Assembly: GCF_947489355.1 (NCBI RefSeq)
Contig: NZ_CANLDD010000007.1
Span: 1-64,000, forward strand
DNA from: an uncultured Microbulbifer sp.
Lineage (GTDB): Bacteria > Pseudomonadota > Gammaproteobacteria > Pseudomonadales > Cellvibrionaceae
Length of the DNA stretch: 64,000 nucleotides
Direction: 5' to 3'
Part shown: piece after piece, positions 1-64,000 of the stretch
How positions within the stretch are numbered: the stretch's first letter is position 1
How the letters are laid out: every line of letters begins with the position of its first letter
The notes under the pieces: generated by a model
Database searches by the model: none
What the model was told of the DNA's origin: nothing
What the model saw: the letters and a program-made list of their open reading frames with translations, nothing else
Made by a program: the position numbers and the translations under genes

Positions 1-75
1 ATCTTTGCCGCTGAGGTCTTTGCCCTCACGCAGCGCCTTGACAGCAGCATCCATATCGAAAGTAGGTTTGGTCAT
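1..75 (-). CDS. IS256-family transposase, N-terminal fragment (cut by window edge)
   Basis: Only the first 25 codons are present; the gene continues leftward out of the window. The reading MTKPTFDMDAAVKALREGKD followed by LSGKD is the conserved opening of IS256/mutator-type transposases, which are usually about 400 residues with a DDE catalytic core. The ATG is at 73-75, with an AGATGACCT stretch upstream acting as ribosome binding site. The catalytic residues cannot be judged. Confidence 0.75.
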   Translation of the reverse strand, partial: MTKPTFDMDAAVKALREGKDLSGKD

Positions 76-132
76 AGGTCATCTCTTTTTTGCTAATGAT
101 AAAGAAATGACACAGAATTCTGAACACTACCC
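1..132 (-). mobile_element. IS256-family insertion sequence, one end only
   Basis: The start of an IS256-type transposase lies at 75 and reads off the left edge. Outside it, bases 108-132 look like a terminal inverted repeat of this family: they contain the palindrome CAGAATTCTG and end in CTACCC. The outer boundary near 132 is an estimate, because the other end and the target duplication are outside the window. Confidence 0.7.
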
Positions 133-182
133 TAAAAATATGGATAGGGTCAGGTTATACAGATTGAACCTCTTATAAACTC

Positions 183-635
183 TCATCGCCGCCTGCTTGG
201 TATTACGAGTTTGCCTTTGCGCTCTTCCTTGTGTTGTAACTTGGCGGCTTTCTTGATCAGGTTCTGGAAATTGGGGCACTCCAGCTGATTTTCCTCGGGG
301 CAGTTGGCCACATGCCGGAGACCGTCGCGCATGGCTTGCAGGCGGTGTATGGTCTTGTCCAATACGTCCGCCTTGCTCAGCAGTTGTTCCCGGTCGATAT
401 CGGGCTTGTCGCTATAGGTAAACATGGCTGCCAACTCGCCCAGTGAAAAACCGGCGTAGCGGCCCAGGGAGATCAGTGAGAGTTGCTCTACAACACTGGC
501 CGGAAATACCCTCGTGATTCCACGCCTGCGGATGGACTTGATCAGGCCCTTTTCCTCATAATAACGCAGTGTTGAGGCGGGCAGTCCCGAGCGTTTCGAT
601 ACCTCGCCGATATCCATTTCCTGTGGACCATCCAT
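183..635 (-). CDS. MerR-family transcriptional regulator
   Basis: A 150-residue MerR-type activator/repressor. The winged helix-turn-helix is at about residues 7-40 (GEVSKRSGLPASTLRYYEEK), followed by the second DNA-binding wing and a dimerising helix near 85-110. Two cysteines (about 112 and 120) lie near the C-terminus, but not in a SoxR 2Fe-2S or metal-binding loop, so the inducer cannot be read off. The start chosen is ATG 635, with GAGG nine bases upstream; ATG 617 has no well-spaced site. An open frame continues upstream into the exporter gene but is not needed. The gene is divergent from the MFS exporter, and the shared 75-base gap carries a MerR-type operator, so control of the exporter and of itself is likely. 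Confidence 0.85.
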   Translation of the reverse strand: MDGPQEMDIGEVSKRSGLPASTLRYYEEKGLIKSIRRRGITRVFPASVVEQLSLISLGRYAGFSLGELAAMFTYSDKPDIDREQLLSKADVLDKTIHRLQAMRDGLRHVANCPEENQLECPNFQNLIKKAAKLQHKEERKGKLVIPSRRR

Positions 636-640
636 TGATA

Positions 641-671
641 TTGACCTCAAGTTGACTTGAAGTTGTATCCT
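641..671 (+). promoter_or_regulatory. MerR-type promoter/operator of the exporter gene
   Basis: The -35 TTGACC (641-646) and -10 TATCCT (666-671) are separated by 19 bp, the long spacer on which MerR regulators act by twisting DNA. The spacer contains the palindrome TCAAGT-TG-ACTTGA. It lies between the merR-type gene and the MFS gene. Confidence 0.75.
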
Positions 672-711
672 AGTTTTCCCCACAGTCAATAGCAAGGTGA
701 ATCTACAACTG

Positions 712-2166
712 ATGTTTGCTGTCAAGAAGTTGATCAAAACCTCCAGTGACCCCATATCCAGGGCGCCATCCGCCGGAGGCATTCTCACGGCACTGTGCCT
801 GGCAACGCTGCTCAATGCCCTGGCAGTCAGCAGTGTCAACATTGCTCTGCCGGAGCTGGTAGCCAGTTTTGGGACGACTTATGGCCGGGCCCAATGGATT
901 ATTATTGCCTTTGTGATGTTGCTTACGGCAACCCTGGCCATTGCCGGACAGGCCAGTGACCGGATCGGGCGAAAGACAATCTTTGTCCATGGAATGGTAA
1001 TATTTACCCTGTCCACGTTCCTCTGTGCGATATCGGCGCATATCTGGATGCTGGTATTCTTTCGGGCCCTGCAAGGCATTGGAGCGGCGATGTTTGTCGC
1101 CGTCTCCATGGCGATTGCCAGTGACACTTTTTCCAAGTCCCGGGTGGGGATGGCGGTAGGCCTGCTGGGCAGTGTATCGGCAGTTGGCACAGGCATGGGG
1201 CCTGTACTGGGTGGTTTTTTGCTGGAAATCGCCAACTGGCAGGCGGTGTTTCTGGTGAAGGTGCCGTTGGGGGTTGCCATTTATTGGCTGGCAAAAAGAT
1301 ATCTGCCCGATGATGCAGGCACCAAGCCTGGAAAAACCACTGTGGGCCCCTTCAATATCCTGTCGGTCATTAGTATTTTTTCTGCAATTTTTTTCTATAC
1401 CCTGTCGATAAAACCCCTGAATGACAGCTACGGTGTAGTCAATATACTCGCGATAGCGATCTCCGTGCTTTCTCTGGTGGCTCTGTTATTCGCAAAGCGC
1501 CGACTATCCCGCAGAGCACCATCCCCTTCTCCCAGCTTGGGTGGTCACGAGCTTTACACCAATCTGGCCAGCAATGGGCTTGTTGGCGCCTCGGTCATGA
1601 GTTCTCTGGTTGTCGGTCCTTTTTATTTGACCCTGGCTCTGGGTCTGAGCTTTTCTCAGGCCGGTTTGGTGATGTCTGCGGGGTCATTTGCCGTGGCCAT
1701 ATGTTCGAATATTGCGGGGCGCCTGGTAGATCGATTCAAATCCCGTAGTGTGGTTCTTATGGGGCTCGGTTTTCTGGCACTGGGGGCATTGGGAATGGCA
1801 CGCCTGGATGCCAGTGAGGGCGTGCTGGGCTATCTGGCCTGTTCAATCGCCATGGCAATCGGTTACGGCACTTACCTGTCTTCAAACAATACGTTCACAA
1901 TGAACAGTGCCGCTGAAGAAGTACGCGGGAGTGTTTCCGGCCTGCTAAACCTGTCGAGAAACCTGGGTCTGCTCACCGGTGCCTCCCTGATGAGTGTGGT
2001 GTTTGCCGGAGCTTCACAACTGTCTTATATGCATACTGCCGATACAGATCTGGTCGTGGCCGGACTGCATAAAGTGTATGATCTGACACTGCTATTACTG
2101 GTGACTGCACTGATTGCACAGGCGGTGGTTATCCTTTTCGGGCGCAATAAAAAAAGGGTTGGTTGA
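712..2166 (+). CDS. MFS transporter, DHA2-type drug exporter
   Basis: An inner-membrane proton-driven exporter of about 484 residues, the usual length for 14-helix DHA2 members (EmrB/QacA type). Motif A is intact as GQASDRIGRK at about residues 79-88, after a first helix ending in VNIALPEL; the motif-C-like stretch GPVLGGFLL lies in helix 5. The start chosen is ATG 712, preceded by AAGGTGA; a GTG at 697 in the same frame would add five residues but overlaps that site. Transcription is expected from the MerR-type promoter at 641-671. This suggests an inducible efflux pump responding to a small organic compound, but the substrate cannot be named. Confidence 0.85.
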   Translation: MFAVKKLIKTSSDPISRAPSAGGILTALCLATLLNALAVSSVNIALPELVASFGTTYGRAQWIIIAFVMLLTATLAIAGQASDRIGRKTIFVHGMVIFTLSTFLCAISAHIWMLVFFRALQGIGAAMFVAVSMAIASDTFSKSRVGMAVGLLGSVSAVGTGMGPVLGGFLLEIANWQAVFLVKVPLGVAIYWLAKRYLPDDAGTKPGKTTVGPFNILSVISIFSAIFFYTLSIKPLNDSYGVVNILAIAISVLSLVALLFAKRRLSRRAPSPSPSLGGHELYTNLASNGLVGASVMSSLVVGPFYLTLALGLSFSQAGLVMSAGSFAVAICSNIAGRLVDRFKSRSVVLMGLGFLALGALGMARLDASEGVLGYLACSIAMAIGYGTYLSSNNTFTMNSAAEEVRGSVSGLLNLSRNLGLLTGASLMSVVFAGASQLSYMHTADTDLVVAGLHKVYDLTLLLLVTALIAQAVVILFGRNKKRVG

Positions 2167-2303
2167 GTCTGCCCGCAGTGGTGCCTGCCTCTCTTATAAT
2201 AAGCGCCCGATCGCCAATCATTCCTTTCTGGGCCGCTATAGGTTCTGCCCGGGGCTGTTAATTCCCGCTGCACAAGCAGGCAAAAAAATCTGGACCGATT
2301 CTA

Positions 2304-2334
2304 TTGACCTCAAGTGAACTTTAAGTTGTATCTT
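2304..2334 (+). promoter_or_regulatory. second MerR-type promoter, upstream of the cupin gene
   Basis: TTGACC (2304-2309) and TATCTT (2329-2334) are again 19 bp apart. The block TTGACCTCAAGT and the GTTGTAT stretch match the site at 641-671 closely. The cupin start codon is about 120 bases downstream, leaving a long G-rich leader. Confidence 0.7.
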
Positions 2335-2457
2335 GTTATTCCTGAGGCGGTAGAAGCCTGGTAGCACCGGAGGGTGGTATCCGGGTTGTCGCGGGGCCAG
2401 GGGTTCTGGCTCCGACGCTATCGCCTGTTTGAATGTTGATAAAGCAGGAGAAAGACG

Positions 2458-2988
2458 ATGTCAGAAAATGCCCTCGATAGTGGTATTGCAGGTCTGTGTA
2501 AATCCTGGACCGGTTTGAATTCGGATACCATTATCCAATGTCGAGCCGTACTCGCACGGCTGGCGGCCAGCTCACGTTCCGAATCCTGGCTGGCCGAGCT
2601 GCACGAGAGAAAGGCACCTACGGCGGAGCTGTACCGGGACCCGGAGCGGGGATTTATACTACTGGCCCATGTAGAGACGCAGGGCCTGTACCGCAACCCG
2701 CACAACCACGGTGATGGCTGGGTATTTTATGCCCTGCAACACGGTGCGGTGGAAATGTCTACCTACGGCCAATTTAAGGAGCAGGTCAACGGGGAGGGTC
2801 TTGTCAGCCGCGGGGCCTATACCATGAAAGCGGGAGACTGCAGTGCTTTTCTACCGGGCGATATTCACGATACACTTTGCCTATCCGAGTACTCATTAAT
2901 GTTTCGCCTGACCAGCTGTGATTTCTCAGTGGAGAAGCGCGCTGGTCGGTTACAACAATTTAAGCCGGTTACAAGAGCACACGTTTAG
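2458..2988 (+). CDS. cupin metalloprotein, cysteine dioxygenase-like
   Basis: A soluble protein of 176 residues with the RmlC-like cupin fold. Cupin motif 1 is seen as RNPHNHGDGWVFYALQHG (about 79-96), giving metal ligands His82 and His84. Motif 2 is AGDCSAFLPGDIHD (about 125-138), with His137 as third ligand. This HxH...H arrangement and the spacing resemble the cysteine dioxygenase/thiol dioxygenase group, which oxidises thiols with Fe(II) and O2. A PigC-like or other cupin enzyme is not excluded. AGGAG lies eight bases before the ATG. The MerR-type promoter upstream links it to the exporter, which suggests a joint response to a thiol-reactive or electrophilic compound (inference). Confidence 0.65.
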   Translation: MSENALDSGIAGLCKSWTGLNSDTIIQCRAVLARLAASSRSESWLAELHERKAPTAELYRDPERGFILLAHVETQGLYRNPHNHGDGWVFYALQHGAVEMSTYGQFKEQVNGEGLVSRGAYTMKAGDCSAFLPGDIHDTLCLSEYSLMFRLTSCDFSVEKRAGRLQQFKPVTRAHV

Positions 2989-3095
2989 AAATTTCCAATC
3001 ATCACCCCGGCTACCCTACGGGTAGGCGGTTTGATACCGGTAGAAGTTTGTGCTTTTGAACAGGTGTTTTTTTGACCTGAATTAGGGGTGCCATT

Positions 3096-3917
3096 ATGCA
3101 AAAACTGCTTCTTTTGATATTTTTTATGGCGCTTGGCTCACCGGTGTGGGCAGGCGAGGTTGAACGTTCTCCATTATCAATCGGGGAGGCACTGCGTTTC
3201 TCATCCAAAATATTGAATGAAGATCGCACTTTAAATATCTATCTGCCGCCCGGTTATCGCAAGGACCAGAGTAAACGGTATCCGGTGATCTATCTCCTGG
3301 ATGGCTCCATGGAAGAGGATTTCATACATATAGCGGGTTTGGTACAGTTTGGTTCTTTTTCCTGGATCAATATGTTGCCGGAGAGTATCCTCGTCGGTGT
3401 TGGCAATGTGGACCGAAAACGAGATTTTACCTTCACCTCTAAGGTGCTCAGGGATAAAAAGGAGTTTCCATCCTCTGGTGGCTCAGGCAAGTTTATAGCG
3501 TCGCTGATGAAAGAGATGCAGCCCCTTGTAGAACGCAATTACAGGGTAAGTGGACAAACAACCCTGATTGGCCAGTCGCTCGGTGGCCTGTTGGCCACAG
3601 AGATCCTTGTCAAGCATACCAATCTGTTTGATCACTATATTATTGTCAGTCCCAGCCTGTGGTGGGATGGTGAATCCCTGCTTGAGCTGATTCCTGCGGG
3701 CTGTTGTGCTGCCAAATCCATTTATGTTGGTGTGGGCAAGGAGGGGGCGGTGATGGAGCGGCTAGCCAGAGAGTTGCACGATAAGTTAGACCCGGATAAC
3801 AAAACAGAGACGGTGCACTTTGGCTATTTTAAGCAACTCGATCACGGAGATACATTGCACTTGGCGGTTTATGACGCATTTGGAAAAATATTTTCCAATC
3901 AAGCCCCTCAAGAGTAA
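3096..3917 (+). CDS. secreted alpha/beta-hydrolase, esterase D/Fes-IroE type (PF00756)
   Basis: A 273-residue exported hydrolase. A signal peptide covers residues 1-19 (hydrophobic LLLLIFFMALG, cleavage after VWA). The mature part has the features of the putative esterase family: YLPPGYR (49-55), YPVIYLLDG (62-70), the nucleophile elbow GQSLGG (Ser161) and a C-terminal DHGDTLH with His250 as likely catalytic base. Family members hydrolyse ferric siderophores, acyl esters or S-formylglutathione; the periplasmic location argues against the last. The gene stands alone between the cupin and the convergent PPK2 gene, with no siderophore gene in view, so the substrate is open. Confidence 0.75.
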   Translation: MQKLLLLIFFMALGSPVWAGEVERSPLSIGEALRFSSKILNEDRTLNIYLPPGYRKDQSKRYPVIYLLDGSMEEDFIHIAGLVQFGSFSWINMLPESILVGVGNVDRKRDFTFTSKVLRDKKEFPSSGGSGKFIASLMKEMQPLVERNYRVSGQTTLIGQSLGGLLATEILVKHTNLFDHYIIVSPSLWWDGESLLELIPAGCCAAKSIYVGVGKEGAVMERLARELHDKLDPDNKTETVHFGYFKQLDHGDTLHLAVYDAFGKIFSNQAPQE

Positions 3918-3995
3918 AGCAGGCAGTTTTAGATTGTATCCTTAACGGCAAAGGCTGTGGTATCAAGCACCATCCATTGGGGTGCTGGCAGGGTT

Positions 3996-4868
3996 CTATT
4001 GATTTTTTTGGGGGGCTTTAATCAGGCCCTCCTTTATATCCTGCGCATCCAGTGCATGGTATTTCTTTATGATTGCTTTGATATCCACCTTGGGTTTCGG
4101 AAAACGCATGTTGAGCGATTCCATAGCTTCGGTAACGATAGCGGCCACGGCCAGGTTGCGAAACCATTTGTGATTGGCAGGAATAACAAACCAGGGCGCA
4201 TAGGGTGTGCTGCATTTACTCAGTGCATCCTCAAAAGCCCGCGTGTAGCTATCCCAATAAGCGGCTTCGGTGTAGTCATTTTCACTGATTTTCCACTGCT
4301 TTGTGGGGTCATCGATACGCTGTTTAAATCGTTTCAACTGCTCATCGGCATCAATGTGCAGAAAGAATTTTAGAATCAGGGTCTGGTGGTCGGATAAAAG
4401 TTTCTCAAAATGGTTGATATGGCCGTATCGCTTTGACCAGATACTTTCCGGCACCATGTCGTGAACCCTCTGAATAAGCACATCCTCATAGTGGGAGCGG
4501 TTAAAAATGGCAATGTGTCCACGGGCTGGAACAACTTTGTGGCAGCGCCACAGAAAGTCATGGGCCAGTTCCTCCTGCGAGGGTTGCTTGAAACTGGTCA
4601 CCGTACAACCCTGAGGATTCATGGCCCCCAGGACATGGTTGATGGTGCCATCCTTGCCAGCAGCGTCCCGCCCCTGAAGGCATATCAGCAGAGCGCGTTT
4701 GCCCTCTGCATACATGAGATACTGCAGGGAGCGAATTTTCTCATCCAGCCTTTGGATGACCGGCATGGCCTTTTCGCGGTCACTGTAGCAGTCTGTAAAA
4801 CCGGGATCAATTTTATCCAACTTAATCCTGCTGCCGGGTTTTACCCGAAAGGATTCAAAGCAGTTCAT
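3996..4868 (-). CDS. ppk2: polyphosphate kinase 2 family protein (PPK2)
   Basis: A cytoplasmic phosphotransferase of 290 residues that moves phosphate between inorganic polyphosphate and nucleotides. The P-loop-like Walker A GRDAAGKD is at residues 66-73, the Walker B region IAIFNRSHYEDV at 119-130, and the lid QRIDDPTKQWKIS at 183-195, all typical of single-domain PPK2 enzymes. ATG 4868 is chosen because AAGGG lies eight bases upstream and the family N-terminus begins about there; the open frame extends 128 codons further into the ATPase gene without family similarity. It lies 50 bases behind the proton ATPase on the same strand, so the two are probably cotranscribed. Nucleotide preference (AMP, ADP or GDP) is not clear. 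Confidence 0.88.
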   Translation of the reverse strand: MNCFESFRVKPGSRIKLDKIDPGFTDCYSDREKAMPVIQRLDEKIRSLQYLMYAEGKRALLICLQGRDAAGKDGTINHVLGAMNPQGCTVTSFKQPSQEELAHDFLWRCHKVVPARGHIAIFNRSHYEDVLIQRVHDMVPESIWSKRYGHINHFEKLLSDHQTLILKFFLHIDADEQLKRFKQRIDDPTKQWKISENDYTEAAYWDSYTRAFEDALSKCSTPYAPWFVIPANHKWFRNLAVAAIVTEAMESLNMRFPKPKVDIKAIIKKYHALDAQDIKEGLIKAPQKNQ

Positions 4869-4918
4869 AACGTTTCCCTTTTGATGAGCGGTATGGATAA
4901 GAGGCACGGGGCGGATGG

Positions 4919-7456
4919 CTAAATATCCCCGAGGTGCCGGTAAATCCCTTTTTTCACCAGATCCAAAACGAACATCCACACAATCATATAGAGCCATACC
5001 AGTCCGATCACTGCCCATGGGATTGCGGGTACCAGCCAGCCAAAGCCACACATCAGTACGGTGAGGGCCTGGGTACCCACAATGGCGACAAGCAATTTTA
5101 CAGCGGGCAATGGTTTCGAAAAAAAGGCGGCACGGGAGCGAACAATGAATAGCAGCAGATGTCCACCGGCAACAATCTGCAGAAAAAGGATTGTCTGGAT
5201 TTGCGCTTTGTTGAGCGGTATCCAGGACTGCCAGTGACTGTTCTGCAACCACTCCATACCGATCAATAACAGCCCCAGGGTTTGTGCGATGGAAAACAAG
5301 CCGATAATGGTTGCGCCAAGCAATAAATGGTGCATATTCCAGTGCACGGGGTTTTTGGGCAGCAGGGTGTTGTCGTAGGCAATGGTCATAATGGGAATAT
5401 CATCCAGCAGGGCCACCAGCACGATCATTATCGGGGTCAGTGGGGGAAAGCCGAAGAGTATTGTGGCAAAAACCACAACCACCATAATATCCAGGGTCAT
5501 GGATACACGAAAAAGCACATAGTTGATAATGCGTTCAAAAATTTTTCGGGCCTCGTCGATGGCATCGATCACTGTAGAGAGGCCTGGGGCGGTCAGGATA
5601 ATGGCCGCGGCGGCACGGGCCGCATCCGTGGCACCACTGACGGCAATGCCGCAGTCGGCCTGTTTTAGGGCGGGCGCGTCATTGACGCCGTCTCCTGTCA
5701 TGGCCACCTGGTGACCGCGCCCCTGTAGTGCTTTGACAATGGCGTATTTATGTTCGGGGAATACCCTGCCAAAACCATCCGCGTGTTCCACACAGTCGAC
5801 CACTTGCTTCGGCAGGTGATCCATATTTTTTGTGTGGGCAAAAACGGCTCCGGCAGAAAAAATATTTTGACCAATCCCCACCTGCGCTGCGATTTCTTTG
5901 CCGATGGCAACATCGTCACCAGTGATCATTTTTACCTGAAGGCCGTGATCCCGGGCGCGGCTGATGGTTTGCTTCGAGTCCTCCCGGGGTGGGTCCTCCA
6001 AGGGTAGAATGCCCAGGAAAGACCAGTGTTCGCCATCGTCACTGCTTGCCACACCCAGCGTGCGCAGGCCGCGGGAGGCGAGCTTCTGGACACAGGCCGT
6101 GGCCTTTCCGGCCCTGTCGCCACTGAGCTTACACAGGGTTATTACGGCCTGGGGCGCGCCCTTGCAAAAGAACAGGCTGTTTCCGTTTTGATCAGTTACG
6201 CGGGCTTGAGCGTATTTGGTTACCGGGTCGAAGGGGGTGAATTCCTGCAACCGGTAGTTGCTGAGCGGGCGCTTGTCTACAAGACCGGCGACAATGGCCC
6301 GGTCTATCGGGTCGGTGGAACCGGCTTCAGAGGCAATGGCAGCCGCGAGAATCAGGGAGGCCTCGTCTTTTGCGGCAAATAACTGGGGGCTGTGCAGGCT
6401 CAGTTGGTTTTTTGTCAGGGTGCCGGTTTTATCAGAGCACAGTATGTCTACCCCGGCCAGTTCCTCAATGGATTCCAGGCGCGAGACGATGGCTTTCTTG
6501 CGCGACAGCGCCAGGGCGCCCAGGGCGTTGGTGACGGTAATCACCGAGGGCATGGCCACGGGAATGGAGGCGATCAATAGCACCAACACCGTGCGCAGGA
6601 TATTGATAAGGTCAGACCAGTGCCAGCCCGCCGCCAACACAACATCCCGGTACAGCAGGGTACCCACCAGTAGCAGGGCCAGCAGCAGGCACAATACGAT
6701 CAGGAAGTCGCCGATACGGGTGACGGCTTTTTGCGCATGGGAAACGCCCCGGCCGGCACTGGCGACCAGCTTGGCGGTGCGCCCAAAAAATGTACTTGCA
6801 CCGGTGCCGATGGCAACCGCGGTCATTTCCCCACGCTTGGCAATACTGCTGGAATAGCCGATATCGCCCACTGTCTTGTCGACCGGCAAGGACTCTCCGG
6901 TGAGGGCGGCCTGATCAATACTGATGGACTTGCCGCCGATAAAACGCACATCGGCAGGTACGATCTGCCCCAGCTTGATACGCACAATATCGCCGGGCAC
7001 CACGGCGGAAGCGGGCAGGGTTTTGTACTCTCCATCGCGCAAGATCTCCGCCTCTGGTGCCATGTTGGCTTTGAGGGCGGCGAGGGCGCTGGAGGCTTTA
7101 TATTCCTGCCAAAAGCCCACCGCCGCATTGTAGAGCAGGAGCCCCACAATAATGGCGAAGTCCGGCCAGTGACCGATCAGGGCAGACAGCACAGCGGCGG
7201 CCTCAATCATCCAGGGGATGGGTCCCCAGAAAAAACGCAGTAGCTTTAAAAGGGCGCTTTTTTCTTTTTCCCGGATTGTATTGGGCCCGAATCGCTGGAG
7301 TCTCGCTTCTGCGTCAGGTTGCGTCAGTCCTTTGGGGGAGGTGTTGAGCGCGGTGAAAACGGCACTGGGTTCCGCAGTCTGCAAATCCACTTGGGCACCG
7401 CCAGATAGAGCGGCAGTGGTTTTGCTGTGGATGTGGGCGGAGCCCGGTTGAGGCAC
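4919..7456 (-). CDS. P-type H+-ATPase (P3A, plasma-membrane type)
   Basis: An 845-residue inner-membrane cation pump. Motifs in order: N-terminal cation-ATPase domain, TGES actuator loop (186-189), a membrane block with PVAMPS (299-304), the phosphorylation site DKTGT (Asp342), KGAPQ in the nucleotide domain, and MTGDGVNDAPALKQAD in the hinge, followed by the C-terminal membrane helices. The length and the IPVAMPSVITVT signature fit P3A proton pumps rather than Ca2+ or K+ pumps. The start is GTG 7456. The partner ppk2 follows at 50 bases. A proton pump beside a polyphosphate enzyme suggests a role in energy or pH stress (inference). Confidence 0.87.
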   Translation of the reverse strand: MPQPGSAHIHSKTTAALSGGAQVDLQTAEPSAVFTALNTSPKGLTQPDAEARLQRFGPNTIREKEKSALLKLLRFFWGPIPWMIEAAAVLSALIGHWPDFAIIVGLLLYNAAVGFWQEYKASSALAALKANMAPEAEILRDGEYKTLPASAVVPGDIVRIKLGQIVPADVRFIGGKSISIDQAALTGESLPVDKTVGDIGYSSSIAKRGEMTAVAIGTGASTFFGRTAKLVASAGRGVSHAQKAVTRIGDFLIVLCLLLALLLVGTLLYRDVVLAAGWHWSDLINILRTVLVLLIASIPVAMPSVITVTNALGALALSRKKAIVSRLESIEELAGVDILCSDKTGTLTKNQLSLHSPQLFAAKDEASLILAAAIASEAGSTDPIDRAIVAGLVDKRPLSNYRLQEFTPFDPVTKYAQARVTDQNGNSLFFCKGAPQAVITLCKLSGDRAGKATACVQKLASRGLRTLGVASSDDGEHWSFLGILPLEDPPREDSKQTISRARDHGLQVKMITGDDVAIGKEIAAQVGIGQNIFSAGAVFAHTKNMDHLPKQVVDCVEHADGFGRVFPEHKYAIVKALQGRGHQVAMTGDGVNDAPALKQADCGIAVSGATDAARAAAAIILTAPGLSTVIDAIDEARKIFERIINYVLFRVSMTLDIMVVVVFATILFGFPPLTPIMIVLVALLDDIPIMTIAYDNTLLPKNPVHWNMHHLLLGATIIGLFSIAQTLGLLLIGMEWLQNSHWQSWIPLNKAQIQTILFLQIVAGGHLLLFIVRSRAAFFSKPLPAVKLLVAIVGTQALTVLMCGFGWLVPAIPWAVIGLVWLYMIVWMFVLDLVKKGIYRHLGDI

Positions 7457-7815
7457 GTGTAGATTCCCGCTGGTGGTTAGGTCTATGGGTGGCTGGCAGC
7501 AATGACCGTCCTGTTGATCGTCGCCGCTTCAACGCTTAAATCTAGCAGTTTGCGCCAGACGGAATGTTGTAAACAATGCCGACAAATCTGTGCCTAAGCC
7601 CATCCGGATACCCGCAAGAGAAATTGTCTGGCCGTTGTGTGAAAGCACTGCGGGAATAAAAAAAGCCGGCCCAGGGCCGGCGAGAGGGCAGACGTCGAGA
7701 GGATAAGCTGACGTTGCAGAGACAGAGAAAAATAAACACGCAATACCAGGGAACCCCGGTATCGCTTGTATAGAGGTTGAAGATCGCCACTGTCTATTGC
7801 CTGCCGGGGCAAGAC
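7457..7815. other. intergenic region with a leftward terminator
   Basis: No convincing gene is present. It should hold the promoter of the leftward ATPase-ppk2 pair near 7460-7560 and the 3' untranslated part of the alpha-glucosidase gene, which ends at the hairpin 7657-7681. Confidence 0.5.
7657..7681 (-). terminator. Rho-independent terminator of the alpha-glucosidase gene
   Basis: GCCGGCCC-A-GGGCCGGC forms a near-perfect GC stem (7665-7681). On the minus strand it is followed by a run of seven T (7658-7664). It lies about 135 bases downstream of the glucosidase stop codon. Confidence 0.85.
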
Positions 7816-9471
7816 CTAGGGGCTTTCAGTGTCGGTTTCCCCGCGCAGAACACAGGCCCCGGCGGGCATCAGGGTCAGGACACCCGCACTGCGGGCACTG
7901 CTGAACAGGCTGGGGGTAATATCCTCGGCGCTGGCAAATGCCACTGGCAGCATAAAGGTCTCGGGGGTTGTGCCCAGGTTCAGGGCAACCAGGTACGCCG
8001 TGTGCGCCGTGCGCCGCACGAATACCAGCAGGTCGTTGTCCGTAGGCACCACTTCCTGCTCTGCCGTGGCCAGGGCTTGCGGCAACTGGCGGTGCCACTG
8101 GATCAGGGTGCGGAATTGGTTGAGCATGGCGTGCTGGTTGTCCTGCTGCTCACTGGTCGCGCGCAGGCGATGCTCGTCGGGGATTGGCAGCCAGGGCTTG
8201 CGGGTGGAAAAGCCGGCATATTGGTCGCCCCCATCTACCCAGGGCATTGGCGTGCGGCATCCGTCACGCCCCTTGAATTCCGGCCACAGGTTGATGCCGT
8301 AGGGGTCAACCAGGTCTTCAAAGGCGATATCCGCTTCGGGCAGGCCCAGCTCTTCGCCCTGGTACAGGCACACACTGCCGCGCAGTGTCAATTGCATCAG
8401 CAAGAACAGCGGGGCCCGCGCCTGGGCCAGTTCGCTGTCCAGGCCCCGGTTCCAGCGGGACATGGAGCGGGGTACATCGTGATTGCCAACAGACCAGCAG
8501 GGCCAGCCCTTTTCGATGACCTCGCGGTTTTTTTCCAGGGTGTCGCGCAGGAATTGGGCGCTGCAGTCCTCGGTCAGCAGATCGAAGGAATAGGCCATAT
8601 TCAGGCGATTGTGCGTGGTGTATTCAGCCATGATCCTATGGGTGTTGTCATCGCCCACTTCGCCCATGGTCACGGTTCCGGGGTATTGATCCATCAACTG
8701 GCGTATGCGTTGCAGGAAGACCCGGTTCTCCGGTTGAGACTTGTCATTTATGTGCCATTGGTAATCGTAGTGATTAACCGGCGGCAGCCCCTGCTCGTCG
8801 AGTTTGAGCGGGCGCGCCGGGTTGTCGTCGAGGGCCTGTTGGTGGAAGATAAAATTCACCGCGTCGAGGCGGAATCCGTCCACACCACGATCCAGCCAGA
8901 ATCGCATATCGGACAGCAGTTGCTCCTGTACTGCGCGGTTGTGCACGTTGAGATCAGGTTGCTCTTTGAGAAAATTGGCCAGGTAGTATTGGCGGCGGCG
9001 GGTGCACCAGTGCCAGGAACCACCGCCGAAAACCGAGACCCAGTTATTGGGCGGGTTGCCGTCTGGTTTCGGGTCCGCCCATACGTACCAGTCGGCCCTG
9101 GGGTTGTCGCGGCTGGAACAGCTCTCCTGGAACCAGGGGTGCTGGTCTGAGGTGTGGCTCAGGATCTGGTCGATAATGATTTTCAGGCCGCGCTGGTGCG
9201 CCGCATCGATCAGTTGGTCAAAATCCTCCAGACTGCCGAAGATCGGGTCCACATCGCGGTAGTTTGCCACATCATAGCCAAAATCCACCATGGGTGACTG
9301 AAAAAAGGGGGAGATCCAGATGGCATCCACGCCGAGAGATTTCACGTAATCCAGTTTTTGCGTGATACCCGGGATATCGCCGATACCATCCCCATTGGCA
9401 TCGCAAAAACTGCGTGGATAGATCTGGTAAATAACACTGTTGCGCCACCATTCGGTGCTGTTGCCGGCCAT
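7816..9471 (-). CDS. alpha-glucosidase, GH13 family
   Basis: A cytoplasmic glycoside hydrolase of 551 residues that should release glucose from maltose, isomaltose or malto-oligosaccharides. GH13 conserved regions are seen in order: the N-terminal VIYQIYPRSF (13-22), region I DQILSHTS (101-108), region II GFRLDAVNF with nucleophile Asp203, region III GEVGDD with acid/base Glu271, and region IV VGNHD with Asp332. There is no signal peptide. AAGG precedes the ATG by about ten bases. The gene ends in a strong terminator, and a MalT box lies about 90 bases upstream, just beyond the 3' end of malT, so it is probably induced by maltotriose through MalT. Fine specificity (alpha-1,4 or alpha-1,6) is undecided. 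Confidence 0.9.
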   Translation of the reverse strand: MAGNSTEWWRNSVIYQIYPRSFCDANGDGIGDIPGITQKLDYVKSLGVDAIWISPFFQSPMVDFGYDVANYRDVDPIFGSLEDFDQLIDAAHQRGLKIIIDQILSHTSDQHPWFQESCSSRDNPRADWYVWADPKPDGNPPNNWVSVFGGGSWHWCTRRRQYYLANFLKEQPDLNVHNRAVQEQLLSDMRFWLDRGVDGFRLDAVNFIFHQQALDDNPARPLKLDEQGLPPVNHYDYQWHINDKSQPENRVFLQRIRQLMDQYPGTVTMGEVGDDNTHRIMAEYTTHNRLNMAYSFDLLTEDCSAQFLRDTLEKNREVIEKGWPCWSVGNHDVPRSMSRWNRGLDSELAQARAPLFLLMQLTLRGSVCLYQGEELGLPEADIAFEDLVDPYGINLWPEFKGRDGCRTPMPWVDGGDQYAGFSTRKPWLPIPDEHRLRATSEQQDNQHAMLNQFRTLIQWHRQLPQALATAEQEVVPTDNDLLVFVRRTAHTAYLVALNLGTTPETFMLPVAFASAEDITPSLFSSARSAGVLTLMPAGACVLRGETDTESP

Positions 9472-9560
9472 CGATTACTGCCTTGTTTCATTATTCGAAG
9501 CGTGGGACAGGCCCACCCTGATAAGGATGGCATGAGTATGGGGGAGCGGGTGGTGGGCTT

Positions 9561-9570
9561 CCTCCTCCCC
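9561..9570 (-). promoter_or_regulatory. MalT box upstream of the alpha-glucosidase gene
   Basis: The minus strand reads GGGGAGGAGG, an exact match to the MalT-box consensus GGGGA(T/G)GAGG. It lies about 90 bases upstream of the glucosidase start and directly behind malT. A second imperfect copy, GGGGATG, is on the plus strand at about 9586-9592. Confidence 0.6.
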
Positions 9571-9630
9571 GTGGAGGGGGGAGAGGGGATGGCGGCGGAC
9601 CCCTCGCTGTGCGGGGAACCGCTTCCTTGG

Positions 9631-12345
9631 CTAGAGGCGATCCTGTACCGAGCGCAGCATTCGCTCAGCCAGGGCGATGGCTTCCTGGCGGTCTTTTACA
9701 TCCAGCTTCTGGTAGAGGCTGCGAATATGGGTCTTGATGGTGCTGGGGGCCACCTTGAAATGGCGTGCGATACGCTCATTGGACAGGCCCGAGTGAATGG
9801 CGTTGAGTACCTGCCACTCTCGCGGTGTCAGTGGCGAGTGGCGCAGAAAATCCGGCACCGCATCGCTGGCAAGAATCTCGCGAATAATGGTGTCGTCGAG
9901 CTCGATTCGAATCCCGCCATCCAGTTCCGGTTGTTGCTGGGCTAGACGAATCAACGCCTGGGCCTGGTCGGTTTCCGCTTCCTCCAGACCGCTTTCCAGA
10001 GCGGTTTTGAGGATCACGATCAAGGGTTTGCCGATCTGCAGGAAGCTCGCGCGGAAGTCCCGTCCTGCCGCCAGTTGCAGCGCTTCGGTGATCGCTGTCA
10101 CGGCTTCCCCACGTTGCCCGCGCAGCCACAAGAGGTGCGATTCCAGTACCCGGTTGCGCAGGCGGTCAGTCGTTAGCCCGCATGCGCCTGCCACCTGTTG
10201 CAGGCGGCCCAGAAGCCGGCAGGCATCGGACCAGCAGTGCAGTTCGATCAGGGCGCGCACATGATTGCGTCCGTGGCACTGTTCAAAATGGTTGCAGGGT
10301 TTGTCCACTACCGGTGTCGCCTGCTCCAGCCAGGCGGCGATGGCCTGCTGGTTGCCGAGGGCGCGCCAGGTACGGATGCGGGTGGCATCGGCGTTGGCTA
10401 TCCAGTCCCGGTGGTAGCGCTCATCTGAGAGCAGGCCCTCAATGCGGTCGAGCCACTCCAGGGATTCCTCTTTCTCCCCGCGCGCCTGGGCGATTTTCAG
10501 CAATAGGGTGTACTCCGGCAGCAGCCAGTGCTCACCCACTTTACGATTGATCTGCATACCGCGACGAGCGGACTGCTCGGCCCCTTCCAGGTCGCCGCGC
10601 TCCCACTGCAGCTGGCCGCGCAGGCGGCAGACAAACTCGGAGATGGGCAGGGTGGACAAGTGATTTTTCTGCACCAGGTGATGCACCTTCTTCTGCAGGG
10701 AAGCAGCCTTGTTCAACAGCCCCTGGGCGAAAGCGATCTCGGCTTGCTGACAGATGGCCCAAGCGGCACTGGGGATATCCCGCTCGGCGATGGCAAGGGC
10801 CTCGACTTCCTGCATATGGGTGTTGGCCTGATCCAGGGCGCCCAGGCAAAAGCTGGTTTCGCCGGTAACCAGCAATGCCGAGATGCGTTCACCGGATTGC
10901 TCACGATGCAGCAGCGCCAGGGCTGCCTCGGCGTACTCCTTGGCTTGCAGTGTCTGACCCCGGGCAATGGCAACCTGGGCGCGCATGGTGGCAAAAGCGC
11001 CTTCGTACTGGTGCCACTGCTGCGGGTCCTGACGCTGCAGCCGGCTCTCTGCGGCGGCCAGTTTCTTTTCGCACAAGTCGTATTCAAAGTTTTCCCACGC
11101 CATTTTCGCAGAGAGCAGGGTGAAGCGGGCGTTCTGTTCAAGCACCCCGGTCCCCAGCCATTCCAGGCACTCGCGCAGGAGCGGGGACTGGCCACTGCGC
11201 AGCAGCTGCTCACCTTGCGCGCCGAGTAGCTGGAGCAGCCGCTCCCGGTGCTCGCCGGCGAGGGCGTGGCGCAGGGCCTCCACCGGTTGGCCCAGCGCCT
11301 GCCAGGTGTCACAGGCGGTACTGTGCAGCTGCAGCAGCAGGTCGCGGTCGCTGAGCTGGCGCTGTAAAAAGCGCGCGAATACCGGATGAAAGCGAAACCA
11401 TTGGCGGCTGGAATCCTGGGCCTGCAGGAATAGGCCGCGCTGTGCTGCCGCCTCCAGCAGTTGCTGGCCGTCAGCGCGGCCGCTCAGGCGCTCTGCCAAG
11501 CGGGCATTGACGCGGGTGAGAATCGAGGTGCGGGCGAGCAGGTCGCGCATCCGTGGCTCCAGGCGCTCCAGCACCTCCTCGGCGAGGTAGTCGAGGATAT
11601 GGCTGTGGCCCCGTTCCAGCTCCCCCAGGTAGCGCTCCACTTCGGCGCGGTTGCGCACCGAAAGGGTGAACAGCTGTACCGCCGGTGGCCAGCCTTCGCT
11701 CAGTTGGTGCAATTGGGCAGCGCAGTCGGCCTCGAGCGTAAACGGCAGGCGCTGCTCCAGCAGGCGCGCAATCTCCTCAGTGTTGAGGGCCAGTTCATTG
11801 CTGCCCAACTCCAGTAACCGCCCCTGCACGCGCAGAGTGGCGAGACCCAGGGGCGGTTGGCTGCGACTGGCGAGCACTATGCCAACGCCGGCGGGAGCGT
11901 GGCGCAGTAAAAACCGGGTTGTGTCGTGTATCGCCTGGTTGTCGATCTGGTGATAGTCGTCCAGCACAATACGCAGCTCGCTGGGGAGGCCGCGCAGTTC
12001 CGCGAGCAGGTGACTGACAATGGCAGCCGGGTCCGGGCACTGGGGGGCCTGTAGTAGGCGGTGGGTCCGGGGTACGCCATTGCCGGTGGCGCGGTGCACA
12101 CTCTCCACCAGGTAGCGGCAGAACTGGTTCGGTGCATTGTCGCTGGTATCCAGGGCGTACCAGGCTACCGGGTTGTCCTGGGTCGAGGCCCAGGCAGTGA
12201 TCAGGGTGGTCTTGCCATAGCCTGCAGGCGCGGTTACCAGCAGCAGCTGGTCGCTGTGGCAGCCCTTGAGTAACGACAGCAGGCGCGGGCGGGCCAGGGT
12301 GTGCTCGGGGCAGTCCGGCAGGCTGTACTTGGAGGTTAATAACAT
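9631..12345 (-). CDS. malT: MalT, ATP- and maltotriose-dependent LuxR-type activator
   Basis: A cytoplasmic STAND-family transcription activator of 904 residues; E. coli MalT has 901. The N-terminal ATPase module shows Walker A TAPAGYGKTTL (38-48) and the Walker-B-like LRIVLDDYHQI. A winged-helix and tetratricopeptide-like middle part follows, and a LuxR DNA-binding domain closes the protein (PLTPREWQVLNAIHSGLSNE, then APSTIKTHIRSLYQKL). The similarity runs end to end. It should activate mal promoters when ATP and maltotriose are bound. Only one likely target, the neighbouring alpha-glucosidase, is in the window; malPQ, malEFG and lamB-like genes are not. Confidence 0.93.
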   Translation of the reverse strand: MLLTSKYSLPDCPEHTLARPRLLSLLKGCHSDQLLLVTAPAGYGKTTLITAWASTQDNPVAWYALDTSDNAPNQFCRYLVESVHRATGNGVPRTHRLLQAPQCPDPAAIVSHLLAELRGLPSELRIVLDDYHQIDNQAIHDTTRFLLRHAPAGVGIVLASRSQPPLGLATLRVQGRLLELGSNELALNTEEIARLLEQRLPFTLEADCAAQLHQLSEGWPPAVQLFTLSVRNRAEVERYLGELERGHSHILDYLAEEVLERLEPRMRDLLARTSILTRVNARLAERLSGRADGQQLLEAAAQRGLFLQAQDSSRQWFRFHPVFARFLQRQLSDRDLLLQLHSTACDTWQALGQPVEALRHALAGEHRERLLQLLGAQGEQLLRSGQSPLLRECLEWLGTGVLEQNARFTLLSAKMAWENFEYDLCEKKLAAAESRLQRQDPQQWHQYEGAFATMRAQVAIARGQTLQAKEYAEAALALLHREQSGERISALLVTGETSFCLGALDQANTHMQEVEALAIAERDIPSAAWAICQQAEIAFAQGLLNKAASLQKKVHHLVQKNHLSTLPISEFVCRLRGQLQWERGDLEGAEQSARRGMQINRKVGEHWLLPEYTLLLKIAQARGEKEESLEWLDRIEGLLSDERYHRDWIANADATRIRTWRALGNQQAIAAWLEQATPVVDKPCNHFEQCHGRNHVRALIELHCWSDACRLLGRLQQVAGACGLTTDRLRNRVLESHLLWLRGQRGEAVTAITEALQLAAGRDFRASFLQIGKPLIVILKTALESGLEEAETDQAQALIRLAQQQPELDGGIRIELDDTIIREILASDAVPDFLRHSPLTPREWQVLNAIHSGLSNERIARHFKVAPSTIKTHIRSLYQKLDVKDRQEAIALAERMLRSVQDRL

Positions 12346-12734
12346 CGCTGCAGGCAGGATTGTTGAGAATGTCTGATTTTTATACAGGGGTATTATGCAC
12401 CAGTAGAGCGCTATTGTGACAGCGTTGAAATAAACGCAAGAATTCCATGGGATTGGCGAACTCAGTTCGAATAAGGGTGGCGTGGGCTTTGCTTTGGGCA
12501 GTATATTACCCGTGGGATCGGATCAGTCACACGGACCCCTGGCTCGCGGCTGCAGGAGGCACCGACCTCCGCCGCCACAGCCCTGCGAGTAAACGGACCC
12601 CATGGATTGCCTTTGGGCACTGCCGCTGATACACACGTAACAAAGCGTATGGGGCGGATCCCGATTGGATCGTGGGGTAAGGGCGCAAGGTGGTTTTGAC
12701 ACCACGTCAATAACAATAATAAAAAGAGGCAAAA
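12346..12734. other. divergent intergenic region between malT and a hydrolase-like gene
   Basis: No gene is seen. The region must contain the promoters of both flanking genes. A small hairpin GGAGG-CACCGA-CCTCC lies near 12560, and AGAGG just before 12735 is the ribosome binding site of the rightward gene. Confidence 0.4.
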
Positions 12735-13628
12735 ATGGCCGAAATTGTTGTCCTGGCCGCCGCCGGTATGGGGGCTGTCCGCAGGGACTTTGCAAAGCCG
12801 CTTTTCTCCGCGCTCCAGAGTGCGCTCGGTGATGACTGGCTGCGCCTGCACTGCGACTCACTGCCTGGTGTGGAGGCGATTCACAACAATATCGAGCGGG
12901 TGTTCGAGAGTATGCAAAAGCGCGATTTGGACGGTCTGCGTGCACGCAAGTTTCTGCTCTATGGCATGGCCCAGAGCACGGCACAGCTGGAAGATATCCA
13001 GCAGCGCGATGGCATTTACGAGCGGGGCCAGAGCGCGATTTATGCCGCACTGCAGCGGGCTGCCGCCATCGCCGGAGACAGGGCCCCGGTGGTACTGTTG
13101 AGCCACTCGGTGGGATGTATCACCCTCTCCAACTACTTGTGGGATGCCCAACGGTCCAGTGTGAACCATGGTATCTGGCGCGATGGGGCCCCCAGCGGTG
13201 TGCGCAGAGGCTCTTCCCGCGAGCGCTTTTTACGCCTGAAGACACTCAGTCACTGGTACACCTTGGGGGCTACCAATCCCCTGTGGTGTTCGGGCAAAGC
13301 GCGCGAGCAGATTCAGGCAGTGACGTCAAATTCCCGCGGCTACCTTTTTCGCTGGAAAAATTTCTACCACCCGGACGACCTGTTTGGCTGGCCCCTGAAA
13401 CCCCTTAGCCCCACCTACAAGCAGGCGGTGTACCGGGATTATGAGACGAACCCGCTCAGTGATCACCGTGCCAGCGGGGCGGGCCCCCAAGTACTGCCGC
13501 CAGAGGATTACTGGTGTAGCGAGCGGGTGCAGGAAGAGTTGATCGGGGATCTGCGCGCACTGCTCAAAAGTGGGAATCAGGGGGCTTCGGTACATACGGA
13601 GCGATCTCGCGAGGCACTCGCGGTATAA
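12735..13628 (+). CDS. hypothetical protein, possible alpha/beta-hydrolase
   Basis: A soluble protein of 297 residues that I do not recognise by name. The segment VVLLSHSVGCITLSNYLWD (about 118-136) looks like a nucleophile elbow (S-H-S-V-G with the serine at about 124) after a hydrophobic strand, as in lipase- or hydrolase-like proteins. The N-terminus AEIVVLAAAGMGAV may be the first strand and oxyanion loop. AGAGG lies five bases before the ATG. It begins the rightward run that continues with the metallo-beta-lactamase-fold gene 44 bases downstream. The catalytic acid and histidine are not assigned, so the enzyme function remains tentative. Confidence 0.7.
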   Translation: MAEIVVLAAAGMGAVRRDFAKPLFSALQSALGDDWLRLHCDSLPGVEAIHNNIERVFESMQKRDLDGLRARKFLLYGMAQSTAQLEDIQQRDGIYERGQSAIYAALQRAAAIAGDRAPVVLLSHSVGCITLSNYLWDAQRSSVNHGIWRDGAPSGVRRGSSRERFLRLKTLSHWYTLGATNPLWCSGKAREQIQAVTSNSRGYLFRWKNFYHPDDLFGWPLKPLSPTYKQAVYRDYETNPLSDHRASGAGPQVLPPEDYWCSERVQEELIGDLRALLKSGNQGASVHTERSREALAV

Positions 13629-13672
13629 TTCGGGACACCTGTAACAGCCCCCAAAAAGGTTGGGTTTTGTCT

Positions 13673-14323
13673 ATGTCGCTGCAATTTCACTCGATTCCGG
13701 TTACCCCCTTCCAGCAGAACTGTACACTGCTCTGGTGTGAGAACAGCAAGCGCGCTGCGGTGGTGGACCCCGGTGGCGACCTCGACAAGATCCGCACCTT
13801 CGTGCACAAGCACGGTCTGAGCTTGGAGAAAATTCTCTTGACCCACGGTCACCTGGACCATGTGGGCGGCACAGCGGCCCTGTCCAGGCAACTTCAGCTT
13901 CCCATTGAGGGGCCGCACAGGGGGGACCAGTTCTGGATTGAGCAGCTACCGGTACAAGCGCAAATGTTCGGTTTTCCCCCGGTGGAGGTGTTCACCCCGG
14001 ATCGCTGGCTGGCGCAGGGCGATACAGTGCAGGTCGGCGACCAGCAGTTGGAAGTGTTGCACTGCCCCGGCCACACTCCCGGCCATGTAGTATTTTTCCA
14101 CCGCTCCAGTCAGCTGGCCCTGGTCGGTGATGTGTTGTTTGCCGGTTCCATTGGGCGCACCGATTTTCCTCAGGGTGACCACGACACCCTGATTCGCTCG
14201 ATTACCGAGCGCCTCTGGCCCTTGGGGGACGAAGTGCGCTTTGTGCCCGGCCATGGCCCCATGTCCACCTTTGGGCAGGAGCGCCGGACCAACCCGTTTG
14301 TTGCCGACAAACGCTTCGGCTGA
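13673..14323 (+). CDS. metallo-beta-lactamase-fold hydrolase, YcbL/glyoxalase II-like
   Basis: A cytoplasmic metallohydrolase of 216 residues. The metal-binding motifs are THGHLDHVGG (about 59-68), CPGHTPGH (about 129-136), the bridging aspartate in GDVLFAGSIGRTD, and PGHGPMS near the C-terminus. Lengths and motifs match the YcbL group of glyoxalase II-like enzymes, which lack the helical substrate domain of GloB; a thioester such as a glutathione thioester is the likely substrate. ATG 13673 is preferred over an in-frame TTG six bases earlier. AAAGG lies about 13 bases upstream. Confidence 0.85.
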   Translation: MSLQFHSIPVTPFQQNCTLLWCENSKRAAVVDPGGDLDKIRTFVHKHGLSLEKILLTHGHLDHVGGTAALSRQLQLPIEGPHRGDQFWIEQLPVQAQMFGFPPVEVFTPDRWLAQGDTVQVGDQQLEVLHCPGHTPGHVVFFHRSSQLALVGDVLFAGSIGRTDFPQGDHDTLIRSITERLWPLGDEVRFVPGHGPMSTFGQERRTNPFVADKRFG

Positions 14324-14368
14324 TTGGCTGCAATGGGAGAACAATAATCACCGACGGAGGTCGGCGCC

Positions 14369-14980
14369 ATGTCTGCAAAATTGCGTGTATCCCTGCTGTT
14401 TATCACCTGTGTCGTTAGTGGCTGTGCAGTGGTTTCCGAAGAGGCCTGCCACGCCGGGCTCTGGTATGAGCGCGGCTTACAGGACGGGGCCCGGGGGCGT
14501 ACCCAGTCGCTGGTGTACGAGATCGCACGAGAATGCCAGAACTATGGGGTACACGCGGACAGCGAGGCCTGGTTGCGCGGGCACGAGGAGGGGGTGGAGC
14601 GGTTCTGTACTGCGGAGAACGGTTTTTATCAGGGGCGCCGGGGCCATCAGTATGCGGGTGTGTGTATCGGGCCCACCGCCGACCTGTTTCTGGACAATTA
14701 CCAGCGCGGACTCGCTGAGTATCGTGTAGAGCAGCGGCATCGCAAGCTGCACTGGCGCCGAGATGCGCTGGTGCGGGAGCTGCACCTGGTACACCGTGCC
14801 CTGGATAGGGCGGACAGCGACAGGCAGCGGCGTGCCCTGTATTTTCAGCGCAGCCGGTTGTCATGGGCGTTGCGTTCACTGGATATGGAATTGCACCGCT
14901 ACGGACTTTTCGGACCCGGTGATGTCACACCCGGTTTTTATCCCCCCGTTTTCTTTTCATCCGGACTTTTTTACTGGTAA
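14369..14980 (+). CDS. DUF2799 family lipoprotein
   Basis: A lipoprotein of 203 residues: positive N-terminus, hydrophobic stretch, and lipobox VVSG-C with lipidated Cys19. The body has the DUF2799 pattern of spaced Trp, Gly and Cys residues: LWYERGLQDGARGR, then CQNYGV, then WLRGHEEGVERFC, then YAGVC and YQRGLAEY. A basic helix-rich C-terminal part extends beyond the usual domain. The residue after Cys is Ala, not Asp, so outer-membrane sorting is expected. GGAGG lies eight bases before the ATG. The function of the family is unknown. Confidence 0.8.
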   Translation: MSAKLRVSLLFITCVVSGCAVVSEEACHAGLWYERGLQDGARGRTQSLVYEIARECQNYGVHADSEAWLRGHEEGVERFCTAENGFYQGRRGHQYAGVCIGPTADLFLDNYQRGLAEYRVEQRHRKLHWRRDALVRELHLVHRALDRADSDRQRRALYFQRSRLSWALRSLDMELHRYGLFGPGDVTPGFYPPVFFSSGLFYW

Positions 14981-15066
14981 ATGCCGAGGGTAGACGGGGT
15001 GTCGAATCACGGCAGTGTCCAGCCGGGTTTTGTACGCGGTCAACAATTTTGGAGAGCGTTATTTCG

Positions 15067-15498
15067 ATGGCAATTTGGCAGAGTAAACCCACACTGGAAG
15101 TGTTAAACCAGGGTATTGCATCCTGTATGCCCGGATACCTCGGCATACATGTCACAGAAATCGGTGATGACTATCTTGAGGGCAGGCTGCCGGTGGATCA
15201 CCGTACGCGCCAGCCGTTTGGCATTTTGCACGGTGGCGCCAGTGTCGTGCTGGCAGAAACCCTGGGTTCCGTGGGGGCCAATCTGATTGTAGATACGGAG
15301 CAGTTTTACTGCGTCGGCCAGGAAATTAATGCCAACCATCTGCGCCCGGTGCCGGACGGGGAGGTGACCGGCCGTGCAAGCCCCGTGCATTTGGGGCGTA
15401 CCAGCCAGGTCTGGGAAATCCTGATTCATGCGCCCAATGGCAAGCTAAGCTGTATTTCGCGTCTCACTATAGCCGTGGTAGCCCGTGGCGATCGCTAG
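15067..15498 (+). CDS. hotdog-fold acyl-CoA thioesterase, YdiI/MenI-like
   Basis: A cytoplasmic thioesterase of 143 residues, very close in layout to E. coli YdiI (1,4-dihydroxy-2-naphthoyl-CoA thioesterase). PVDHRTRQPFGILHGGASVV is followed by LAETLGSVGAN, with catalytic Glu64 and the HGG oxyanion turn; INANHLRP and a final strand SRLTIAVV complete the fold. ATG 15067 is chosen because GGAG lies 12 bases upstream; an in-frame TTG at 15049 contains that site. It may act in menaquinone synthesis or as a general thioesterase; no men gene is in the window. Confidence 0.85.
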   Translation: MAIWQSKPTLEVLNQGIASCMPGYLGIHVTEIGDDYLEGRLPVDHRTRQPFGILHGGASVVLAETLGSVGANLIVDTEQFYCVGQEINANHLRPVPDGEVTGRASPVHLGRTSQVWEILIHAPNGKLSCISRLTIAVVARGDR

Positions 15499-15528
15499 AC
15501 CCGGCGAAGTCCTGCAGGAGTGGCAGTG

Positions 15529-16236
15529 GTGACCGGGACAAAAGAATTTTTGTTTGAGGATATTCCCTACCGCCTGGTGCGTTCCCCGCGACGCAAACGA
15601 CTGGGACTGGTGCTGGCGCAGTCCAGTATCGAGGTACGCATTCCTGAGCGCTGCGCCGCGCGCCATGGGCACCAGTTCCTGCAGGATAATATCCAGTGGG
15701 TGCGCGCCCAGTTGCTCGCCGCCAATCAGCGCGCGGCTCAGGTACCTGAATATACTTACGCTTTTGGCGGGTGCTTTCCCTGGCTGGGCAGGTCCTTGCC
15801 TCTCGAGCGGGCCGCGAATGCCCAAAATGCCGGTATCGGAGCGGAATCCATCCGCCTTTACACCCGCAAGCGTTTGCCAGACCCGGATCAACTTCAGGCT
15901 GCCCTGCAGCGCCTGTACCAGCGGGAGGCGCTGGCCCTGTTGACGGGCAAGTCCCGGTATCTGGCAGATCAATTAACATTACAGTTTTCCTCGGTGCGAG
16001 TGCGCCGCACCAGAAGCAAGTGGGGGCATTGCAGTACCCGCGGCGAACTGCAATACAACTGGCTGGTGTGCCTGGCACCGGAGCCAGTAGTGGACTATCT
16101 GGTGGCTCACGAAGTGTGTCACTTGCGCCACCACAACCACAGTCGCGCTTTCTGGCAACTGGTGCAGAGCGTGTGTCCGCGCTTCAAGGTGTTGCGCCGC
16201 TGGTTGCGCGACAATGGTCACCGTCTCACGGTATAG
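15529..16236 (+). CDS. YgjP/DUF45-type zinc metallopeptidase
   Basis: A soluble protein of about 235 residues in the M48-related YgjP group. The zinc motif HEVCHLRHHNH carries HExxH (about residues 194-198), preceded by the family block SKWGHCSTRG and followed by FWQLV and the basic C-terminal segment. Three GTG codons compete at 15520, 15526 and 15529. AGGAG at 15516-15520 overlaps the first and is best spaced from the third, so 15529 is used. It follows the thioesterase gene by 30 bases and is probably in the same operon. The substrate is unknown in this family. Confidence 0.85.
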   Translation: MTGTKEFLFEDIPYRLVRSPRRKRLGLVLAQSSIEVRIPERCAARHGHQFLQDNIQWVRAQLLAANQRAAQVPEYTYAFGGCFPWLGRSLPLERAANAQNAGIGAESIRLYTRKRLPDPDQLQAALQRLYQREALALLTGKSRYLADQLTLQFSSVRVRRTRSKWGHCSTRGELQYNWLVCLAPEPVVDYLVAHEVCHLRHHNHSRAFWQLVQSVCPRFKVLRRWLRDNGHRLTV

Positions 16237-16346
16237 GCACCGCCATTGTTGGCAGTGGAAAATTCTACAGAACCACTGCCCGATCGCGCTTTGGCCCCCC
16301 GCAAAATTCACGTAGACTGCAGGCAGGTCCACGAAGCGAAGATGCT

Positions 16347-16715
16347 ATGCAAAGCGAACCCTTAAGCGATAATTTTGACGATAACTGCGCGCGTTTTTTG
16401 CCTGAGGCCACCGATCAGGGCTGTGTCTGGGCACTGCAGGGGGGAGAGGGGTTTGCGCTCTGCGAGTCGATGAAACGCCCACAGACCGGAGTAATCCCCT
16501 TTTGGTCGCAGCGGGTTTTTGCCGAGGTGCACTGTGCGGACGACTGGGTCGACTATGAGGTAGTCGCCATTGACCTGGAGGAATTTATCGACGACTGGCT
16601 CACCGGAATGCATGAGGATGTGTTGTTGGTGGGCCTGAATTGGAACGCCGAACTGGAGGGGGTGGAGCTGGAACCACTCGACTTGCTTGAGCAGCTGGAG
16701 CAGGCGCTGCAGTAA
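16347..16715 (+). CDS. DUF2750 domain protein
   Basis: A small acidic protein of 122 residues. The conserved DUF2750 pattern is visible: CVWALQGGEGFALCES, IPFWSQRVFAEVHC, then W-x-x-Y, a helix ending in FIDDWLTGM, and the closing LVGLNWNAELEG. ATG 16347 gives the standard family length; the same frame is open further upstream through the peptidase gene but without similarity there. The family function is unknown; it is often a lone cytoplasmic protein. Confidence 0.8.
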   Translation: MQSEPLSDNFDDNCARFLPEATDQGCVWALQGGEGFALCESMKRPQTGVIPFWSQRVFAEVHCADDWVDYEVVAIDLEEFIDDWLTGMHEDVLLVGLNWNAELEGVELEPLDLLEQLEQALQ

Positions 16716-16776
16716 TGCAGTAAGTTGTGCCAGAGCGCCCCACCGCTGGATAAAAACCACTTGATAGGGGTCTCAG

Positions 16777-17160
16777 ATGGGGCAGATTCTCGGCCTGCAC
16801 ACAGTGATCTATGGCGTTGCGGATATTGCCGAGGCCAGGGCCTGGTATTCGCAACTGTTGGGGCAGCAACCCGCTGTTGATAGCAATGGCTATGTGGGTT
16901 TTCGTGTGGGTGATTGTGAGTTGGGCCTGAACCCGGATGCGCGCAGCGCAATCAGTCGCGCGGATGGCGTTATCGCCTACTGGGCAGTTTTGGATATAGC
17001 TGCGCAGGTTGAGCTTCTCGGAGCCATGGGCGCGCGACAGCACAGCGATGTGGTGGATGTCGGTAAGGGCGTGCTGATGGCGAGTTTTCTCGATCCCTTC
17101 GGCAATATTTTTGGGTTGATTGAGCAGCCGCGGACACATCCGGAGGTGTCGGACCAGTAA
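16777..17160 (+). CDS. VOC-family (glyoxalase/bleomycin-resistance type) protein
   Basis: A 127-residue single-module vicinal-oxygen-chelate protein. Paired beta-alpha-beta-beta-beta units are seen: GLHTVIYGVADIAEARAWY (about 6-24), FRVGDCELGLN, the second unit from YWAVLDI, and the ending FLDPFGNIFGLIEQP (about 106-120). The closing PFGNIFGLIE is typical of the fold and places a Glu metal ligand. AGGGG lies six bases upstream of the ATG. It sits 14 bases before the SDR gene, suggesting coupled expression. The reaction is not predictable. Confidence 0.82.
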   Translation: MGQILGLHTVIYGVADIAEARAWYSQLLGQQPAVDSNGYVGFRVGDCELGLNPDARSAISRADGVIAYWAVLDIAAQVELLGAMGARQHSDVVDVGKGVLMASFLDPFGNIFGLIEQPRTHPEVSDQ

Positions 17161-17173
17161 ATGGAGCAACCCC

Positions 17174-18103
17174 TTGAACAAACCGCCAGTATCCAGCTTT
17201 CGCACTTCCGACCAGTGTTTTGCCGCGGAGAGCCTCGCGCAAATCGGGCGCGGCTACGTGGTCCCGGACAGGGTCGCCCTGATTACCGGTTGCTCCAGTG
17301 GTATCGGACGCGAACTCGCCCTGGCGCTGCACCGCCGCGGCACAATTGTGATTGCCACTGCGCGGCGGCCGGAGAGTCTGCAGGAGCTTGCGGATATGGG
17401 CATCGCTACCGAGGCTTTGAATGTAAACTCCCAGGCGGATATCAACCGTGTGGTTTACGCGCTCAAGACGGCCTACGGACGCCTGGATATACTGATTAAC
17501 AACGCCGGCTACGGCCAGATGGGCCCTTTGCTCGAACTGGATACCCGCGCCCTGGAAAATCAGTTTCGCACCAACGTCTTTGCACCGCTCGCGCTGGCGC
17601 GTGCCTGTGTGCCGCTGATGCGCACCGGGCGCGGTGGCATTGTGTGCAATATCGGCTCGGTTTCCGGGATTTTGGCAACCCCGTTTTCCGGTGCCTACTG
17701 TGCCTCAAAGGCAGCTCTGCACTCGCTCACAGAAGTGCTTCGCCTCGAGCTGAAACCCTTTGGTATCCACGTCATGACGGTGCAACCGGGGGCCATTGTC
17801 TCGGAGTTTGGCCGCCATGCTGAAGTATCACTGCGCGGCCTGCTGCTTCCGGATTCGCTGTATAAGCGCGAGGAGGAAACGGTGCGGGCCCGCGCCCAGG
17901 AATCACAACAGAACGCAACTTTGGCCAGCGCCCTAGCGCGCAGGCTGGTGCGTGAGCTGCTGCGCAAACGCCCGCGCGCACTGGTACGCATCGGTAACAG
18001 AAGCCGTCTGCTACCCTGGATGGCGCGCTGGCTGCCTAGCAGCTTGCGGGATCGGATATTACTGCGGCGCTTTAGGTTAAACCGGTTGTCACACAGAGCT
18101 TAA
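17174..18103 (+). CDS. short-chain dehydrogenase/reductase (SDR)
   Basis: A classical SDR of about 309 residues. Cofactor motif TGCSSGIG near the N-terminus, NNAGYG in the fourth strand region, the catalytic serine in IGSVSG, and YCASK with the Tyr/Lys pair are all present. The basic residue pattern after the TATARRPE segment favours NADP(H). The start is uncertain: TTG 17174 has GGAG seven bases upstream (within the ATGGAG after the VOC stop) and is used here; GTG 17258 would begin just before the Rossmann fold. It is the last gene of the rightward run and converges with mnmH. The substrate is unknown. Confidence 0.82.
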   Translation: MNKPPVSSFRTSDQCFAAESLAQIGRGYVVPDRVALITGCSSGIGRELALALHRRGTIVIATARRPESLQELADMGIATEALNVNSQADINRVVYALKTAYGRLDILINNAGYGQMGPLLELDTRALENQFRTNVFAPLALARACVPLMRTGRGGIVCNIGSVSGILATPFSGAYCASKAALHSLTEVLRLELKPFGIHVMTVQPGAIVSEFGRHAEVSLRGLLLPDSLYKREEETVRARAQESQQNATLASALARRLVRELLRKRPRALVRIGNRSRLLPWMARWLPSSLRDRILLRRFRLNRLSHRA

Positions 18104-18165
18104 AGCCGTTCTTTTTTGGGAATATCCCTGCCAGTATACGCTTTTGAGCGGAGCAATCTGAAGCC

Positions 18166-19263
18166 TTATACGCGTAAAGAGGCCCCTGTATTTGCCAACC
18201 AGGCGTTCACTTCCGCGAGCGTGCCACGAAACAGAGGTGCGCTTTCGCGCTTTTTCATCAGGTAGTCGTATTGGCCGTCGTAGTACTCTTTTAGCAGTGC
18301 CATGACCAATGGAACATAGGCCGCGCTGCTACCGCTCTGTGCAAGCGCGCAGTTGGCCTCGGCCAGCTGCGCATCCAGTTGCTGATAACGAAGCCCGCCC
18401 AGGCGCTTGCGGATTTTGCCGAGACTGCTGCGCAATGCCTCTCCCAGGGCCGCGGCGGCAGAGGTCTCCATGTCACCAATGTGCGGCACTGCTTTTTGAA
18501 CATAGTCACGCACAATCCGTTTAGCACGGTTTTCCAGCGGCTCCTCCACCAATACCCATGGCGCTGCTTTCATAGCGTTTTGTAACACCGGTGGCAGGGC
18601 GCAGCATCCGATCAGGCGGCTTTCGTCCTCTATAAATACCGCTCCGGGATTTTGTGCCAGTTTGAGCAAATCGATGCTGATCCGGTTTTCAAAATCGATC
18701 TGTGCCGGCTGTTTGTGTCCGGTGTGACCAAAGCTGGAACCGCGATGTCGGGCAATGCCTTCCAGGTCCAGAGCGCGGCCGGCACTTTGGATCAGCTCGG
18801 TCTTGCCACTGCCGGTGTGACCGGAGATAACGACAAAGGGCAGCCGCTTACTCTGTTTCTCAAGCTCAGCAAGCAGGTAGTTACGCATGGCCTTATAGCC
18901 GCCTTCTACCAATGGGTAGCGGATACCCTCTGCGCGCAACAGAGTCTGAGTGGTGCGCGAGCGCAGTCCACCGCGAAAACAGTACAGATAGCCCTGGGGG
19001 TGCCGCTGCACAAAATCGCTCCAGTTGGCCAGACGCGCCTGTACCACCTCCCTGGTGGCCAGTTGCCAGCCCAGGTTGATGGCGGCCTGCTGCCCGTTCA
19101 GGCTGTACTCGGTGCCGATCAGCTCGCGTTGGTGGTCGTTCAGCAGGGGGTGGTTTTCCGCGCAGGGGAAGGCACCGTGCGAGAATTCCACCGACGTGCG
19201 GACATCGAGTAATGGAACATCATTGAGGAAAAGGCATGCGTAGTGCGCGGTGTTTTGCCGCAA
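18166..19263 (-). CDS. mnmH: tRNA 2-selenouridine synthase MnmH (SelU)
   Basis: A cytoplasmic enzyme that converts 2-thiouridine to 2-selenouridine at the wobble position of certain tRNAs, using selenophosphate made by SelD. The N-terminal rhodanese domain begins LFLNDVPLLDVR and has its active-site loop YCFRGGLRS. The C-terminal half carries a P-loop GHTGSGKT and LEGIARHRGSSFG. TTG 19263 gives 365 residues (E. coli 364) with GGGAG seven bases upstream; an in-frame ATG at 19314 would add 17 unmatched residues. selD lies 6.7 kb away, so the pathway is loosely clustered. Confidence 0.9.
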   Translation of the reverse strand: MRQNTAHYACLFLNDVPLLDVRTSVEFSHGAFPCAENHPLLNDHQRELIGTEYSLNGQQAAINLGWQLATREVVQARLANWSDFVQRHPQGYLYCFRGGLRSRTTQTLLRAEGIRYPLVEGGYKAMRNYLLAELEKQSKRLPFVVISGHTGSGKTELIQSAGRALDLEGIARHRGSSFGHTGHKQPAQIDFENRISIDLLKLAQNPGAVFIEDESRLIGCCALPPVLQNAMKAAPWVLVEEPLENRAKRIVRDYVQKAVPHIGDMETSAAAALGEALRSSLGKIRKRLGGLRYQQLDAQLAEANCALAQSGSSAAYVPLVMALLKEYYDGQYDYLMKKRESAPLFRGTLAEVNAWLANTGASLRV

Positions 19264-19812
19264 AAGGGTTCTCCCGATGAGTCTGCTGGGTGAACGAAAC
19301 ACAGACCCCCGCATCGGGGCCTGCTCGGAGCGCTATTATCAACCGGACAATCGAACAGGTCACGCAATATGGCTTTGCTTGCAGGGCCATCACCGGGGCT
19401 ATTCGATGATTTCCCCCGCTTTTGTGGCCCGGTGCTGGAGAGCGCTTGTGACCGGTCACAAACTAGCAAGGCTGGAGGGAAGAATACCCCACTGCCAGGA
19501 TCGTATGAGATATGGATGCCGATTACGAGCCTACAGGGATGTCTTCACAGTGCGTCCTGGGAGAGGGGTATTCTTTCCAACCGACCCGGTAGTAAGTGTC
19601 CTGCCCCGGGGATTAAAGAAGCGCTGAAGACCTTCTGGCCTCGGGCAGCGCCCTGAAGAGACCATTGCAAGTGCCGATAGCCTTTGAGGCGTGCTTACCG
19701 CAATACCAATTGTTCTGGCGTAAAACTGCTCTCCTTGGGTTTTTTTCCAGTGTACTCTGAAATGGTTACCGGGGGATATTATCCGGCTGCCGTTCGCAGG
19801 ACATCCCAATCC
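19264..19812. other. intergenic region with a long palindromic element
   Basis: Between divergent mnmH and the SLC13 permease gene. No gene is supported. It contains the nested inverted repeat at 19477-19578 and the short palindrome TGTGACCGGTCACA at about 19447-19460, a possible regulator site. Confidence 0.5.
19477..19578. repeat. nested imperfect palindrome, possible interspersed repeat
   Basis: GGGAAGAATACCCC at 19477-19490 pairs with GGGGTATTCTTTCC at 19565-19578 (13 of 14 bases). An inner pair, CCAGGA (19495-19500) with TCCTGG (19555-19560), is nested within it. The 54-base centre holds GAGCCTACAGGGATGTCTTC. The style is that of repeated extragenic palindromes in marine gammaproteobacteria; no second copy was spotted in this window. 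Confidence 0.55.
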
Positions 19813-21666
19813 ATGACGCTTGACCAGTTGTTGATCCTCAGCATCCTCGCGGTGACCGTTGTACTGTTTATTCGTGGTCCCTGGCGGCACGATATGGTGG
19901 CACTGGCAGCGCTGTTGGCCTGTGTGTTTACCGGCCTGATTCCCCCGCAAAAAGCCTTCAGCGGTTTTGGCCACCCCGCTGTAGTCACCGTCGCCTGCGC
20001 ACTGATTTTAAGCCGCGGCCTGCAAAATACCGGGGCCATGGATGCTCTGGCACAACGGGTGGTGCCAAGGAGTGGTAACACCACTGTGGCGATGGTATTG
20101 CTCACGAGTCTCGGCGCATTTCTGTCGGGATTTATGAGCAATGTGGGTGCATTGGCGCTGTTGATGCCCGTGGCCGCGGAAATGGCGGAAAAGCAAAAGC
20201 TGGCGCCGGGCAAAATATTGATGCCACTGTCATTTGCCACCATTTTGGGCGGGATGACCACATTGATCGGCACGCCACCCAATCTGATGGTAGCGGGTTT
20301 TCGCGCGAATGCCGGCGCTGGCAGCTACGGTATGTTTGATTTCACCCCGGTGGGACTGGTAGTGGCTCTGGTGGGTGTGGCATTTATCGGCCTGGTTGGT
20401 TGGCGTCTGGTGCCGGCGCGTGGCCAGACCGGTGCAGCCAGCTTTGATACCGGTACCTACCTGACCGAGGCACTGGTGGGAAAGAAGAGTGCCGCCGCCG
20501 GCAGGACCCTGGGTGAGATTGGCAGGATGCTCGGTGCCGAGGATGCCCAGGTAGTGGGCGTCGTACACAACGATGCGCGTATCTCGCCGGCAGCCCCCTG
20601 GCACCGGGTACTGAGCGGGGATATTTTGCTGATAGAGGCGGAACCCGGGTCTCTCGCCACCTGTTTGTCCAGCCTGGGTCTGAAAATGACGGGGGAGTCG
20701 GACAGTGAAAGGGAGAGCGGGGACAAACAACCGCTGCAAGAGGAGAGCCCACCTGCGGGCAATGTACGGGAAAAAGACGCGGGCAAGGGGAAATACGCCT
20801 ATCACAATGAGGAGATGCAGCTGTGCGAGCTGGTTGTGATGCCCGACTCTCCCCTGGTGGGTCGCGCAATCCAGTTTTTACACCTTCCCGCCCGCTATCA
20901 GATGCACCTGTTGGCATTGTCACGCCGGGGGCGCCGCTCCGTGCGCAGGCTGCACTCCACGCCGCTGCTGGCGGGGGATGCACTGTTGATGATGGGAGCC
21001 GAAGACAACCTGATCAGCTTTGCCCGGGAGCAGAGCTGTGTCCCCCTGGCGCAGAGAGATATCAGCATCCCAAACAAGGAGAAAGCCGCCATTGCGCTGA
21101 TTGCCATGGCACTGGCGGTGGCTGGTGCCGCTTTTGGACTGATCCCCGCGGCCATCTCGTTTGCCACCTGTGTGCTGGCCTTTATGGCGCTCAAGGTTGT
21201 GCCTCTGCGCAATATCTACGGAGCCCTGGACGGTTCGGTGATCGTTCTGTTGGGGACCCTGATCGCGGTGGCAGAAGTGATGGAGTCCACCGGTGCGGCA
21301 GACCTTATCGCTGAGGTGTTGCTGAATAATCTGGCCCAGGGCAGCGCGGTGCTGGCGCTGGCGCTGATTCTGATTATTACCATGACGTTGTCGGACTTTA
21401 TGAACAATGTGGCTACTGCAGCGATGATGTGTTCCATAGCCCTCAGTACTGCAGAACAACTGTCGGTGAACCCGGACAGCTTTCTGATGGCGGTGGCCGT
21501 TGGCGCTTCCTGTGCTTTTCTCACCCCGGTGGGGCACCAGAACAACACCCTGATCCTGGGGCCGGGTGGTTTTGATTTCGGCGATTACTGGCGGATGGGA
21601 TTGCCACTGGAGATACTGGTGGTGGCAATCGGTATTCCCATGCTGCTGTGGATCTGGCCCCTGTGA
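19813..21666 (+). CDS. SLC13/DASS-family permease with two TrkA-C (RCK) domains
   Basis: An inner-membrane anion symporter of about 617 residues. Two membrane halves carry the family signatures: SNVGALALLMPVAAE and GGMTTLIGTPPNLMVAGF in the first, NNVATAAMMCSIALS and LTPVGHQNNTLILGPGG in the second. Between them are two soluble regulatory TrkA-C-like modules (roughly residues 205-290 and 330-415), as in permeases annotated for sulfate, citrate or other anions. ATG 19813 is used because the hydrophobic N-terminus starts there and AGGA lies upstream; an open frame reaches back to 19684. Substrate not assignable. It converges with the CBS-domain gene. Confidence 0.85.
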   Translation: MTLDQLLILSILAVTVVLFIRGPWRHDMVALAALLACVFTGLIPPQKAFSGFGHPAVVTVACALILSRGLQNTGAMDALAQRVVPRSGNTTVAMVLLTSLGAFLSGFMSNVGALALLMPVAAEMAEKQKLAPGKILMPLSFATILGGMTTLIGTPPNLMVAGFRANAGAGSYGMFDFTPVGLVVALVGVAFIGLVGWRLVPARGQTGAASFDTGTYLTEALVGKKSAAAGRTLGEIGRMLGAEDAQVVGVVHNDARISPAAPWHRVLSGDILLIEAEPGSLATCLSSLGLKMTGESDSERESGDKQPLQEESPPAGNVREKDAGKGKYAYHNEEMQLCELVVMPDSPLVGRAIQFLHLPARYQMHLLALSRRGRRSVRRLHSTPLLAGDALLMMGAEDNLISFAREQSCVPLAQRDISIPNKEKAAIALIAMALAVAGAAFGLIPAAISFATCVLAFMALKVVPLRNIYGALDGSVIVLLGTLIAVAEVMESTGAADLIAEVLLNNLAQGSAVLALALILIITMTLSDFMNNVATAAMMCSIALSTAEQLSVNPDSFLMAVAVGASCAFLTPVGHQNNTLILGPGGFDFGDYWRMGLPLEILVVAIGIPMLLWIWPL

Positions 21667-21714
21667 GGCGCCGGGTACTGTCAAGGGGATAGGCCCGGCG
21701 GCCAGGGGCTGGAT

Positions 21715-22161
21715 TCAGGCAATGGAGTCGTCCACCGGCTGGGCAAGCTCCGCCAAATACTTGCTGCAGAAACGCAGCACATCCGTCACTGTGACAATGC
21801 CTACCAGCTCTCCCTCGCGCATCACCAGCACCGAACCGATACCCGTGTCGGCCATGGCCAGCAGGATCTTATCCAGGGGGTCGTGGATATCTGCAACAAA
21901 AGGTCTCCGTGCACAGAGGTCGTGGACGTAGAGCTGCTGTTCCTCCAGACGGTGTCCGGGGGCATGGGCTCTTTCGATATCCCCTTTGGAGATGACGGTT
22001 TCCAGTTCGCCCGAACGGGTTACCGGCAAGTGGCGCACTCCGTGTTCATCCATCATTGCCACGGCTTCCTCGACCGTGGCTTCCATATCGATATGGTAGG
22101 GAAAAGGGGTCATCAGTGCTGCCAGAGTGGGCATATGGTGGGAGTGGTGGGAACTGGACAT
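21715..22161 (-). CDS. CBS-domain pair protein
   Basis: A cytoplasmic protein of 148 residues made almost entirely of two CBS domains. The first runs at about 14-68 (LMTPFPYHIDMEATVEEAV, then MDEHGVRHLPVTRSGELE). The second is at about 80-140 (LCARRPFVADIHDPLDKILL, then GSVLVMREGELVGIVTVTDVLRF). Such pairs bind adenine nucleotides and usually act as energy or redox sensors on another protein. A histidine-rich N-terminus (SSSHHSHH) is noteworthy and might bind metal. No effector domain is fused, and the partner is unknown. Confidence 0.85.
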   Translation of the reverse strand: MSSSHHSHHMPTLAALMTPFPYHIDMEATVEEAVAMMDEHGVRHLPVTRSGELETVISKGDIERAHAPGHRLEEQQLYVHDLCARRPFVADIHDPLDKILLAMADTGIGSVLVMREGELVGIVTVTDVLRFCSKYLAELAQPVDDSIA

Positions 22162-22802
22162 GGCTAAGTGTGATTATCCAATTGTTTTTGGCAATAAGTG
22201 CTGGGTATGGCAAAGGTCAGGTTGATTATTTGCAATTGGTGACTGCTGCTACAATATAGCCAATTCAAGCACGGATGAATATCCCTTATCCAGGGAGATA
22301 AGCCCGCCTTTATTACTTTTCAGTCCCCATAGGGATGAAGATTGGTATTATATTCAGTTAGTGGGTGGTAAAGAGTTGATATTTGCCAGCGAAACATTAT
22401 TATTCGCGGCCCCGACCGAAAACTATAGTAATCGTCAGCGATTCGGGCATGTTGACTGATTCGGTTGGTTTTTAATATTGATTCAACACAAACAGGTGTC
22501 GGCGGACGTTTTTGCAATACTGGTAATGCAGCCTGGTTGCACTGGTCTTTCAAGGATGGTTATTCAATGTTCGCCGGATGTCGGATATATCTAGCGCTGG
22601 GTTCCACCAGCGCTGCGGTATCTGCTTTTGGTTTGGGCCAATGCGCAAGTTGCCGAAAATAATACCGCTATATTGCCTCTAGCCTGGCAGCAGCAGTGTT
22701 GTTGAATGACTTTTATATTTCGGATACCCGGAACCCGATGTTGTGCCGTTTAACGACACAGAAATACCCTTGTTTTTAATAACCGTAGTTGAGGTTTATT
22801 GG
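22162..22802. other. 640-base intergenic region, no gene seen
   Basis: Relatively AT-rich sequence between the CBS gene and the MvaT-like gene. Open frames here are short and lack ribosome binding sites. It probably carries the promoter and a long leader of the silencer gene; the RBS GAGG lies eight bases before 22803. Confidence 0.4.
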
Positions 22803-23279
22803 ATGTTTCAGCAATACGAACAGCTTGAACAACAAATCGCCGAACACCAGGCGAAAATTGAAGAACTGCAAGAGCAAATGGCTCAGGCAGAGCGCATAAA
22901 AGAGGGCGTTATTGCCTTTGATAAGGCGCTGGTTAACCTGGCCGCCGAATATCGGATGGAAGAAGAGGACTTTTTTGCAGCGCGTGGCGATTTGGTCGTT
23001 GAATGGCTGGTTTCCCAGTTGAATGACGAGGACGCACCGGACTATATTCAGACCTTGAAGTCCCGCGTCGCCCGTCACCTGAAGAGAGAGGGGGGCGCGC
23101 CCCGCCGCGGCCGCCGCGTGGCATCGGCAAGCAAAACTGCCGAGCCCAAACTGGAAACCGGCCACTACCGCAACCCCTACACCGGCGCCACTGTAGAAAA
23201 GAAAAAGCGCAATCCAAAAGCCCTGAATCAGTGGATTGATGAATACGAACTGGACACCGTAAGGGAATGGAAGATTTAA
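22803..23279 (+). CDS. MvaT/H-NS-like xenogeneic silencer
   Basis: A nucleoid protein of 158 residues. The N-terminal 45 residues form a coiled-coil oligomerisation region (YEQLEQQIAEHQAKIEELQE). A basic linker (GGAPRRGRRVASASK) follows, and the C-terminus HYRNPYTGATVEKKKRNPKA continues into LNQWIDEYELDTVREW, which matches the MvaT/MvaU AT-binding domain (YKNPHTGEVIE...HKTLKEW). ATG 22803 has GAGG eight bases upstream; 20 further in-frame upstream codons are not needed. Such proteins coat AT-rich acquired DNA, so the AT-rich island at 35.9-45 kb is a plausible target. It is longer than Pseudomonas MvaT (about 124 residues). Confidence 0.75.
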   Translation: MFQQYEQLEQQIAEHQAKIEELQEQMAQAERIKEGVIAFDKALVNLAAEYRMEEEDFFAARGDLVVEWLVSQLNDEDAPDYIQTLKSRVARHLKREGGAPRRGRRVASASKTAEPKLETGHYRNPYTGATVEKKKRNPKALNQWIDEYELDTVREWKI

Positions 23280-23674
23280 TCCGGATGTGATTGCTGCCTC
23301 GGTACCGGTTGGCCGGTGCCGGGTATTTCTCGTCGCTTTTCTTTTTATGACATTTTTAAGTTTTGGGTAACTATTTTTGTTTTCCAAGGCGTAAAGGCTT
23401 ATTTTCCCCATCATTTTCTGCAGAGCTATGTGTCGTTTTTTTGACAGGGCGTATTTTTCTGTATGTATTGCCGGGCGTACGGACTGTTAGCGCTGCTCGT
23501 TGGTGAACAGGGCGAACCGATCAGGGCGGCGAATGGGTGCGATCATCTCTGTATTGTTATCCGCGTTTGCGGGGAAAGTGATCACCCTGCTACAGTGTAA
23601 CGGCGCCGAGAACGGTAGGGTGCTCGCTGATGAGCCGGAGAGCGATGCAGCGGGTAAGCAATCCTGATCGGGAT
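23280..23674. other. intergenic region between convergent MvaT-like and cobB genes
   Basis: No gene is supported. A hairpin GGTACCGG-TTGG-CCGGTGCC lies at about 23301-23320, 20 bases after the silencer stop, and a T-rich stretch follows after some 20 further bases. It may end the silencer transcript, but it is not a textbook intrinsic terminator. Confidence 0.4.
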
Positions 23675-24379
23675 CTAACCCAGCAGTTCGTGCACATAGG
23701 TGTCGACAACTTTTGATGCGGGCCCCTGGCGGTGCTCGGCAAAGGTGTCTCCCACATTGCTGCGCTCAAGATTGAGCTCCACGCTGTGCGCGCCCGCCTG
23801 GTTCGCGCATTCCACGAAACCGGCTGCGGGATAGACATTGCCGGAGGTGCCGATACTGATAAACAGGTCGCAGCGGCTCAGGGCGTCGTAGATGGTGTCC
23901 ATTTGCAGGGGCATTTCCCCAAACCAGACGACGTGGGGACGCAGGGTGCCACTGCGGTTACAGCAGCGACACTTATCTGTTGTCTCCAGATCGCCGTTGA
24001 TGGAAAACAGCGCGCCGCTGGTATTGCAGCGTGCTTTACGCAGCTCCCCGTGCATATGAATCAAGTGATGGCTGCCGGCCCGCTCGTGCAGGTCATCTAT
24101 ATTTTGCGTAACCAGTAAAAATTCACCCCCAAACGTCCTTTCCAGTTCTGCCAGTGCGTGGTGGGCGGCGTTGGGGGCAATGTGTGTGGACAGAAGCTGT
24201 TTGCGGCGCGCGTTGTAAAAGCGTTGCACTAGCTGTGGGTTGCGCGCGAATGCCTCGGGCGTTGCCACGTCCTCCAGACGGTGGTTTTCCCACAGGCCAT
24301 CGGCCCCGCGAAAAGTGCGGATGCCCGACTCTGCTGAAATACCGGCCCCGGTCAATACCACAATACGTTGATACTGCAT
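23675..24379 (-). CDS. cobB: NAD+-dependent protein deacylase CobB (class III sirtuin)
   Basis: A cytoplasmic sirtuin of 234 residues that removes acetyl and succinyl groups from lysines using NAD+. Signature motifs: [14 protein letters not shown] (11-24), [12 protein letters not shown] (91-102) and HMHGE with catalytic His110. The class III mark, Tyr55 and Arg58 in FYNARRKQ, fits desuccinylase activity as in E. coli CobB. A zinc knuckle is partly visible (Cys118, Cys137, Cys139/140). It is a single gene between convergent and codirectional neighbours, 111 bases downstream of ndh. Confidence 0.92.
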
Positions 24380-24490
24380 TTTGCGTTTCTCGCTGGCGCA
24401 GTCAGGAACTCCCGGAAATTTTACGGTGTTCGCGCCGAGCGGTACATCCCTGTAACTATGTCCTGTTGGATGGTCTGGGTTTAGCGCTGA

Positions 24491-25798
24491 CTAGTGCAGT
24501 TTTAAGCGGGGGCTCACTGCCCGGTTCGCCTGGCCGACCAGGTAAAGTAACATGGCTTTGGGCCAGCCGTGTATTGCCGCCAAGTGCATTCGGTAGAGCG
24601 CGCGGTAGGCAAAGCCCGCAATGCGCCCCTCTACGGTGAGGCTGCCCTTCACCAGTGCCCCCATCAGGTTGCCCACTGCTGTGAACTTGCTCAGGGAAAC
24701 CAGAGAACCGCGGTCGCGGTAGTAAAAGTGCTCCAGGGGTTTGTCTTCTGCCAGGGCGATGAGGTTGTCTGCGACCAGCGTCGCCATCTGCTGGGCAGCC
24801 TGCGCGCGGGGCGGCACTCGCTGTTCGTGGCCATCGATACAACTGGCACAGTCGCCCATCGCGAAGATATGCGCATCGCTTTGGGTTTGCAGTGTGGTTT
24901 TCACCTGTATCTGGTTGAGATGGTTGGTGGCAAGGCCATCCAGCCGGGTGAGAAACTCCGGTGCCTTGACTCCGGCGGCCCAGACGCGGATGGCTGCGGG
25001 AATTTCCTCGCCATCGCGGGTGGTCAGGCCGGTGGCATTGGCACGGGCAATACTACAGCCTGTCAGCACCCGAACACCCAGTTTGCCCAATTCGCGCTCG
25101 GCATTGTCGCCCAACCGCGGGGGCAGGGCGGGCAACAGGTGCGGCCCAGCTTCAATCACAGTGACCTCGATGGCATCCGCAGGAATGCGGCCGTAATGTC
25201 CCATCTGCCTGCCCGCATCCACCAGTTCTGCGGAGAGTTCCACGCCAGTGGCACCGCCACCGACAATGGCAATTTGTAGTTTTTCTTCCACATGGGTTTC
25301 CAGGCACAGGAAATGGTCCAGCAGTTGCTGGTGGAATTTTTGCGCCTGCTCGCTACTGTCGAGAAACACGCAGTGCTCGTACACGCCGGGGATATTGAAA
25401 TCATTGCCCAGGCTGCCAATACAGAGCACCACGTAGTCGTATTCCAGTTTGCGCGCCGGTACCAGCGGATTGCCTCTGTTATCCAGTATTGCACTGAGCT
25501 CAAGGGTTCGGCGTTTGCGGTCCAGGGATTGCAAGCTGCCCAGTTGGAATTCGTAGCCATTGGCGCGGGCGTGGACCTGATAGTTGAGAGCAGCCATATT
25601 GGCGTCCAACGCGCCAGCCGCGATTTGGTGGAGGAGGGGTTTCCAGATATGGGTACGCTCTTTATCAACCAGAGTGACGCAAGCTAGGGGCGGCTTGCGC
25701 CGTCGCCACAACCGGGGGGCGGGGTTGAAATAGTGCCCGAGCCTTGTGGCCAGTTGCAGGCCACTGGCGCCGCCGCCGACAATCACAATGTTTTTCAT
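24491..25798 (-). CDS. ndh: type II NADH dehydrogenase (NDH-2)
   Basis: A membrane-associated flavoprotein of 435 residues that passes electrons from NADH to quinone without pumping protons. FAD-binding motif IVGGGASGLQLATRLG at the N-terminus, the FAD-contact segment YDYVVLCIGS, the NADH-binding motif IAIVGGGATGVELSAEL (about 175-191), and FAMGDCASC near residue 305 are all present. The C-terminal amphipathic segment (YRMHLAAIHGWPKAMLLYLVG) should anchor it to the membrane. It lies 130 bases downstream of the selD fusion, whose N-terminal half is a relative of this enzyme. Confidence 0.9.
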   Translation of the reverse strand: MKNIVIVGGGASGLQLATRLGHYFNPAPRLWRRRKPPLACVTLVDKERTHIWKPLLHQIAAGALDANMAALNYQVHARANGYEFQLGSLQSLDRKRRTLELSAILDNRGNPLVPARKLEYDYVVLCIGSLGNDFNIPGVYEHCVFLDSSEQAQKFHQQLLDHFLCLETHVEEKLQIAIVGGGATGVELSAELVDAGRQMGHYGRIPADAIEVTVIEAGPHLLPALPPRLGDNAERELGKLGVRVLTGCSIARANATGLTTRDGEEIPAAIRVWAAGVKAPEFLTRLDGLATNHLNQIQVKTTLQTQSDAHIFAMGDCASCIDGHEQRVPPRAQAAQQMATLVADNLIALAEDKPLEHFYYRDRGSLVSLSKFTAVGNLMGALVKGSLTVEGRIAGFAYRALYRMHLAAIHGWPKAMLLYLVGQANRAVSPRLKLH

Positions 25799-25928
25799 GG
25801 TGGGTGGTCTTCCTGTCGATTGCTATGAAAGCCGACTCCCCCACGCTGTGAAGACCTTTTCGCTGTCACTTTAACTTGCCAGCGTTTATTTTTACGCCAG
25901 TATCTCCCGTCTCAATGCCGGTGGCAAC

Positions 25929-28214
25929 TCAAACCTGACTTTGTTCCGCCTCGTTGTCCTGGGCGGTTAGCTGGCGCCAATCTCCATCCCTGTACAGGCG
26001 CACCCGGGATTGCGTCCGGCTTGAGTGGGAGATCGCACCGATAATCGATGCCTGGACGCAGCCACTTTGCAGCAGCGCATCGACACAGGTCTCCGCACTG
26101 CCCTCGGGTATCGCAGCGAGCAGGCCACCGCAAGTCTGTGGATCTGTGAGCAGCGCCCAGTGGGGCAGGGACTGCCACTCCTGTGGATTTTCCACAAAGG
26201 CATAGGCGCTGGCGTTTTGCGGTTGCAGACTGGAAAGCCAGCCCCGTTCAATACAGAACGCGGCTCCGGGAATCAGCGGCAGGCGCTCGGCAATCAGAGA
26301 GGCGCTGAGACCGTCTGCACTGAGCATCTCCAATAGGTGTCCGAGCAGTCCGAAGCCAGTGACATCGGTGAGGGCGTTGGCGCTGTTTTGCGCGAAAATC
26401 TCGGCGGCGCCGGCGTTGCTTTGCAGCATGCAGTCCAGCGCTTTTTGCAGCCAGCGCCCCTGGGCCTCCCCCATGCCCTCGGCGGCGAGAATGGTACCCA
26501 CCCCCAAGGGTTTGCTCAAAATCAGGCAGTCCCCGGCGCGGGCGCCGCTTTTTTCCAATAACTGATCCCGCTCGGCCAGCCCGTTGACGGTGAACCCCAA
26601 CTGCATTTCCGCCCCCTCGGCAGTATGTCCCCCGGACAGGGCGCAGTTGTGGCGGTTGAGCTCAAAAATGGCACCGGCCAGTAATTGCTGCAAGTCGCGC
26701 TGGGTAATTTCTGCCGCCGCCGTGGGCAGGGTCACCAGGGCCTGCGCACTCACTGGACGGGCGTGCATGGCAAAGAGGTCCGACAGTGCGTGTTGGGCTG
26801 CGATGCGTCCAAATAGCCAGGGATCCGCCACAGGTGCGCGCAGTTGGTCCGAGCTTTGCACCAGCAGTTGTGTTGCGGGCAGATCCAGGACTGCGGCATC
26901 GTCGCCCACGCCGCGCAGTAAATAGTCAGATTGTTGTACCGGTAGTTTTTCCAGGGCCCGGCGCAAGACTTCGGAACCCACTTTCGCCCCGCAGCCATTG
27001 CAGCGCATACCCGACAATGAAATTCCAGCGCGCTGCGTCAGCACTTCGCGCGGTTGCGCTTCCGACATTTCCTCCGCGGCCACCGACAGGTCGCTAAAGC
27101 GCCGCATAAAACTGCGGTCTATATGGTCTTTCCAGCGCCACAGGAGATCGCCGGCTGCAGCGATACTGTTGCGCACAGCGATAGCGCGCTTGCCACCACA
27201 GGAGAGCAGGCTGAGGAAGCGCTTCTGCGGGCGGTAGACCTTCAGTGGTTGCCCGGTAAGCGTGGCGCGCAAATTGTGGAACAGGATGGGGCCTTGACGC
27301 ACAGCGTATACACCGGCCTTCGGCAGCGGTTGTGCGGAGAAGCTGGCCACATCGCCGCTGGCGAAGACCTCCTGGCGCCCCTGGGCGCGCAACTTGCAGT
27401 CCACCAGGACAAACCCCTTTTCATCCAGTGCCAGCCTGGAGTCTGCCAGCCAGGGGGGGGCGCAGGCGTTGGTGGAGAGCAGTACCCGATCCAGCTCTAG
27501 CAATTCCCCGCGGTCGTTGCGCACACCCAGCTCGGTAATTTCCGCCACCGGCCAGTGGCGGTGCAGATGCACTCCGAGTCTGTCTAACTCGCGCATGGTC
27601 AACTTGCGCGCAAGGGCCGGATAGTCCTGGGGTATTTTGTCCCCTGCGTGGATCAGGTGGATCTCCACCTGCCCGCAAAGCACTTGTTCCCCCAGCGCAT
27701 GCGCCATGGCCATGACCAGTTCACAGCCCCCGGCGCCGCCGCCGACTACGCCGAGCTTGAGGGGGGCATGGGTTTTCTGCACCTGCTCCTGCAGCTTTTG
27801 CCAGAAACGGAAAAAGTGCCCGATGGGCTTGATGGGCATCGCGAGCTCGGAGCCGGGCAGTTCCCGCGCCGGGGTCGCACCGACATCCAGGGAGAGCAGG
27901 TCGTACTCCAGCGGCGGGCGTCCCAGCAATGAGACTTTGCGCGACACGGGGTCAATTTGGTGGGCACATGCCTGCACAAAACGTGCGCTGGCAGCGCGGC
28001 AGAGACGCGCCAGGTCAATATGGGTATCGTCCAGGGCGTAGTGGCCCGCCACCAAACCCGGCAACATGCCCGAGTAGGCAGTTTGGACCTGAGGGGAAAC
28101 CAGTGTCAGGCGTGCGCCTGGCAGCGGATTCATCGCCCACATCTGTAACACAATGGCGTGGGCGTGGCCGCCGCCAACCAGAACGATATCCTGGTAATTC
28201 GGGTACTTCTGCAT
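25929..28214 (-). CDS. selD: selenide, water dikinase SelD fused to an N-terminal NDH-2-like flavoprotein domain
   Basis: A two-part protein of about 761 residues. Residues 1-370 resemble pyridine-nucleotide-disulfide/NDH-2 oxidoreductases: FAD motif VGGGHAHA, a second nucleotide motif VVGGGAGGCEL and ASGDVASF. The rest is SelD, which makes selenophosphate from selenide and ATP: MRCNGCGAKVG with catalytic Cys408 (cysteine, not selenocysteine), GVGDDAAVLDLP, SGGHTAEGAE and TDVTGFGLLGHL. The fusion occurs in several bacterial lineages, and the flavin part may feed reduced selenium (inference). ATG 28214 is used; ATG 28241 and TTG 28256 are alternatives. It supplies MnmH in this window; selA, selB and a selenocysteine tRNA are not seen. 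Confidence 0.9.
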   Translation of the reverse strand: MQKYPNYQDIVLVGGGHAHAIVLQMWAMNPLPGARLTLVSPQVQTAYSGMLPGLVAGHYALDDTHIDLARLCRAASARFVQACAHQIDPVSRKVSLLGRPPLEYDLLSLDVGATPARELPGSELAMPIKPIGHFFRFWQKLQEQVQKTHAPLKLGVVGGGAGGCELVMAMAHALGEQVLCGQVEIHLIHAGDKIPQDYPALARKLTMRELDRLGVHLHRHWPVAEITELGVRNDRGELLELDRVLLSTNACAPPWLADSRLALDEKGFVLVDCKLRAQGRQEVFASGDVASFSAQPLPKAGVYAVRQGPILFHNLRATLTGQPLKVYRPQKRFLSLLSCGGKRAIAVRNSIAAAGDLLWRWKDHIDRSFMRRFSDLSVAAEEMSEAQPREVLTQRAGISLSGMRCNGCGAKVGSEVLRRALEKLPVQQSDYLLRGVGDDAAVLDLPATQLLVQSSDQLRAPVADPWLFGRIAAQHALSDLFAMHARPVSAQALVTLPTAAAEITQRDLQQLLAGAIFELNRHNCALSGGHTAEGAEMQLGFTVNGLAERDQLLEKSGARAGDCLILSKPLGVGTILAAEGMGEAQGRWLQKALDCMLQSNAGAAEIFAQNSANALTDVTGFGLLGHLLEMLSADGLSASLIAERLPLIPGAAFCIERGWLSSLQPQNASAYAFVENPQEWQSLPHWALLTDPQTCGGLLAAIPEGSAETCVDALLQSGCVQASIIGAISHSSRTQSRVRLYRDGDWRQLTAQDNEAEQSQV

Positions 28215-28365
28215 TTTCACTCGCTGACAACTTGATGGCATGGTGCTTGCCGTCAAACAATTACCCGCCAGCTAAAATTTCCCGCTGCGCGACGACATTT
28301 CTGGATAAATAGTAGACAGCACAGCGCCGAACGCGACCCATAGCGCGACGCAGCACACTATTATC

Positions 28366-31300
28366 GTGAATCGTAGCGCCAGGGTAAAACAATACACAGG
28401 TGCTGGTCTTTACTTTATGGGTTTGGCCCTCGTTGCCGCTTGCGCTTTATTGACTGAGGGGCGCTATTTTTCAATGCCACCAGAGCTGACTCAAAAAAAC
28501 ACCTTTTTTACCTGTCTCCTGTGGTGGCTGATTGGCGGATTATTGCTGGTGGAGGGCCTATCGATTGCGGCTTCGGGTCTTGTGCGGGATAAGACCAGTG
28601 CGTGGCTTGTGCAGCGGGGCCTGGACTTTCACGCCGATTATCTACGGGTATCCCCGCTGGATTTGCGCGTTATCGTTGTGGGTGCGCGCGCCTTCAACAG
28701 CGAAGGGCGGGGGTTCTCTGCGCGCGAAGTGATGTTGGATTACAGTTGGTGGCAACTGTTGCGAGGGCGTGTGCAACTGGCGCGCGCCTCGGTCAGCGGT
28801 GCCTCCCTGGATTTGCAATCCACCCAGGATGCATTACAACAGGTCTGGGAGGTGGGGGGCTGGAATCTGGGCCGGGGCAAATCCAGGGATCGCGATTTCC
28901 ATCTGGCTATCGGCAGGGCAAAGGTACAAGACAGCAAAATCTGCTATCGGTACCGCCCGGCATGGACGGCGCCGACCTGTGCCCATATTGGCAATATGTA
29001 CGCGCGGGATTTCCGCTTGGCGTTATGGCGCAAGGGAGAGGCGCCTCTCAAAGTGACGATTGACGCCGCGGAAATCCAACTGCACGAGTTGCTGGCAAAA
29101 ATAAAAGGGGCACCGGAATACAATACCACGCTGGCGCACCTGTCTTTGGATGGCGGAAATTTTCGCTGGCCCAGTCTGCGCACAGCCGCCGAATCTTTCC
29201 AAGTGGCATTTTTTGCCAGCTGCCCGCCACAACAATGGGCCGATGCCCTGAGCGGCTTGCAGCGGCTGATCGGGCACTGTGCGGCTGCGCGCCATCTGTC
29301 CGCCGAGGGCGACCTGAAATTCGGCTTTGGCCTTACAGGGTTTGCGCATTGGCACCGTGCGCGCGGCGAGGAGATATTGCTACGGCGCAGTGATCAGCGC
29401 TGGCAGGACTGGCGAGCCGGGACCATCGCCATTAATGCCTTCGATTATGTTCGCTCGACCCAGCATCTGCGCTGGCGTCGGGCAGGCGCTACCGATTTTG
29501 ACTGGTGCCCCCGGGATTTGCGCAACACAAATCATCATTTTTGTTTTCGCGCCAAGACCCTGCAATTGCCTGAAGCTACCACCTTTGACTGGCGCCACCG
29601 CCTCAAGGTAACCACCGGGCCCAGCCGTGTGCAGCAGATGCGCTATCTGGATATGGTTCGCCCACGCAATAACCCACTGACAGTACAGCAGGCCGTTTTC
29701 GGTCCGCTCGAATTTGATATTGTCAGTCGCATTCTGTCGGTAGCCAGTCTGCGGATTGACAGCGCCAACGGCTGTGTTGCCGGCGCACTGTGGCAAAGGC
29801 CTGACCAATGCGTGCGCCTGGCCGGTCTGCTCGGTGACGAAAGCGTGGCATTGCGGTTTGGCTCGATTGCAAAAAAGGTGCCTTGGGGGTTTGCCAGTGG
29901 CTTGCTCAGTCTCGCGCACTTCAGGCTGGAAGGTCTGGGGGAGGAACAGCTACAACTGCAAAAACTGAAGTGGCACAGTCTTGATACCCTGGCTGCCGGT
30001 ACCCCCCTCTCCATTTCGGATTTCACCCTGCAGTCCCTCTCCGGCTGTCTTTCGAAAGGTTTACTGCCCAAGGGCTGGCAATCCCTATGTGCTGAGTTGA
30101 ATAACCTCGACGGGCGCGGCAATTTCGCCTGGCAACACGGGGCAGATGCCTATGCCATTTTTGGTCAGTTACAGCTGCAGCGATTGAAGTTGAGTGATTC
30201 GGTCGAGGGCAACAAAGGGCTTTTACTGCAGAAGCTTGATATTGGCGAGGGGTATTACCGGCGCACAGCGGTAGCGAGCCCCTGGGCGGATGCGGGCCAG
30301 GGGTCGGGTACACCGGCGGCAGCCCAGGCAGATTACGGCAAGGAAAAAGGCCGTTTGGATGCCCAAGCCGAAGGCTTGGAGCCTGGGAGCGAAGAGACAG
30401 CCCCAGTTTCTATTGATGCGCCCAATTTCAGGTTGCAAAGGAATTTCCTGCAGCGGTTGGATGGTTGCCTGCCGGGCAGCTGGGCGAGGGTTATCTACCG
30501 GGCATCACCGGCGCCCGAGCGAATGCCGGTCTGTTTTGACCTGCGTGAGTTGCGCCAGGAACGCCCGCTGCTGATCGCCTGGCAGGACGGACTGGATATC
30601 GCCGCTGCAGGGTTGTCTGTTGAGCGCGCCCTGGCAAGCACGGCGCAGGGCGAGTCTCTTTTGCGTTTATCCAGCCTAACGCTGCCCAGCGCCAGAATAC
30701 GCCATACCTTACCCCCTCTCGACAGCAGTTATATCGCTCTGCCGAATGTCTCCCTGGATGCCCTGAATGCCTGCCTGCCGACTACTGAGGGAATGTCCCC
30801 CCTTAATATCCACTGTGTGATTTTAAAAAAATTGCAACTGGGGGAAAAATTCAATGTGCAGGTGGGGCCTGCGCGGGTAGCTGCGAACCTGGATGGGTCC
30901 CAACTCGCGCAACTGCAGCTATTGGAGCCGGGTGATATAGCAAATTTGGATATTCAACAACTCTCGATACCGGTGCTTGCTTTATTCTGGTCCCGCAACG
31001 GAGCCGAAACCTCCAGTGTGAAAATGGAGAAATGGTCGGTGGAATCAGTTTTTGCCTGCCTGCCATACCCGGTCCGCTACCCGAAAAAACTGCCGCGCTG
31101 TCTGTTGAGTCGGAATCTCAATGCCGTTGGAAACAGTGGTGTTTCAGTGGGTGAAACGGAGTTAAAAACCGCGGCCCAGGCAGAGCCGCTCTGGCAATTT
31201 GAAAAATTGTCCATAGAGCGGATGGCGTTTTCCCCCGACACCCTCGACCTCTATAACTTGCAGGTTGACAATATTCTCTTTTGCGGCCTTAACACCCTGA

Positions 31301-33669
31301 TGCGCCAAAGACAGGACGGGGTACCGCTGGCGGACTGCATTGAAACACTCCAACTGGAATTTCGTGGAGAACCGATTCGGATCGGACTCAAACCGGATGT
31401 GGCCCACGTGTCTCTGGGGCCAATGAAAAGCCGGCCAATCGCTTTCTGGCAGAAGGGGGGTGACTACTTGCAGGCCGGCTTGCAGCAACTGAGTTGGCAG
31501 CGCTTTATCTGGAAGAGAGATGTTCACTTCTCTGTGACGGATTTCCGGGTGTTAAATACCCGTGTATGCACACCTGAATCCGGCAAAACAGTCAGCATCG
31601 AACTGCTTGAGCGGGCCGGGCCGGGGGATACCCAACGCTGTTATGGGCTCGATCAGTTGACGATTGCCAGCGCGCAAACCCTTTCCCTGATCAAACCGTT
31701 TGCGATTGACGGTTCACTGGAGCTGGTGGGTCTTTCTTTGGCGCAGAGGGACAGAGAGCCTTTGCGGATAACCCGTTTTCAATTGGATAACCTCTCTGTG
31801 GGAGGGGCGTTCCTGCTTCAGGTGGGGGCTGCCAGCGGTTGCCTGCCAGCGGGATTGTTTCGAGACTCGCACCTCGCTCCCTGCTATCGGGTGGGTCCAC
31901 TCAGCCTGGGTGGGGTTGAGCGGTCGGGCTTGCAGGAAGGGGGAGGTGCCGTGTTTTCGGATATTCGCGCCGATGACGTGCGGCTGAGTGCGGCGAATTT
32001 GCCGATGGATTTACCGGCAAAACTGTTACAGGTGGAAAAACTGTTGGTCGCTAAGCTGCGCTTTGGTTCTGGCCAGATTGCTGCGCAGCAGCTGCATATA
32101 CAGCAACTATCCAGTTGTATAACCCAAAGTTATCTTAAAACGGGGAATCATTGTTTTGCATTGGGGACGCTGGAACTGGAAGGACAGTTTAGGGCTGGGG
32201 ATGGACTGTCGATTACTGTGCTGAATGGTTATGAGATTCAATTGTTTTCCCGCAAGGGCAAACTTTTGGCGGAAGGAGAGAGTATTCACTTGTCCCGGTT
32301 TCTTGCCAATAAGAGGGAGTGGCGCTTTGATTGGCTTGAGGCAGTCCACTTTCATTTTTTTCCAAGGGAAAAAACCACACCGGACTATGATCGTCACAGC
32401 TGGAGCGGGGATTTCAGATCTTTGCAGGTCGGGGCCCTGCATTATGATCGCCACCGCGGACTGCTGAATATAGCTTCTGTCGATTTTTTACGTCCGCGAC
32501 TGATCCTTGTGCGCAACCGTTTCGGCGAATTCCCCCTCGTACAGCAGATCTCCGAACTTCGAGGGCTGGATGAGGGCAATAAAATCCACCTTAGGAAGAA
32601 TGCCGCTTCCCCTTTTCTCTATCATATTGGCGATATCTTCCTGAGGCATGGCACCTTTACCTGGGTGGATCGCCGGGGTGAATTCCGGGCGCGTTTACCG
32701 ATCCGCGATATCAACATGAATGTCAGTGATATGAGCAACCTCGGTGAGCACCCTCCCTCAATAGTGGTGGCAAACGGCAGGCCCGGAGGATTTGGGGAAA
32801 TACAACTGAGCGGTACTGTCGATTACCTGGGTGGGCGCAAATGGAATGCCGAGCTGACAAGCTATCTCGATAATATCAATCTGATACCGGCCACACCCTA
32901 TATGGCCAGGCTGCTTGGGTACAAGATATTGCAGGGCCAAATGGATGCAGTGATGGATATCCGGATTCGTGACAACCAGATAAATGCCCTTGCAGAGATA
33001 AAACTGGAGAAAATCAAAATCCGGCGTGTACGCGAGGATGACCAGTTGCCAGTCAAATCCAGAATGATTCCCCTGAATGTGGCTCTGTGGCTTCTAAAGG
33101 ATGGCCAGGGGAATGTGAAATTTAGTATGCCGGTAACCGGAGATATCCGCGATCCGAAATTTTCATTGAGCTATGTCTTCAGTGACGTGCTGCAAAAAGC
33201 CATTATGGATGCCCTGTTCAGTTATTTTACACCTTACGGGATTTACCTTCTGGCCAAGCTGGCCTGGGGTCGCTTTCGCGCCAAGTCTTTCGATTCTATA
33301 GAGTTTGCCCCCGGCAGTGCGCACTTGAGTAATCTGGCCCTAGCGCAGTTGCAGCAGATGGTGGTCAAATTACATAAGCACCCGGAGGCACGCCCGGGTA
33401 TTTGTGGCATCGCCAATGCCAGGGACTGGAATGCCCTATACCCGAACTCTACACTGGGACTGAATGGCAATCGTAGAAGGCTTGCTGATTTCTACCGGTA
33501 CCCGCCGATCATGTTACGGGAGGAGTTTGAGCGCTTGGCACAGGAGCGAAGCCGCCGGGTGGAACGATACCTGATTGACGCAGGTATCCCTGCAGCGGAG
33601 TTGATTCCCTGTGCACCGGATTATATGGGCCGGGACTTTGGGGACCCCAGAGTGGAGTTTTCAAATTAG
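28366..33669 (+). CDS. giant AsmA/DUF748-type envelope protein with OmpA-like C-terminus
   Basis: A 1767-residue protein anchored by two hydrophobic helices near the N-terminus (about 13-30 and 48-72), the rest predicted periplasmic and beta-rich. The first 200 residues (YLRVSPLDLRVIVVGARAF) and the region 1400-1640 (DINMNVSDMSN, WNAELTSYLDNINLIPATPY, then DIRDPKFSLSYVF) fit the AsmA/DUF748 superfamily of lipid-transfer-like bridge proteins. The last 130 residues (SIEFAPGSAHLSNLALAQLQ...) look like an OmpA peptidoglycan-binding fold. Between lie many repeats, each with a conserved CLP or CLxxG turn. GTG 28366 is the start, with a weak binding site. It is divergent from selD, and a role in outer-membrane biogenesis is inferred. 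Confidence 0.75.
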   Translation: MNRSARVKQYTGAGLYFMGLALVAACALLTEGRYFSMPPELTQKNTFFTCLLWWLIGGLLLVEGLSIAASGLVRDKTSAWLVQRGLDFHADYLRVSPLDLRVIVVGARAFNSEGRGFSAREVMLDYSWWQLLRGRVQLARASVSGASLDLQSTQDALQQVWEVGGWNLGRGKSRDRDFHLAIGRAKVQDSKICYRYRPAWTAPTCAHIGNMYARDFRLALWRKGEAPLKVTIDAAEIQLHELLAKIKGAPEYNTTLAHLSLDGGNFRWPSLRTAAESFQVAFFASCPPQQWADALSGLQRLIGHCAAARHLSAEGDLKFGFGLTGFAHWHRARGEEILLRRSDQRWQDWRAGTIAINAFDYVRSTQHLRWRRAGATDFDWCPRDLRNTNHHFCFRAKTLQLPEATTFDWRHRLKVTTGPSRVQQMRYLDMVRPRNNPLTVQQAVFGPLEFDIVSRILSVASLRIDSANGCVAGALWQRPDQCVRLAGLLGDESVALRFGSIAKKVPWGFASGLLSLAHFRLEGLGEEQLQLQKLKWHSLDTLAAGTPLSISDFTLQSLSGCLSKGLLPKGWQSLCAELNNLDGRGNFAWQHGADAYAIFGQLQLQRLKLSDSVEGNKGLLLQKLDIGEGYYRRTAVASPWADAGQGSGTPAAAQADYGKEKGRLDAQAEGLEPGSEETAPVSIDAPNFRLQRNFLQRLDGCLPGSWARVIYRASPAPERMPVCFDLRELRQERPLLIAWQDGLDIAAAGLSVERALASTAQGESLLRLSSLTLPSARIRHTLPPLDSSYIALPNVSLDALNACLPTTEGMSPLNIHCVILKKLQLGEKFNVQVGPARVAANLDGSQLAQLQLLEPGDIANLDIQQLSIPVLALFWSRNGAETSSVKMEKWSVESVFACLPYPVRYPKKLPRCLLSRNLNAVGNSGVSVGETELKTAAQAEPLWQFEKLSIERMAFSPDTLDLYNLQVDNILFCGLNTLMRQRQDGVPLADCIETLQLEFRGEPIRIGLKPDVAHVSLGPMKSRPIAFWQKGGDYLQAGLQQLSWQRFIWKRDVHFSVTDFRVLNTRVCTPESGKTVSIELLERAGPGDTQRCYGLDQLTIASAQTLSLIKPFAIDGSLELVGLSLAQRDREPLRITRFQLDNLSVGGAFLLQVGAASGCLPAGLFRDSHLAPCYRVGPLSLGGVERSGLQEGGGAVFSDIRADDVRLSAANLPMDLPAKLLQVEKLLVAKLRFGSGQIAAQQLHIQQLSSCITQSYLKTGNHCFALGTLELEGQFRAGDGLSITVLNGYEIQLFSRKGKLLAEGESIHLSRFLANKREWRFDWLEAVHFHFFPREKTTPDYDRHSWSGDFRSLQVGALHYDRHRGLLNIASVDFLRPRLILVRNRFGEFPLVQQISELRGLDEGNKIHLRKNAASPFLYHIGDIFLRHGTFTWVDRRGEFRARLPIRDINMNVSDMSNLGEHPPSIVVANGRPGGFGEIQLSGTVDYLGGRKWNAELTSYLDNINLIPATPYMARLLGYKILQGQMDAVMDIRIRDNQINALAEIKLEKIKIRRVREDDQLPVKSRMIPLNVALWLLKDGQGNVKFSMPVTGDIRDPKFSLSYVFSDVLQKAIMDALFSYFTPYGIYLLAKLAWGRFRAKSFDSIEFAPGSAHLSNLALAQLQQMVVKLHKHPEARPGICGIANARDWNALYPNSTLGLNGNRRRLADFYRYPPIMLREEFERLAQERSRRVERYLIDAGIPAAELIPCAPDYMGRDFGDPRVEFSN

Positions 33670-33992
33670 TTGGTGGTGGTTTAAGGCTATTGGAAACCCG
33701 AGGTGGCTAGCCATCGCCACAGGGCGTTTGACCGCTTTGGATAGGCTTGGGAATTTGCTAATAAGTGAGTGCTCGCATACTTAAAAGATACCTTTTCAAG
33801 CCGGGGCCCTTTGTCCCTCCTCAAGGTTGCTATAGAATTTGGGCGGGTATCGACCTCACACTGAGGCGGTCAGATTTTGCGAGTAGTGTCGATTATGCGA
33901 ATCTGGGCTCAGCAGGGGGATACCGTCTGCGGGGATGTCCGCGGTGATTGATACCGAATGACTCAGGGGGTAAATAGGGATGTCTGCAGGTC
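33670..33992. other. intergenic region, nothing recognised
   Basis: A 323-base gap between the giant envelope protein and a small membrane protein, both rightward. Short open frames are present but none has a good start site. Confidence 0.4.
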
Positions 33993-34298
33993 GTGACTGA
34001 AACTGAAATTGTAGAAATTTTTCTGGCCCATCAGTGGTGGTCCATCACTGCACTGGTGATAGGTGTGATCGGCGTTACCCTATGCTGGTTTGGCGGGCTG
34101 ATGGCAGCGCTGACGGCGCTGGGCAATCGGCGCTGGGTTTGGGGGATAGTGACAATTTTTCTCGGACCGATTACCGGTATCCCCTATGCGCTGAAATACC
34201 AGGAGGCGGAGTACGCCCGTTCGCTGATGCTGCGGGGCGTTTGGGTGCTTCTTGTGGGTTTGGTGATTGCGGCGGTTATTCTGATGCTCGGCCGCTAA
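33993..34298 (+). CDS. small inner-membrane protein, unknown
   Basis: 101 residues with three probable membrane helices (about 16-39, 47-63 and 79-98) and a short basic loop GNRRW between the first two. The start is GTG 33993, supported by GCAGG about seven bases upstream. I do not recognise the family. It is flanked by the AsmA-like gene and the convergent fetB gene. Confidence 0.6.
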   Translation: MTETEIVEIFLAHQWWSITALVIGVIGVTLCWFGGLMAALTALGNRRWVWGIVTIFLGPITGIPYALKYQEAEYARSLMLRGVWVLLVGLVIAAVILMLGR

Positions 34299-34446
34299 AT
34301 TCCCCTGTGTGCGACGGTTTCAGGCTGGTTCGCTTCCAAAATGGCACCTTGCCTATTTCGTCTATATAGGGGCATGGGCCTCTTGTCTTGCGCTGCCCGG
34401 CCGCAGCCCCGCTTAAAATAGCACTCATCCCGGGGCCAATCTGAAT

Positions 34447-35253
34447 TCAGCGATGGCGGCTTTCCATCAGGCGGTTCATACACAGCCGCTCGCGTGTGTC
34501 GAAGAGGTATCTCGCACAGAGGGCGACGGCGGCAAATGTACCAAAACCGGTGCCTGCGGCAATGGTGAACAGAATCAGTATCTGGTATTTCACTGCGATG
34601 GTGGGGGAGATGCCCGCAAGTATCTGCCCCGTCATCATCCCCGGTAGGAAAACAATACCCGCAGCGGCCATGGAGTTGATTGTTGGCATCATGCCCGCCC
34701 GCATGGCGTCGCGGCGAAACTCAATGCAAGCGCTGCGCCAGGGTTCTCCCAGCATCAGGCGGTTCTCGATAATCTCCCGGGAGCGCCACACGCTCTCTGT
34801 GAGACGATCCAGCCCGAGCGCGATGCCCGTCATGGTATTGCCGAGCAGTAAGCCAAGCAGGGGAATAGAGTACTGGGGCTGGTACCAGGGTTGTGGCCCG
34901 ATCAGTACCACTAGGCTCAGTATGGTGACACTAAAGGCGGATACCAGCATAGACAGCGTGCCGATGGCAAAACTCCAGCCGCCATTCAGGCGATATTTCT
35001 GCCGTGACACTACCTGCTGACCGGCAAACAATAACATCGCCACACCCACCAGGCTTATCCACAGCAGGTTGCCCACGGCAAATAGGGCTTCCAAAACCAC
35101 ACCGACAAGCGCCAGCTGTATCGCCGTGCGCGCCGCCGCGATCAAAAGCGGCCTGCCGAGCTGCAATCGGGCAATGTGGGTACAGACTGCCAGAGCCACC
35201 ACCAGCGCGGCCGCCAGAGCCAGCTGCCACCAGGCCAGGTCGATCACATTCAT
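34447..35253 (-). CDS. fetB: FetB-type ABC transporter permease (UPF0014), iron export
   Basis: An inner-membrane permease of 268 residues with about seven helices, closely fitting the FetB/YbbM family. Characteristic stretches: ARTAIQLALVGVVLEALF (41-58), LLGLLLGNTMTGIALGLDRL (131-150) and GMMPTINSMAAAGIVFLPGM, then MTGQILAG, near 185-215. In E. coli FetAB exports iron and protects against oxidative stress. The ATG overlaps the stop of fetA by four bases, so the pair is translationally coupled. Confidence 0.9.
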   Translation of the reverse strand: MNVIDLAWWQLALAAALVVALAVCTHIARLQLGRPLLIAAARTAIQLALVGVVLEALFAVGNLLWISLVGVAMLLFAGQQVVSRQKYRLNGGWSFAIGTLSMLVSAFSVTILSLVVLIGPQPWYQPQYSIPLLGLLLGNTMTGIALGLDRLTESVWRSREIIENRLMLGEPWRSACIEFRRDAMRAGMMPTINSMAAAGIVFLPGMMTGQILAGISPTIAVKYQILILFTIAAGTGFGTFAAVALCARYLFDTRERLCMNRLMESRHR

Positions 35254-35870
35254 ACGGGTATCTCCTGTTCCTTCAGGCCTGTGCCCTCAATAGTAAAATA
35301 CCGGTCCGCAACGCGGCGTATCTGTGCCAGGCTGTGGGCGACCCAGATCACCGGGTACTGTTTTTCCCGGATCACTTCCAGCAAGTAGGCCTCGGTTTTC
35401 AAAGTGGAGTCTTCGTCAAGATTGGCCGTGGGTTCATCCAGCAGCAAGGCCCGCGGCTCGTAGGAGAGAGCCCGCACCAGTGCCAGGCGCTGTTTTTCCC
35501 CGGTGGAGAGTTTTGCCATCTGCCAGCTGTCTGCCTCTTTGGGAAAGCCCAGCGCAAGAAGTGCCTGGGGCATGGGTTTGGCCAGGTGTGCACCGGCTGT
35601 CTCGTACCACCAGGCGCTTTGCGCCGGTACCAGCATTACCTGTTTGCGCCAGCAGTGGCCCGGCATCGAGTCCTGTTCCCTATTATCGAGACTGGCACTG
35701 CCACTGTGCGGCTCAAGATCAGCGATGGCACGTAGTAAACGGCTTTTGCCGGAGCCCGAGGGGCCCGATAGACACAGGACTTCCCCCGCTTTGACAATAA
35801 GATCTACCTTGTCAAGATTGTCGATACCAAGTTTGGTTATGTTCAGTGCGCGCATGAGTTTAGTGGCCAT
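35250..35870 (-). CDS. fetA: FetA-type ABC transporter ATP-binding protein
   Basis: A cytoplasmic ABC ATPase of 206 residues. Walker A is GPSGSGKS (about 36-43), the signature is LSTGEKQRLAL (here STGEK in place of SGGQ), and Walker B is ALLLDEPTANLD, followed by the H-loop histidine in VAHS. Together with FetB it forms the exporter. ATG 35870 is taken; ATG 35855 is an alternative, since neither has a strong binding site. A long AT-rich gap lies upstream, where the accessory island begins. Confidence 0.88.
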   Translation of the reverse strand: MATKLMRALNITKLGIDNLDKVDLIVKAGEVLCLSGPSGSGKSRLLRAIADLEPHSGSASLDNREQDSMPGHCWRKQVMLVPAQSAWWYETAGAHLAKPMPQALLALGFPKEADSWQMAKLSTGEKQRLALVRALSYEPRALLLDEPTANLDEDSTLKTEAYLLEVIREKQYPVIWVAHSLAQIRRVADRYFTIEGTGLKEQEIPV

Positions 35871-36977
35871 AAATTGTTATCAACCAATCACTGTTGTTGA
35901 ATACCGTAACAAGGATTTTTTTAACCTGCTATGCCAACCAGTCCTGAAAAACCTGTTTATTTCGCCTGAAATATTGGGGAATTATACGGGGGTTAACGCT
36001 AATCTATAAGGTCGCTTCGAATCTGGCCGACAACAATTCCTCCCTACGCTGCCCTACATCGTCAGCGGTATTCATTTCATAGCATAGTAAATCATCGCTT
36101 GGTGCCAGTGCTTGCGAACAGGTCGAAATATCCCCGAAATCTACGTATCTGATTCGAGGCTTCATTTCTAGAATGGATGTTTGTGAAGTGCTGATTTCCC
36201 AGGGCAGTACCCCAGATATCGATAGGAGTCGAGGCTGATAGAAAATCGACATATTTTTGATTCAGTTACTCAACCTTACTACCGGATCTACTCCATGAGA
36301 AATTTGACTAATGCGTGCCTATAGAAGCGTACTAGAACCATGTGTCACATCAGACAGGTAACCTTTTGTGTTCTGGGGTTGTGTGATGGCGTGTTATTGA
36401 TTTAAAGGGAAATTCTGTGCTATAAAAGTTGATGTAAGATCGTGCCAAAATAAATTTTGGTTTGATCGGGATACTTAAAATTAATTGAATAAAGATATTG
36501 TTGTGGATGGGTCAGTATGAATCCGAGGCGCTGGTATTTACACGAATTTACTCCGCCACGTTGCCACAACATCCATACAAAACTGCATAGTGGATTCCAC
36601 GGTTTTTCCGACAATAAAAAATGCTCAAAGCGGGTGTGAAAGTTATTTTTTTCTGAGGCAGTGGGTAGGCCACTGTTGCGTCAATCGGGATATTTTGCAA
36701 GATATGACTGATATGTAGCTTAAGATTCCGCGATTGCGATAGTAAATTTCTAATATCGTTTGAGGTGCTGGATTTATAGGCGTATCCCGGACACCATAAA
36801 CCCTTAAAATCTAAAGGGGTAGAATATAATCACAGTCACTGAAACAGCTTTTTACCTAAATACTTCTTTCTGGGAAGTATCCGGTATGTGGGAAAGTGAT
36901 TATTTCAAGCCTGCTTGATCTACGATTGCTTCTCCCAGACTCGATAAACAGTAAAAGCAAATGGATGAGAGAAAAAT
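35871..36977. other. 1.1-kb AT-rich gap, no supported gene
   Basis: From about 36240 to 36960 base composition becomes markedly AT-rich compared with the neighbours. An 82-codon leftward frame (36004-36252) has no convincing ribosome binding site or recognisable family. The region marks the start of the accessory island and would suit binding by the MvaT-like silencer. The promoter of the 1018-residue secreted protein must lie near its right end. Confidence 0.45.
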
Positions 36978-39900
36978 ATGAATGGAAATTTAAAAAATAG
37001 CTATTTCTGGGTTGCGGCCTGTTTCTTGTTGCTAGTGGGGCTGCCAGCTAGTACTTTGGCCAATTGTGATGAGTGTAAATCAGAGACTTTGCCCGGGGAA
37101 CGTGCAAAGGAAATCAATCTGGCGAGAGTTTCGGATTTAATCAGCTCTGATATCCTGGGTTCGGAATCCGACCTGGCAGAGCAAATTCGCAAGCAGCTTT
37201 ATTACAATGAGGCTGACCAGGTTCCAGCGCATGAGGAAAACCCGGATCTGGGTATTTATTCCCGTGATAAGGCGGCGTTTCGCTATCTGGATTTGATGTA
37301 TGTTGTTGACGTCGACACTGATAGGGTAATAAACCATTTTTCCAGCGGTGTTGCACCCGATCATTTCTCCACCCTGTTTGATGTTGCTGAGCGCAATCGT
37401 GCCCGGGATGTGGAAGAGTTAATTTTTGAACAGCTAACAGACAGCCCGAATGATGAGAGTCTGCAACGTTCTGTGCTGGATGTCTATTATGATCGTGCTG
37501 TGGCGGAGATAATCCTGGCCAATGAAGCTTTGGACAAAGCCAGCATCAGCCGGTTGCGTAGCGAAGTGGTGGATATGCAAGTGGGGTACGTAGAAACCGC
37601 CTACAATTTACTCAATGAGGCTCTGGAGCAATATGACACGCTATTGGAATCTGCTCCAGGCTTATTGGTGGAATGGAGCCCATCCCGGGATCAAATAAGT
37701 CCACGGTACACTGATCCAGTGGATCTGTCGCAAAAAAATGTAGCCTCGGCAGAATTGCTTTTCAAAGGATACAAGGATATCACCCTACTCTATAAGCTGA
37801 TGAGCAAGGCAGCTTCTACCAAGGTGCAGCAGGCGCGATTGGCAATAGCATCAGAGCAGACCGATACCATCCTTTTGGCGCTGACTGAAGAAATCAATTC
37901 GCTGCACAGCGCCCTGTTGACAAGAGAGCAAGCATTGCGTGCGCTCTTCCCGGAAACGGACTTTACCCAGATTCCGGGCGTTTCTGATCTGCCTGAGGCC
38001 ATAGATGAATGGCAGACGCAGGTTGCCGGGTTGAAAAATACCTTGAGCTGGCTTAGGGGTGATACGAACCCCCTGGGATTGTCCCAAACTACCGTTGCAG
38101 TTGGTCTTAACGGTAATGCTGAGTTCCACACGTATAATTCACTGAGCAGCATTCTACTCGGGGATGAATCGGGCGGTATTCTCTCCAGGACGCAATACAG
38201 TTTTGCCACTGCGAAAGCTGGCTATGAAAATTACCAGCACAGTGCCGAGCAGTTAGCTGTAGAGTATACCAAACGTCATCAATATCTCGGTGGGCAATTG
38301 AATAGCCTGTTGGGAGTGGACTTTCCGTATGGCTGCTTTGAAGAGAGCTGCGCTACCAATAAGGCACGTGGGCGCAGTCAGATCGCAGCATGGTCTAGAA
38401 ATATTCGCAATACGCAACTTGCCCTGCATACAAATCTGCAACGCCTGGAAGAGCAAATCAGTGCGATCGAAAATGAAATCGAGAGACGTGCAGAGGATGC
38501 AGGTATCGATGATGGACTCTCGAAAATCATTTTGAATTACGGTTCGCTGGAAGCTTCGCTTGCACAGCAGATCAGCAGCATTCGCCAGGAAGAGGAGGCC
38601 TTTGGTTCGCGTGCAATTTTATTGGAGTCACTGTCCAGCGCATTGGATGATTACATGAATGGCAGTTGGTCTGATGTAAATGTGTTGTCAAATCGTGTGA
38701 TTGATATCAACAGGTCTATCAGCATTCTGGAAAACCCGGATCAACTGGAAACTACAAATATTCGTTTGGCTGCTGAGCACAGAGCGGAGCTACTAGATAG
38801 CACCAACCAGATCCTGGATACAGGAAATCGTTTCAGGCTGCAAGGCCAGTGGTTAGAGGCCAACTCCATTGCCCTTGATATCGCCCAAACAGAAACGATT
38901 CTCATACAGGAAGCCAAACGACTGCCATTACTTTTGAATCAGATACAGGGATTGATTGTCCAGCTTAAAACTGAAAATCCCAACCTGGTTCAGCGTTATT
39001 TTGCCGATCCCATACACAGCCGTCGGGCGTTTGAGGCAGCACTGCAGTCGGAATACGATTTTAAACAAGCACAAAAGTGGTTGTTCTACGCTGCCAGCGC
39101 TTTGGAGTACAAGTGGCAGCAACCTTTTACGGACCCCGATAGGCTGGTAACCAAGGAGACCATTTTCCTCTTGCGTAACGCTGATGGATTGTTGGATTTC
39201 CATAATAAAATGATGTCTTTTGATCAGATTCGTGGTTTGGGGGGGATGAAGCAAGCTACAGATACCTTCTCAATTAAGGAAGATTTCTTTGGTTATGTGG
39301 ACAGTATCAATGGTGTCGAGCAAACCTATCCCCATCCAGATCCGGCGCAGCAGTCCGGTCAGCGGTTAAGCGCGCAGGAAGCTTTTCAAGAAAAGCTGCG
39401 TTTGTTATCAGAGACTTACAGCGATGGAGTTTGGGTGACCATTAACTTCAGTACTGTTAAAGAAGTGCCCGGTAGTCTACTTTTTGTAGGGCCTATAGTG
39501 ACAGGTTCAGGGGATTCCGCCTGTGTTGCTGCAGGTGGTAATTACTTGGACAAGATTGAGACCGTAGGGCTCAATATTCCTGTCATTTATGATAGTAGTG
39601 GTGAATCCAAAACGAGCGCGTATTTGACATATGGTGGTGCCAGTGTTTTACGGGATAAGACTCCGGGCAGGCAAGTGGTTACCGAAGATGGAGCGGTGGG
39701 GATCAAGGGCGAATGGCATTCTTATGGCGCACCTTATTGGGATTTTGCCGGAGGCTCAGAGCTCGTAGTGCTTGAAAATAGTCATCAGGTGTCAATGGTT
39801 GCAGACTTACAGTTATTTGGTAACAATTCTGGCTCCACGAGTTTTGTCACCTCCCTTTTTAAAGAACGCAGTGTCGCTGCCACTGGTTGGAGTGTTACTT

Positions 39901-40034
39901 TTTTAGTGGAGGATTATCTAGGCCCAATCGTTGATATTGATGCAATCGCGGATGTCGAGCTGGTTATCAATCATCGCTATAAATCAAGAAATTATTCGGA
40001 TTGCACCGGAGGAGAGGGACCCGGACCGCTATAA
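36978..40034 (+). CDS. large secreted coiled-coil protein, possibly Tc-toxin-A-like C-terminus
   Basis: 1018 residues with a signal peptide (hydrophobic 11-25, cleavage after ASTLA, residue 28), then a CxxC at 30-33. Residues 150-700 are mostly helical, with strong heptads (LALHTNLQRLEEQISAIENE). The final 200 residues turn beta-rich: LDKIETVGLNIPV, SAYLTYGG, ATGWSVTFLVED, then IDAIADVELVINHRY. The order helical shaft, beta domain, and a last strand pair of the type D-I-x-D-V-x-L-x-I-x-Y resembles the C-terminal part of Tc-toxin A subunits. The similarity is by eye and weak. AGAGA lies close before the ATG. A strong terminator follows 60 bases after the stop, and an Rhs fragment comes next. 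Confidence 0.6.
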   Translation: MNGNLKNSYFWVAACFLLLVGLPASTLANCDECKSETLPGERAKEINLARVSDLISSDILGSESDLAEQIRKQLYYNEADQVPAHEENPDLGIYSRDKAAFRYLDLMYVVDVDTDRVINHFSSGVAPDHFSTLFDVAERNRARDVEELIFEQLTDSPNDESLQRSVLDVYYDRAVAEIILANEALDKASISRLRSEVVDMQVGYVETAYNLLNEALEQYDTLLESAPGLLVEWSPSRDQISPRYTDPVDLSQKNVASAELLFKGYKDITLLYKLMSKAASTKVQQARLAIASEQTDTILLALTEEINSLHSALLTREQALRALFPETDFTQIPGVSDLPEAIDEWQTQVAGLKNTLSWLRGDTNPLGLSQTTVAVGLNGNAEFHTYNSLSSILLGDESGGILSRTQYSFATAKAGYENYQHSAEQLAVEYTKRHQYLGGQLNSLLGVDFPYGCFEESCATNKARGRSQIAAWSRNIRNTQLALHTNLQRLEEQISAIENEIERRAEDAGIDDGLSKIILNYGSLEASLAQQISSIRQEEEAFGSRAILLESLSSALDDYMNGSWSDVNVLSNRVIDINRSISILENPDQLETTNIRLAAEHRAELLDSTNQILDTGNRFRLQGQWLEANSIALDIAQTETILIQEAKRLPLLLNQIQGLIVQLKTENPNLVQRYFADPIHSRRAFEAALQSEYDFKQAQKWLFYAASALEYKWQQPFTDPDRLVTKETIFLLRNADGLLDFHNKMMSFDQIRGLGGMKQATDTFSIKEDFFGYVDSINGVEQTYPHPDPAQQSGQRLSAQEAFQEKLRLLSETYSDGVWVTINFSTVKEVPGSLLFVGPIVTGSGDSACVAAGGNYLDKIETVGLNIPVIYDSSGESKTSAYLTYGGASVLRDKTPGRQVVTEDGAVGIKGEWHSYGAPYWDFAGGSELVVLENSHQVSMVADLQLFGNNSGSTSFVTSLFKERSVAATGWSVTFLVEDYLGPIVDIDAIADVELVINHRYKSRNYSDCTGGEGPGPL

Positions 40035-40094
40035 CGAAGTCATTTCACGGTGCAATAAAAGCCCTGCCAGCTCGGAGCAGGGCTTGGTCAATAG

Positions 40095-40125
40095 GCGGTG
40101 GCGACAGTAGTCGTCACCGCTTTTT
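40095..40125 (+). terminator. Rho-independent terminator after the large secreted protein
   Basis: GCGGTGGCGAC (40095-40105), loop AGTA, GTCGTCACCGC (40110-40120), then TTTTT. All eleven pairs form, one as G-U. It lies 61 bases after the 1018-residue gene and inside the 5' end of the Rhs fragment's open frame. Another hairpin (AAGCCCTGC/GCAGGGCTT) stands just before it at about 40058-40085. Confidence 0.85.
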
Positions 40126-41033
40126 ACCTGCACACCCATCTGGGCTCCACCGCGCTGACGTTGGATGCCGATGCCGGGCTGGTCAACGCCTTTACCTATA
40201 AAGCCTATGGCGAACTGGACAGTGTTCTCGGTGACAGCGCGGCGGCCCCCTACGGCTATACGGGCAAAGAGCGGGATACAACCACCGGCCTGGGGTATTT
40301 TGAGCGGCGCTACTTGCAATCGGCTTTCGGCACCTTTATCAGTCCGGACCCGGTGCTTAACCATCCGGGACGTTTTACCGATCCGCAGCGCTGGACCCCC
40401 TACCGCTATGGGCGCAATAATCCGATTAACTATATGGATCCCAAGGGGGAATCGGTCCTGATGGCAATGGGCTCTCTAATGAGTTCTGTTGGGGAGAGTG
40501 CGGCTTCTTTAGCAAAGGGAGAGTTTCCTATTGCACATAAGAGACCGACTTATGAAAGTATGTTGGACGGCTATTCGGATGAGGCTGGCGATCCGTTATC
40601 GGGCTTTGACATAACTGCGGAAAAAGGTGGTCAGCTTAGTGTATTTGAGAGTGGCCACGCCATATACGGAAATACATGTGGTATAAGGTTCTCGAATGCA
40701 GCGAATGAGGCAGGAGTGCCAATAACAAACGGTAATTTTACAGACGCTAGTGGTAATCAATATATTAGTTCTGCGCATCAGGTTAAGGACGAATTAATAG
40801 CACGGTATGGTGAGCCAGATGTACGGATGTACCGCTCAAATTTTTCTACGGATAAATTATCTGGAGATTCTAATAGAGGGATTTTATTTATAGATTTAGG
40901 GAGCGGTACGGGTCATGTGGATTTAAATACCGGGAGCATTATGTTTAGCAATGAGGTTCCTCTTGACTATTATCATGACTCTGGCCGACAAACAGTCATT
41001 ATGTTATGGCGCTTACCCGCTGAAAGCAAATAA
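40098..41033 (+). CDS. orphan Rhs C-terminal tip with Tae4-type peptidoglycan amidase toxin domain
   Basis: Up to 311 residues, lacking the long N-terminal repeat region of an Rhs protein. Residues 10-117 are the end of the Rhs core (YKAYGELDSV, YTGKERDTTTGLGYFERRYL, GTFISPDP, PYRYGRNNPINYMDPKGE). After the DPKGE boundary the variable tip matches type VI amidase effector 4: GNTCGIRFSNAANEAGVPI with nucleophile Cys194, QYISSAHQVKDELIARYGEP, RGILFID, GHVDLNTGSI with His273, and LWRLP at the end. Tae4 enzymes cleave peptidoglycan stem-peptide cross-links. The GTG at 40098 lies within a terminator stem, so independent translation is doubtful; the tip may be a silent cassette. The signal-peptide gene 14 bases downstream is the likely immunity gene. 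Confidence 0.78.
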   Translation: MATVVVTAFYLHTHLGSTALTLDADAGLVNAFTYKAYGELDSVLGDSAAAPYGYTGKERDTTTGLGYFERRYLQSAFGTFISPDPVLNHPGRFTDPQRWTPYRYGRNNPINYMDPKGESVLMAMGSLMSSVGESAASLAKGEFPIAHKRPTYESMLDGYSDEAGDPLSGFDITAEKGGQLSVFESGHAIYGNTCGIRFSNAANEAGVPITNGNFTDASGNQYISSAHQVKDELIARYGEPDVRMYRSNFSTDKLSGDSNRGILFIDLGSGTGHVDLNTGSIMFSNEVPLDYYHDSGRQTVIMLWRLPAESK

Positions 41034-41047
41034 CGTGGATTTGACTT

Positions 41048-41608
41048 ATGAATTGTAGGATATTGGTATTGTTGTTGATAACGGTATTTTGCAGTCAGAT
41101 TGGTTATGCCTATGATATATCTGAAAGCGAATATAAAAAGAAAATTGCTGAGTATTCGAGTGGCTGTAAATTCGAAATTTCAATTCCAAAATATAAATAT
41201 AAAACTGCCTATTTGAAGATATGGTCAGACTGTGGTCTGAGTGAACCCGAAGTGGCAGAAAAGTTTAAAAGAATTATAAATGAAACACAAAATGAAAGGA
41301 TGTTGGTAAATGTAACCTCAATCAGGTATCAGGGCTATATTGGATATAGTCCACACTGGCAAAACTGGTTTTTGTATCAGGATAAATCCCAGAAGCAAGG
41401 ATTAAGTGACTTTCATGAGTACTTCAAAGCAAGTTATTTTTCCAGAGCTTTGGTTGATTACGGTTTATGTATTAAGGAAATATCTAATGAACAACCATAT
41501 TTAATTGGTTCGAATACTATCGATGGCTCAAAAGAAAATGTAAATTATTTCAACCCGGGGGTCTATTTGATGATAAAGGTGGGTCAGTGTGATCAGGCAA
41601 TAAAATAG
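41048..41608 (+). CDS. secreted protein, candidate immunity protein to the Tae4-like Rhs tip
   Basis: 186 residues with a signal peptide (hydrophobic ILVLLLITVFC, cleavage after IGYA at about 21). The mature part is basic and lysine/tyrosine-rich with four cysteines. No family was recognised, and it does not obviously match Tai4. The case for immunity is position (14 bases after the toxin tip, same strand), periplasmic location (where a peptidoglycan amidase would act) and AT-rich codon use like the tip. This is inference from the general layout of Rhs-toxin/immunity pairs. Confidence 0.6.
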   Translation: MNCRILVLLLITVFCSQIGYAYDISESEYKKKIAEYSSGCKFEISIPKYKYKTAYLKIWSDCGLSEPEVAEKFKRIINETQNERMLVNVTSIRYQGYIGYSPHWQNWFLYQDKSQKQGLSDFHEYFKASYFSRALVDYGLCIKEISNEQPYLIGSNTIDGSKENVNYFNPGVYLMIKVGQCDQAIK

Positions 41609-42695
41609 CCCTTTACACAAAATGGGCCAAGTTTTGCACGCAATAGAAGTTTCCAAAGCTTAAAACTTTAGAGCGTGTATCCCAGGGGCGAGCATGGTCA
41701 AAATTCCCTATCGAGTAGTAATTTTAATGCCGTGATTTTCAGTAATCTAGACAGGTTATTGAAAAATCTCGATTTTATTTTTTACGCTCTATTAGACGTG
41801 CAGACACGAGATTCGATAACTATCGAAAGCGAGGGTGTTCAAAACTCTATGTCAGCTTAGTAGTTTGATAGGCAGAAATATTTCTCCAGGCGATCAGGGA
41901 AGTGGATCGTCAGTTGTTGGTGCCGCTTGTGTAGTGTCAAGTGGACCCCAGCGAGCTGCAGGAAGTATGCACCGGCGGCCAGGAATCGAGGCTGCATCTT
42001 GTGGGGTTGGTGCTGCATTGTTCGCAACGGATGCACAGCTGCATACAACCAAAGTCCCTGGTCAATCGTTACCCACCAGGGAAATCGAACTCGGTGTCGC
42101 CTAAAGCTTCAGCTTGATTGTATTTCCTGTAAAAAGGGATTACGGTAGGGGCTGCTGCCCTACCGCCAACCGGTAATTCGGCCTAAGCGAACAAAAAAAA
42201 CAGAGAATAAAGCCGAAAAAACGCTTAACAATCATTGTGATTCCGCTCGCAAGGCGCCCTGCAACCGGGGCGCTTGCGGGCAATCCACAGTCACAACAAA
42301 TCTTCAACCAATAAAGCAGGACCGCATCATGACCGCGTAAATGATAGAAAAACGCCACCCCCCGGTGCTGGTAACACCGAGAGATGGCTAACCCCAATAG
42401 ATAAGTTGACTATCTAGCGAGGCTGTCTTGAATGATACGCCATACACTCGTTCGTCTTCAATAAAGGTCTTTTTGAAGGCATGTATTCCGGGTCACTCCT
42501 GCCCCCGGCGGCGGAGTGTGCTGTGGCGTTGCGTGATGATTGGTGTGGTGTTTTACTTCAGCCGCGCACCGCCTCTCTGGCTGCGCACCCTGCAAGTTTC
42601 CCTTTTCTTTTTCCTACAAGGACCGCGCCTCGGGCGAGAAAAACGGTGCTATGCACTCGCTTTTCCGTCACAGGCGATTCAAGGAGCTTATAAAG
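41609..42695. other. 1.1-kb accessory gap, relic-like sequence
   Basis: No gene can be supported. It carries several hairpins, including GGCGCCC/GGGGCGC near 42250-42272 and CGGTG/CACCG near 42363-42380. Around 42428-42695 several short frames overlap in the manner of degenerate prophage or satellite leader regions. The sequence is probably a relic of earlier cassette or phage insertions. Confidence 0.4.
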
Positions 42696-42926
42696 ATGGC
42701 TATATTACCCTGTCGATTGTTTCAGCCACTGCACCTGGGGGATTATTTTATTATCACGCCGGTTGCTATCAAAGATAACACTGTGGATCTGCACATTGCC
42801 CCCGGCAAGGATAACCGGCTGGTACGGGCCGTGCGTTTACTGCAACTGCTGGACGAAGCCTGGGCGCTAGAGGAAGAGCCAGACACCATCAGGCCATTCA
42901 AGCGGCGCCCCAAAGAAAAGACGTAG
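42696..42926 (+). CDS. small hypothetical protein
   Basis: 76 residues (MAILPCRLFQPLHLGDYFII...), chosen because AAGGAG lies nine bases before the ATG. A predicted beta-strand N-terminal half (DYFIITPVAIKDNTVDLHI) is followed by a helix (RAVRLLQLLDEAWALEE) and a basic tail. The family is not recognised. It lies alone in relic-like sequence. Confidence 0.45.
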   Translation: MAILPCRLFQPLHLGDYFIITPVAIKDNTVDLHIAPGKDNRLVRAVRLLQLLDEAWALEEEPDTIRPFKRRPKEKT

Positions 42927-43450
42927 CGCAGAGAGGAAGAGCGGGCACCTGGAAAGTCTGTGCAGCTGCGAACAGCACCGCGCACGCTTACCTCCTGTGC
43001 TGTTACTACGGAGCAGTAAGCGCGTCAGCCACCACGGCCCTTTCGCCTTCGTACTCCCAGCGTAAAGAATCAGGCGTTTGATGGCGCTGCTATTGCGATT
43101 ACGAAATAAACTGGGCTGTTTCGCCTCCCGGTCGGGCCGTTCTGAAACTGGCGTTGCAGTAAGCTGTATCGGCAGCAGTATCGCGCTACCAGGTCCGGCA
43201 GGGGGCGATCAAAACAGGCGCTCTCCTGTGACAAGGTCTTACCGCGGGAGGGATAATATGGCACTGTGTTAAGCGCTTTGCAGTGTCTTGGATAAAATAT
43301 AAAGAAGCTATTGGCGCGGCTGGAGCCGATTGGTCGGTCAATGGCTTCAGGTGATCCCGAAATGTATAAGGAAGCAATCAAGAAAAAAGCAGGGTGGGAG
43401 GTATAGTAAACTTATTTTACAAGAAAATTCGCTTGAGAAAACGGCAGAAG
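42927..43450. other. accessory gap with a possible gene tail
   Basis: No intact gene. At 43340-43405 a short frame reads MASGDPEMYKEAIKKKAGWEV before a TAG, and a neighbouring frame just upstream reads EAIGAAGADWSVNGF. Together they look like the frameshifted end of a lost protein, perhaps another toxin tip. Confidence 0.35.
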
Positions 43451-43993
43451 CTAGCAGGGGGCAGTTGACTTTTTAAAGGCATTGACCATCATTTTCGCTT
43501 CCTTAAGACTCAGTAAATAGCCTTTGAGGGAATTGATTCCCGCACGCACACCGAATGCGATCAAGTGCAGCTCAAGTGTGAAGGCCAGTTCCGACTTCAA
43601 TTGGGGCGTAAATGCGAGAAAGGCTTTAAAAATGGAGTGGTGTATTCTGTTGAGCAGGTTTTGTATTTCTGTATTACTGGTGGATATATTTTTAGCCTTG
43701 TTCTCGAAGGCCTTCAGTTCATCCAGGTACACAGAAAATCGTCTGAAATTGAAGATAACCGTTCTGTGCTCGCTGTAGCTCGCAATAATGGTACTAAGGG
43801 CATCGTTTATCTTTCTGAGGGCGATATAGTCTGTTCTGGAGAGGTCTTCGTAAGCGTTGGAGAGGTAGTGGATGGCATCCCTGCGCAACTGGCAAAGCTC
43901 AAATAAATGCTGGTCATGTTTTTTCATCTCTACAAGCCGATATAACTGAACTGCAATGCCCAACAGGGCCATTGCCAGCAGTATATAAAGCAT
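43451..43993 (-). CDS. membrane-anchored hypothetical protein
   Basis: 180 residues beginning with a single membrane helix (LYILLAMALLGIAVQLYRLV, residues 2-21), then a soluble helical part with charged heptads (about 22-130) and a hydrophobic C-terminal section. No family was recognised. Its ATG shares one base with the stop of the gene upstream (TAATG), which implies translational coupling with that small membrane protein. The two may form one complex. Confidence 0.65.
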   Translation of the reverse strand: MLYILLAMALLGIAVQLYRLVEMKKHDQHLFELCQLRRDAIHYLSNAYEDLSRTDYIALRKINDALSTIIASYSEHRTVIFNFRRFSVYLDELKAFENKAKNISTSNTEIQNLLNRIHHSIFKAFLAFTPQLKSELAFTLELHLIAFGVRAGINSLKGYLLSLKEAKMMVNAFKKSTAPC

Positions 43994-44268
43994 TATCCGG
44001 ACTCCTTTTCATTGACCGGCTTTCTAGGCGCCGCTTTTCTGGTTGGCGGGGAATAAGAGAAGGCGCTGTCCATCAACTTCAGAAACCTATCCCGATATTC
44101 CCGATTATCCGCTGCCAGCCGATCGATTTCAAGCTGGCGATCTTTCAGGCGGCCACGGTACATCCAGAATAGTAAATAGTGTGCAAAGATGAAAAAAATG
44201 ACAAAGAGACCGTCCTTGAGGCCCACCTCCTGCACAAAGGAGAGTATATCTTTGAGCGTATCGGTCAT
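43993..44268 (-). CDS. small membrane protein with coiled-coil tail
   Basis: 91 residues: a membrane helix at about 20-37 (GLFVIFFIFAHYLLFWMY) and then a charged helix (RLKDRQLEIDRLAADNREYRD) with heptad spacing and a basic, proline-rich tail. It precedes and is coupled by TAATG to the 180-residue protein. AAGGGA lies a few bases upstream of the ATG. The function is unknown; two coupled small membrane proteins beside a prophage could be a defence or exclusion pair, but nothing in the sequence proves it. Confidence 0.6.
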   Translation of the reverse strand: MTDTLKDILSFVQEVGLKDGLFVIFFIFAHYLLFWMYRGRLKDRQLEIDRLAADNREYRDRFLKLMDSAFSYSPPTRKAAPRKPVNEKESG

Positions 44269-44589
44269 GCAGTCCCTTAAAGCCGACTTATTATAGGATT
44301 CTGCGTATTTTTAACTATTGGGACTATTGAGGCAACTTGATTCCACCCTGCCTGCCTGGGCAAAGCCCACCTTTGTCTAGCTGTTCCTAATCTGCGTATG
44401 GGGCCCAGAACCTGTCAATATGTCTCACCATTCGTTACAGAATTTTCAGTCTGTCCTGTCAGTAGCCGCAGAGACCGCTGGAGCTGCCGGGGCCCACTGT
44501 CAAAAGAGCATTGATTGGTATTGACCTCAACCTAAGTTGTGCTGCTAGTCTGCCCCGTATTGAAAGTGAGCCCGGAGGATAAGCGGCCA
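44269..44589. other. intergenic region with a MerR-type promoter
   Basis: Divergent region between the small membrane gene pair and the acetyltransferase remnant. Nothing else was recognised beyond the promoter at 44521-44551. Confidence 0.45.
44521..44551 (+). promoter_or_regulatory. third MerR-type promoter, upstream of the acetyltransferase remnant
   Basis: TTGACC (44521-44526) and TAGTCT (44546-44551) with a 19-bp spacer. TTGACCTCAA and AAGTTGT are shared with the sites at 641 and 2304. The palindrome here is CAAC-CTAA-GTTG. Confidence 0.55.
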
Positions 44590-45090
44590 ATGACAGCGGA
44601 CACACAAGGCGTTGATTTGGACAGTTACTTTGCACGTATTGGCTACCGCGGCAGGCCGGCTGCAAATCTGCAAACCCTCAAAGCACTGATTGCGCACCAT
44701 GTCGGCAGTATCCCTTTTGAGAATATCACGCCCTTTCTTGGTGATGCGGTCAAGATTGAACTGGCAGCCATTGAGGACAAACTGGTGCATCACCGGCGCG
44801 GGGGTTATTGTTTTGAGCAGAATGGGCTCCTGCGCGCGGTATTGCAGCAGAGCGGTTTTCAGGTGACGGGGCTCGCTGCCCGTGTCCTGTGGCAGATGCC
44901 CCCGGAGCATGAATCCGCACAGTCCCATATGCTACTGCGGGTTGTGTTGGGTGGGGTTCCCTATTTGCTGGATGCGGGGTTTGGCAGCAATACACCCTCA
45001 GCCCCCTTGCGGATGGATTCTGTGGCCCGGCAGAACACGCCCCACGGCGTCTATCGCCTGACATTGACCGGTGAGGAATACCTGATTTAA
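44590..45090 (+). pseudogene. arylamine N-acetyltransferase (NAT), truncated
   Basis: 166 residues against about 270-280 for intact NAT enzymes. The catalytic triad is complete: Cys74 in RRGGYCFEQN, His113 in SHMLL and Asp128 in LLDAGFGS. The frame then stops after RLTLTGEEYLI, so the third domain, which closes the active site and binds CoA, is missing. GGAGG lies 11 bases before ATG 44590, and a MerR-type promoter is 40 bases upstream. The break at about 45085 coincides with a drop in GC and the start of prophage-linked sequence, so insertion or deletion is the likely cause. Activity is doubtful. Confidence 0.8.
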
Positions 45091-45132
45091 CCTCAATAAT
45101 ATCAATAAGTTAAATCAATTTTTAGGGGTAAT

Positions 45133-45152
45133 TACTGTATGTATGACCAGTA
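45133..45152. promoter_or_regulatory. LexA (SOS) box 1
   Basis: TACTGTATGTATGACCAGTA keeps the core CTG-N10-CAG with flanking TA pairs, the gammaproteobacterial LexA consensus. Confidence 0.65.
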
Positions 45153-45200
45153 TTTTACCCCCTGTAGCCTCTACAGGTGGTCACAGTTACCCCCTGCCAA

Positions 45201-45220
45201 AACTGTATATATAATCAGTA
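45201..45220. promoter_or_regulatory. LexA (SOS) box 2 overlapping a promoter
   Basis: AACTGTATATATAATCAGTA contains CTG-N10-CAG with an alternating AT core. A perfect -10 TATAAT (45210-45215) lies inside the box, with TTACCC (45187-45192) 17 bp upstream, so LexA would block the promoter of the toxin-antitoxin genes. Confidence 0.7.
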
Positions 45221-45332
45221 GTTTTATTTAGAGGTTAAAGAAGAATGCATGTGAACAATTCCCCCTAGAATTGGTCTAAAAAAAGGGCCATAATTAGCCC
45301 AGATTTGACATGAGAAAGCAGTGAGGTTTGTC

Positions 45333-45659
45333 ATGCTCCAGAAAGTAATGTGTGACTACACAACGCCAATTAGTCAATTTAAATCTAATCCTAATGCGGC
45401 CATGCAAGAGGCTAAAGGGGAGCCTGTGGCAGTTGCAGCGCACAACCGGGTACAATTTTACGCCGTACCAGCCGACCTGTTCGAGCAGATGGTTGAGTTC
45501 TGCGAATATGCCCAGCGTGGTACATCCGAGCTGAAGCATGGTATAGCTCGCTTTACCGGTTCGACAGAAAAAAGCATTGAGGAATCAGCCGCATCCATGA
45601 CAAAGCGTTTGGCGGATATAAGTGATTCTGATTTAGGAGACTTCAAGGAGGAGAAATAA
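45333..45659 (+). CDS. yafN: Phd/YefM-type antitoxin, YafN-like
   Basis: 108 residues. The N-terminal DNA-binding part reads YTTPISQFKSNPNAAMQEAKGEPVAV with the usual 'hides a promiscuous toxin' fold, and the acidic C-terminus ends DSDLGDFKEEK, like the DFNDFKE end of E. coli YafN. GAGG lies six bases before ATG 45333; GTG 45321 and ATG 45348 are alternatives. It should bind and neutralise the YafO-like toxin and repress the operon. Two LexA boxes 115-200 bases upstream suggest SOS induction, as for E. coli dinB-yafNO. Confidence 0.8.
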   Translation: MLQKVMCDYTTPISQFKSNPNAAMQEAKGEPVAVAAHNRVQFYAVPADLFEQMVEFCEYAQRGTSELKHGIARFTGSTEKSIEESAASMTKRLADISDSDLGDFKEEK

Positions 45660-45859
45660 TGGAGGCGCTAGGCATGGATGTCATTCCGACATATGCAGGT
45701 ACGTCAGCCGGTGAGGATTTTGTTGAGGAAACTGCGCCCCCTGCGGGCCACCATTTCATGGCTGACGAAAGTAGGTTAGAGCAGGGGGTAAGAAGAACAG
45801 AGCAGCGTTTGCATTCTGAATCCTCCACAAATGAACGCAAGGATAGGAAGTTGTGGTAA
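45659..45859 (+). CDS. 66-codon frame between antitoxin and toxin, doubtful gene
   Basis: The ATG overlaps the antitoxin stop (TAATG) and the stop overlaps the toxin's GTG start region, so the frame is perfectly placed for coupled translation. The product (MEALGMDVIPTYAGTSAGED...) is low in hydrophobic residues and unlike any known family. YafN and YafO are normally adjacent, so this may be a small inserted repeat that stayed in frame rather than a protein gene. Confidence 0.35.
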   Translation: MEALGMDVIPTYAGTSAGEDFVEETAPPAGHHFMADESRLEQGVRRTEQRLHSESSTNERKDRKLW

Positions 45860-46257
45860 GGGTTTTCTTGCATAAGCTACTCCGCGAAGAATATACGCCG
45901 AAGGAAACCAAGGCGCTGTCTGACGACTTTAAGCAGTACAAGGAGCATGGCGTCTTGCCGCCGACCTTTGGCCGGGATGTGCCTTACAGCCATACCCACA
46001 ACCGACGCTCCCTGGAATTAATGCACCTGCATTATAAGGGAAGGGGATTCAAGCTCAGTTTGCTGCAATTCTATCGCACTAGTGGTTATGTACTGGTTTA
46101 CTGCCCAGGTTTTACCGATTCAAATACCTACTTGCTGATAACAATTATCAAGCACTTCAACCCAAAGCAGCCCGATATAGTTACCGGCACGGACAGAGAT
46201 GACAACCTGATGGCCAAACTTGAAGCAATTGCTGAAGGCTTCCGAGAGAAATTTTAA
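45853..46257 (+). CDS. yafO: YafO-type mRNA interferase toxin
   Basis: 134 residues matching E. coli YafO (132) along the length: MVRVFLHKLLREEYTPKETK, then the block GVLPPTFGRDVPY, RRSLELMHLHYKG, FYRTSGYVLVYCPGF and the C-terminal LEAIAEGFREKF. YafO cuts mRNA on the ribosome near start codons. The start is GTG 45853, with AGGA/GGAA just upstream. It follows the antitoxin after an unusual 193-base gap and ends three bases before the convergent phage gene, which suggests the pair belongs to the prophage. Confidence 0.82.
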   Translation: MVRVFLHKLLREEYTPKETKALSDDFKQYKEHGVLPPTFGRDVPYSHTHNRRSLELMHLHYKGRGFKLSLLQFYRTSGYVLVYCPGFTDSNTYLLITIIKHFNPKQPDIVTGTDRDDNLMAKLEAIAEGFREKF

Positions 46258-46260
46258 CCG

Positions 46261-46677
46261 CTAAGTAGGGCCTCTATACCGTGCGCTATTGGGATAGCTG
46301 GTAGTCAACTCAGCCTTATACACCCCGAACTCGTTTTCCAGAACAAGCCGATATTCAGCACCCTGCCCAAGATACATGGCGGGCAGCTGGCCAAATCTAT
46401 CTACCTTCAATGGCTGTGCATGGATTAACTGGAAGTTGGAATCTGCATATACATCGACGGGAAGATCAGTTCCGGCGGCATAGACACGTATTCGCCATCC
46501 TGGCTGGATGATGGCGTCGAGGTTTAACCCATCCAGCGAGGGGAGGGCGAATTGCTCCTGAGAGCCAATAGCCGGAGCTATCTGTAGTGCTTGGTCCTCA
46601 CCCTGGGCAGTATCCACAAATAGCAGTGGCAGGGCCTCTGCGAATTCCTGAGCGGTCCCTATGGTTACAGTCAGCAT
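46261..46677 (-). CDS. phage virion-associated protein, unknown
   Basis: 138 residues, beta-rich (WRIRVYAAGTDLPVDVYADS, YRLVLENEFGVYKAEL), consistent with a small structural or tail-tip protein. ATG 46677 overlaps the stop of the upstream gene (TGATG), giving coupled translation; an open frame reaching back to 46863 is only the shadow of that gene. It is the last gene of the leftward late operon. Confidence 0.6.
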   Translation of the reverse strand: MLTVTIGTAQEFAEALPLLFVDTAQGEDQALQIAPAIGSQEQFALPSLDGLNLDAIIQPGWRIRVYAAGTDLPVDVYADSNFQLIHAQPLKVDRFGQLPAMYLGQGAEYRLVLENEFGVYKAELTTSYPNSARYRGPT

Positions 46678-47144
46678 CACACGGACCTGAAGAAGCCGGC
46701 GGCGTTGATCTGGGCGAGCAAGTCTGAGCCGTCTGTGTTGATTGGGAAGTCGTGATAGGTCAGGGGGACAACCTGATCGTCTGTACCATTCACGCTGTCT
46801 GGTGTGTAGCAGACAAGCAGCTTCACCAAAGTGTTGTTCTGGGCTCCCCCGGCTGCGGTCCATACCTGATCCGGTATATCTGCTGATTGTACGCCGCTTG
46901 TGTGGTCCGTTGTGGGCGGCTCCACATCGCTCAAGACCTTGCGTTCGTAGTTGGTAAAGTCCGCCTCTACATTGGACGCCGAAAGCACTTCAGAAAGCCG
47001 CTCAGAGGCTGCAAGGTTGGCATCCTCCTGTGCTACCTGCAGCAGCACGACAACCAGGGCGGAGCTTTCCAGGTCGTCCCCTGCCACGCTCTCTGTGTAA
47101 GCGTTGACGCGCCCCTTTGCTATGTTGAATACACCGTTGACCAT
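46677..47144 (-). CDS. phage structural protein, unknown
   Basis: 155 residues. The C-terminal half (NTLVKLLVCYTPD, VVPLTYHDFPINTDGSDLLAQI and a final AGFFRS) resembles small phage proteins found beside tail-fibre genes. GGAG precedes the ATG by nine bases. The role is inferred only from position between the tail fibre and the terminal gene of the operon. Confidence 0.6.
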   Translation of the reverse strand: MVNGVFNIAKGRVNAYTESVAGDDLESSALVVVLLQVAQEDANLAASERLSEVLSASNVEADFTNYERKVLSDVEPPTTDHTSGVQSADIPDQVWTAAGGAQNNTLVKLLVCYTPDSVNGTDDQVVPLTYHDFPINTDGSDLLAQINAAGFFRSV

Positions 47145-47157
47145 ATTTCTTTACTCC

Positions 47158-47919
47158 TCAAGAACCAAAATCATAAACCACAAAATTAACCTCGCGATCC
47201 GCCTTGCCTCGTGTGCCGCCTCCGGTTATGTACCATGTCTCTATCGTGAAAGATGCTGCGCGCTTCGTCTTGACCAAGCATTCAAGCGGGAAGCTCTGAG
47301 AAGAGGAGCCAGCAGTTGCGATCACTATGTAGTTTGCGCTGCTTCTGGGCGTTGAGAACGTGATTACATAGGTGCCCGTCCCGGTCCTATTTACTGAGCT
47401 TGTAACGCCGTGGCGCTGCTTGTACGCCGGGGAAGAGCCCCCGGTAAAATACCCAGCCGCGACTGGGCCCTCGGGTATAGAAACCTCCCCCAGGCTGTCC
47501 AGTATTTCTTGGTGCTCTTGTAGCTTCTCGTCCTGCTCGGTATTGGTTTCCCGTAGTGCGCCTATGTCATCCTCTACAAAAATTATTCTTCCCTGCAGGT
47601 CTTCGACGTGGTATTCCATTTCGTAGACTGTGTTTTTAAGCTCGCTTAGGTCCTCAAGTGGGTACTCGTCAACAGCCCATTTTTGGACCCCATCAGCGCC
47701 CTTTAATACCACCTTAGGAGCTTCCTCCGACGTATCCAGATAGAGGGGCGGAAATCGCCCGGCACCATCGGCAATAATTGGATGCGAGGCTGGGTCAAAT
47801 GGCCCCGGATATAGGTAGGCTGTGGCAGGCTCGGTTGAATACTGGCGGTAAAAGTAGAGCCGGTCCCCCGGCTCGACTTTCGTGCCAAATACGGGATTGT
47901 GGAATAGAACATCGGACAT
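47158..47919 (-). CDS. tail fibre protein
   Basis: 253 residues with three parts: a virion-binding-like N-terminus (HNPVFGTKVEPGDRLYFYRQ and the ADGAGRFPPLYLD motif, common in podoviral and P22-like fibres), a coiled coil at about 85-145 (LSELKNTVYEMEYHVEDLQG, LRETNTEQDEKLQEHQEIL), and a beta-rich tip of about 100 residues ending in FVVYDFGS. It should trimerise and bind the host surface. A leftward terminator lies 19 bases upstream of its start, so expression needs antitermination or its own promoter. Confidence 0.75.
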   Translation of the reverse strand: MSDVLFHNPVFGTKVEPGDRLYFYRQYSTEPATAYLYPGPFDPASHPIIADGAGRFPPLYLDTSEEAPKVVLKGADGVQKWAVDEYPLEDLSELKNTVYEMEYHVEDLQGRIIFVEDDIGALRETNTEQDEKLQEHQEILDSLGEVSIPEGPVAAGYFTGGSSPAYKQRHGVTSSVNRTGTGTYVITFSTPRSSANYIVIATAGSSSQSFPLECLVKTKRAASFTIETWYITGGGTRGKADREVNFVVYDFGS

Positions 47920-47937
47920 AAGAGTGTTTCCTTGAAC

Positions 47938-47959
47938 AAAAAAATCCGCTCAAGGCGGA
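47938..47959 (-). terminator. leftward intrinsic terminator inside the late region
   Basis: On the minus strand TCCGC-CTTGA-GCGGA followed by seven T. The same stem-loop type (CCGC-TCAAG-GCGG on the plus strand) recurs at 57895. Confidence 0.75.
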
Positions 47960-48065
47960 CGTGGGGAGTGGTTTAAGGTCTGGATTGGATGTTTTTCGTA
48001 CTAATCCTTGCACTTTCAATTGCGTCGGTATATATTCCGACTCACTAGAACTTATCAGCGGTCAT

Positions 48066-48093
48066 CCGCACCCGTCAGTATTGCGGTTTTTTT
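48066..48093 (+). terminator. rightward hairpin with T-run
   Basis: CCGCA (48066-48070) pairs with TGCGG (48082-48086), followed by seven T. The stem is short with an 11-base loop, so strength is uncertain. It would end transcripts antisense to the tail-fibre gene before the Rha gene. Confidence 0.5.
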
Positions 48094-48244
48094 GTGCCCG
48101 CTATTTGGAAAACCTGCCAGTTATGGCCGGGTCGAGAGGCGTAATACAAGACCCGAAAGGGGAATATGCCCGGAGCTTCTGATAAGGCTCTAGTTGAGAC
48201 CCGGCTTCCACGAGCCGAAGACTATAACTTATCAGGAGACCACC

Positions 48245-48859
48245 ATGGCCACTCCCGCTCTTATCCCAACCGATGCCATCGTTCTGCACAATAACCAAGT
48301 GCGCACTAATTCAATTAAGGTCGCTGAGGCTTTCGGAAAGCACCATCGGGATGTGCTACGAAAGCTTAAAAATTTAGATTGCTCTCTTGATTTCACTGAG
48401 CGCAATTTTGCGCTCAGTGAATACACAGACTCCACAGGCAGAAGTCTACCTGTATACGAAATGACCAAGGATGGCTTTATATTCGTGGTTATGGGCTTTG
48501 CCGGTAAGAGAGCTGCTCAGATCAAAGAAGCCTATATCGAGACCTTCAATCGCATGAATCGGGAACTGTACGGAGAGCCTAGCGCCAAGAAGACCTATCC
48601 GGTGGTCAACATGGTAAACCGCAATATCCTTTTTGGTCTTGTCCAGCACATGAGTGCCATCTATAAAATCTACTTTGAGATGGAATCAGCGCTTCGACAC
48701 CTGAAGTCACCCTTTGCCACGCGTCTCCATGATCGCGTAGTGGATGGAAATATACATGCTAGTTCTATCCTGTCTGCTCATAAGGAAGACATGGACGCAG
48801 AAAAAGAATGGCAAGCTGATTTCCACCAACGACACTATCAGTTTGACCAGTTGAACTGA
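48245..48859 (+). CDS. Rha-family phage regulatory protein
   Basis: 204 residues. The N-terminal 90 residues are the Rha domain (NSIKVAEAFGKHHRDVLRKL, then FVVMGFAGKRAAQIKEAYIETF), known from lambdoid prophages, where it affects lytic growth in some host backgrounds. The C-terminal half is helical and less conserved. ATG 48245 is chosen for AGGAG six bases upstream. It is transcribed against the surrounding late operon, so it may be expressed during lysogeny. Confidence 0.82.
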   Translation: MATPALIPTDAIVLHNNQVRTNSIKVAEAFGKHHRDVLRKLKNLDCSLDFTERNFALSEYTDSTGRSLPVYEMTKDGFIFVVMGFAGKRAAQIKEAYIETFNRMNRELYGEPSAKKTYPVVNMVNRNILFGLVQHMSAIYKIYFEMESALRHLKSPFATRLHDRVVDGNIHASSILSAHKEDMDAEKEWQADFHQRHYQFDQLN

Positions 48860-48920
48860 TTTACTCCATGCAGTCACGGGGGCCATAATAGGAGGCCCCT
48901 ATGTATTGCACGGAGTGCGC

Positions 48921-49160
48921 ATGACAATCAAAAAGAAAGGCTCCCCCAAAACACTCAATGAAAAGCTCTTTGGTAGAGTTGTATCAGCCCAAAGTGCCGG
49001 GGAAACCCGATCAGAACTTGAGGATGGTCTGATCCCAGTGGGACTTCAGGTAGTCTTTACTTTGTTAGTAATACTCGGCTTAATCTGTGTAACTATCTAC
49101 TGCATTTTTTCAGAGATTATTTTGCCGATCCTCAAATCCTTTGGCGTGCAAATCAACTAA
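48921..49160 (+). CDS. small phage membrane protein
   Basis: 79 residues with one strong membrane helix (VGLQVVFTLLVILGLICVTI, about 41-60) and a basic N-terminus. ATG 48921 has GGAG five bases upstream; a TTG at 48906 is in frame. Its last 51 bases overlap, on the opposite strand, the end of the large ejection-protein gene. It follows the Rha gene by 61 bases and probably shares its transcript. The role is unknown (superinfection exclusion would be typical for such a gene). Confidence 0.55.
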   Translation: MTIKKKGSPKTLNEKLFGRVVSAQSAGETRSELEDGLIPVGLQVVFTLLVILGLICVTIYCIFSEIILPILKSFGVQIN

Positions 49161-51134
49161 AAGTGCGTTAACCGCTGTCGCCTCATCAAGCGTCATGCCT
49201 TTAGTCAAAGCGGCCAGTTTAAGCATATGCTCAGGTCTCGCTGACAGTGGAATCTCTGCACTTTCTGCAAGCCATTGAACGAGCCTTTTGTTAGTCATTA
49301 AACGTGCGCCAAGGTTATTTGCTACAACACTCCCAAGTAACCCCGCTAAAACGCCTTGTTGGCCGGATGCAGCCGCTATTGGTATGCCAGCCATAGTGCC
49401 GATATTAGCTGCGAACTGGCCTGTTCCGCTTGGGTTTGCCGCCTCCCTTTGAGAAAACTTCATTTTCTCGACCTGTCGAGCGATTTTGTCAAGGTTCTGA
49501 CCGTAACGATTCAGAGCCTCTGTACCGCTAAATAACGCTCTTTTGGCAGGACCAAGCCGGTTCCAGTCGGTCAGGAACTTATTGACCGAAAATATCTCCC
49601 CCTCCCAGCCCTGCTGTCCATCGTTTGCTTTACCCATCTGGCGAACCACATTGGAGACAACAACATTCCACTCCTCTTTAGTTAAGCTGCGTTTAAATGA
49701 GTTTATTGTTGCTGCCCCCTCGCCACCTTTCGTTACTGCGCTGAATATTTCCTCAACTTTGGCCTTTTTGACTATCCTTTCCACGAAGCCGTCAAGGCGC
49801 GCATGGCCCGATCTGGTGAAATTGTTTGCTCTGTTGAAGTTGGCTAGACCTTGAGGACCTGCGGCACCAGCAGCCGCTTTAATATCCTCCGTTATAGCCC
49901 CGTAGAGCTGCTTCAATTCTGCCCTTGGAATATCTGAAATCAGGTCATTACTACTTATCCGGCGCCCAATGGTTGATCGAAGCTCCTTTAAGGTCTGGTA
50001 ATCCACTATATCGGCATCTTCCAGAATTCGCCTGATCTTTGTAAGCTGGGAATTGTTCAGCACTTCCCCGAACTCATCATCTCGTACCAGCCGACTCAAT
50101 ACCGATTTGGTGTTGTCCAGTTCAACCGCTGTGTCGCGGCCAATCTGATCGTCAACCCTTGACCAAAGCTTGGCAGACTTGGCCTGAAAACGGTCTGTAA
50201 AGCCCCCAGGGGCCGTTATACCGCGCTGGATAACACCGCCTGCCTGGTCCGCCCCAGCTTTCGTGCTTACATCATCGGCGATTTGCTGAAGCCGTTTCTG
50301 AATATTTCTCTCGGCTTGCTCATGAGCGCGACGAATACGACCACCTCCCAGGAACTGAGAAGAGAGATTTTCTGCAGCCTGCAGGCTTGGGCGGTTTGTT
50401 GCCTGCGCTACAGTTGGACTTGATCCGGTTTCTTTGAAATCTTCAATAGTCGACTTTATAGAAGCCTTGGGTGTGCCGCCCACTAAAACCTTTCTGGCCG
50501 CTTCAGGGAGGGCAGCCTTTGCGATACCAGAAGCCGCAGGCGCAAGCATTGACCCTGCTACTTCACCCACCTGGCGGCCCGCTTCACCGCCAACAGCCTC
50601 GCCAACTTCCCCTCCAAGCTCTGTACCAGCACCGGCAGTCGCCGCCATCTTCAAATCCTGGCTCCCCGTAGTTGCGCCCAGTTGCCGGAGAACACCATGG
50701 CCCGCAGATTCTGAAGCCTGCGTGAACTTCGGCAATTGGTTTGCGGCAGATCGCAAAGCACCACCACCAGCCACGCCACCTGCGGCAACTTCCCCGGCAC
50801 TGCGCACGGCATCCCTGGCAAGGCCCGGCTGCATAAAATTGCCCTGCGTGCCGGGTGAGGTCATTTCGGTAATAGACGGCACGCGGAATTCGGAGCCCAA
50901 AATATCGGCGACTGCGTTAATCTGATCAGTGGTCAGGAAATCAGCGAGCTTTGTAGCTCCCCGATTGAATGCCGCCATAAACTCAAGAGGCGCATTGAGC
51001 GTACCGTGGTCTTTCCTGCTCTCCTGTTGCTCTTTTGGGGCTTGAGCCTCAAACGGGTTGCCCTCAACGGGCGTTAATTTATATTTCGGTTTCTGCTCGA
51101 AGGGATTTCCCTCAACTGGTGTAAAAGTGGGCAT
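49110..51134 (-). CDS. large ejection (DNA-transfer) protein, P22 gp16/gp20-like
   Basis: 674 residues. The N-terminus has two copies of a short repeat (FTPVEGNPFE, LTPVEGNPFE), followed by Gly/Ala-rich stretches (AGEVAAGGVAGGGALRSA; LGGEVGEAVGGEAGRQVGE) that look membrane-seeking, then a long helical region. This composition and the place between two other ejection proteins and the tail genes fit the internal virion proteins that podoviruses inject to form a channel across the periplasm. Assigned by layout rather than close similarity. Confidence 0.65.
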   Translation of the reverse strand: MPTFTPVEGNPFEQKPKYKLTPVEGNPFEAQAPKEQQESRKDHGTLNAPLEFMAAFNRGATKLADFLTTDQINAVADILGSEFRVPSITEMTSPGTQGNFMQPGLARDAVRSAGEVAAGGVAGGGALRSAANQLPKFTQASESAGHGVLRQLGATTGSQDLKMAATAGAGTELGGEVGEAVGGEAGRQVGEVAGSMLAPAASGIAKAALPEAARKVLVGGTPKASIKSTIEDFKETGSSPTVAQATNRPSLQAAENLSSQFLGGGRIRRAHEQAERNIQKRLQQIADDVSTKAGADQAGGVIQRGITAPGGFTDRFQAKSAKLWSRVDDQIGRDTAVELDNTKSVLSRLVRDDEFGEVLNNSQLTKIRRILEDADIVDYQTLKELRSTIGRRISSNDLISDIPRAELKQLYGAITEDIKAAAGAAGPQGLANFNRANNFTRSGHARLDGFVERIVKKAKVEEIFSAVTKGGEGAATINSFKRSLTKEEWNVVVSNVVRQMGKANDGQQGWEGEIFSVNKFLTDWNRLGPAKRALFSGTEALNRYGQNLDKIARQVEKMKFSQREAANPSGTGQFAANIGTMAGIPIAAASGQQGVLAGLLGSVVANNLGARLMTNKRLVQWLAESAEIPLSARPEHMLKLAALTKGMTLDEATAVNALLVDLHAKGFEDRQNNL

Positions 51135-52201
51135 TATTTTGTCACCCGATAAAATACGCCATCTTTCTCCACATACCAGAGACCATCCGGGGCGCGCCGT
51201 GCTCCTGGCGCGGGTGGCTGCCCTGAAGCGCTTGCGCCATCTTGTGCGGAATTGCCTGCAGAGATTCCCATTGCTTCCTCCGCTACGCCCCTGGCGCGCG
51301 CCTTCTGATCAATCACAGCTTGGCTATCTCCAGGCATCGGGAAGTAATTTCTATACTCGCGGTCCCGCTCCTCCTCGCCAATCACTGCGCCAGACTCTTT
51401 GCGCAGCTTTGCCCGTATCCAATCGTCAGCTGCTTGCTTGTATCTCTGATAGGAGGGGCTTGCCGAATGGTTGCTCAGTCCCCGAAACGCCTCCCAAGAA
51501 GAAGACGGGGAGAATTCTCTATCTTCATCAAGTAGGGTTTTTAGTTCTGTGTCGGCCCGCTTCATGCGCATAAGAAACCCGGCGGAAGTCCTTTCTCCTT
51601 CCGTGGATGCCTTGCCGGCATTGTCCCCCGCAGGGGCGCCTCTATCCGGTTGCTGTGCGTCGGGAAATACACGCTCGCCTGTATCGGTGTAATACTTGAA
51701 GCCATCTGCAGCCGTTTGTATTCTGCGTTCAGGCTCCGGCCTTTCCTGCTCAACGCCAGGGAACACAGGCTCCCCTGTGTCGGTGTAGCGCTCGCGTCCG
51801 TTTACATCCTTGGCTCTTTCGCGCTTGGGCTGGGCCTTGCTTTGAACGCCGAATTGACCTTGGAGCGTAGGCAAAAACCGCTCGTCCCATTGATCGGTCT
51901 CGCCGTCCATATCCCACCCACGATCCCTGGCGTACTGCATACCGCCTTGCCAGATACCGGCGCGCTGCTCCTGAGGGGCACTCATAAGCGTCCCCGTGAG
52001 CTGCCGCATGTGGTCCTCTTGGGCCTCTCGATCCTGCACGGCTGCGCGCTGCTCTTGCTGTGCCTGTGCGTCCTGGCGGTCTTGGTCGGCCCTGCGCTCC
52101 TGATTCTGCATTCTCTTGGCTTGGAGTCCGTAACCTATGCCGGCGCCAGGATTTGAGGGGCGCGCCCTGCCAAATGCGGCTATGTAATTTTCAATACTCA
52201 T
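51134..52201 (-). CDS. ejection/internal virion protein, Gln/Arg-rich
   Basis: 355 residues. A strongly charged helical stretch (about 30-60, RMQNQERRADQDRQDAQAQQ) is followed by a duplicated motif (RERYTDTGEPVFP; FKYYTDTGERVFP) and a C-terminal SH3-like ending (APDGLWYVEKDGVFYRVTK). It overlaps the next gene by one base (ATG with the preceding stop). Gene order suggests a partner of the large ejection protein, like P22 gp20. Confidence 0.6.
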   Translation of the reverse strand: MSIENYIAAFGRARPSNPGAGIGYGLQAKRMQNQERRADQDRQDAQAQQEQRAAVQDREAQEDHMRQLTGTLMSAPQEQRAGIWQGGMQYARDRGWDMDGETDQWDERFLPTLQGQFGVQSKAQPKRERAKDVNGRERYTDTGEPVFPGVEQERPEPERRIQTAADGFKYYTDTGERVFPDAQQPDRGAPAGDNAGKASTEGERTSAGFLMRMKRADTELKTLLDEDREFSPSSSWEAFRGLSNHSASPSYQRYKQAADDWIRAKLRKESGAVIGEEERDREYRNYFPMPGDSQAVIDQKARARGVAEEAMGISAGNSAQDGASASGQPPAPGARRAPDGLWYVEKDGVFYRVTK

Positions 52202-52220
52202 CTATCTGCCCTATAAAATT

Positions 52221-52802
52221 TTAAGCCATGCCCATAGTTGCCCAAGCCTCGCCAATTTTCTGGCCAGATTCGTGTATCGAACTTGCGAGGTAATTTTTAA
52301 TATTGCCTTTAGCCATGTACCCGGATGCCCTGGCACCGGCGGCACCGGTTTGTGCCTGCGCCACGCGATCACCGACTCCCATGTCAATTTCTGCCTGACT
52401 GTTGGCAATGCCGATTCCCTCGCTCCTCAGCCCTGCGAGTCGTCCATACCAGTTTCCATACTCCGTTGAGGCCACGTCCTGGGTGTAGTTGTTGAGGTCC
52501 TTTAGGGCAGCGCCAGACAGTAGGCCGCCCCTCGCTGCGGCGCTGCGGTTTATGGCCTTTTCCCCCTCCTTAAGCCGGAATTGATAATCAGGGGACTGGT
52601 AGAAACTGGAATAATCGCCATCGAGGGCAGCATCAAGCATACCGTTGGCTTTCATGCTGGTATTGGCGTAAGGCCCATATCTTGCCAGGGCATGTGCCCC
52701 CGCCTCTCGGTGGGTACTCTCCGCGTCCTTGTAGCCTTTCTCCTGCTCGTCTGCGGCTTGCTTTGCTTCTTTCTCGCCGAACAAATTGCCTATAAAACCC
52801 AT
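52221..52802 (-). CDS. DNA-injection protein, P22 gp7-like
   Basis: 193 residues (MGFIGNLFGEKEAKQAADEQ...). It contains the block DYQFRLKEGEKAINRSAAARGGLLSGAALKDLN, which is typical of P22 gp7/Sf6-type DNA-transfer proteins and of several siphovirus internal proteins. It stands first of three probable ejection genes, the order 7-20-16 of P22. Confidence 0.75.
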   Translation of the reverse strand: MGFIGNLFGEKEAKQAADEQEKGYKDAESTHREAGAHALARYGPYANTSMKANGMLDAALDGDYSSFYQSPDYQFRLKEGEKAINRSAAARGGLLSGAALKDLNNYTQDVASTEYGNWYGRLAGLRSEGIGIANSQAEIDMGVGDRVAQAQTGAAGARASGYMAKGNIKNYLASSIHESGQKIGEAWATMGMA

Positions 52803-52813
52803 AATTTTTCCCC

Positions 52814-53161
52814 TTAAGGTATGTATAGCTTCCCGCCAATCGGTTGCGCGCTTAGCGCTTCCGGCTCGTCTGCGTGTGCCTGAATACTTCCCTCATTGGC
52901 CAGCCGTTCAACAGGCAGCAATAGATAATCATTTGGCGGTACGGACATATTAAGAGCCACCGCATTATGCGGTGCGGGCTCACTGGATGCCGGCACGGCA
53001 TAGACCGAAACCGAGCGGGTAGCTGAGGTGGTGTTGGTTATTTTTACCTGCAGGTTCTGTAGTATCGTTCCGCTAGGGGAACGGGGAACCCTGTATAAAA
53101 TAGAAACCGTGTCTTCTAGCATGGCGCTATTAAAAAACACCGGGTATGTATTGGTACTCAC
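52814..53161 (-). CDS. small phage structural protein
   Basis: 115 residues, beta-sandwich-like (VSILYRVPRSPSGTILQNLQ, VSVYAVPASSEPAP, ending in PIGGKLYIP). It overlaps the upstream gene by four bases (ATGA). Possibly a head-decoration or neck protein; not recognised. Confidence 0.6.
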   Translation of the reverse strand: MSTNTYPVFFNSAMLEDTVSILYRVPRSPSGTILQNLQVKITNTTSATRSVSVYAVPASSEPAPHNAVALNMSVPPNDYLLLPVERLANEGSIQAHADEPEALSAQPIGGKLYIP

Positions 53162-53472
53162 TGCTGATCCTCCAGCTGTGTTAGGCGGCGATCAAGCCAC
53201 TTAATCTGCGCGCGCAGTGCGCCTGCGTCCTCGCCCTCGGAATCATCGACAGCAGCGGACGCTGTGGCCCTGACTTGGTGCGAGCTGACCCCGTGAACGT
53301 TTGTTGATCGGTCTACCTGTGTGACCTCTTCGACTACTTGAGTTAGGTTGATATCAGGCGAGGGGGCGCCCCCGGATCGGCTCCAAAGGCCCTCAAGAAA
53401 GCGCACAGCCTGTTCATTTTTTAAGAATTTGCGCCAGAAAGCGCCGTTAAAAAAAAGGGCTTTTTCGGTCAC
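53158..53472 (-). CDS. small phage protein with C-terminal coiled coil
   Basis: 104 residues. An N-terminal helical part (WRKFLKNEQAVRFLEGLWSR), an acidic linker, and a terminal heptad helix (LRAQIKWLDRRLTQLEDQQ). It overlaps its neighbours by four bases on both sides, so it is translated in step with the tail genes. Function unknown. Confidence 0.6.
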   Translation of the reverse strand: MTEKALFFNGAFWRKFLKNEQAVRFLEGLWSRSGGAPSPDINLTQVVEEVTQVDRSTNVHGVSSHQVRATASAAVDDSEGEDAGALRAQIKWLDRRLTQLEDQQ

Positions 53473-55091
53473 GATCCTTGCACCTCGATTTCGGCATAAG
53501 CCGCGAATACAGCGCGCTTAACCCCGTCAGAAATGGATATTTTTGGGGTGAATGATCGGTGCTGCCCGAGCCTCCGCCAGATCACGCGCTTGTCGTACTC
53601 GCCAGCCCCTCCGAAGCTGCGCCAAGCCTGTGACTGATCGAAGGTGCGGGTATTGCCGCTCACGTCTAGCATCACCTGGGGGACTCTCGCGGGCTCCTCT
53701 TCTTCCTCGTCATCCCGGCGGCCTCGCCGGCTACTGAGTGCTGCAGGAGCGCCAAAAGATTTGACGTGCCCGTCACCGTCTCGGACTGCATCACCACCAC
53801 GGAGAGCTGCAGGGGCCCTAAAAGACTCAACGGGACCACCGCCGCCGTTGCCACCACCGCCGCCACCTCTGTCGAATTGCTCAGACACGGTTGCCACCTC
53901 CATGTCTAGCTGCAGGCTATGCACAATGAAGCGCTTGCCGTCGCTCTGAACTTGTGGAAATTGAATCTCAGAGATAATCGGCTTATTTGCGTCTCGGTAG
54001 TAAGACAGGCTCATTTCGTATACCCGGCCGGAGTCGATAGCAGCAACGACATGCTTGCCGAATGCTTTTGCATAGAACCCGGCGCGCCAGTAGCCCTTGG
54101 CGTAGGTGCTGCGCTCATGCCAGAGTTGCGTGGCGGCGTCGTAAACGTGCGTACTTGGTATCCCTGGCTCTTCACGCTCATACCCCGAAAACTTGCGAAC
54201 TCGGCCGGGTGGAACTGTGAGCACATAGAACTGGTGCCCCTCTTCGGTATATGACCAAGCTACAGCTTTGCTCCAGTCGCCTTTTGAGATTGCATACTCC
54301 ACGGCATGAGTCGATATACGGACGGGAGTGGTGCCTTGAAGCATCCGGACGCTGCCCTCGTTGTCGAGCCACGCCACCGTCTCGTCTAGCTTGGCAACCG
54401 TCCAGGTTGCACCGAGGCCCTGCTCTATCACTGAGCCCTGCGCGCGAGTGAAGGGGAAGCTGGCGTTTCCAGAGTTGAACCATATCTCTATGGTTTCAGA
54501 CCCAAATAGCAGCAGCTGAGAGTGATCCGCAAAAACTCTCATAAGGTCATCTGGGTAGGACTCGGCGGTAGCAAAGTCTGTAGCGTCGTACACCTCGCCA
54601 TCCAGTACGGAAGAGATAAAAAACTGCCCGCGTTGTCCTGAGTTTGGGTTGCTGAAAATGAAATAGCCGTCCAATGCGGTTACTGTGCTCGCACCAGGAA
54701 ACGACTCGTCTTCTATCTCCTTTAGGCCGTCCGCCTCCGTGTAGATGTAGCCCGACTTTCCGGCGGCAATACATAGCTGCTGCCCATTGTCAGCCATGCC
54801 GACGCGCCCGGACCCACCAATGGTCCCCAAGCTATCCGTGCTGAAATGCTCGGTAATGCGGTACAGTCCTCGGTCAATAACCACGTACAGCTCACCGCTT
54901 GACGGTCGGGTGAACAGACCTCGGACCAACTTTCCTATACCGATAAGCTCTTCAAGCCCTGGGCATCCGTGTAGAACTGCGGGGGACTTCGAGCCAACCG
55001 GCGCCTCCTCGGCATACATATTGACGATACGTTCCGCGGTAAGGGGCACGGAGCGCCCCCGACCTGTCTTTGATGCGATTGGTATTCTCAT
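53469..55091 (-). CDS. packaged-DNA stabilisation protein, P22 gp10-like tail hub
   Basis: 540 residues. The N-terminal pattern (RIVNMYAEEAPVGSKSPAVL, GCPGLEEL, VRGLFTRPSSGELYVVIDRGLYRI) and repeating blades (ADHSQLLLFGSETIEIWFNSG; ETVAWLDNEGSVRML) match P22 gp10, a propeller-like protein that plugs the portal-adaptor tube. An inserted charged Gly/Pro-rich segment with repeated 'APAAL' units (about 425-460) is unusual for the family. Confidence 0.82.
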   Translation of the reverse strand: MRIPIASKTGRGRSVPLTAERIVNMYAEEAPVGSKSPAVLHGCPGLEELIGIGKLVRGLFTRPSSGELYVVIDRGLYRITEHFSTDSLGTIGGSGRVGMADNGQQLCIAAGKSGYIYTEADGLKEIEDESFPGASTVTALDGYFIFSNPNSGQRGQFFISSVLDGEVYDATDFATAESYPDDLMRVFADHSQLLLFGSETIEIWFNSGNASFPFTRAQGSVIEQGLGATWTVAKLDETVAWLDNEGSVRMLQGTTPVRISTHAVEYAISKGDWSKAVAWSYTEEGHQFYVLTVPPGRVRKFSGYEREEPGIPSTHVYDAATQLWHERSTYAKGYWRAGFYAKAFGKHVVAAIDSGRVYEMSLSYYRDANKPIISEIQFPQVQSDGKRFIVHSLQLDMEVATVSEQFDRGGGGGGNGGGGPVESFRAPAALRGGDAVRDGDGHVKSFGAPAALSSRRGRRDDEEEEEPARVPQVMLDVSGNTRTFDQSQAWRSFGGAGEYDKRVIWRRLGQHRSFTPKISISDGVKRAVFAAYAEIEVQGS

Positions 55092-55432
55092 TAGAAATCA
55101 CACACGGGTATTTCAGTTTCTGGAAGGTAAGATGCGGCTATTGCGATCAAGCGCCGGCGCGCTTCATCGGCCCGCATAAGTACGCCCGCATCTTTGATGC
55201 CGAAGAGGTTTGCGCAGCGGCCCGCCACATACTTTATCCACGCGTCCTGGCTGCTGATTGGTGGATCATCTATTGGCCATATAATGAGATAGTTATCCCA
55301 CAGCTCGGCATAAAGGCTGCGCGCCATATCTCGAACATCCACGTATTCGCCGTATGATGGCTGCTCGCCAGACTGCAGCACCCCAAGCTCAAGCAGGATG
55401 CGCCGTACTGTCTCGTTATCATCCGCCGCCAC
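55091..55432 (-). CDS. head-tail adaptor, P22 gp4-like
   Basis: 113 residues. The pattern ETVRRILLELGVLQSGEQPS, VRDMARSLYAELWDNY and DEARRRLIAIA is that of short P22 gp4-type or gp6-like adaptors that dock below the portal ring. It overlaps the neighbouring genes on both sides. Confidence 0.7.
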   Translation of the reverse strand: MAADDNETVRRILLELGVLQSGEQPSYGEYVDVRDMARSLYAELWDNYLIIWPIDDPPISSQDAWIKYVAGRCANLFGIKDAGVLMRADEARRRLIAIAASYLPETEIPVCDF

Positions 55433-55799
55433 TTGCCGCCTCCAGGTGCGCCGCGTTCACCTGCTCGATAAGGCTGCCGAGCCCCTTGCGCTTATCCAGG
55501 TCCAGGCCAAGATGCTCTTGCGCCCAATCCTGCAGGGCGTCTTTGCTATCGGTGGGGAAAGGGTAGAGCGGGTCCTCGGTTGCGCTCTCTTCGCCTTTTT
55601 CATCTGCCGGAGGATTGGGCGGCCGCACCGGCTTAAGCTCTCTTTCCTCAACCTTGAAAAATCGGTTATTTTTCATTCGATCAATCTGATCTTGTGCTAT
55701 TTGATCGACAAGCCTTAAGGGCTCGCCTTTCGCAAATCTACAGCCGAACACGGAAACATGACTCATCGCGCCAACATAAGTGACCATAATTTTTTTCAC
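55419..55799 (-). CDS. phage protein of the head-completion region, unknown
   Basis: About 126 residues. GTG 55799 is preferred (MKKIMVTYVGAMSHV...) because AGGAG lies upstream at good spacing; ATG 55787 is in frame. A short beta N-terminus is followed by a proline-rich acidic linker (RPPNPPADEKGEESA) and a helical end with LGLDLDKRKGLGSLIEQV. Located between the capsid and adaptor genes. Confidence 0.55.
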   Translation of the reverse strand: MKKIMVTYVGAMSHVSVFGCRFAKGEPLRLVDQIAQDQIDRMKNNRFFKVEERELKPVRPPNPPADEKGEESATEDPLYPFPTDSKDALQDWAQEHLGLDLDKRKGLGSLIEQVNAAHLEAASGGG

Positions 55800-55878
55800 G
55801 GAATAGCTCTCCTGTCTGGCGGGACGCCCTCTAGGGCGCCGCGTCAGGTTTAGATGGGTGCCCGCAGGCAGTGGGGGA

Positions 55879-56982
55879 TTACTGGTCGGCTTCACCGGCA
55901 ACAAACAGGCTGAGGACTGCCCAATCAAGAGCAAATTCCGTGCCCTGGCCATACTGAATCTTTGATACCTCGCGTAGCTCCTGAAACCCTACGCCGTAGA
56001 AAAATTCGTAGTCATCCTCTTTTCTTACGGTGGTCTTTGTGCGCTTCGCCCATACAGCGGCCAGGGCCTGTGAGCCGCACAGGTAGCAGGGGGCAACGTC
56101 TGCCGGGGTTTCTCCTCCGCCGACGCCTTGTAGTATCTCTATCTCTGGAATCTCTCGGACTACCACGCCGTCCCACTCGATAGAGGTTGGGCCAGAGAAC
56201 AGCGGGTTTGACTTGCCGCGCTCGCGCGCCTCTTGCCAGTAGCCGTTCTTAATCAAGTCTTCCCGCAGGTCACGAAAGGCGAAGGAAGGAACGAACATTA
56301 CAAACGACTCCATATCCTCGCCGTGCTTGTACGGTCGGATACCATCGCCGTTTCCGGCCTGGGTAGTCTGAGCCATGCGCTTTGCCAGGGAGACCACAGA
56401 ATGCGTCAGCTTGCCGTTGGTGGCATCGACGTTTGCCAGGGATGCGGCGTGGTCATCCCTCACGAAATTAGAGCGGGCAGCGCCATATAGCACTCGATCC
56501 CTGTTGTTTTTGTGCCATTTGGTGCGCTGCTCTTCGGTTGCGTCGTGGTAGCCCACCCCATTAACAGAGCCCAATGCCAGGATTATGTCGTTTCGCAGAT
56601 AGCGCATCTGCAAATCCTTTAGAGCGGACTTGCTGGCGTTTCTTATTTTGATTGCGGAGGCTTGCTCCTCTTCCACGTTTACCACGGTTGCGTCACGGAC
56701 CACGCGTACCTTGATGCTGTGGCCGTCATTGGGGAGCGCTTTCTCGTTGCCAACCAATGGCGTCTTGCCATCATTGGGTCCAGAGCTGGCATCCAGGGCT
56801 CCAAGAAGAGGAATTGTAATGGCGTCTCCTTTCTTCTTGGTGAGGTCTTCCTTCACTTGAATAATGGCGTTTTGGCTCGCCTTCATGTAGCGCTTGAATC
56901 GGTTCGAGCGCACATACTCTGCGTGTGCCTTGTCGTCCCACTGCTTGACGCGAAGAGCGTCAGAAGTGACTGTATCTGTCAT
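55879..56982 (-). CDS. major capsid protein, N4-gp56/DUF4043 family
   Basis: 367 residues. Typical stretches are KQWDDKAHAEYVRSNRFKRY, GDAITIPLLGAL near the N-terminus, the domain core FVMFVPSFAFRDLREDL, and the late GSQALAAVWAK and YGVGFQELREVSKIQYG. The family is found in podoviruses and siphoviruses whose portals resemble P22 gp1. It follows the scaffold gene by 36 bases, as expected. Confidence 0.85.
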   Translation of the reverse strand: MTDTVTSDALRVKQWDDKAHAEYVRSNRFKRYMKASQNAIIQVKEDLTKKKGDAITIPLLGALDASSGPNDGKTPLVGNEKALPNDGHSIKVRVVRDATVVNVEEEQASAIKIRNASKSALKDLQMRYLRNDIILALGSVNGVGYHDATEEQRTKWHKNNRDRVLYGAARSNFVRDDHAASLANVDATNGKLTHSVVSLAKRMAQTTQAGNGDGIRPYKHGEDMESFVMFVPSFAFRDLREDLIKNGYWQEARERGKSNPLFSGPTSIEWDGVVVREIPEIEILQGVGGGETPADVAPCYLCGSQALAAVWAKRTKTTVRKEDDYEFFYGVGFQELREVSKIQYGQGTEFALDWAVLSLFVAGEADQ

Positions 56983-57018
56983 GGTAAAAACTCCAATAAT
57001 TGCTTAAAAAATATATGG

Positions 57019-57831
57019 TTACTTCAAAATATCTTCTAGGGAGGTCGGCCCCGACCAGTCCCCGGAATTGAGCCCGCCCTTTGCGGCAGTGGATGACACG
57101 GACGGCAAAATGGCCTGCTTTCTCTCCTCTTGGCCTTTGATTTCCGCCTCTCTCTTGGCTTTAAACTCCGCCTCAACCTTCTGCCGTACCTCAGCCTCAA
57201 TGCTCGCCTTGTAGGCGTCCACGTCCTGCAGCTTCTCCAGCTCAAGGGCCTTCTTGGCCGTTTCGTAGGCAAACTTGGCGGGGTTTGGGGCCTGGCTTAG
57301 GCCGTTGGTAATCTGCGGGTTTGCTTCCGCCATCTGCCAGAACCGAGTCTCCACCTCGTCAAAGTCGTCGTGCAGAGAGCGCATTAACTCCTGGCCCATA
57401 ATGGCCCGCTGCTCGAACATCTTGCGGTCCACTTCATGCCGTTGGGCCTCGGCTGCGGCCTTCGGGTCATCGAACCAGCTAGGCGTCTCTGCCGGCGGCT
57501 TGTCGGCCTGCTGTCCATTGCCGGCGATCTGGCTTTCCAGCTCTTGGACGCGAGTTTCTGCGGCCTGGCGCTTGGAGCGCTCGTCCTTGACGGCTTGATA
57601 GGTCCAGGGCTCCCCCTCTTTGGGCGGCTCCTCAGCCGGTTTCGCTTCACTGGTGTCTGACCCCGGCGTCGGGTCTTGCTCGTCGGCCTTTGGAGCTTCC
57701 CCCTCCTGGCCTCCAGAGCCCTCAGGCTCGCCCGTGATAGGTTCCGCAGCTTCATCGGTGGGCGTTGCCTCCGGCTCCACTTCTGGAATCTCTTTATCAC
57801 TCAGTAAATCGGCTGTGCTGTACTCGCTCAT
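57019..57831 (-). CDS. capsid scaffold protein
   Basis: 270 residues. A very acidic, proline-rich N-terminal half (EIPEVEPEATPTDEAAEP...) leads to long charged helices (LESQIAGNG; ALELEKLQDVDAYKASIEAE, then RQKVEAEFKAKREAEIKGQ). This composition and the place between portal and capsid genes define phage scaffolds. ATG 57831 has GAGG five bases upstream; an open frame extending to 57894 runs into a terminator hairpin. Confidence 0.78.
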   Translation of the reverse strand: MSEYSTADLLSDKEIPEVEPEATPTDEAAEPITGEPEGSGGQEGEAPKADEQDPTPGSDTSEAKPAEEPPKEGEPWTYQAVKDERSKRQAAETRVQELESQIAGNGQQADKPPAETPSWFDDPKAAAEAQRHEVDRKMFEQRAIMGQELMRSLHDDFDEVETRFWQMAEANPQITNGLSQAPNPAKFAYETAKKALELEKLQDVDAYKASIEAEVRQKVEAEFKAKREAEIKGQEERKQAILPSVSSTAAKGGLNSGDWSGPTSLEDILK

Positions 57832-57894
57832 ATTTTCCTCTTCTCGACCGTTTACGCGTCGTCCGCTTGCGCCCGTTCCCCGGCGTCGGGGCAC

Positions 57895-57916
57895 AAAAAA
57901 ACCCGCTCAAGGCGGG
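57895..57916 (-). terminator. leftward intrinsic terminator between portal and scaffold genes
   Basis: On the minus strand CCCGC-CTTGA-GCGGG followed by seven T. Same loop as the hairpin at 47938. Being inside an operon, it would reduce or regulate expression of downstream genes unless antiterminated. Confidence 0.78.
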
Positions 57917-57941
57917 CAGATTTGCGCGGGGTTAAAAATGG

Positions 57942-59549
57942 TTAAATATTGAAATTCGGCCTTGTGTCCGGGTACCTAGCGGCCACCACGTTCTCTATCT
58001 CGGTCTGTTCGGCCTCCAGTAGCTTCTTGGCGGTGTCCGCTTGTGTGTTCTCTATCTTCGCCTTTAGCTCTTCAAGGCCAAGCTCGGCTGCCACTTGCTG
58101 TAGCTGCTGCTGTATCTGCTGCATCTGTGCGGCCATCTGCGCCTGCTTAGGGTCGCCCTTGATCTTTTCGAGCACCTTGTCTTTATTCCGGAGGCTGGAG
58201 AGCTGCAGAACAACTTCAAACGGTACGTGCTGGGGGCCGTACATCTTGGCCAGCTCTGTGATCACCTCGAATTGCTCTTGCTGTACGGTTACCACGTCCG
58301 GCGCCTCGTCGATCTTGATATCCACGTCAAGCTCAGCGACTTGGTTTCGCACTTCGTGGACTTCACCTAGCCGAGGGTCCTGAGCGGCCGTCATTTCCTG
58401 TAGCGCAACCTGTGCTTGCTCGCTTCCCTCCTGGGCCTTCTCCTGCAGACGCTGCCCAACGGTTACCGGCTGATTCAAGCCAACAAACTTTAGGTTGTCC
58501 TCGTCGTCAGTAACGCGCACCCACCGTTCGTTGTTCCAGAATTGCTTGATGCGGTTCCATATCTGCCGGTAACAGCGGCGCTTCCAGTGTCGGTGTGCAT
58601 CCAGAAGAGGCCCTATCTCTAGCTGTGCGCTGTTCTGTATGGTCCTGAGCGCCCTGCCACTCATCTGTGCGCCTTCACTGGAAAGGCCGCTTAAGATGTT
58701 ACTGGCGCCGCGTGACTCCATTTCCGACTTGGCTTCCTGCAGAAGCTGGAGCTGGCCCATGCCAACGTCGGTATTTTCCCGTATCTGAACCCGTCCGTTC
58801 TCCAGGCTGCCCGGAGGAACCTCCACGGCACCATCCGCTTTTTTAAGCTGGTCTACAGTGTTTCTCGGATTAGTTAGAGAGCCCTGTTCGTACAAGACCT
58901 GCTTTACCGAAAGACTGTGCAGGGCCTTTGAGCGCCTGTGGTTTATCTCGTCCTGCAGCCCTAGCAAAGAACTGACAAGGCCGTAGCGCTCGTTGTCTCT
59001 TGTTATGTAGGCGTGTACAAGCTCCATAGGGCATTCAGGTTCGCCGTGCTCATCGAGGAGCGGGCAGGGCCTGGGGTCCAGCAAGAACAGGTCCCCGCTA
59101 AAGTGCGCAACGTACCATTGCCCCTCACACAGGAAGTAATGCTGGCAGACCTTGATACGCTTGCGCTTGCCGTCCACCCAGCGCGGCTTATCCTCGAAGG
59201 TTTCATCGGCGCCGTAGTTCGCCTGCACCTCGGTTATCTGATCCGACTTTTCCGGGTATTTCCTTTTGGCTTCCCCGAGGTCCATCCAGACAACCATGCC
59301 CTTGTAGCTGCAGTCGGAGAAATCACGCTCGCGGCTGTGTGGGTCAAAGTAGCAACGATCGAAAGGTACAAACTTCACCTCTATCTCAACCTCTCCCCGC
59401 TTCTCCACAGGCTCGATAATGGCCCCGGCGTACCCCTCGACCAGCATGCCCTGCTCAAATACAGAGCTGGCCACCTGATCAAATCCCACGTTGTCAGCAA
59501 CGTAGCGGAGTGCATCGGTGACCGCGTCTGCCGATTGCTCGTCGTTCAT
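57942..59549 (-). pseudogene. portal protein, N-terminally truncated by deletion
   Basis: 535 residues of a P22 gp1-type portal (intact relatives are about 650-725). It begins at what is normally an internal site: MNDEQSADAVTDALRYVADN, then FEQGMLVEGYAGAIIEPV, and DRCYFDPHSRERDFSD, which are well-known middle blocks. The helical barrel segment at the end (IQQQLQQVAAELGLEELKAK) is intact. The codons just upstream of ATG 59549 still read TYPRT in the same frame (59550-59564), as expected before MNDEQ in complete portals, but then change into holin sequence with a stop at about 59625. The first 90-120 residues and the whole terminase region are therefore deleted. Confidence 0.8.
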
Positions 59550-60019
59550 GGTGCGCGGGTACGTTTGTCGATCGATCGCATGGCTCCCATCCCCAACATC
59601 CCACCCAGAATGCCCAATACATCAGTGAGGCCAAGGTCGGGATATGCGGGGATAGCCGGTAAAGGCTGCTCGAGGCTAGGGTCAAATCCGGAATAGAGCA
59701 CAATACAGTGGTAAATCCACACCCCAGTCAGCGCCATCGCCTTTGGGATAAAAGCAAGTCCAAGGCAGCTCGCGCAGATCCAACCAACCGCCGGGCGCCA
59801 ACCGGCGACAAACACGCTCTTATGCTGGGCCTCAGCCTTGTTGACTTCCAACTGGCCCAACAACAACTGTACCTGGGCGTTTAGCGCTGCCATCTCACCC
59901 TTCTGCTTTAGCTCCTCCAGTTTGCGCACCTCTTCAACACGCTTTATTGGGTCTGGCCATATACGCTCAATTGCCATCTTGCCAGCGTCGAATAGTGCTG
60001 TTAGTGGGTCAAAGCTCAT
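59546..60019 (-). CDS. holin, GTA-type 3TM family
   Basis: 157 residues. An amphipathic N-terminal helix region (KRVEEVRKLEELKQKGEMAA) is followed by SVFVAGWRPAVGWICASCLG and two further membrane helices, ending GILGGMLGMGAMRSIDK, which is the holin_3TM pattern. The last few residues (RTRAP) do not look like the family and lie at the deletion junction with the portal gene; its TGA overlaps the portal ATG. It follows the endolysin by 43 bases. Confidence 0.8.
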   Translation of the reverse strand: MSFDPLTALFDAGKMAIERIWPDPIKRVEEVRKLEELKQKGEMAALNAQVQLLLGQLEVNKAEAQHKSVFVAGWRPAVGWICASCLGLAFIPKAMALTGVWIYHCIVLYSGFDPSLEQPLPAIPAYPDLGLTDVLGILGGMLGMGAMRSIDKRTRAP

Positions 60020-60062
60020 TGGTTTACTCCAGTTGCCAGGCAGAACAGCCTGTTAAGACCGT

Positions 60063-60446
60063 TTACTGGGGGTAGCTCCAGATTGTGGGCCCTTCACGCT
60101 TGCCCGAAATAGCTCCAAGATCATCCAGGTGCAGGAATCTGCCCTTGTGTGGACCATGCTGCTTCACTCCAATACCTGTAAACCCTTCCTCTATAGCGAT
60201 CCCCAGCAGCTCATAGGCACGCCCACCAGCAACTGATACATCCACAGCCTGTCCGGTAGTGTGTGTCATGGTGGAGCCGATACTGGCGCAGTGGCCTTGG
60301 CAGCGATAGCCAGAGGTGATCACCATAGGCTTGGCAAACCGCTCCCTGACTCTGATTAACCGGCGCAGCGTGTCATCCGAAAAGTTGAGTTTCCCGCAAC
60401 AGCGGCAGGACAACTCCTCTTCCGTGAAGTAGGCGTTCTTGAACAT
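60063..60446 (-). CDS. endolysin, peptidase M15-type
   Basis: 127 residues from ATG 60446. It has the M15A peptidase features: N-terminal EEELSCRCCGKL, SGYRC (45-49), zinc ligands His62 and Asp69 in THTTGQAVDV, and a third ligand in FLHLDD (His106). These enzymes cut peptide cross-links of peptidoglycan. No signal sequence is seen, so the holin must release it. A TTG 29 codons upstream is in frame but lies beyond a terminator. It is first in the lysis pair. Confidence 0.82.
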   Translation of the reverse strand: MFKNAYFTEEELSCRCCGKLNFSDDTLRRLIRVRERFAKPMVITSGYRCQGHCASIGSTMTHTTGQAVDVSVAGGRAYELLGIAIEEGFTGIGVKQHGPHKGRFLHLDDLGAISGKREGPTIWSYPQ

Positions 60447-60462
60447 GGGGTTACCAGATACG

Positions 60463-60486
60463 AAAAAGCCCGCACTGGGCGGGCTT
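60463..60486 (-). terminator. leftward intrinsic terminator ahead of the lysis genes
   Basis: AAGCCCGC-ACTGG-GCGGGCTT with an A-run on the left, so on the minus strand it is a stem followed by T. Placed just upstream of the endolysin start, it would be read through only by an antiterminated polymerase. Confidence 0.75.
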
Positions 60487-60557
60487 AGGATTATTTCGTC
60501 TATATTTTTGAACGTGGCCAAAACAACTTGCAAGCGGTCTCCGCTCTGGAGAAGACT

Positions 60558-60965
60558 ATGGATGACATCACCCGGGTCAAATACCTTCCCATTGCCATGA
60601 AGGTTATAGGCGCAACTTATGTCTTTGCCATATATCCGATGATGTCATGGATATGGCCTGAAGGATGGGGATGGACTCCGTCACAACATGAGTACGAACT
60701 AATTCTCGCGGGGGTATTCATAACTTTGGGCGCATTCTTATTTATTGCCGCCCAAAATCCTGCTTCCAACGTCATCCTGATCTGGTTAACTATCACCTTG
60801 AATATAGTTGTTGGTGTCATCATGCTCTTGTTGGTATTAGCTGATGAAACCGAACAGGAAAATCTGCTTGGTAAAATTCCCGTAATGTTTTTGACTTCAG
60901 GAATTCTCTGGCGTCTGATGCCTAATCATCGTTTTAAGAAAGGATGGGAGAACACTGCTCTTTAA
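60558..60965 (+). CDS. membrane protein, lysogenic-conversion type gene
   Basis: 135 residues with four predicted membrane helices (about 12-31, 50-67, 73-96 and 103-120). ATG 60558 has GGAG six bases upstream. It is transcribed against the lysis genes and has no recognised family beyond small DUF-type membrane proteins. Opposite orientation within the late region suggests expression from the prophage. Confidence 0.6.
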   Translation: MDDITRVKYLPIAMKVIGATYVFAIYPMMSWIWPEGWGWTPSQHEYELILAGVFITLGAFLFIAAQNPASNVILIWLTITLNIVVGVIMLLLVLADETEQENLLGKIPVMFLTSGILWRLMPNHRFKKGWENTAL

Positions 60966-61135
60966 TCAACAACAGGTGTATATACAAATGGATTCCCACC
61001 CTGAATCTGATGCATTTAATGCCAGGAAAGCTTCAATTACCAACCCACCTGTTCCAGCGCTTGGCTATTGCAAAGCATCTGAGGATTTCTTCCATAGGGG
61101 GTAGTGACTTCGGAGCAAATAGACGAATTACAAAC

Positions 61136-61168
61136 ACAAAAAAGGCCCACTGTTTTGAGCGAGCCTTG
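61136..61168 (-). terminator. leftward terminator downstream of the antiterminator gene
   Basis: On the minus strand AAGGCTCGC and GTGGGCCTT pair around an eight-base loop, followed by six T. It lies between the Q-like gene and the lysis genes, where lambdoid phages carry the late terminator. Confidence 0.6.
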
Positions 61169-61312
61169 TTTTCTAAGCGGTAAAACCGCAGGATGCCTGA
61201 ATTCTACCATTACACTGCGCACTGTCAATACATACACGCTGTCTTTTTATACAGACTACAGAGGGCGGCTCCCAGGTCAGTCCATCTGTCTGACAACGGC
61301 TTTAGGGCATCT

Positions 61313-61340
61313 TTGACAGGGTACGCAATGTGCGTACAAT
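61313..61340 (+). promoter_or_regulatory. higBA promoter with 17-bp palindromic operator
   Basis: -35 TTGACA (61313-61318), 16-bp spacer, -10 TACAAT (61335-61340). The palindrome GTACGCA-ATG-TGCGTAC (61321-61337) fills the spacer and the first bases of the -10, an ideal place for repression by HigA. Transcription should begin at about 61346-61347, on the toxin start codon itself. Confidence 0.8.
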
Positions 61341-61346
61341 AAGCGC

Positions 61347-61685
61347 ATGGATGCTACCTTTGTCGAAATGCCACCCTTTGCACGCTTCCGTAGTGACTAC
61401 TTGGACGACGATAGTTTTCAAGGGCTACAGCAGAAGCTACTGGATAACCCGGAAGCGGGTAATGAAATACCCGGCACAGGAGGGCTTCGCAAGCTCCGCT
61501 TTGCCGACAAGCGCCGGGGAAAAGGTACCCGTGGTGGCATCCGAATCATCTACTACTGGTACAGAAAAAACGAACTATTTTGGCTATTCACCTTATTCGA
61601 CAAGGATGAAGCCAGTGACCTAACCCCTGACCAAAAGAAGATCCTGAAAGAGATGCTGAAAACCGAAATCAAGGCGAGGAAGTAA
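61347..61685 (+). CDS. higB: HigB/RelE-type toxin
   Basis: 112 residues of the RelE/HigB fold: FRSDYLDDDSFQGLQQKLLD, GGLRKLRFADKRRGKGTRGGIRIIYYWY (a basic catalytic strand pair), LFWLFTLFDKDEASDL and a C-terminal helix KKILKEMLKTEIKA. Such toxins cut mRNA on the ribosome. The start codon appears to be at or within one base of the transcription start, so the message would be leaderless. The antitoxin gene starts two bases after the stop, in the toxin-first order of higBA. Confidence 0.82.
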   Translation: MDATFVEMPPFARFRSDYLDDDSFQGLQQKLLDNPEAGNEIPGTGGLRKLRFADKRRGKGTRGGIRIIYYWYRKNELFWLFTLFDKDEASDLTPDQKKILKEMLKTEIKARK

Positions 61686-61687
61686 CC

Positions 61688-61996
61688 ATGGCCAAGCGCG
61701 ATATTTTCTCAGAAATGCTGGAGGGCATGGAGGCGCTACGGCACGAACGCGAGGGCAAGATGACCCTGCGCACACACAAAGTAACTAAGCAGCCACAGGT
61801 CGTTGCCAAGCCTGCGGAAATTCGCCGTGTGCGGAAGAAACTACGCATGTCTCAAACGGTGTTTGCAGCGGCGCTGAGAGCGAATAAGCGCACTTATGAG
61901 CGTTGGGAAAAAGAGGGTACAAAAGGCGCTCAAGCGACCTTACTGAAATTGATCGACAAACATCCAGAGCTGATCGAAGAATTGCAATCTATGTGA
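61688..61996 (+). CDS. higA: HigA-type (XRE) antitoxin
   Basis: 102 residues. A C-terminal helix-turn-helix (RRVRKKLRMSQTVFAAALRA, then NKRTYERWEKEG) as in the NadS/HigA group, with a flexible basic N-terminus. It should neutralise HigB and bind the palindrome over the promoter. The sequence AGGAAGTAACC before the ATG gives the binding site within the end of higB, so the two are coupled. Confidence 0.82.
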   Translation: MAKRDIFSEMLEGMEALRHEREGKMTLRTHKVTKQPQVVAKPAEIRRVRKKLRMSQTVFAAALRANKRTYERWEKEGTKGAQATLLKLIDKHPELIEELQSM

Positions 61997-62011
61997 AGCA
62001 AGCAGGGCTGG

Positions 62012-62395
62012 TCAAGCAGCCATTGCCCGCTTGCGGTACAGGATGGTGATTTCAGCCTCGATGCGCTTGCAGTGATCTCGCACCTTGGTCATGCTCAGCC
62101 TCAATCGGCGAGCCACATCCTGCAACTCCCAGAAACTATGGTAGCGAAGCCAAAAGACATCTAGTTCCTCCCGAACTGCGGCGGAACCCCGGTGCTCCAG
62201 CATCACTTGCAGCCAATCCCTGACCACCATATCCGTGTTATCAGCCCGCTTCTTATCTGGTGCTCCTTCCTGGCGTTCATGCACCATAGTTGTAAATGGC
62301 GCCTTGCGAGGATAGTTCACTGCATCGCCCGGACGCTCACAATAGACAAGGGCCCACTCCCACAACAGCTCGCGGATTCCAATTGCATCTGTCAC
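62012..62395 (-). CDS. phage late antiterminator, Q-like
   Basis: 127 residues starting at GTG 62395, which overlaps the stop of the upstream gene by four bases. The C-terminal half (WELQDVARRLRLSMTKVRDHCK, then RIEAEITILYRKRA) is a sigma-70-like helix-turn-helix found in several phage antitermination proteins. Position after NinB and YbcO and before the lysis cassette is exactly that of Q in lambdoid phages. No close relative is identified, so the name rests on layout and helix pattern. Confidence 0.65.
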   Translation of the reverse strand: MTDAIGIRELLWEWALVYCERPGDAVNYPRKAPFTTMVHERQEGAPDKKRADNTDMVVRDWLQVMLEHRGSAAVREELDVFWLRYHSFWELQDVARRLRLSMTKVRDHCKRIEAEITILYRKRAMAA

Positions 62396-62802
62396 GCCTC
62401 AACCCTCTCCCTTTCCGCTGAAGTTGACTTGACTGTCAATAGGTCGTGAACCAATAAGGCTGCCTCTCCACTCTTCACCAGTTGCGCACCGCAGCGATAG
62501 ACATCCCAGCCTAGCCGCATTGCATGGTGGTACTTCTCCAAATCTGCCTCAAAGCCAGCGCCGCGATTGTGCCTGCCATTGATCCAGGCTCCGCCCTCTA
62601 TCTCTACCGCAAATTGGCGCCCTGGCCATGCGAAATCAAAACGCCAGTCTTTCAGGCTGGCGGCAGCCAGGCGGTTACGCAGTCCCTTTCCAGGGCCAAC
62701 AACCTGGGCGGCGAACCGATACTCACGTTCGGGTGCAGCCAATCCCGACTTTCTACCCAGTGCCAGGAGCTGAGTTGCGAACATTTCCTCCAGGGCGCTC
62801 AT
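62392..62802 (-). CDS. PD-(D/E)XK endonuclease-like protein (DUF559/VSR-like)
   Basis: 136 residues. The core reads DWRFDFAWPGRQFAVEIEGGAWINGRH, giving the D-x(n)-E-x-E nuclease motif (about Asp55 and Glu67/Glu69), then FEADLEKYHHAMRLGWDVYRC as in very-short-patch-repair-like and DUF559 nucleases. It sits where lambdoid phages often carry RusA or another Holliday-junction resolvase, so it may process recombination intermediates. It overlaps both neighbours by four bases. Confidence 0.72.
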   Translation of the reverse strand: MSALEEMFATQLLALGRKSGLAAPEREYRFAAQVVGPGKGLRNRLAAASLKDWRFDFAWPGRQFAVEIEGGAWINGRHNRGAGFEADLEKYHHAMRLGWDVYRCGAQLVKSGEAALLVHDLLTVKSTSAERERVEA

Positions 62803-63089
62803 CGAATCAGCCCCTTGTCTCGCATTCGGGTATGTGTTTCATACAGTGCCCGCAGCTTGCTGCGCTCTATCTCTACCTTTGGTATTTCGGTCTTACAGCG
62901 CCCGTCGATCACATCGTGGCAACAATTACAGCCATACACGCCCCACCAGTCGGGAGACTTGCGGGCCAGACCGGAGTTGCTGGGCAGGTGGCACAGCACC
63001 ACGGTTTCAGGATTGCTATTGCAGTGTGGATAGAGGCGCAAAGTACAGTCCTCTCCGCGCGCTGTTTGGCGCAACTTAGTGTTGCTCAT
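62799..63089 (-). CDS. YbcO-family (DUF1364) phage nuclease
   Basis: 96 residues from ATG 63089, the length of E. coli YbcO. The pattern LRQTARGEDCTLRLYPHCNS, ETVVLCHL, YGCNCCHDVIDGR is conserved; the histidine and cysteines form an HNH-like beta-beta-alpha metal finger. GGAG lies nine bases upstream inside the ninB end, which it overlaps by 14 bases. It is a replication/recombination-linked gene of the nin region. Confidence 0.82.
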   Translation of the reverse strand: MSNTKLRQTARGEDCTLRLYPHCNSNPETVVLCHLPSNSGLARKSPDWWGVYGCNCCHDVIDGRCKTEIPKVEIERSKLRALYETHTRMRDKGLIR

Positions 63090-63519
63090 GCAACAATGCT
63101 CCAAAATCCACGCCCTTGAGGGTGTACTGGTTAAACACCGAGTCGATATAGCGCTGGCATTGCTTGACCGTCATCAACCGCGTCACCGGAAACCAGGCCA
63201 TCAGATCGAGCTTGTCTTGATAAGCCACCGGGCGAATGATCTTGTCGTAGCTCTCACGGAATTTTTCGTCTTCCTCCCGCAGAATCGGTATTCCAATAGT
63301 CAACTTGCACTCGGCGCGAGCATGAGCATTGTCATTGCCGTAGAGGGCGCGGCCAATGCGCTGGTACAACTCGAAGCACATGCGGTTCTGGTCCAGGCTG
63401 CGGTCCTTGCCCAGGCGCCAGAAGAAGCGCACTACCTTGTGCTCTTCAAATAAACGCTCACAGTGGGCAAAGAAGCCCTGCAGGCTGGACTTGCTGTTGA
63501 CCTGAAACTGATCCGGCAT
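63076..63519 (-). CDS. ninB: NinB-like recombination protein
   Basis: 147 residues. RSLDQNRMCFELYQRIGRAL, then ECKLTIGIPIL, and WFPVTRLMTVKQCQRYIDSV follow the NinB (Orf) pattern of lambda, which helps load recombinase onto single-stranded DNA. It starts directly after the stop of the 78-residue gene upstream (TGA-ATG) and so belongs to one leftward operon with the other nin-type genes. Confidence 0.82.
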   Translation of the reverse strand: MPDQFQVNSKSSLQGFFAHCERLFEEHKVVRFFWRLGKDRSLDQNRMCFELYQRIGRALYGNDNAHARAECKLTIGIPILREEDEKFRESYDKIIRPVAYQDKLDLMAWFPVTRLMTVKQCQRYIDSVFNQYTLKGVDFGALLHEQH

Positions 63520-63756
63520 TCACGCACGCTCCGTTGGGGTTGGCTCTTCACTAAACTGGTACGGTCTGGAATACACACCAACCAGGTTTAAACCCTTTGC
63601 AATGCGCTGCCGCGCTACCACGGTATTAGCGAAAACCACATCGTACAGGCCCTCGTACTGTCGCCCTGCCGGGTTTTTCCGGAAAACTGCCAACGGGCTT
63701 GTCTCGCCCGCTGACTCCAGCCGCTTTATAATTTCCTTGCTCGTCATCCAGCTCAT
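63520..63756 (-). CDS. small phage protein, unknown
   Basis: 78 residues (MSWMTSKEIIKRLESAGETS...). A short helical start resembles a DNA-binding helix pair (TSKEIIKRL) and the rest is basic and beta-rich (GLYDVVFANTVVARQRIAKG). The stop abuts the ninB start. No family recognised. Confidence 0.55.
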   Translation of the reverse strand: MSWMTSKEIIKRLESAGETSPLAVFRKNPAGRQYEGLYDVVFANTVVARQRIAKGLNLVGVYSRPYQFSEEPTPTERA

Positions 63757-64000
63757 AGCTTTTACTACTATTCCTACACAGTTACAGCCTGATCACACTG
63801 CTTTGTACTGCGCCCTTCATACAGGGTTTGCTTTAACAAATAGCCCTCCAAAGGCCATATTTTTTGTACAGCACTCTCCAAAGAAACTTTTGGGCACCTC
63901 TAAAAATTACTTTTTTGGTGCCCATAAGCACCAAATAATGGGGGCTCCAGGGCGATAAAATTAAGAAACCTCAATTTATAGAGATGCCCTTTTTTCCCGA
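63757..64000. other. phage early control region with operator-like palindrome
   Basis: No gene is seen up to the window end. AT-rich sequence carries TTTGGTGC-CCATAA-GCACCAAA (63914-63935) and a related half-site GGGCACC at 63892-63898. It lies upstream of the leftward nin-type operon, where a repressor or early promoter would be expected. Confidence 0.5.

What the first reader, a model, noticed from the sequence alone, without database searches (positions are those of the whole stretch)
59546..59625. Terminase genes deleted: holin gene joined to the inside of the portal gene
Seen: no terminase subunit gene is found where expected between lysis genes and portal. The portal begins with a normally internal block. 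The codons just upstream of its ATG (59550-59564) still read TYPRT in portal frame, then change to holin sequence, and the holin's last residues are atypical. The junction is near 59565-59580, at a CGATCGATCG stretch. Consequence: no packaging motor and an incomplete portal, so the capsids cannot be filled by this prophage alone.
Basis: partly seen in the sequence, partly recalled or inferred. Interest (0 to 1): 0.7.

Follow-up and report, generated by a model that had tools for sequence, protein, structure and literature searches.

The report
Prophage lacking its DNA-packaging genes
A dormant virus in a bacterial chromosome has lost, in what looks like one clean cut of about 2.5 kb, both genes of its DNA-packaging motor and the start of the gene for the ring that DNA enters through, so it is probably crippled; losses of this kind are well known in cryptic prophages.

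Summary
On the minus strand the holin gene (60019-59546) runs straight into a 535-aa P22-like portal gene (59549-57942). In the nearest relative found (same genus, portal 71% identical) the order is holin, small ORF, terminase small subunit, terminase large subunit, 638-aa portal; 2,474 bp separate the two points that touch here. The join lies at 59559-59562, just downstream of the CGATCGATCG stretch (59569-59578), which still encodes conserved holin residues. Missing: the small ORF, both terminase genes, the holin's last residues and about 89 portal residues. Of 110 related loci with at least 2 kb upstream (106 distinct portals), 109 matched the portal N-terminus and 105 had a recognised terminase upstream. 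Searches found no terminase on this contig and did not find the missing segment elsewhere in the draft genome. Best explanation: a deletion left a defective prophage that may lyse its host on induction but cannot package itself. Rescue by co-resident prophages is not excluded. It is a new example of a known kind, with low interest. A more interesting side lead, a phage element split between contigs in Caulobacteraceae, is listed under things noticed.

The parts
59559..59562 (-). deletion join: last base of identity to the holin of relative G039 is 59562, first portal-identical codon starts at 59558
   Evidence: codon-level comparison with G039 holin and portal
59546..60019 (-). holin (GTA_holin_3TM, phrog_3427), 157 aa, its tail shortened and replaced by TRAP
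57942..59549 (-). P22-like portal gene, 535 aa, lacking about 89 N-terminal residues; starts at an ATG overlapping the holin stop (ATGA)
59569..59578 (.). CGATCGATCG stretch, inside the holin codons, not the join itself
60063..60533 (-). endolysin (Peptidase_M15_3); the listed TTG start lies upstream of a terminator-like stem at 60486-60466, so an internal ATG is the likelier start (inference)
57019..57894 (-). scaffold-position protein, 51% identical to its G039 counterpart; no PHROG or Pfam match
55879..56982 (-). major capsid protein (Phage_capsid_3, phrog_334), 367 aa as in G039, 77% identical
53469..55091 (-). head-closure / stabilisation protein (phrog_578), 540 aa against 773 in G039
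62012..62395 (-). antitermination protein Q-like
45070..45084 (+). probable left att core GGTGAGGAATACCTG inside an N-acetyltransferase gene (44539-45090); right copy at contig C7 74264-74278, outside the window

Best explanation
A single deletion of about 2.5 kb (2,474 bp by the layout of relative G039) removed the end of the holin gene, a small ORF, both terminase genes and the first 86 codons of the portal gene, leaving an otherwise largely open temperate podovirus-like prophage of about 29.2 kb. Shown: the missing segments, the join, and that searches do not find the segment elsewhere in the assembly. Inferred: that this happened in one event by non-homologous joining; that the new holin stop and an ATG at old codon 90 allow a shortened portal to be made by coupled translation; that the shortened portal does not work; and that induction would give replication and lysis with no packaged progeny of its own.
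For: Relative G039 has holin, small ORF, TerS, TerL and a 638-aa portal in a row. Prophage CBW1004C-Prop1 and phages Pan3 and Pam5 have terminase then a full-length portal, and a Melvirus with a related holin has holin, two ORFs, TerL, portal. In 110 loci with at least 2 kb upstream (of 147 fetched; 106 distinct portals), 109 match the portal from residue 40 or earlier and 105 have a TerL-related frame upstream. The missing portal N-terminus has no match elsewhere in the genome, and neither does G039's TerL. DNA identity changes from holin to portal within 4 bases. The two break regions in G039 share no word longer than 5 bases within 40 bases on either side. In the model of a full-length relative the missing segment holds four confident helices (block pLDDT 80-89). 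In P22 the wing domain is residues 6-319 and 417-524 (passages of PMC12005531).
Against: The genome is a draft of 264 contigs and no reads or second strain were at hand. The ancestor's exact terminase type and layout are unknown; CBW1004C-Prop1 has a different TerL family from G039. Decay has not obviously followed: seven head, neck and ejection genes keep open frames near G039's lengths. Some other genes differ in length from G039's (head closure 540 against 773 aa, 355 against 401, tail fibre 253 against 283 with only the first 148 matching, Rha 221 against 280), so this deletion may not be the only difference that matters.
Confidence: 0.86

Rival explanations
1. The prophage is defective alone but is packaged or exploited in trans by co-resident prophages with their own terminases, as in a defective-prophage pool.
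For: The genome holds six TerL-profile places and three TerS places 60-63% identical to G039's TerS. The C2 prophage has a complete P22-like portal, TerL and TerS and a similar M15 endolysin; its TerL and G039's both match phrog_2. In E. coli O157, Sp4 with a disrupted terminase small-subunit gene was found packaged, most likely by Sp14 (passages of PMC2669165).
Against: In O157 the cos sequences of Sp4 and Sp14 are described as identical. Here the C2 TerL has no Pfam match while G039's has two, and a DNA pattern for the DDDFEAD tail, present in the TerL of all seven close relatives checked, found no site in this genome. The portal also lacks an ordered segment.
Confidence: 0.1
2. Assembly artefact: a chimeric or collapsed join within contig C7.
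For: Draft assembly of 264 contigs; no read data available.
Against: No long shared word at the two break regions in G039. The skipped segment would have to sit elsewhere, yet G039's TerL and the portal N-terminus have no other match; the TerS hits on C50 and C90 lie beside C2-type TerLs, and the window portal matches only C7 and C2 in the genome.
Confidence: 0.05
3. A lineage that lost packaging under selection and keeps making empty heads or lysis for the host's benefit.
For: Capsid, neck and lysis genes are open; the new holin stop and portal start overlap as ATGA.
Against: No second case: none among the 110 loci; of 95 other genomes only G039 (684-aa open frame) and G042 (25% identity, 715-aa frame) matched; of 368 other genomes only G393 (643-aa frame). 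One case cannot show selection.
Confidence: 0.05

Closest known systems
Cryptic (incomplete) prophages with lost terminase and portal genes (PMC7744054)
   Same: That study reports terminase and portal among the genes preferentially lost in incomplete prophages (passages)
   Different: Here most other genes are open, and the loss is one cut whose join can be placed to 4 bases
E. coli O157 Sakai prophage Sp4 (PMC2669165)
   Same: Terminase defect in a polylysogen; packaging in trans reported (passages)
   Different: Sp4's small-subunit gene is disrupted by an insertion sequence; here both subunits and the portal start are gone
Prophage CBW1004C-Prop1 and the prophage region of genome G039
   Same: Related portal, scaffold, capsid and neck genes; portals 63% and 71% identical
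   Different: Both keep terminase genes and full-length portals
Cyanophages Pan3 and Pam1 (portal structures 9vyf and 7eep)
   Same: Best solved relatives of this portal type by sequence and by fold
   Different: Pan3 has its terminase next to a 620-aa portal; Pam1's annotation was not fetched, its portal chain is 596 aa

Membership tests
P22-like portal protein (PF16510, phrog_156) | Sequence match to the family profile | tested here: met
   PF16510 E 8.4e-76; phrog_156 E 1.5e-72
P22-like portal protein (PF16510, phrog_156) | Complete N-terminal part | tested here: not met
   Match starts at profile position 93 of 681; relatives G039 and C2 start at 7 and 8
Functional tailed-phage packaging module | Terminase small and large subunit genes in the prophage | tested here: not met
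   No terminase among the 30 prophage ORFs scanned; no TerL-profile hit on C7; no hit of G039's TerS on C7
Functional tailed-phage packaging module | Packages its own DNA after induction | not testable with these tools
   needs a culture
Defective (cryptic) prophage | Recognisable prophage with integrase and att sites that lacks an essential phage gene | tested here: met
   Integrase, 15-bp repeat in the two halves of an N-acetyltransferase gene, no terminase found
Gene transfer agent | Head genes conserved across hosts as a fixed element that packages host DNA | tested here: inconclusive
   No other genome with this arrangement was found; the prophage still has integrase and replication genes; packaging was not testable

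The most novel reading that the evidence does not exclude
The prophage is being turned into a non-transmitting particle or lysis maker: packaging was cut out, a short portal is still translated through a new coupled start, and on induction it releases unfilled heads, or heads filled by a neighbour's motor, that act as decoys or benefit kin.
Probability: 0.05. Interest if true: 0.55.

Novelty: new member of a known kind. Interest (0 to 1): 0.2.

Why it matters
As a single defective prophage it matters little beyond correct annotation: it should be called defective, and its portal should not be used as a full-length reference. It is a clean example of loss of little more than the packaging module, useful for asking whether resident prophages complement each other.

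Tried and rejected
Terminase moved elsewhere: not supported by profile and protein searches of the own genome. The tool warned for that an empty answer without a known positive shows nothing by itself; the family searches had controls. Normal short-portal lineage: not supported. Join within CGATCGATCG: rejected at codon level. An extension of the portal match to 59579 was set aside because 59569-59562 is identical to the G039 holin, whereas read as portal only a D is shared there. A plain local DNA alignment of the holin end gave a spurious match and was replaced by the protein and codon comparison. The first scans with the window portal alone found only distant (22-23%) viral relatives and nothing in genome contigs; the alignment query worked. 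The AlphaFold model of the short portal was mediocre (mean pLDDT 70.0, pTM 0.53) and is used only to confirm the fold by search; its lower TM-scores against Pan3 (0.44 against 0.62 for the full-length relative) are not claimed as evidence. A promoter scan found no promoter-like site between holin and portal. Paper searches: searches were seen as listings; passages were read in PMC12005531, PMC2669165, PMC7744054 and PMC4936722 (a helper-satellite pair, not used further); no paper was read whole.

Full report
What is there. The window's right part holds the late genes of a prophage on the minus strand. In transcription order: Q-like antiterminator (62395-62012), M15-type endolysin (60533-60063), GTA_holin_3TM holin (60019-59546), P22-like portal (59549-57942), scaffold-position protein, major capsid protein, further neck genes, DNA-ejection protein and a tail-fibre gene. 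The prophage continues beyond the window on contig C7, through replication, repressor, Erf and exonuclease genes to an integrase at C7 73033-74097. A 15-bp repeat at 45070-45084 and C7 74264-74278 lies in the two halves of an N-acetyltransferase gene (PF00797 in both halves), which gives a prophage of about 29.2 kb.

The missing segment. I searched 95 other related genomes; G039, of the same genus, was the only one with a close portal (71% identical), and G042 had a 25% match. In G039 the holin is followed by a small ORF, TerS (PF03592), TerL (PF04466 and PF17288) and a 638-aa portal. In the window the holin runs directly into a 535-aa portal. At codon level the window equals the G039 holin through GACAAACG (59569-59562) and the G039 portal from codon 87, CCG (59558); three bases (59561-59559) are unassigned. 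In G039 these two points are 2,474 bp apart, and the two regions share no word longer than 5 bases within 40 bases on either side.

How unusual is it among relatives? I dropped 37 because less than 2 kb lay upstream of the portal match. The remaining 110 hold 106 distinct portal sequences. Of the 110, 109 matched the G039 portal from residue 40 or earlier. The exception, L095, has a break in the frame: tblastn matched it from residue 8. 105 of 110 had a TerL-related frame upstream. Of the five without, L039 has a TerL that my recruitment missed (phrog_2). The other four (L060, L061, L069, L073) are Caulobacteraceae MAGs whose TerL lies on another contig; their portals match from residue 7-14. 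So a terminase away from the portal does occur in distant relatives, but not together with a shortened portal. Annotated phages agree with the usual order: CBW1004C-Prop1, Pan3 and Pam5 have terminase genes and then portals of 625, 620 and 659 aa.

Is the terminase elsewhere? I scanned 30 of the prophage's ORFs against PHROGs, among them all 8 of 300 aa or more between 45,321 and 74,097 in the non-overlapping list; none is a terminase. Shorter ORFs were not all scanned. In the own genome the TerL profile phrog_2 found six places, on C1, C35, C2, C50, C90 and C69, and none on C7; phrog_38 found none. G039's TerL found nothing, its TerS found three places on C2, C90 and C50, and its portal N-terminus matched only the window portal itself. 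So the segment appears absent from this assembly rather than moved.

What the loss does. In the model of the full-length relative L099 the missing portal part holds four helices with block pLDDT of 80-89. By the passages of PMC12005531 that I read, P22's portal wing is residues 6-319 and 417-524, so the lost part should belong to the wing (inference). The best solved relatives are the Pan3 and Pam1 portals. Without TerS and TerL no packaging motor can form from this prophage, and a portal without part of its wing is unlikely to form a working ring; both are inferences. The ATG used now stands where the four aligned relatives have R, Q or P and no methionine, and it overlaps the holin stop as ATGA, so coupled translation of a short portal is possible but not shown.

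State of the rest. Compared with G039, the capsid protein (367 and 367 aa), the scaffold-position protein (291 and 274) and five neck or ejection proteins (177/177, 113/113, 115/115, 104/127, 193/192) are open and similar in length. The head-closure protein (540 against 773), a 355-aa protein (401 in G039), the tail-fibre protein (253 against 283) and Rha (221 against 280) differ more; I cannot say whether these are lesions or ordinary divergence.

Could neighbours help? The C2 prophage of the same genome has portal, TerL and TerS. The resident TerS copies are 60-63% identical to G039's, and both the C2 and the G039 TerL match phrog_2. A similar rescue was reported for E. coli O157 Sp4 and Sp14 (passages of PMC2669165). 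Against this, the TerL of all seven close relatives checked (CBW1004C-Prop1, G039 and L097-L101) ends in a conserved DDDFEAD tail; a 21-base degenerate pattern for it, allowing one mismatch, found one site in G039 and none in G000. CBW1004C-Prop1 and G039 have different TerL families by Pfam yet share this tail, which suggests (inference) that it is fitted to the portal type.

Verdict. The observation and the reading of it hold, with the join moved by a few bases. The general phenomenon is known: the passages of PMC7744054 that I read report preferential loss of terminase and portal genes in incomplete prophages. I rate this a new member of a known kind, of low interest.

Noticed in passing
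portal loci L060, L061, L069, L073, L076 (and L096); TerL loci L177-L183: Six Caulobacteraceae MAGs carry one P22-like portal family (64-77% identical in the pairs printed), with a related capsid gene (67-82%) in the four loci where it was seen. In 5 of 5 genomes searched for TerL (G461-G465) a TerL of one family (66-83% identical, 46-53% to Pam5) lies on a different contig number from the portal, and four of these loci have 3.9-6 kb upstream without it; in the sixth (L096) a TerL of the same family sits directly upstream of the portal. Upstream neighbours read as chromosomal genes (an adenylosuccinate-synthetase family match beside L069's portal). This may be a domesticated phage split over two or more loci, possibly an undescribed podovirus-type gene transfer agent; being MAG contigs, the split needs closed genomes (the listing of one paper search, showed no such report).
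   Followed up: partly
L003 15418-16749, L012 15631-16965, L097-L101: TerLs of different Pfam families (Terminase_6N in CBW1004C-Prop1, Terminase_3 in G039) share a near-identical C-terminal tail YTDDDFEADDSWKMA next to the same kind of portal: a possible portal-docking tail exchanged as a module. Part of its end overlaps the portal start codon, which may also conserve it.
   Followed up: partly
window 44539-45090 and contig C7 74237-74605: The prophage splits an arylamine N-acetyltransferase-type gene (PF00797 in both halves), next to a gene that reads as parC (recalled, not searched).
   Followed up: yes
window 60528-60965 and 61347-61996, + strand: A DUF6632 gene and a pair that reads like a HigBA toxin-antitoxin (recalled resemblance, not searched) sit against the direction of the late operon between Q and lysis.
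   Followed up: no
L014 15522-15899 and window 60063-60533: The C2 prophage of the same genome has a closely similar M15 endolysin, so the two prophages seem to share modules (compared by eye).
   Followed up: no
L022 (C50), L023 (C90), L014 (C2): TerL starts on three contigs are nearly identical by eye, so the genome may hold several related prophages of the C2 type.
   Followed up: no
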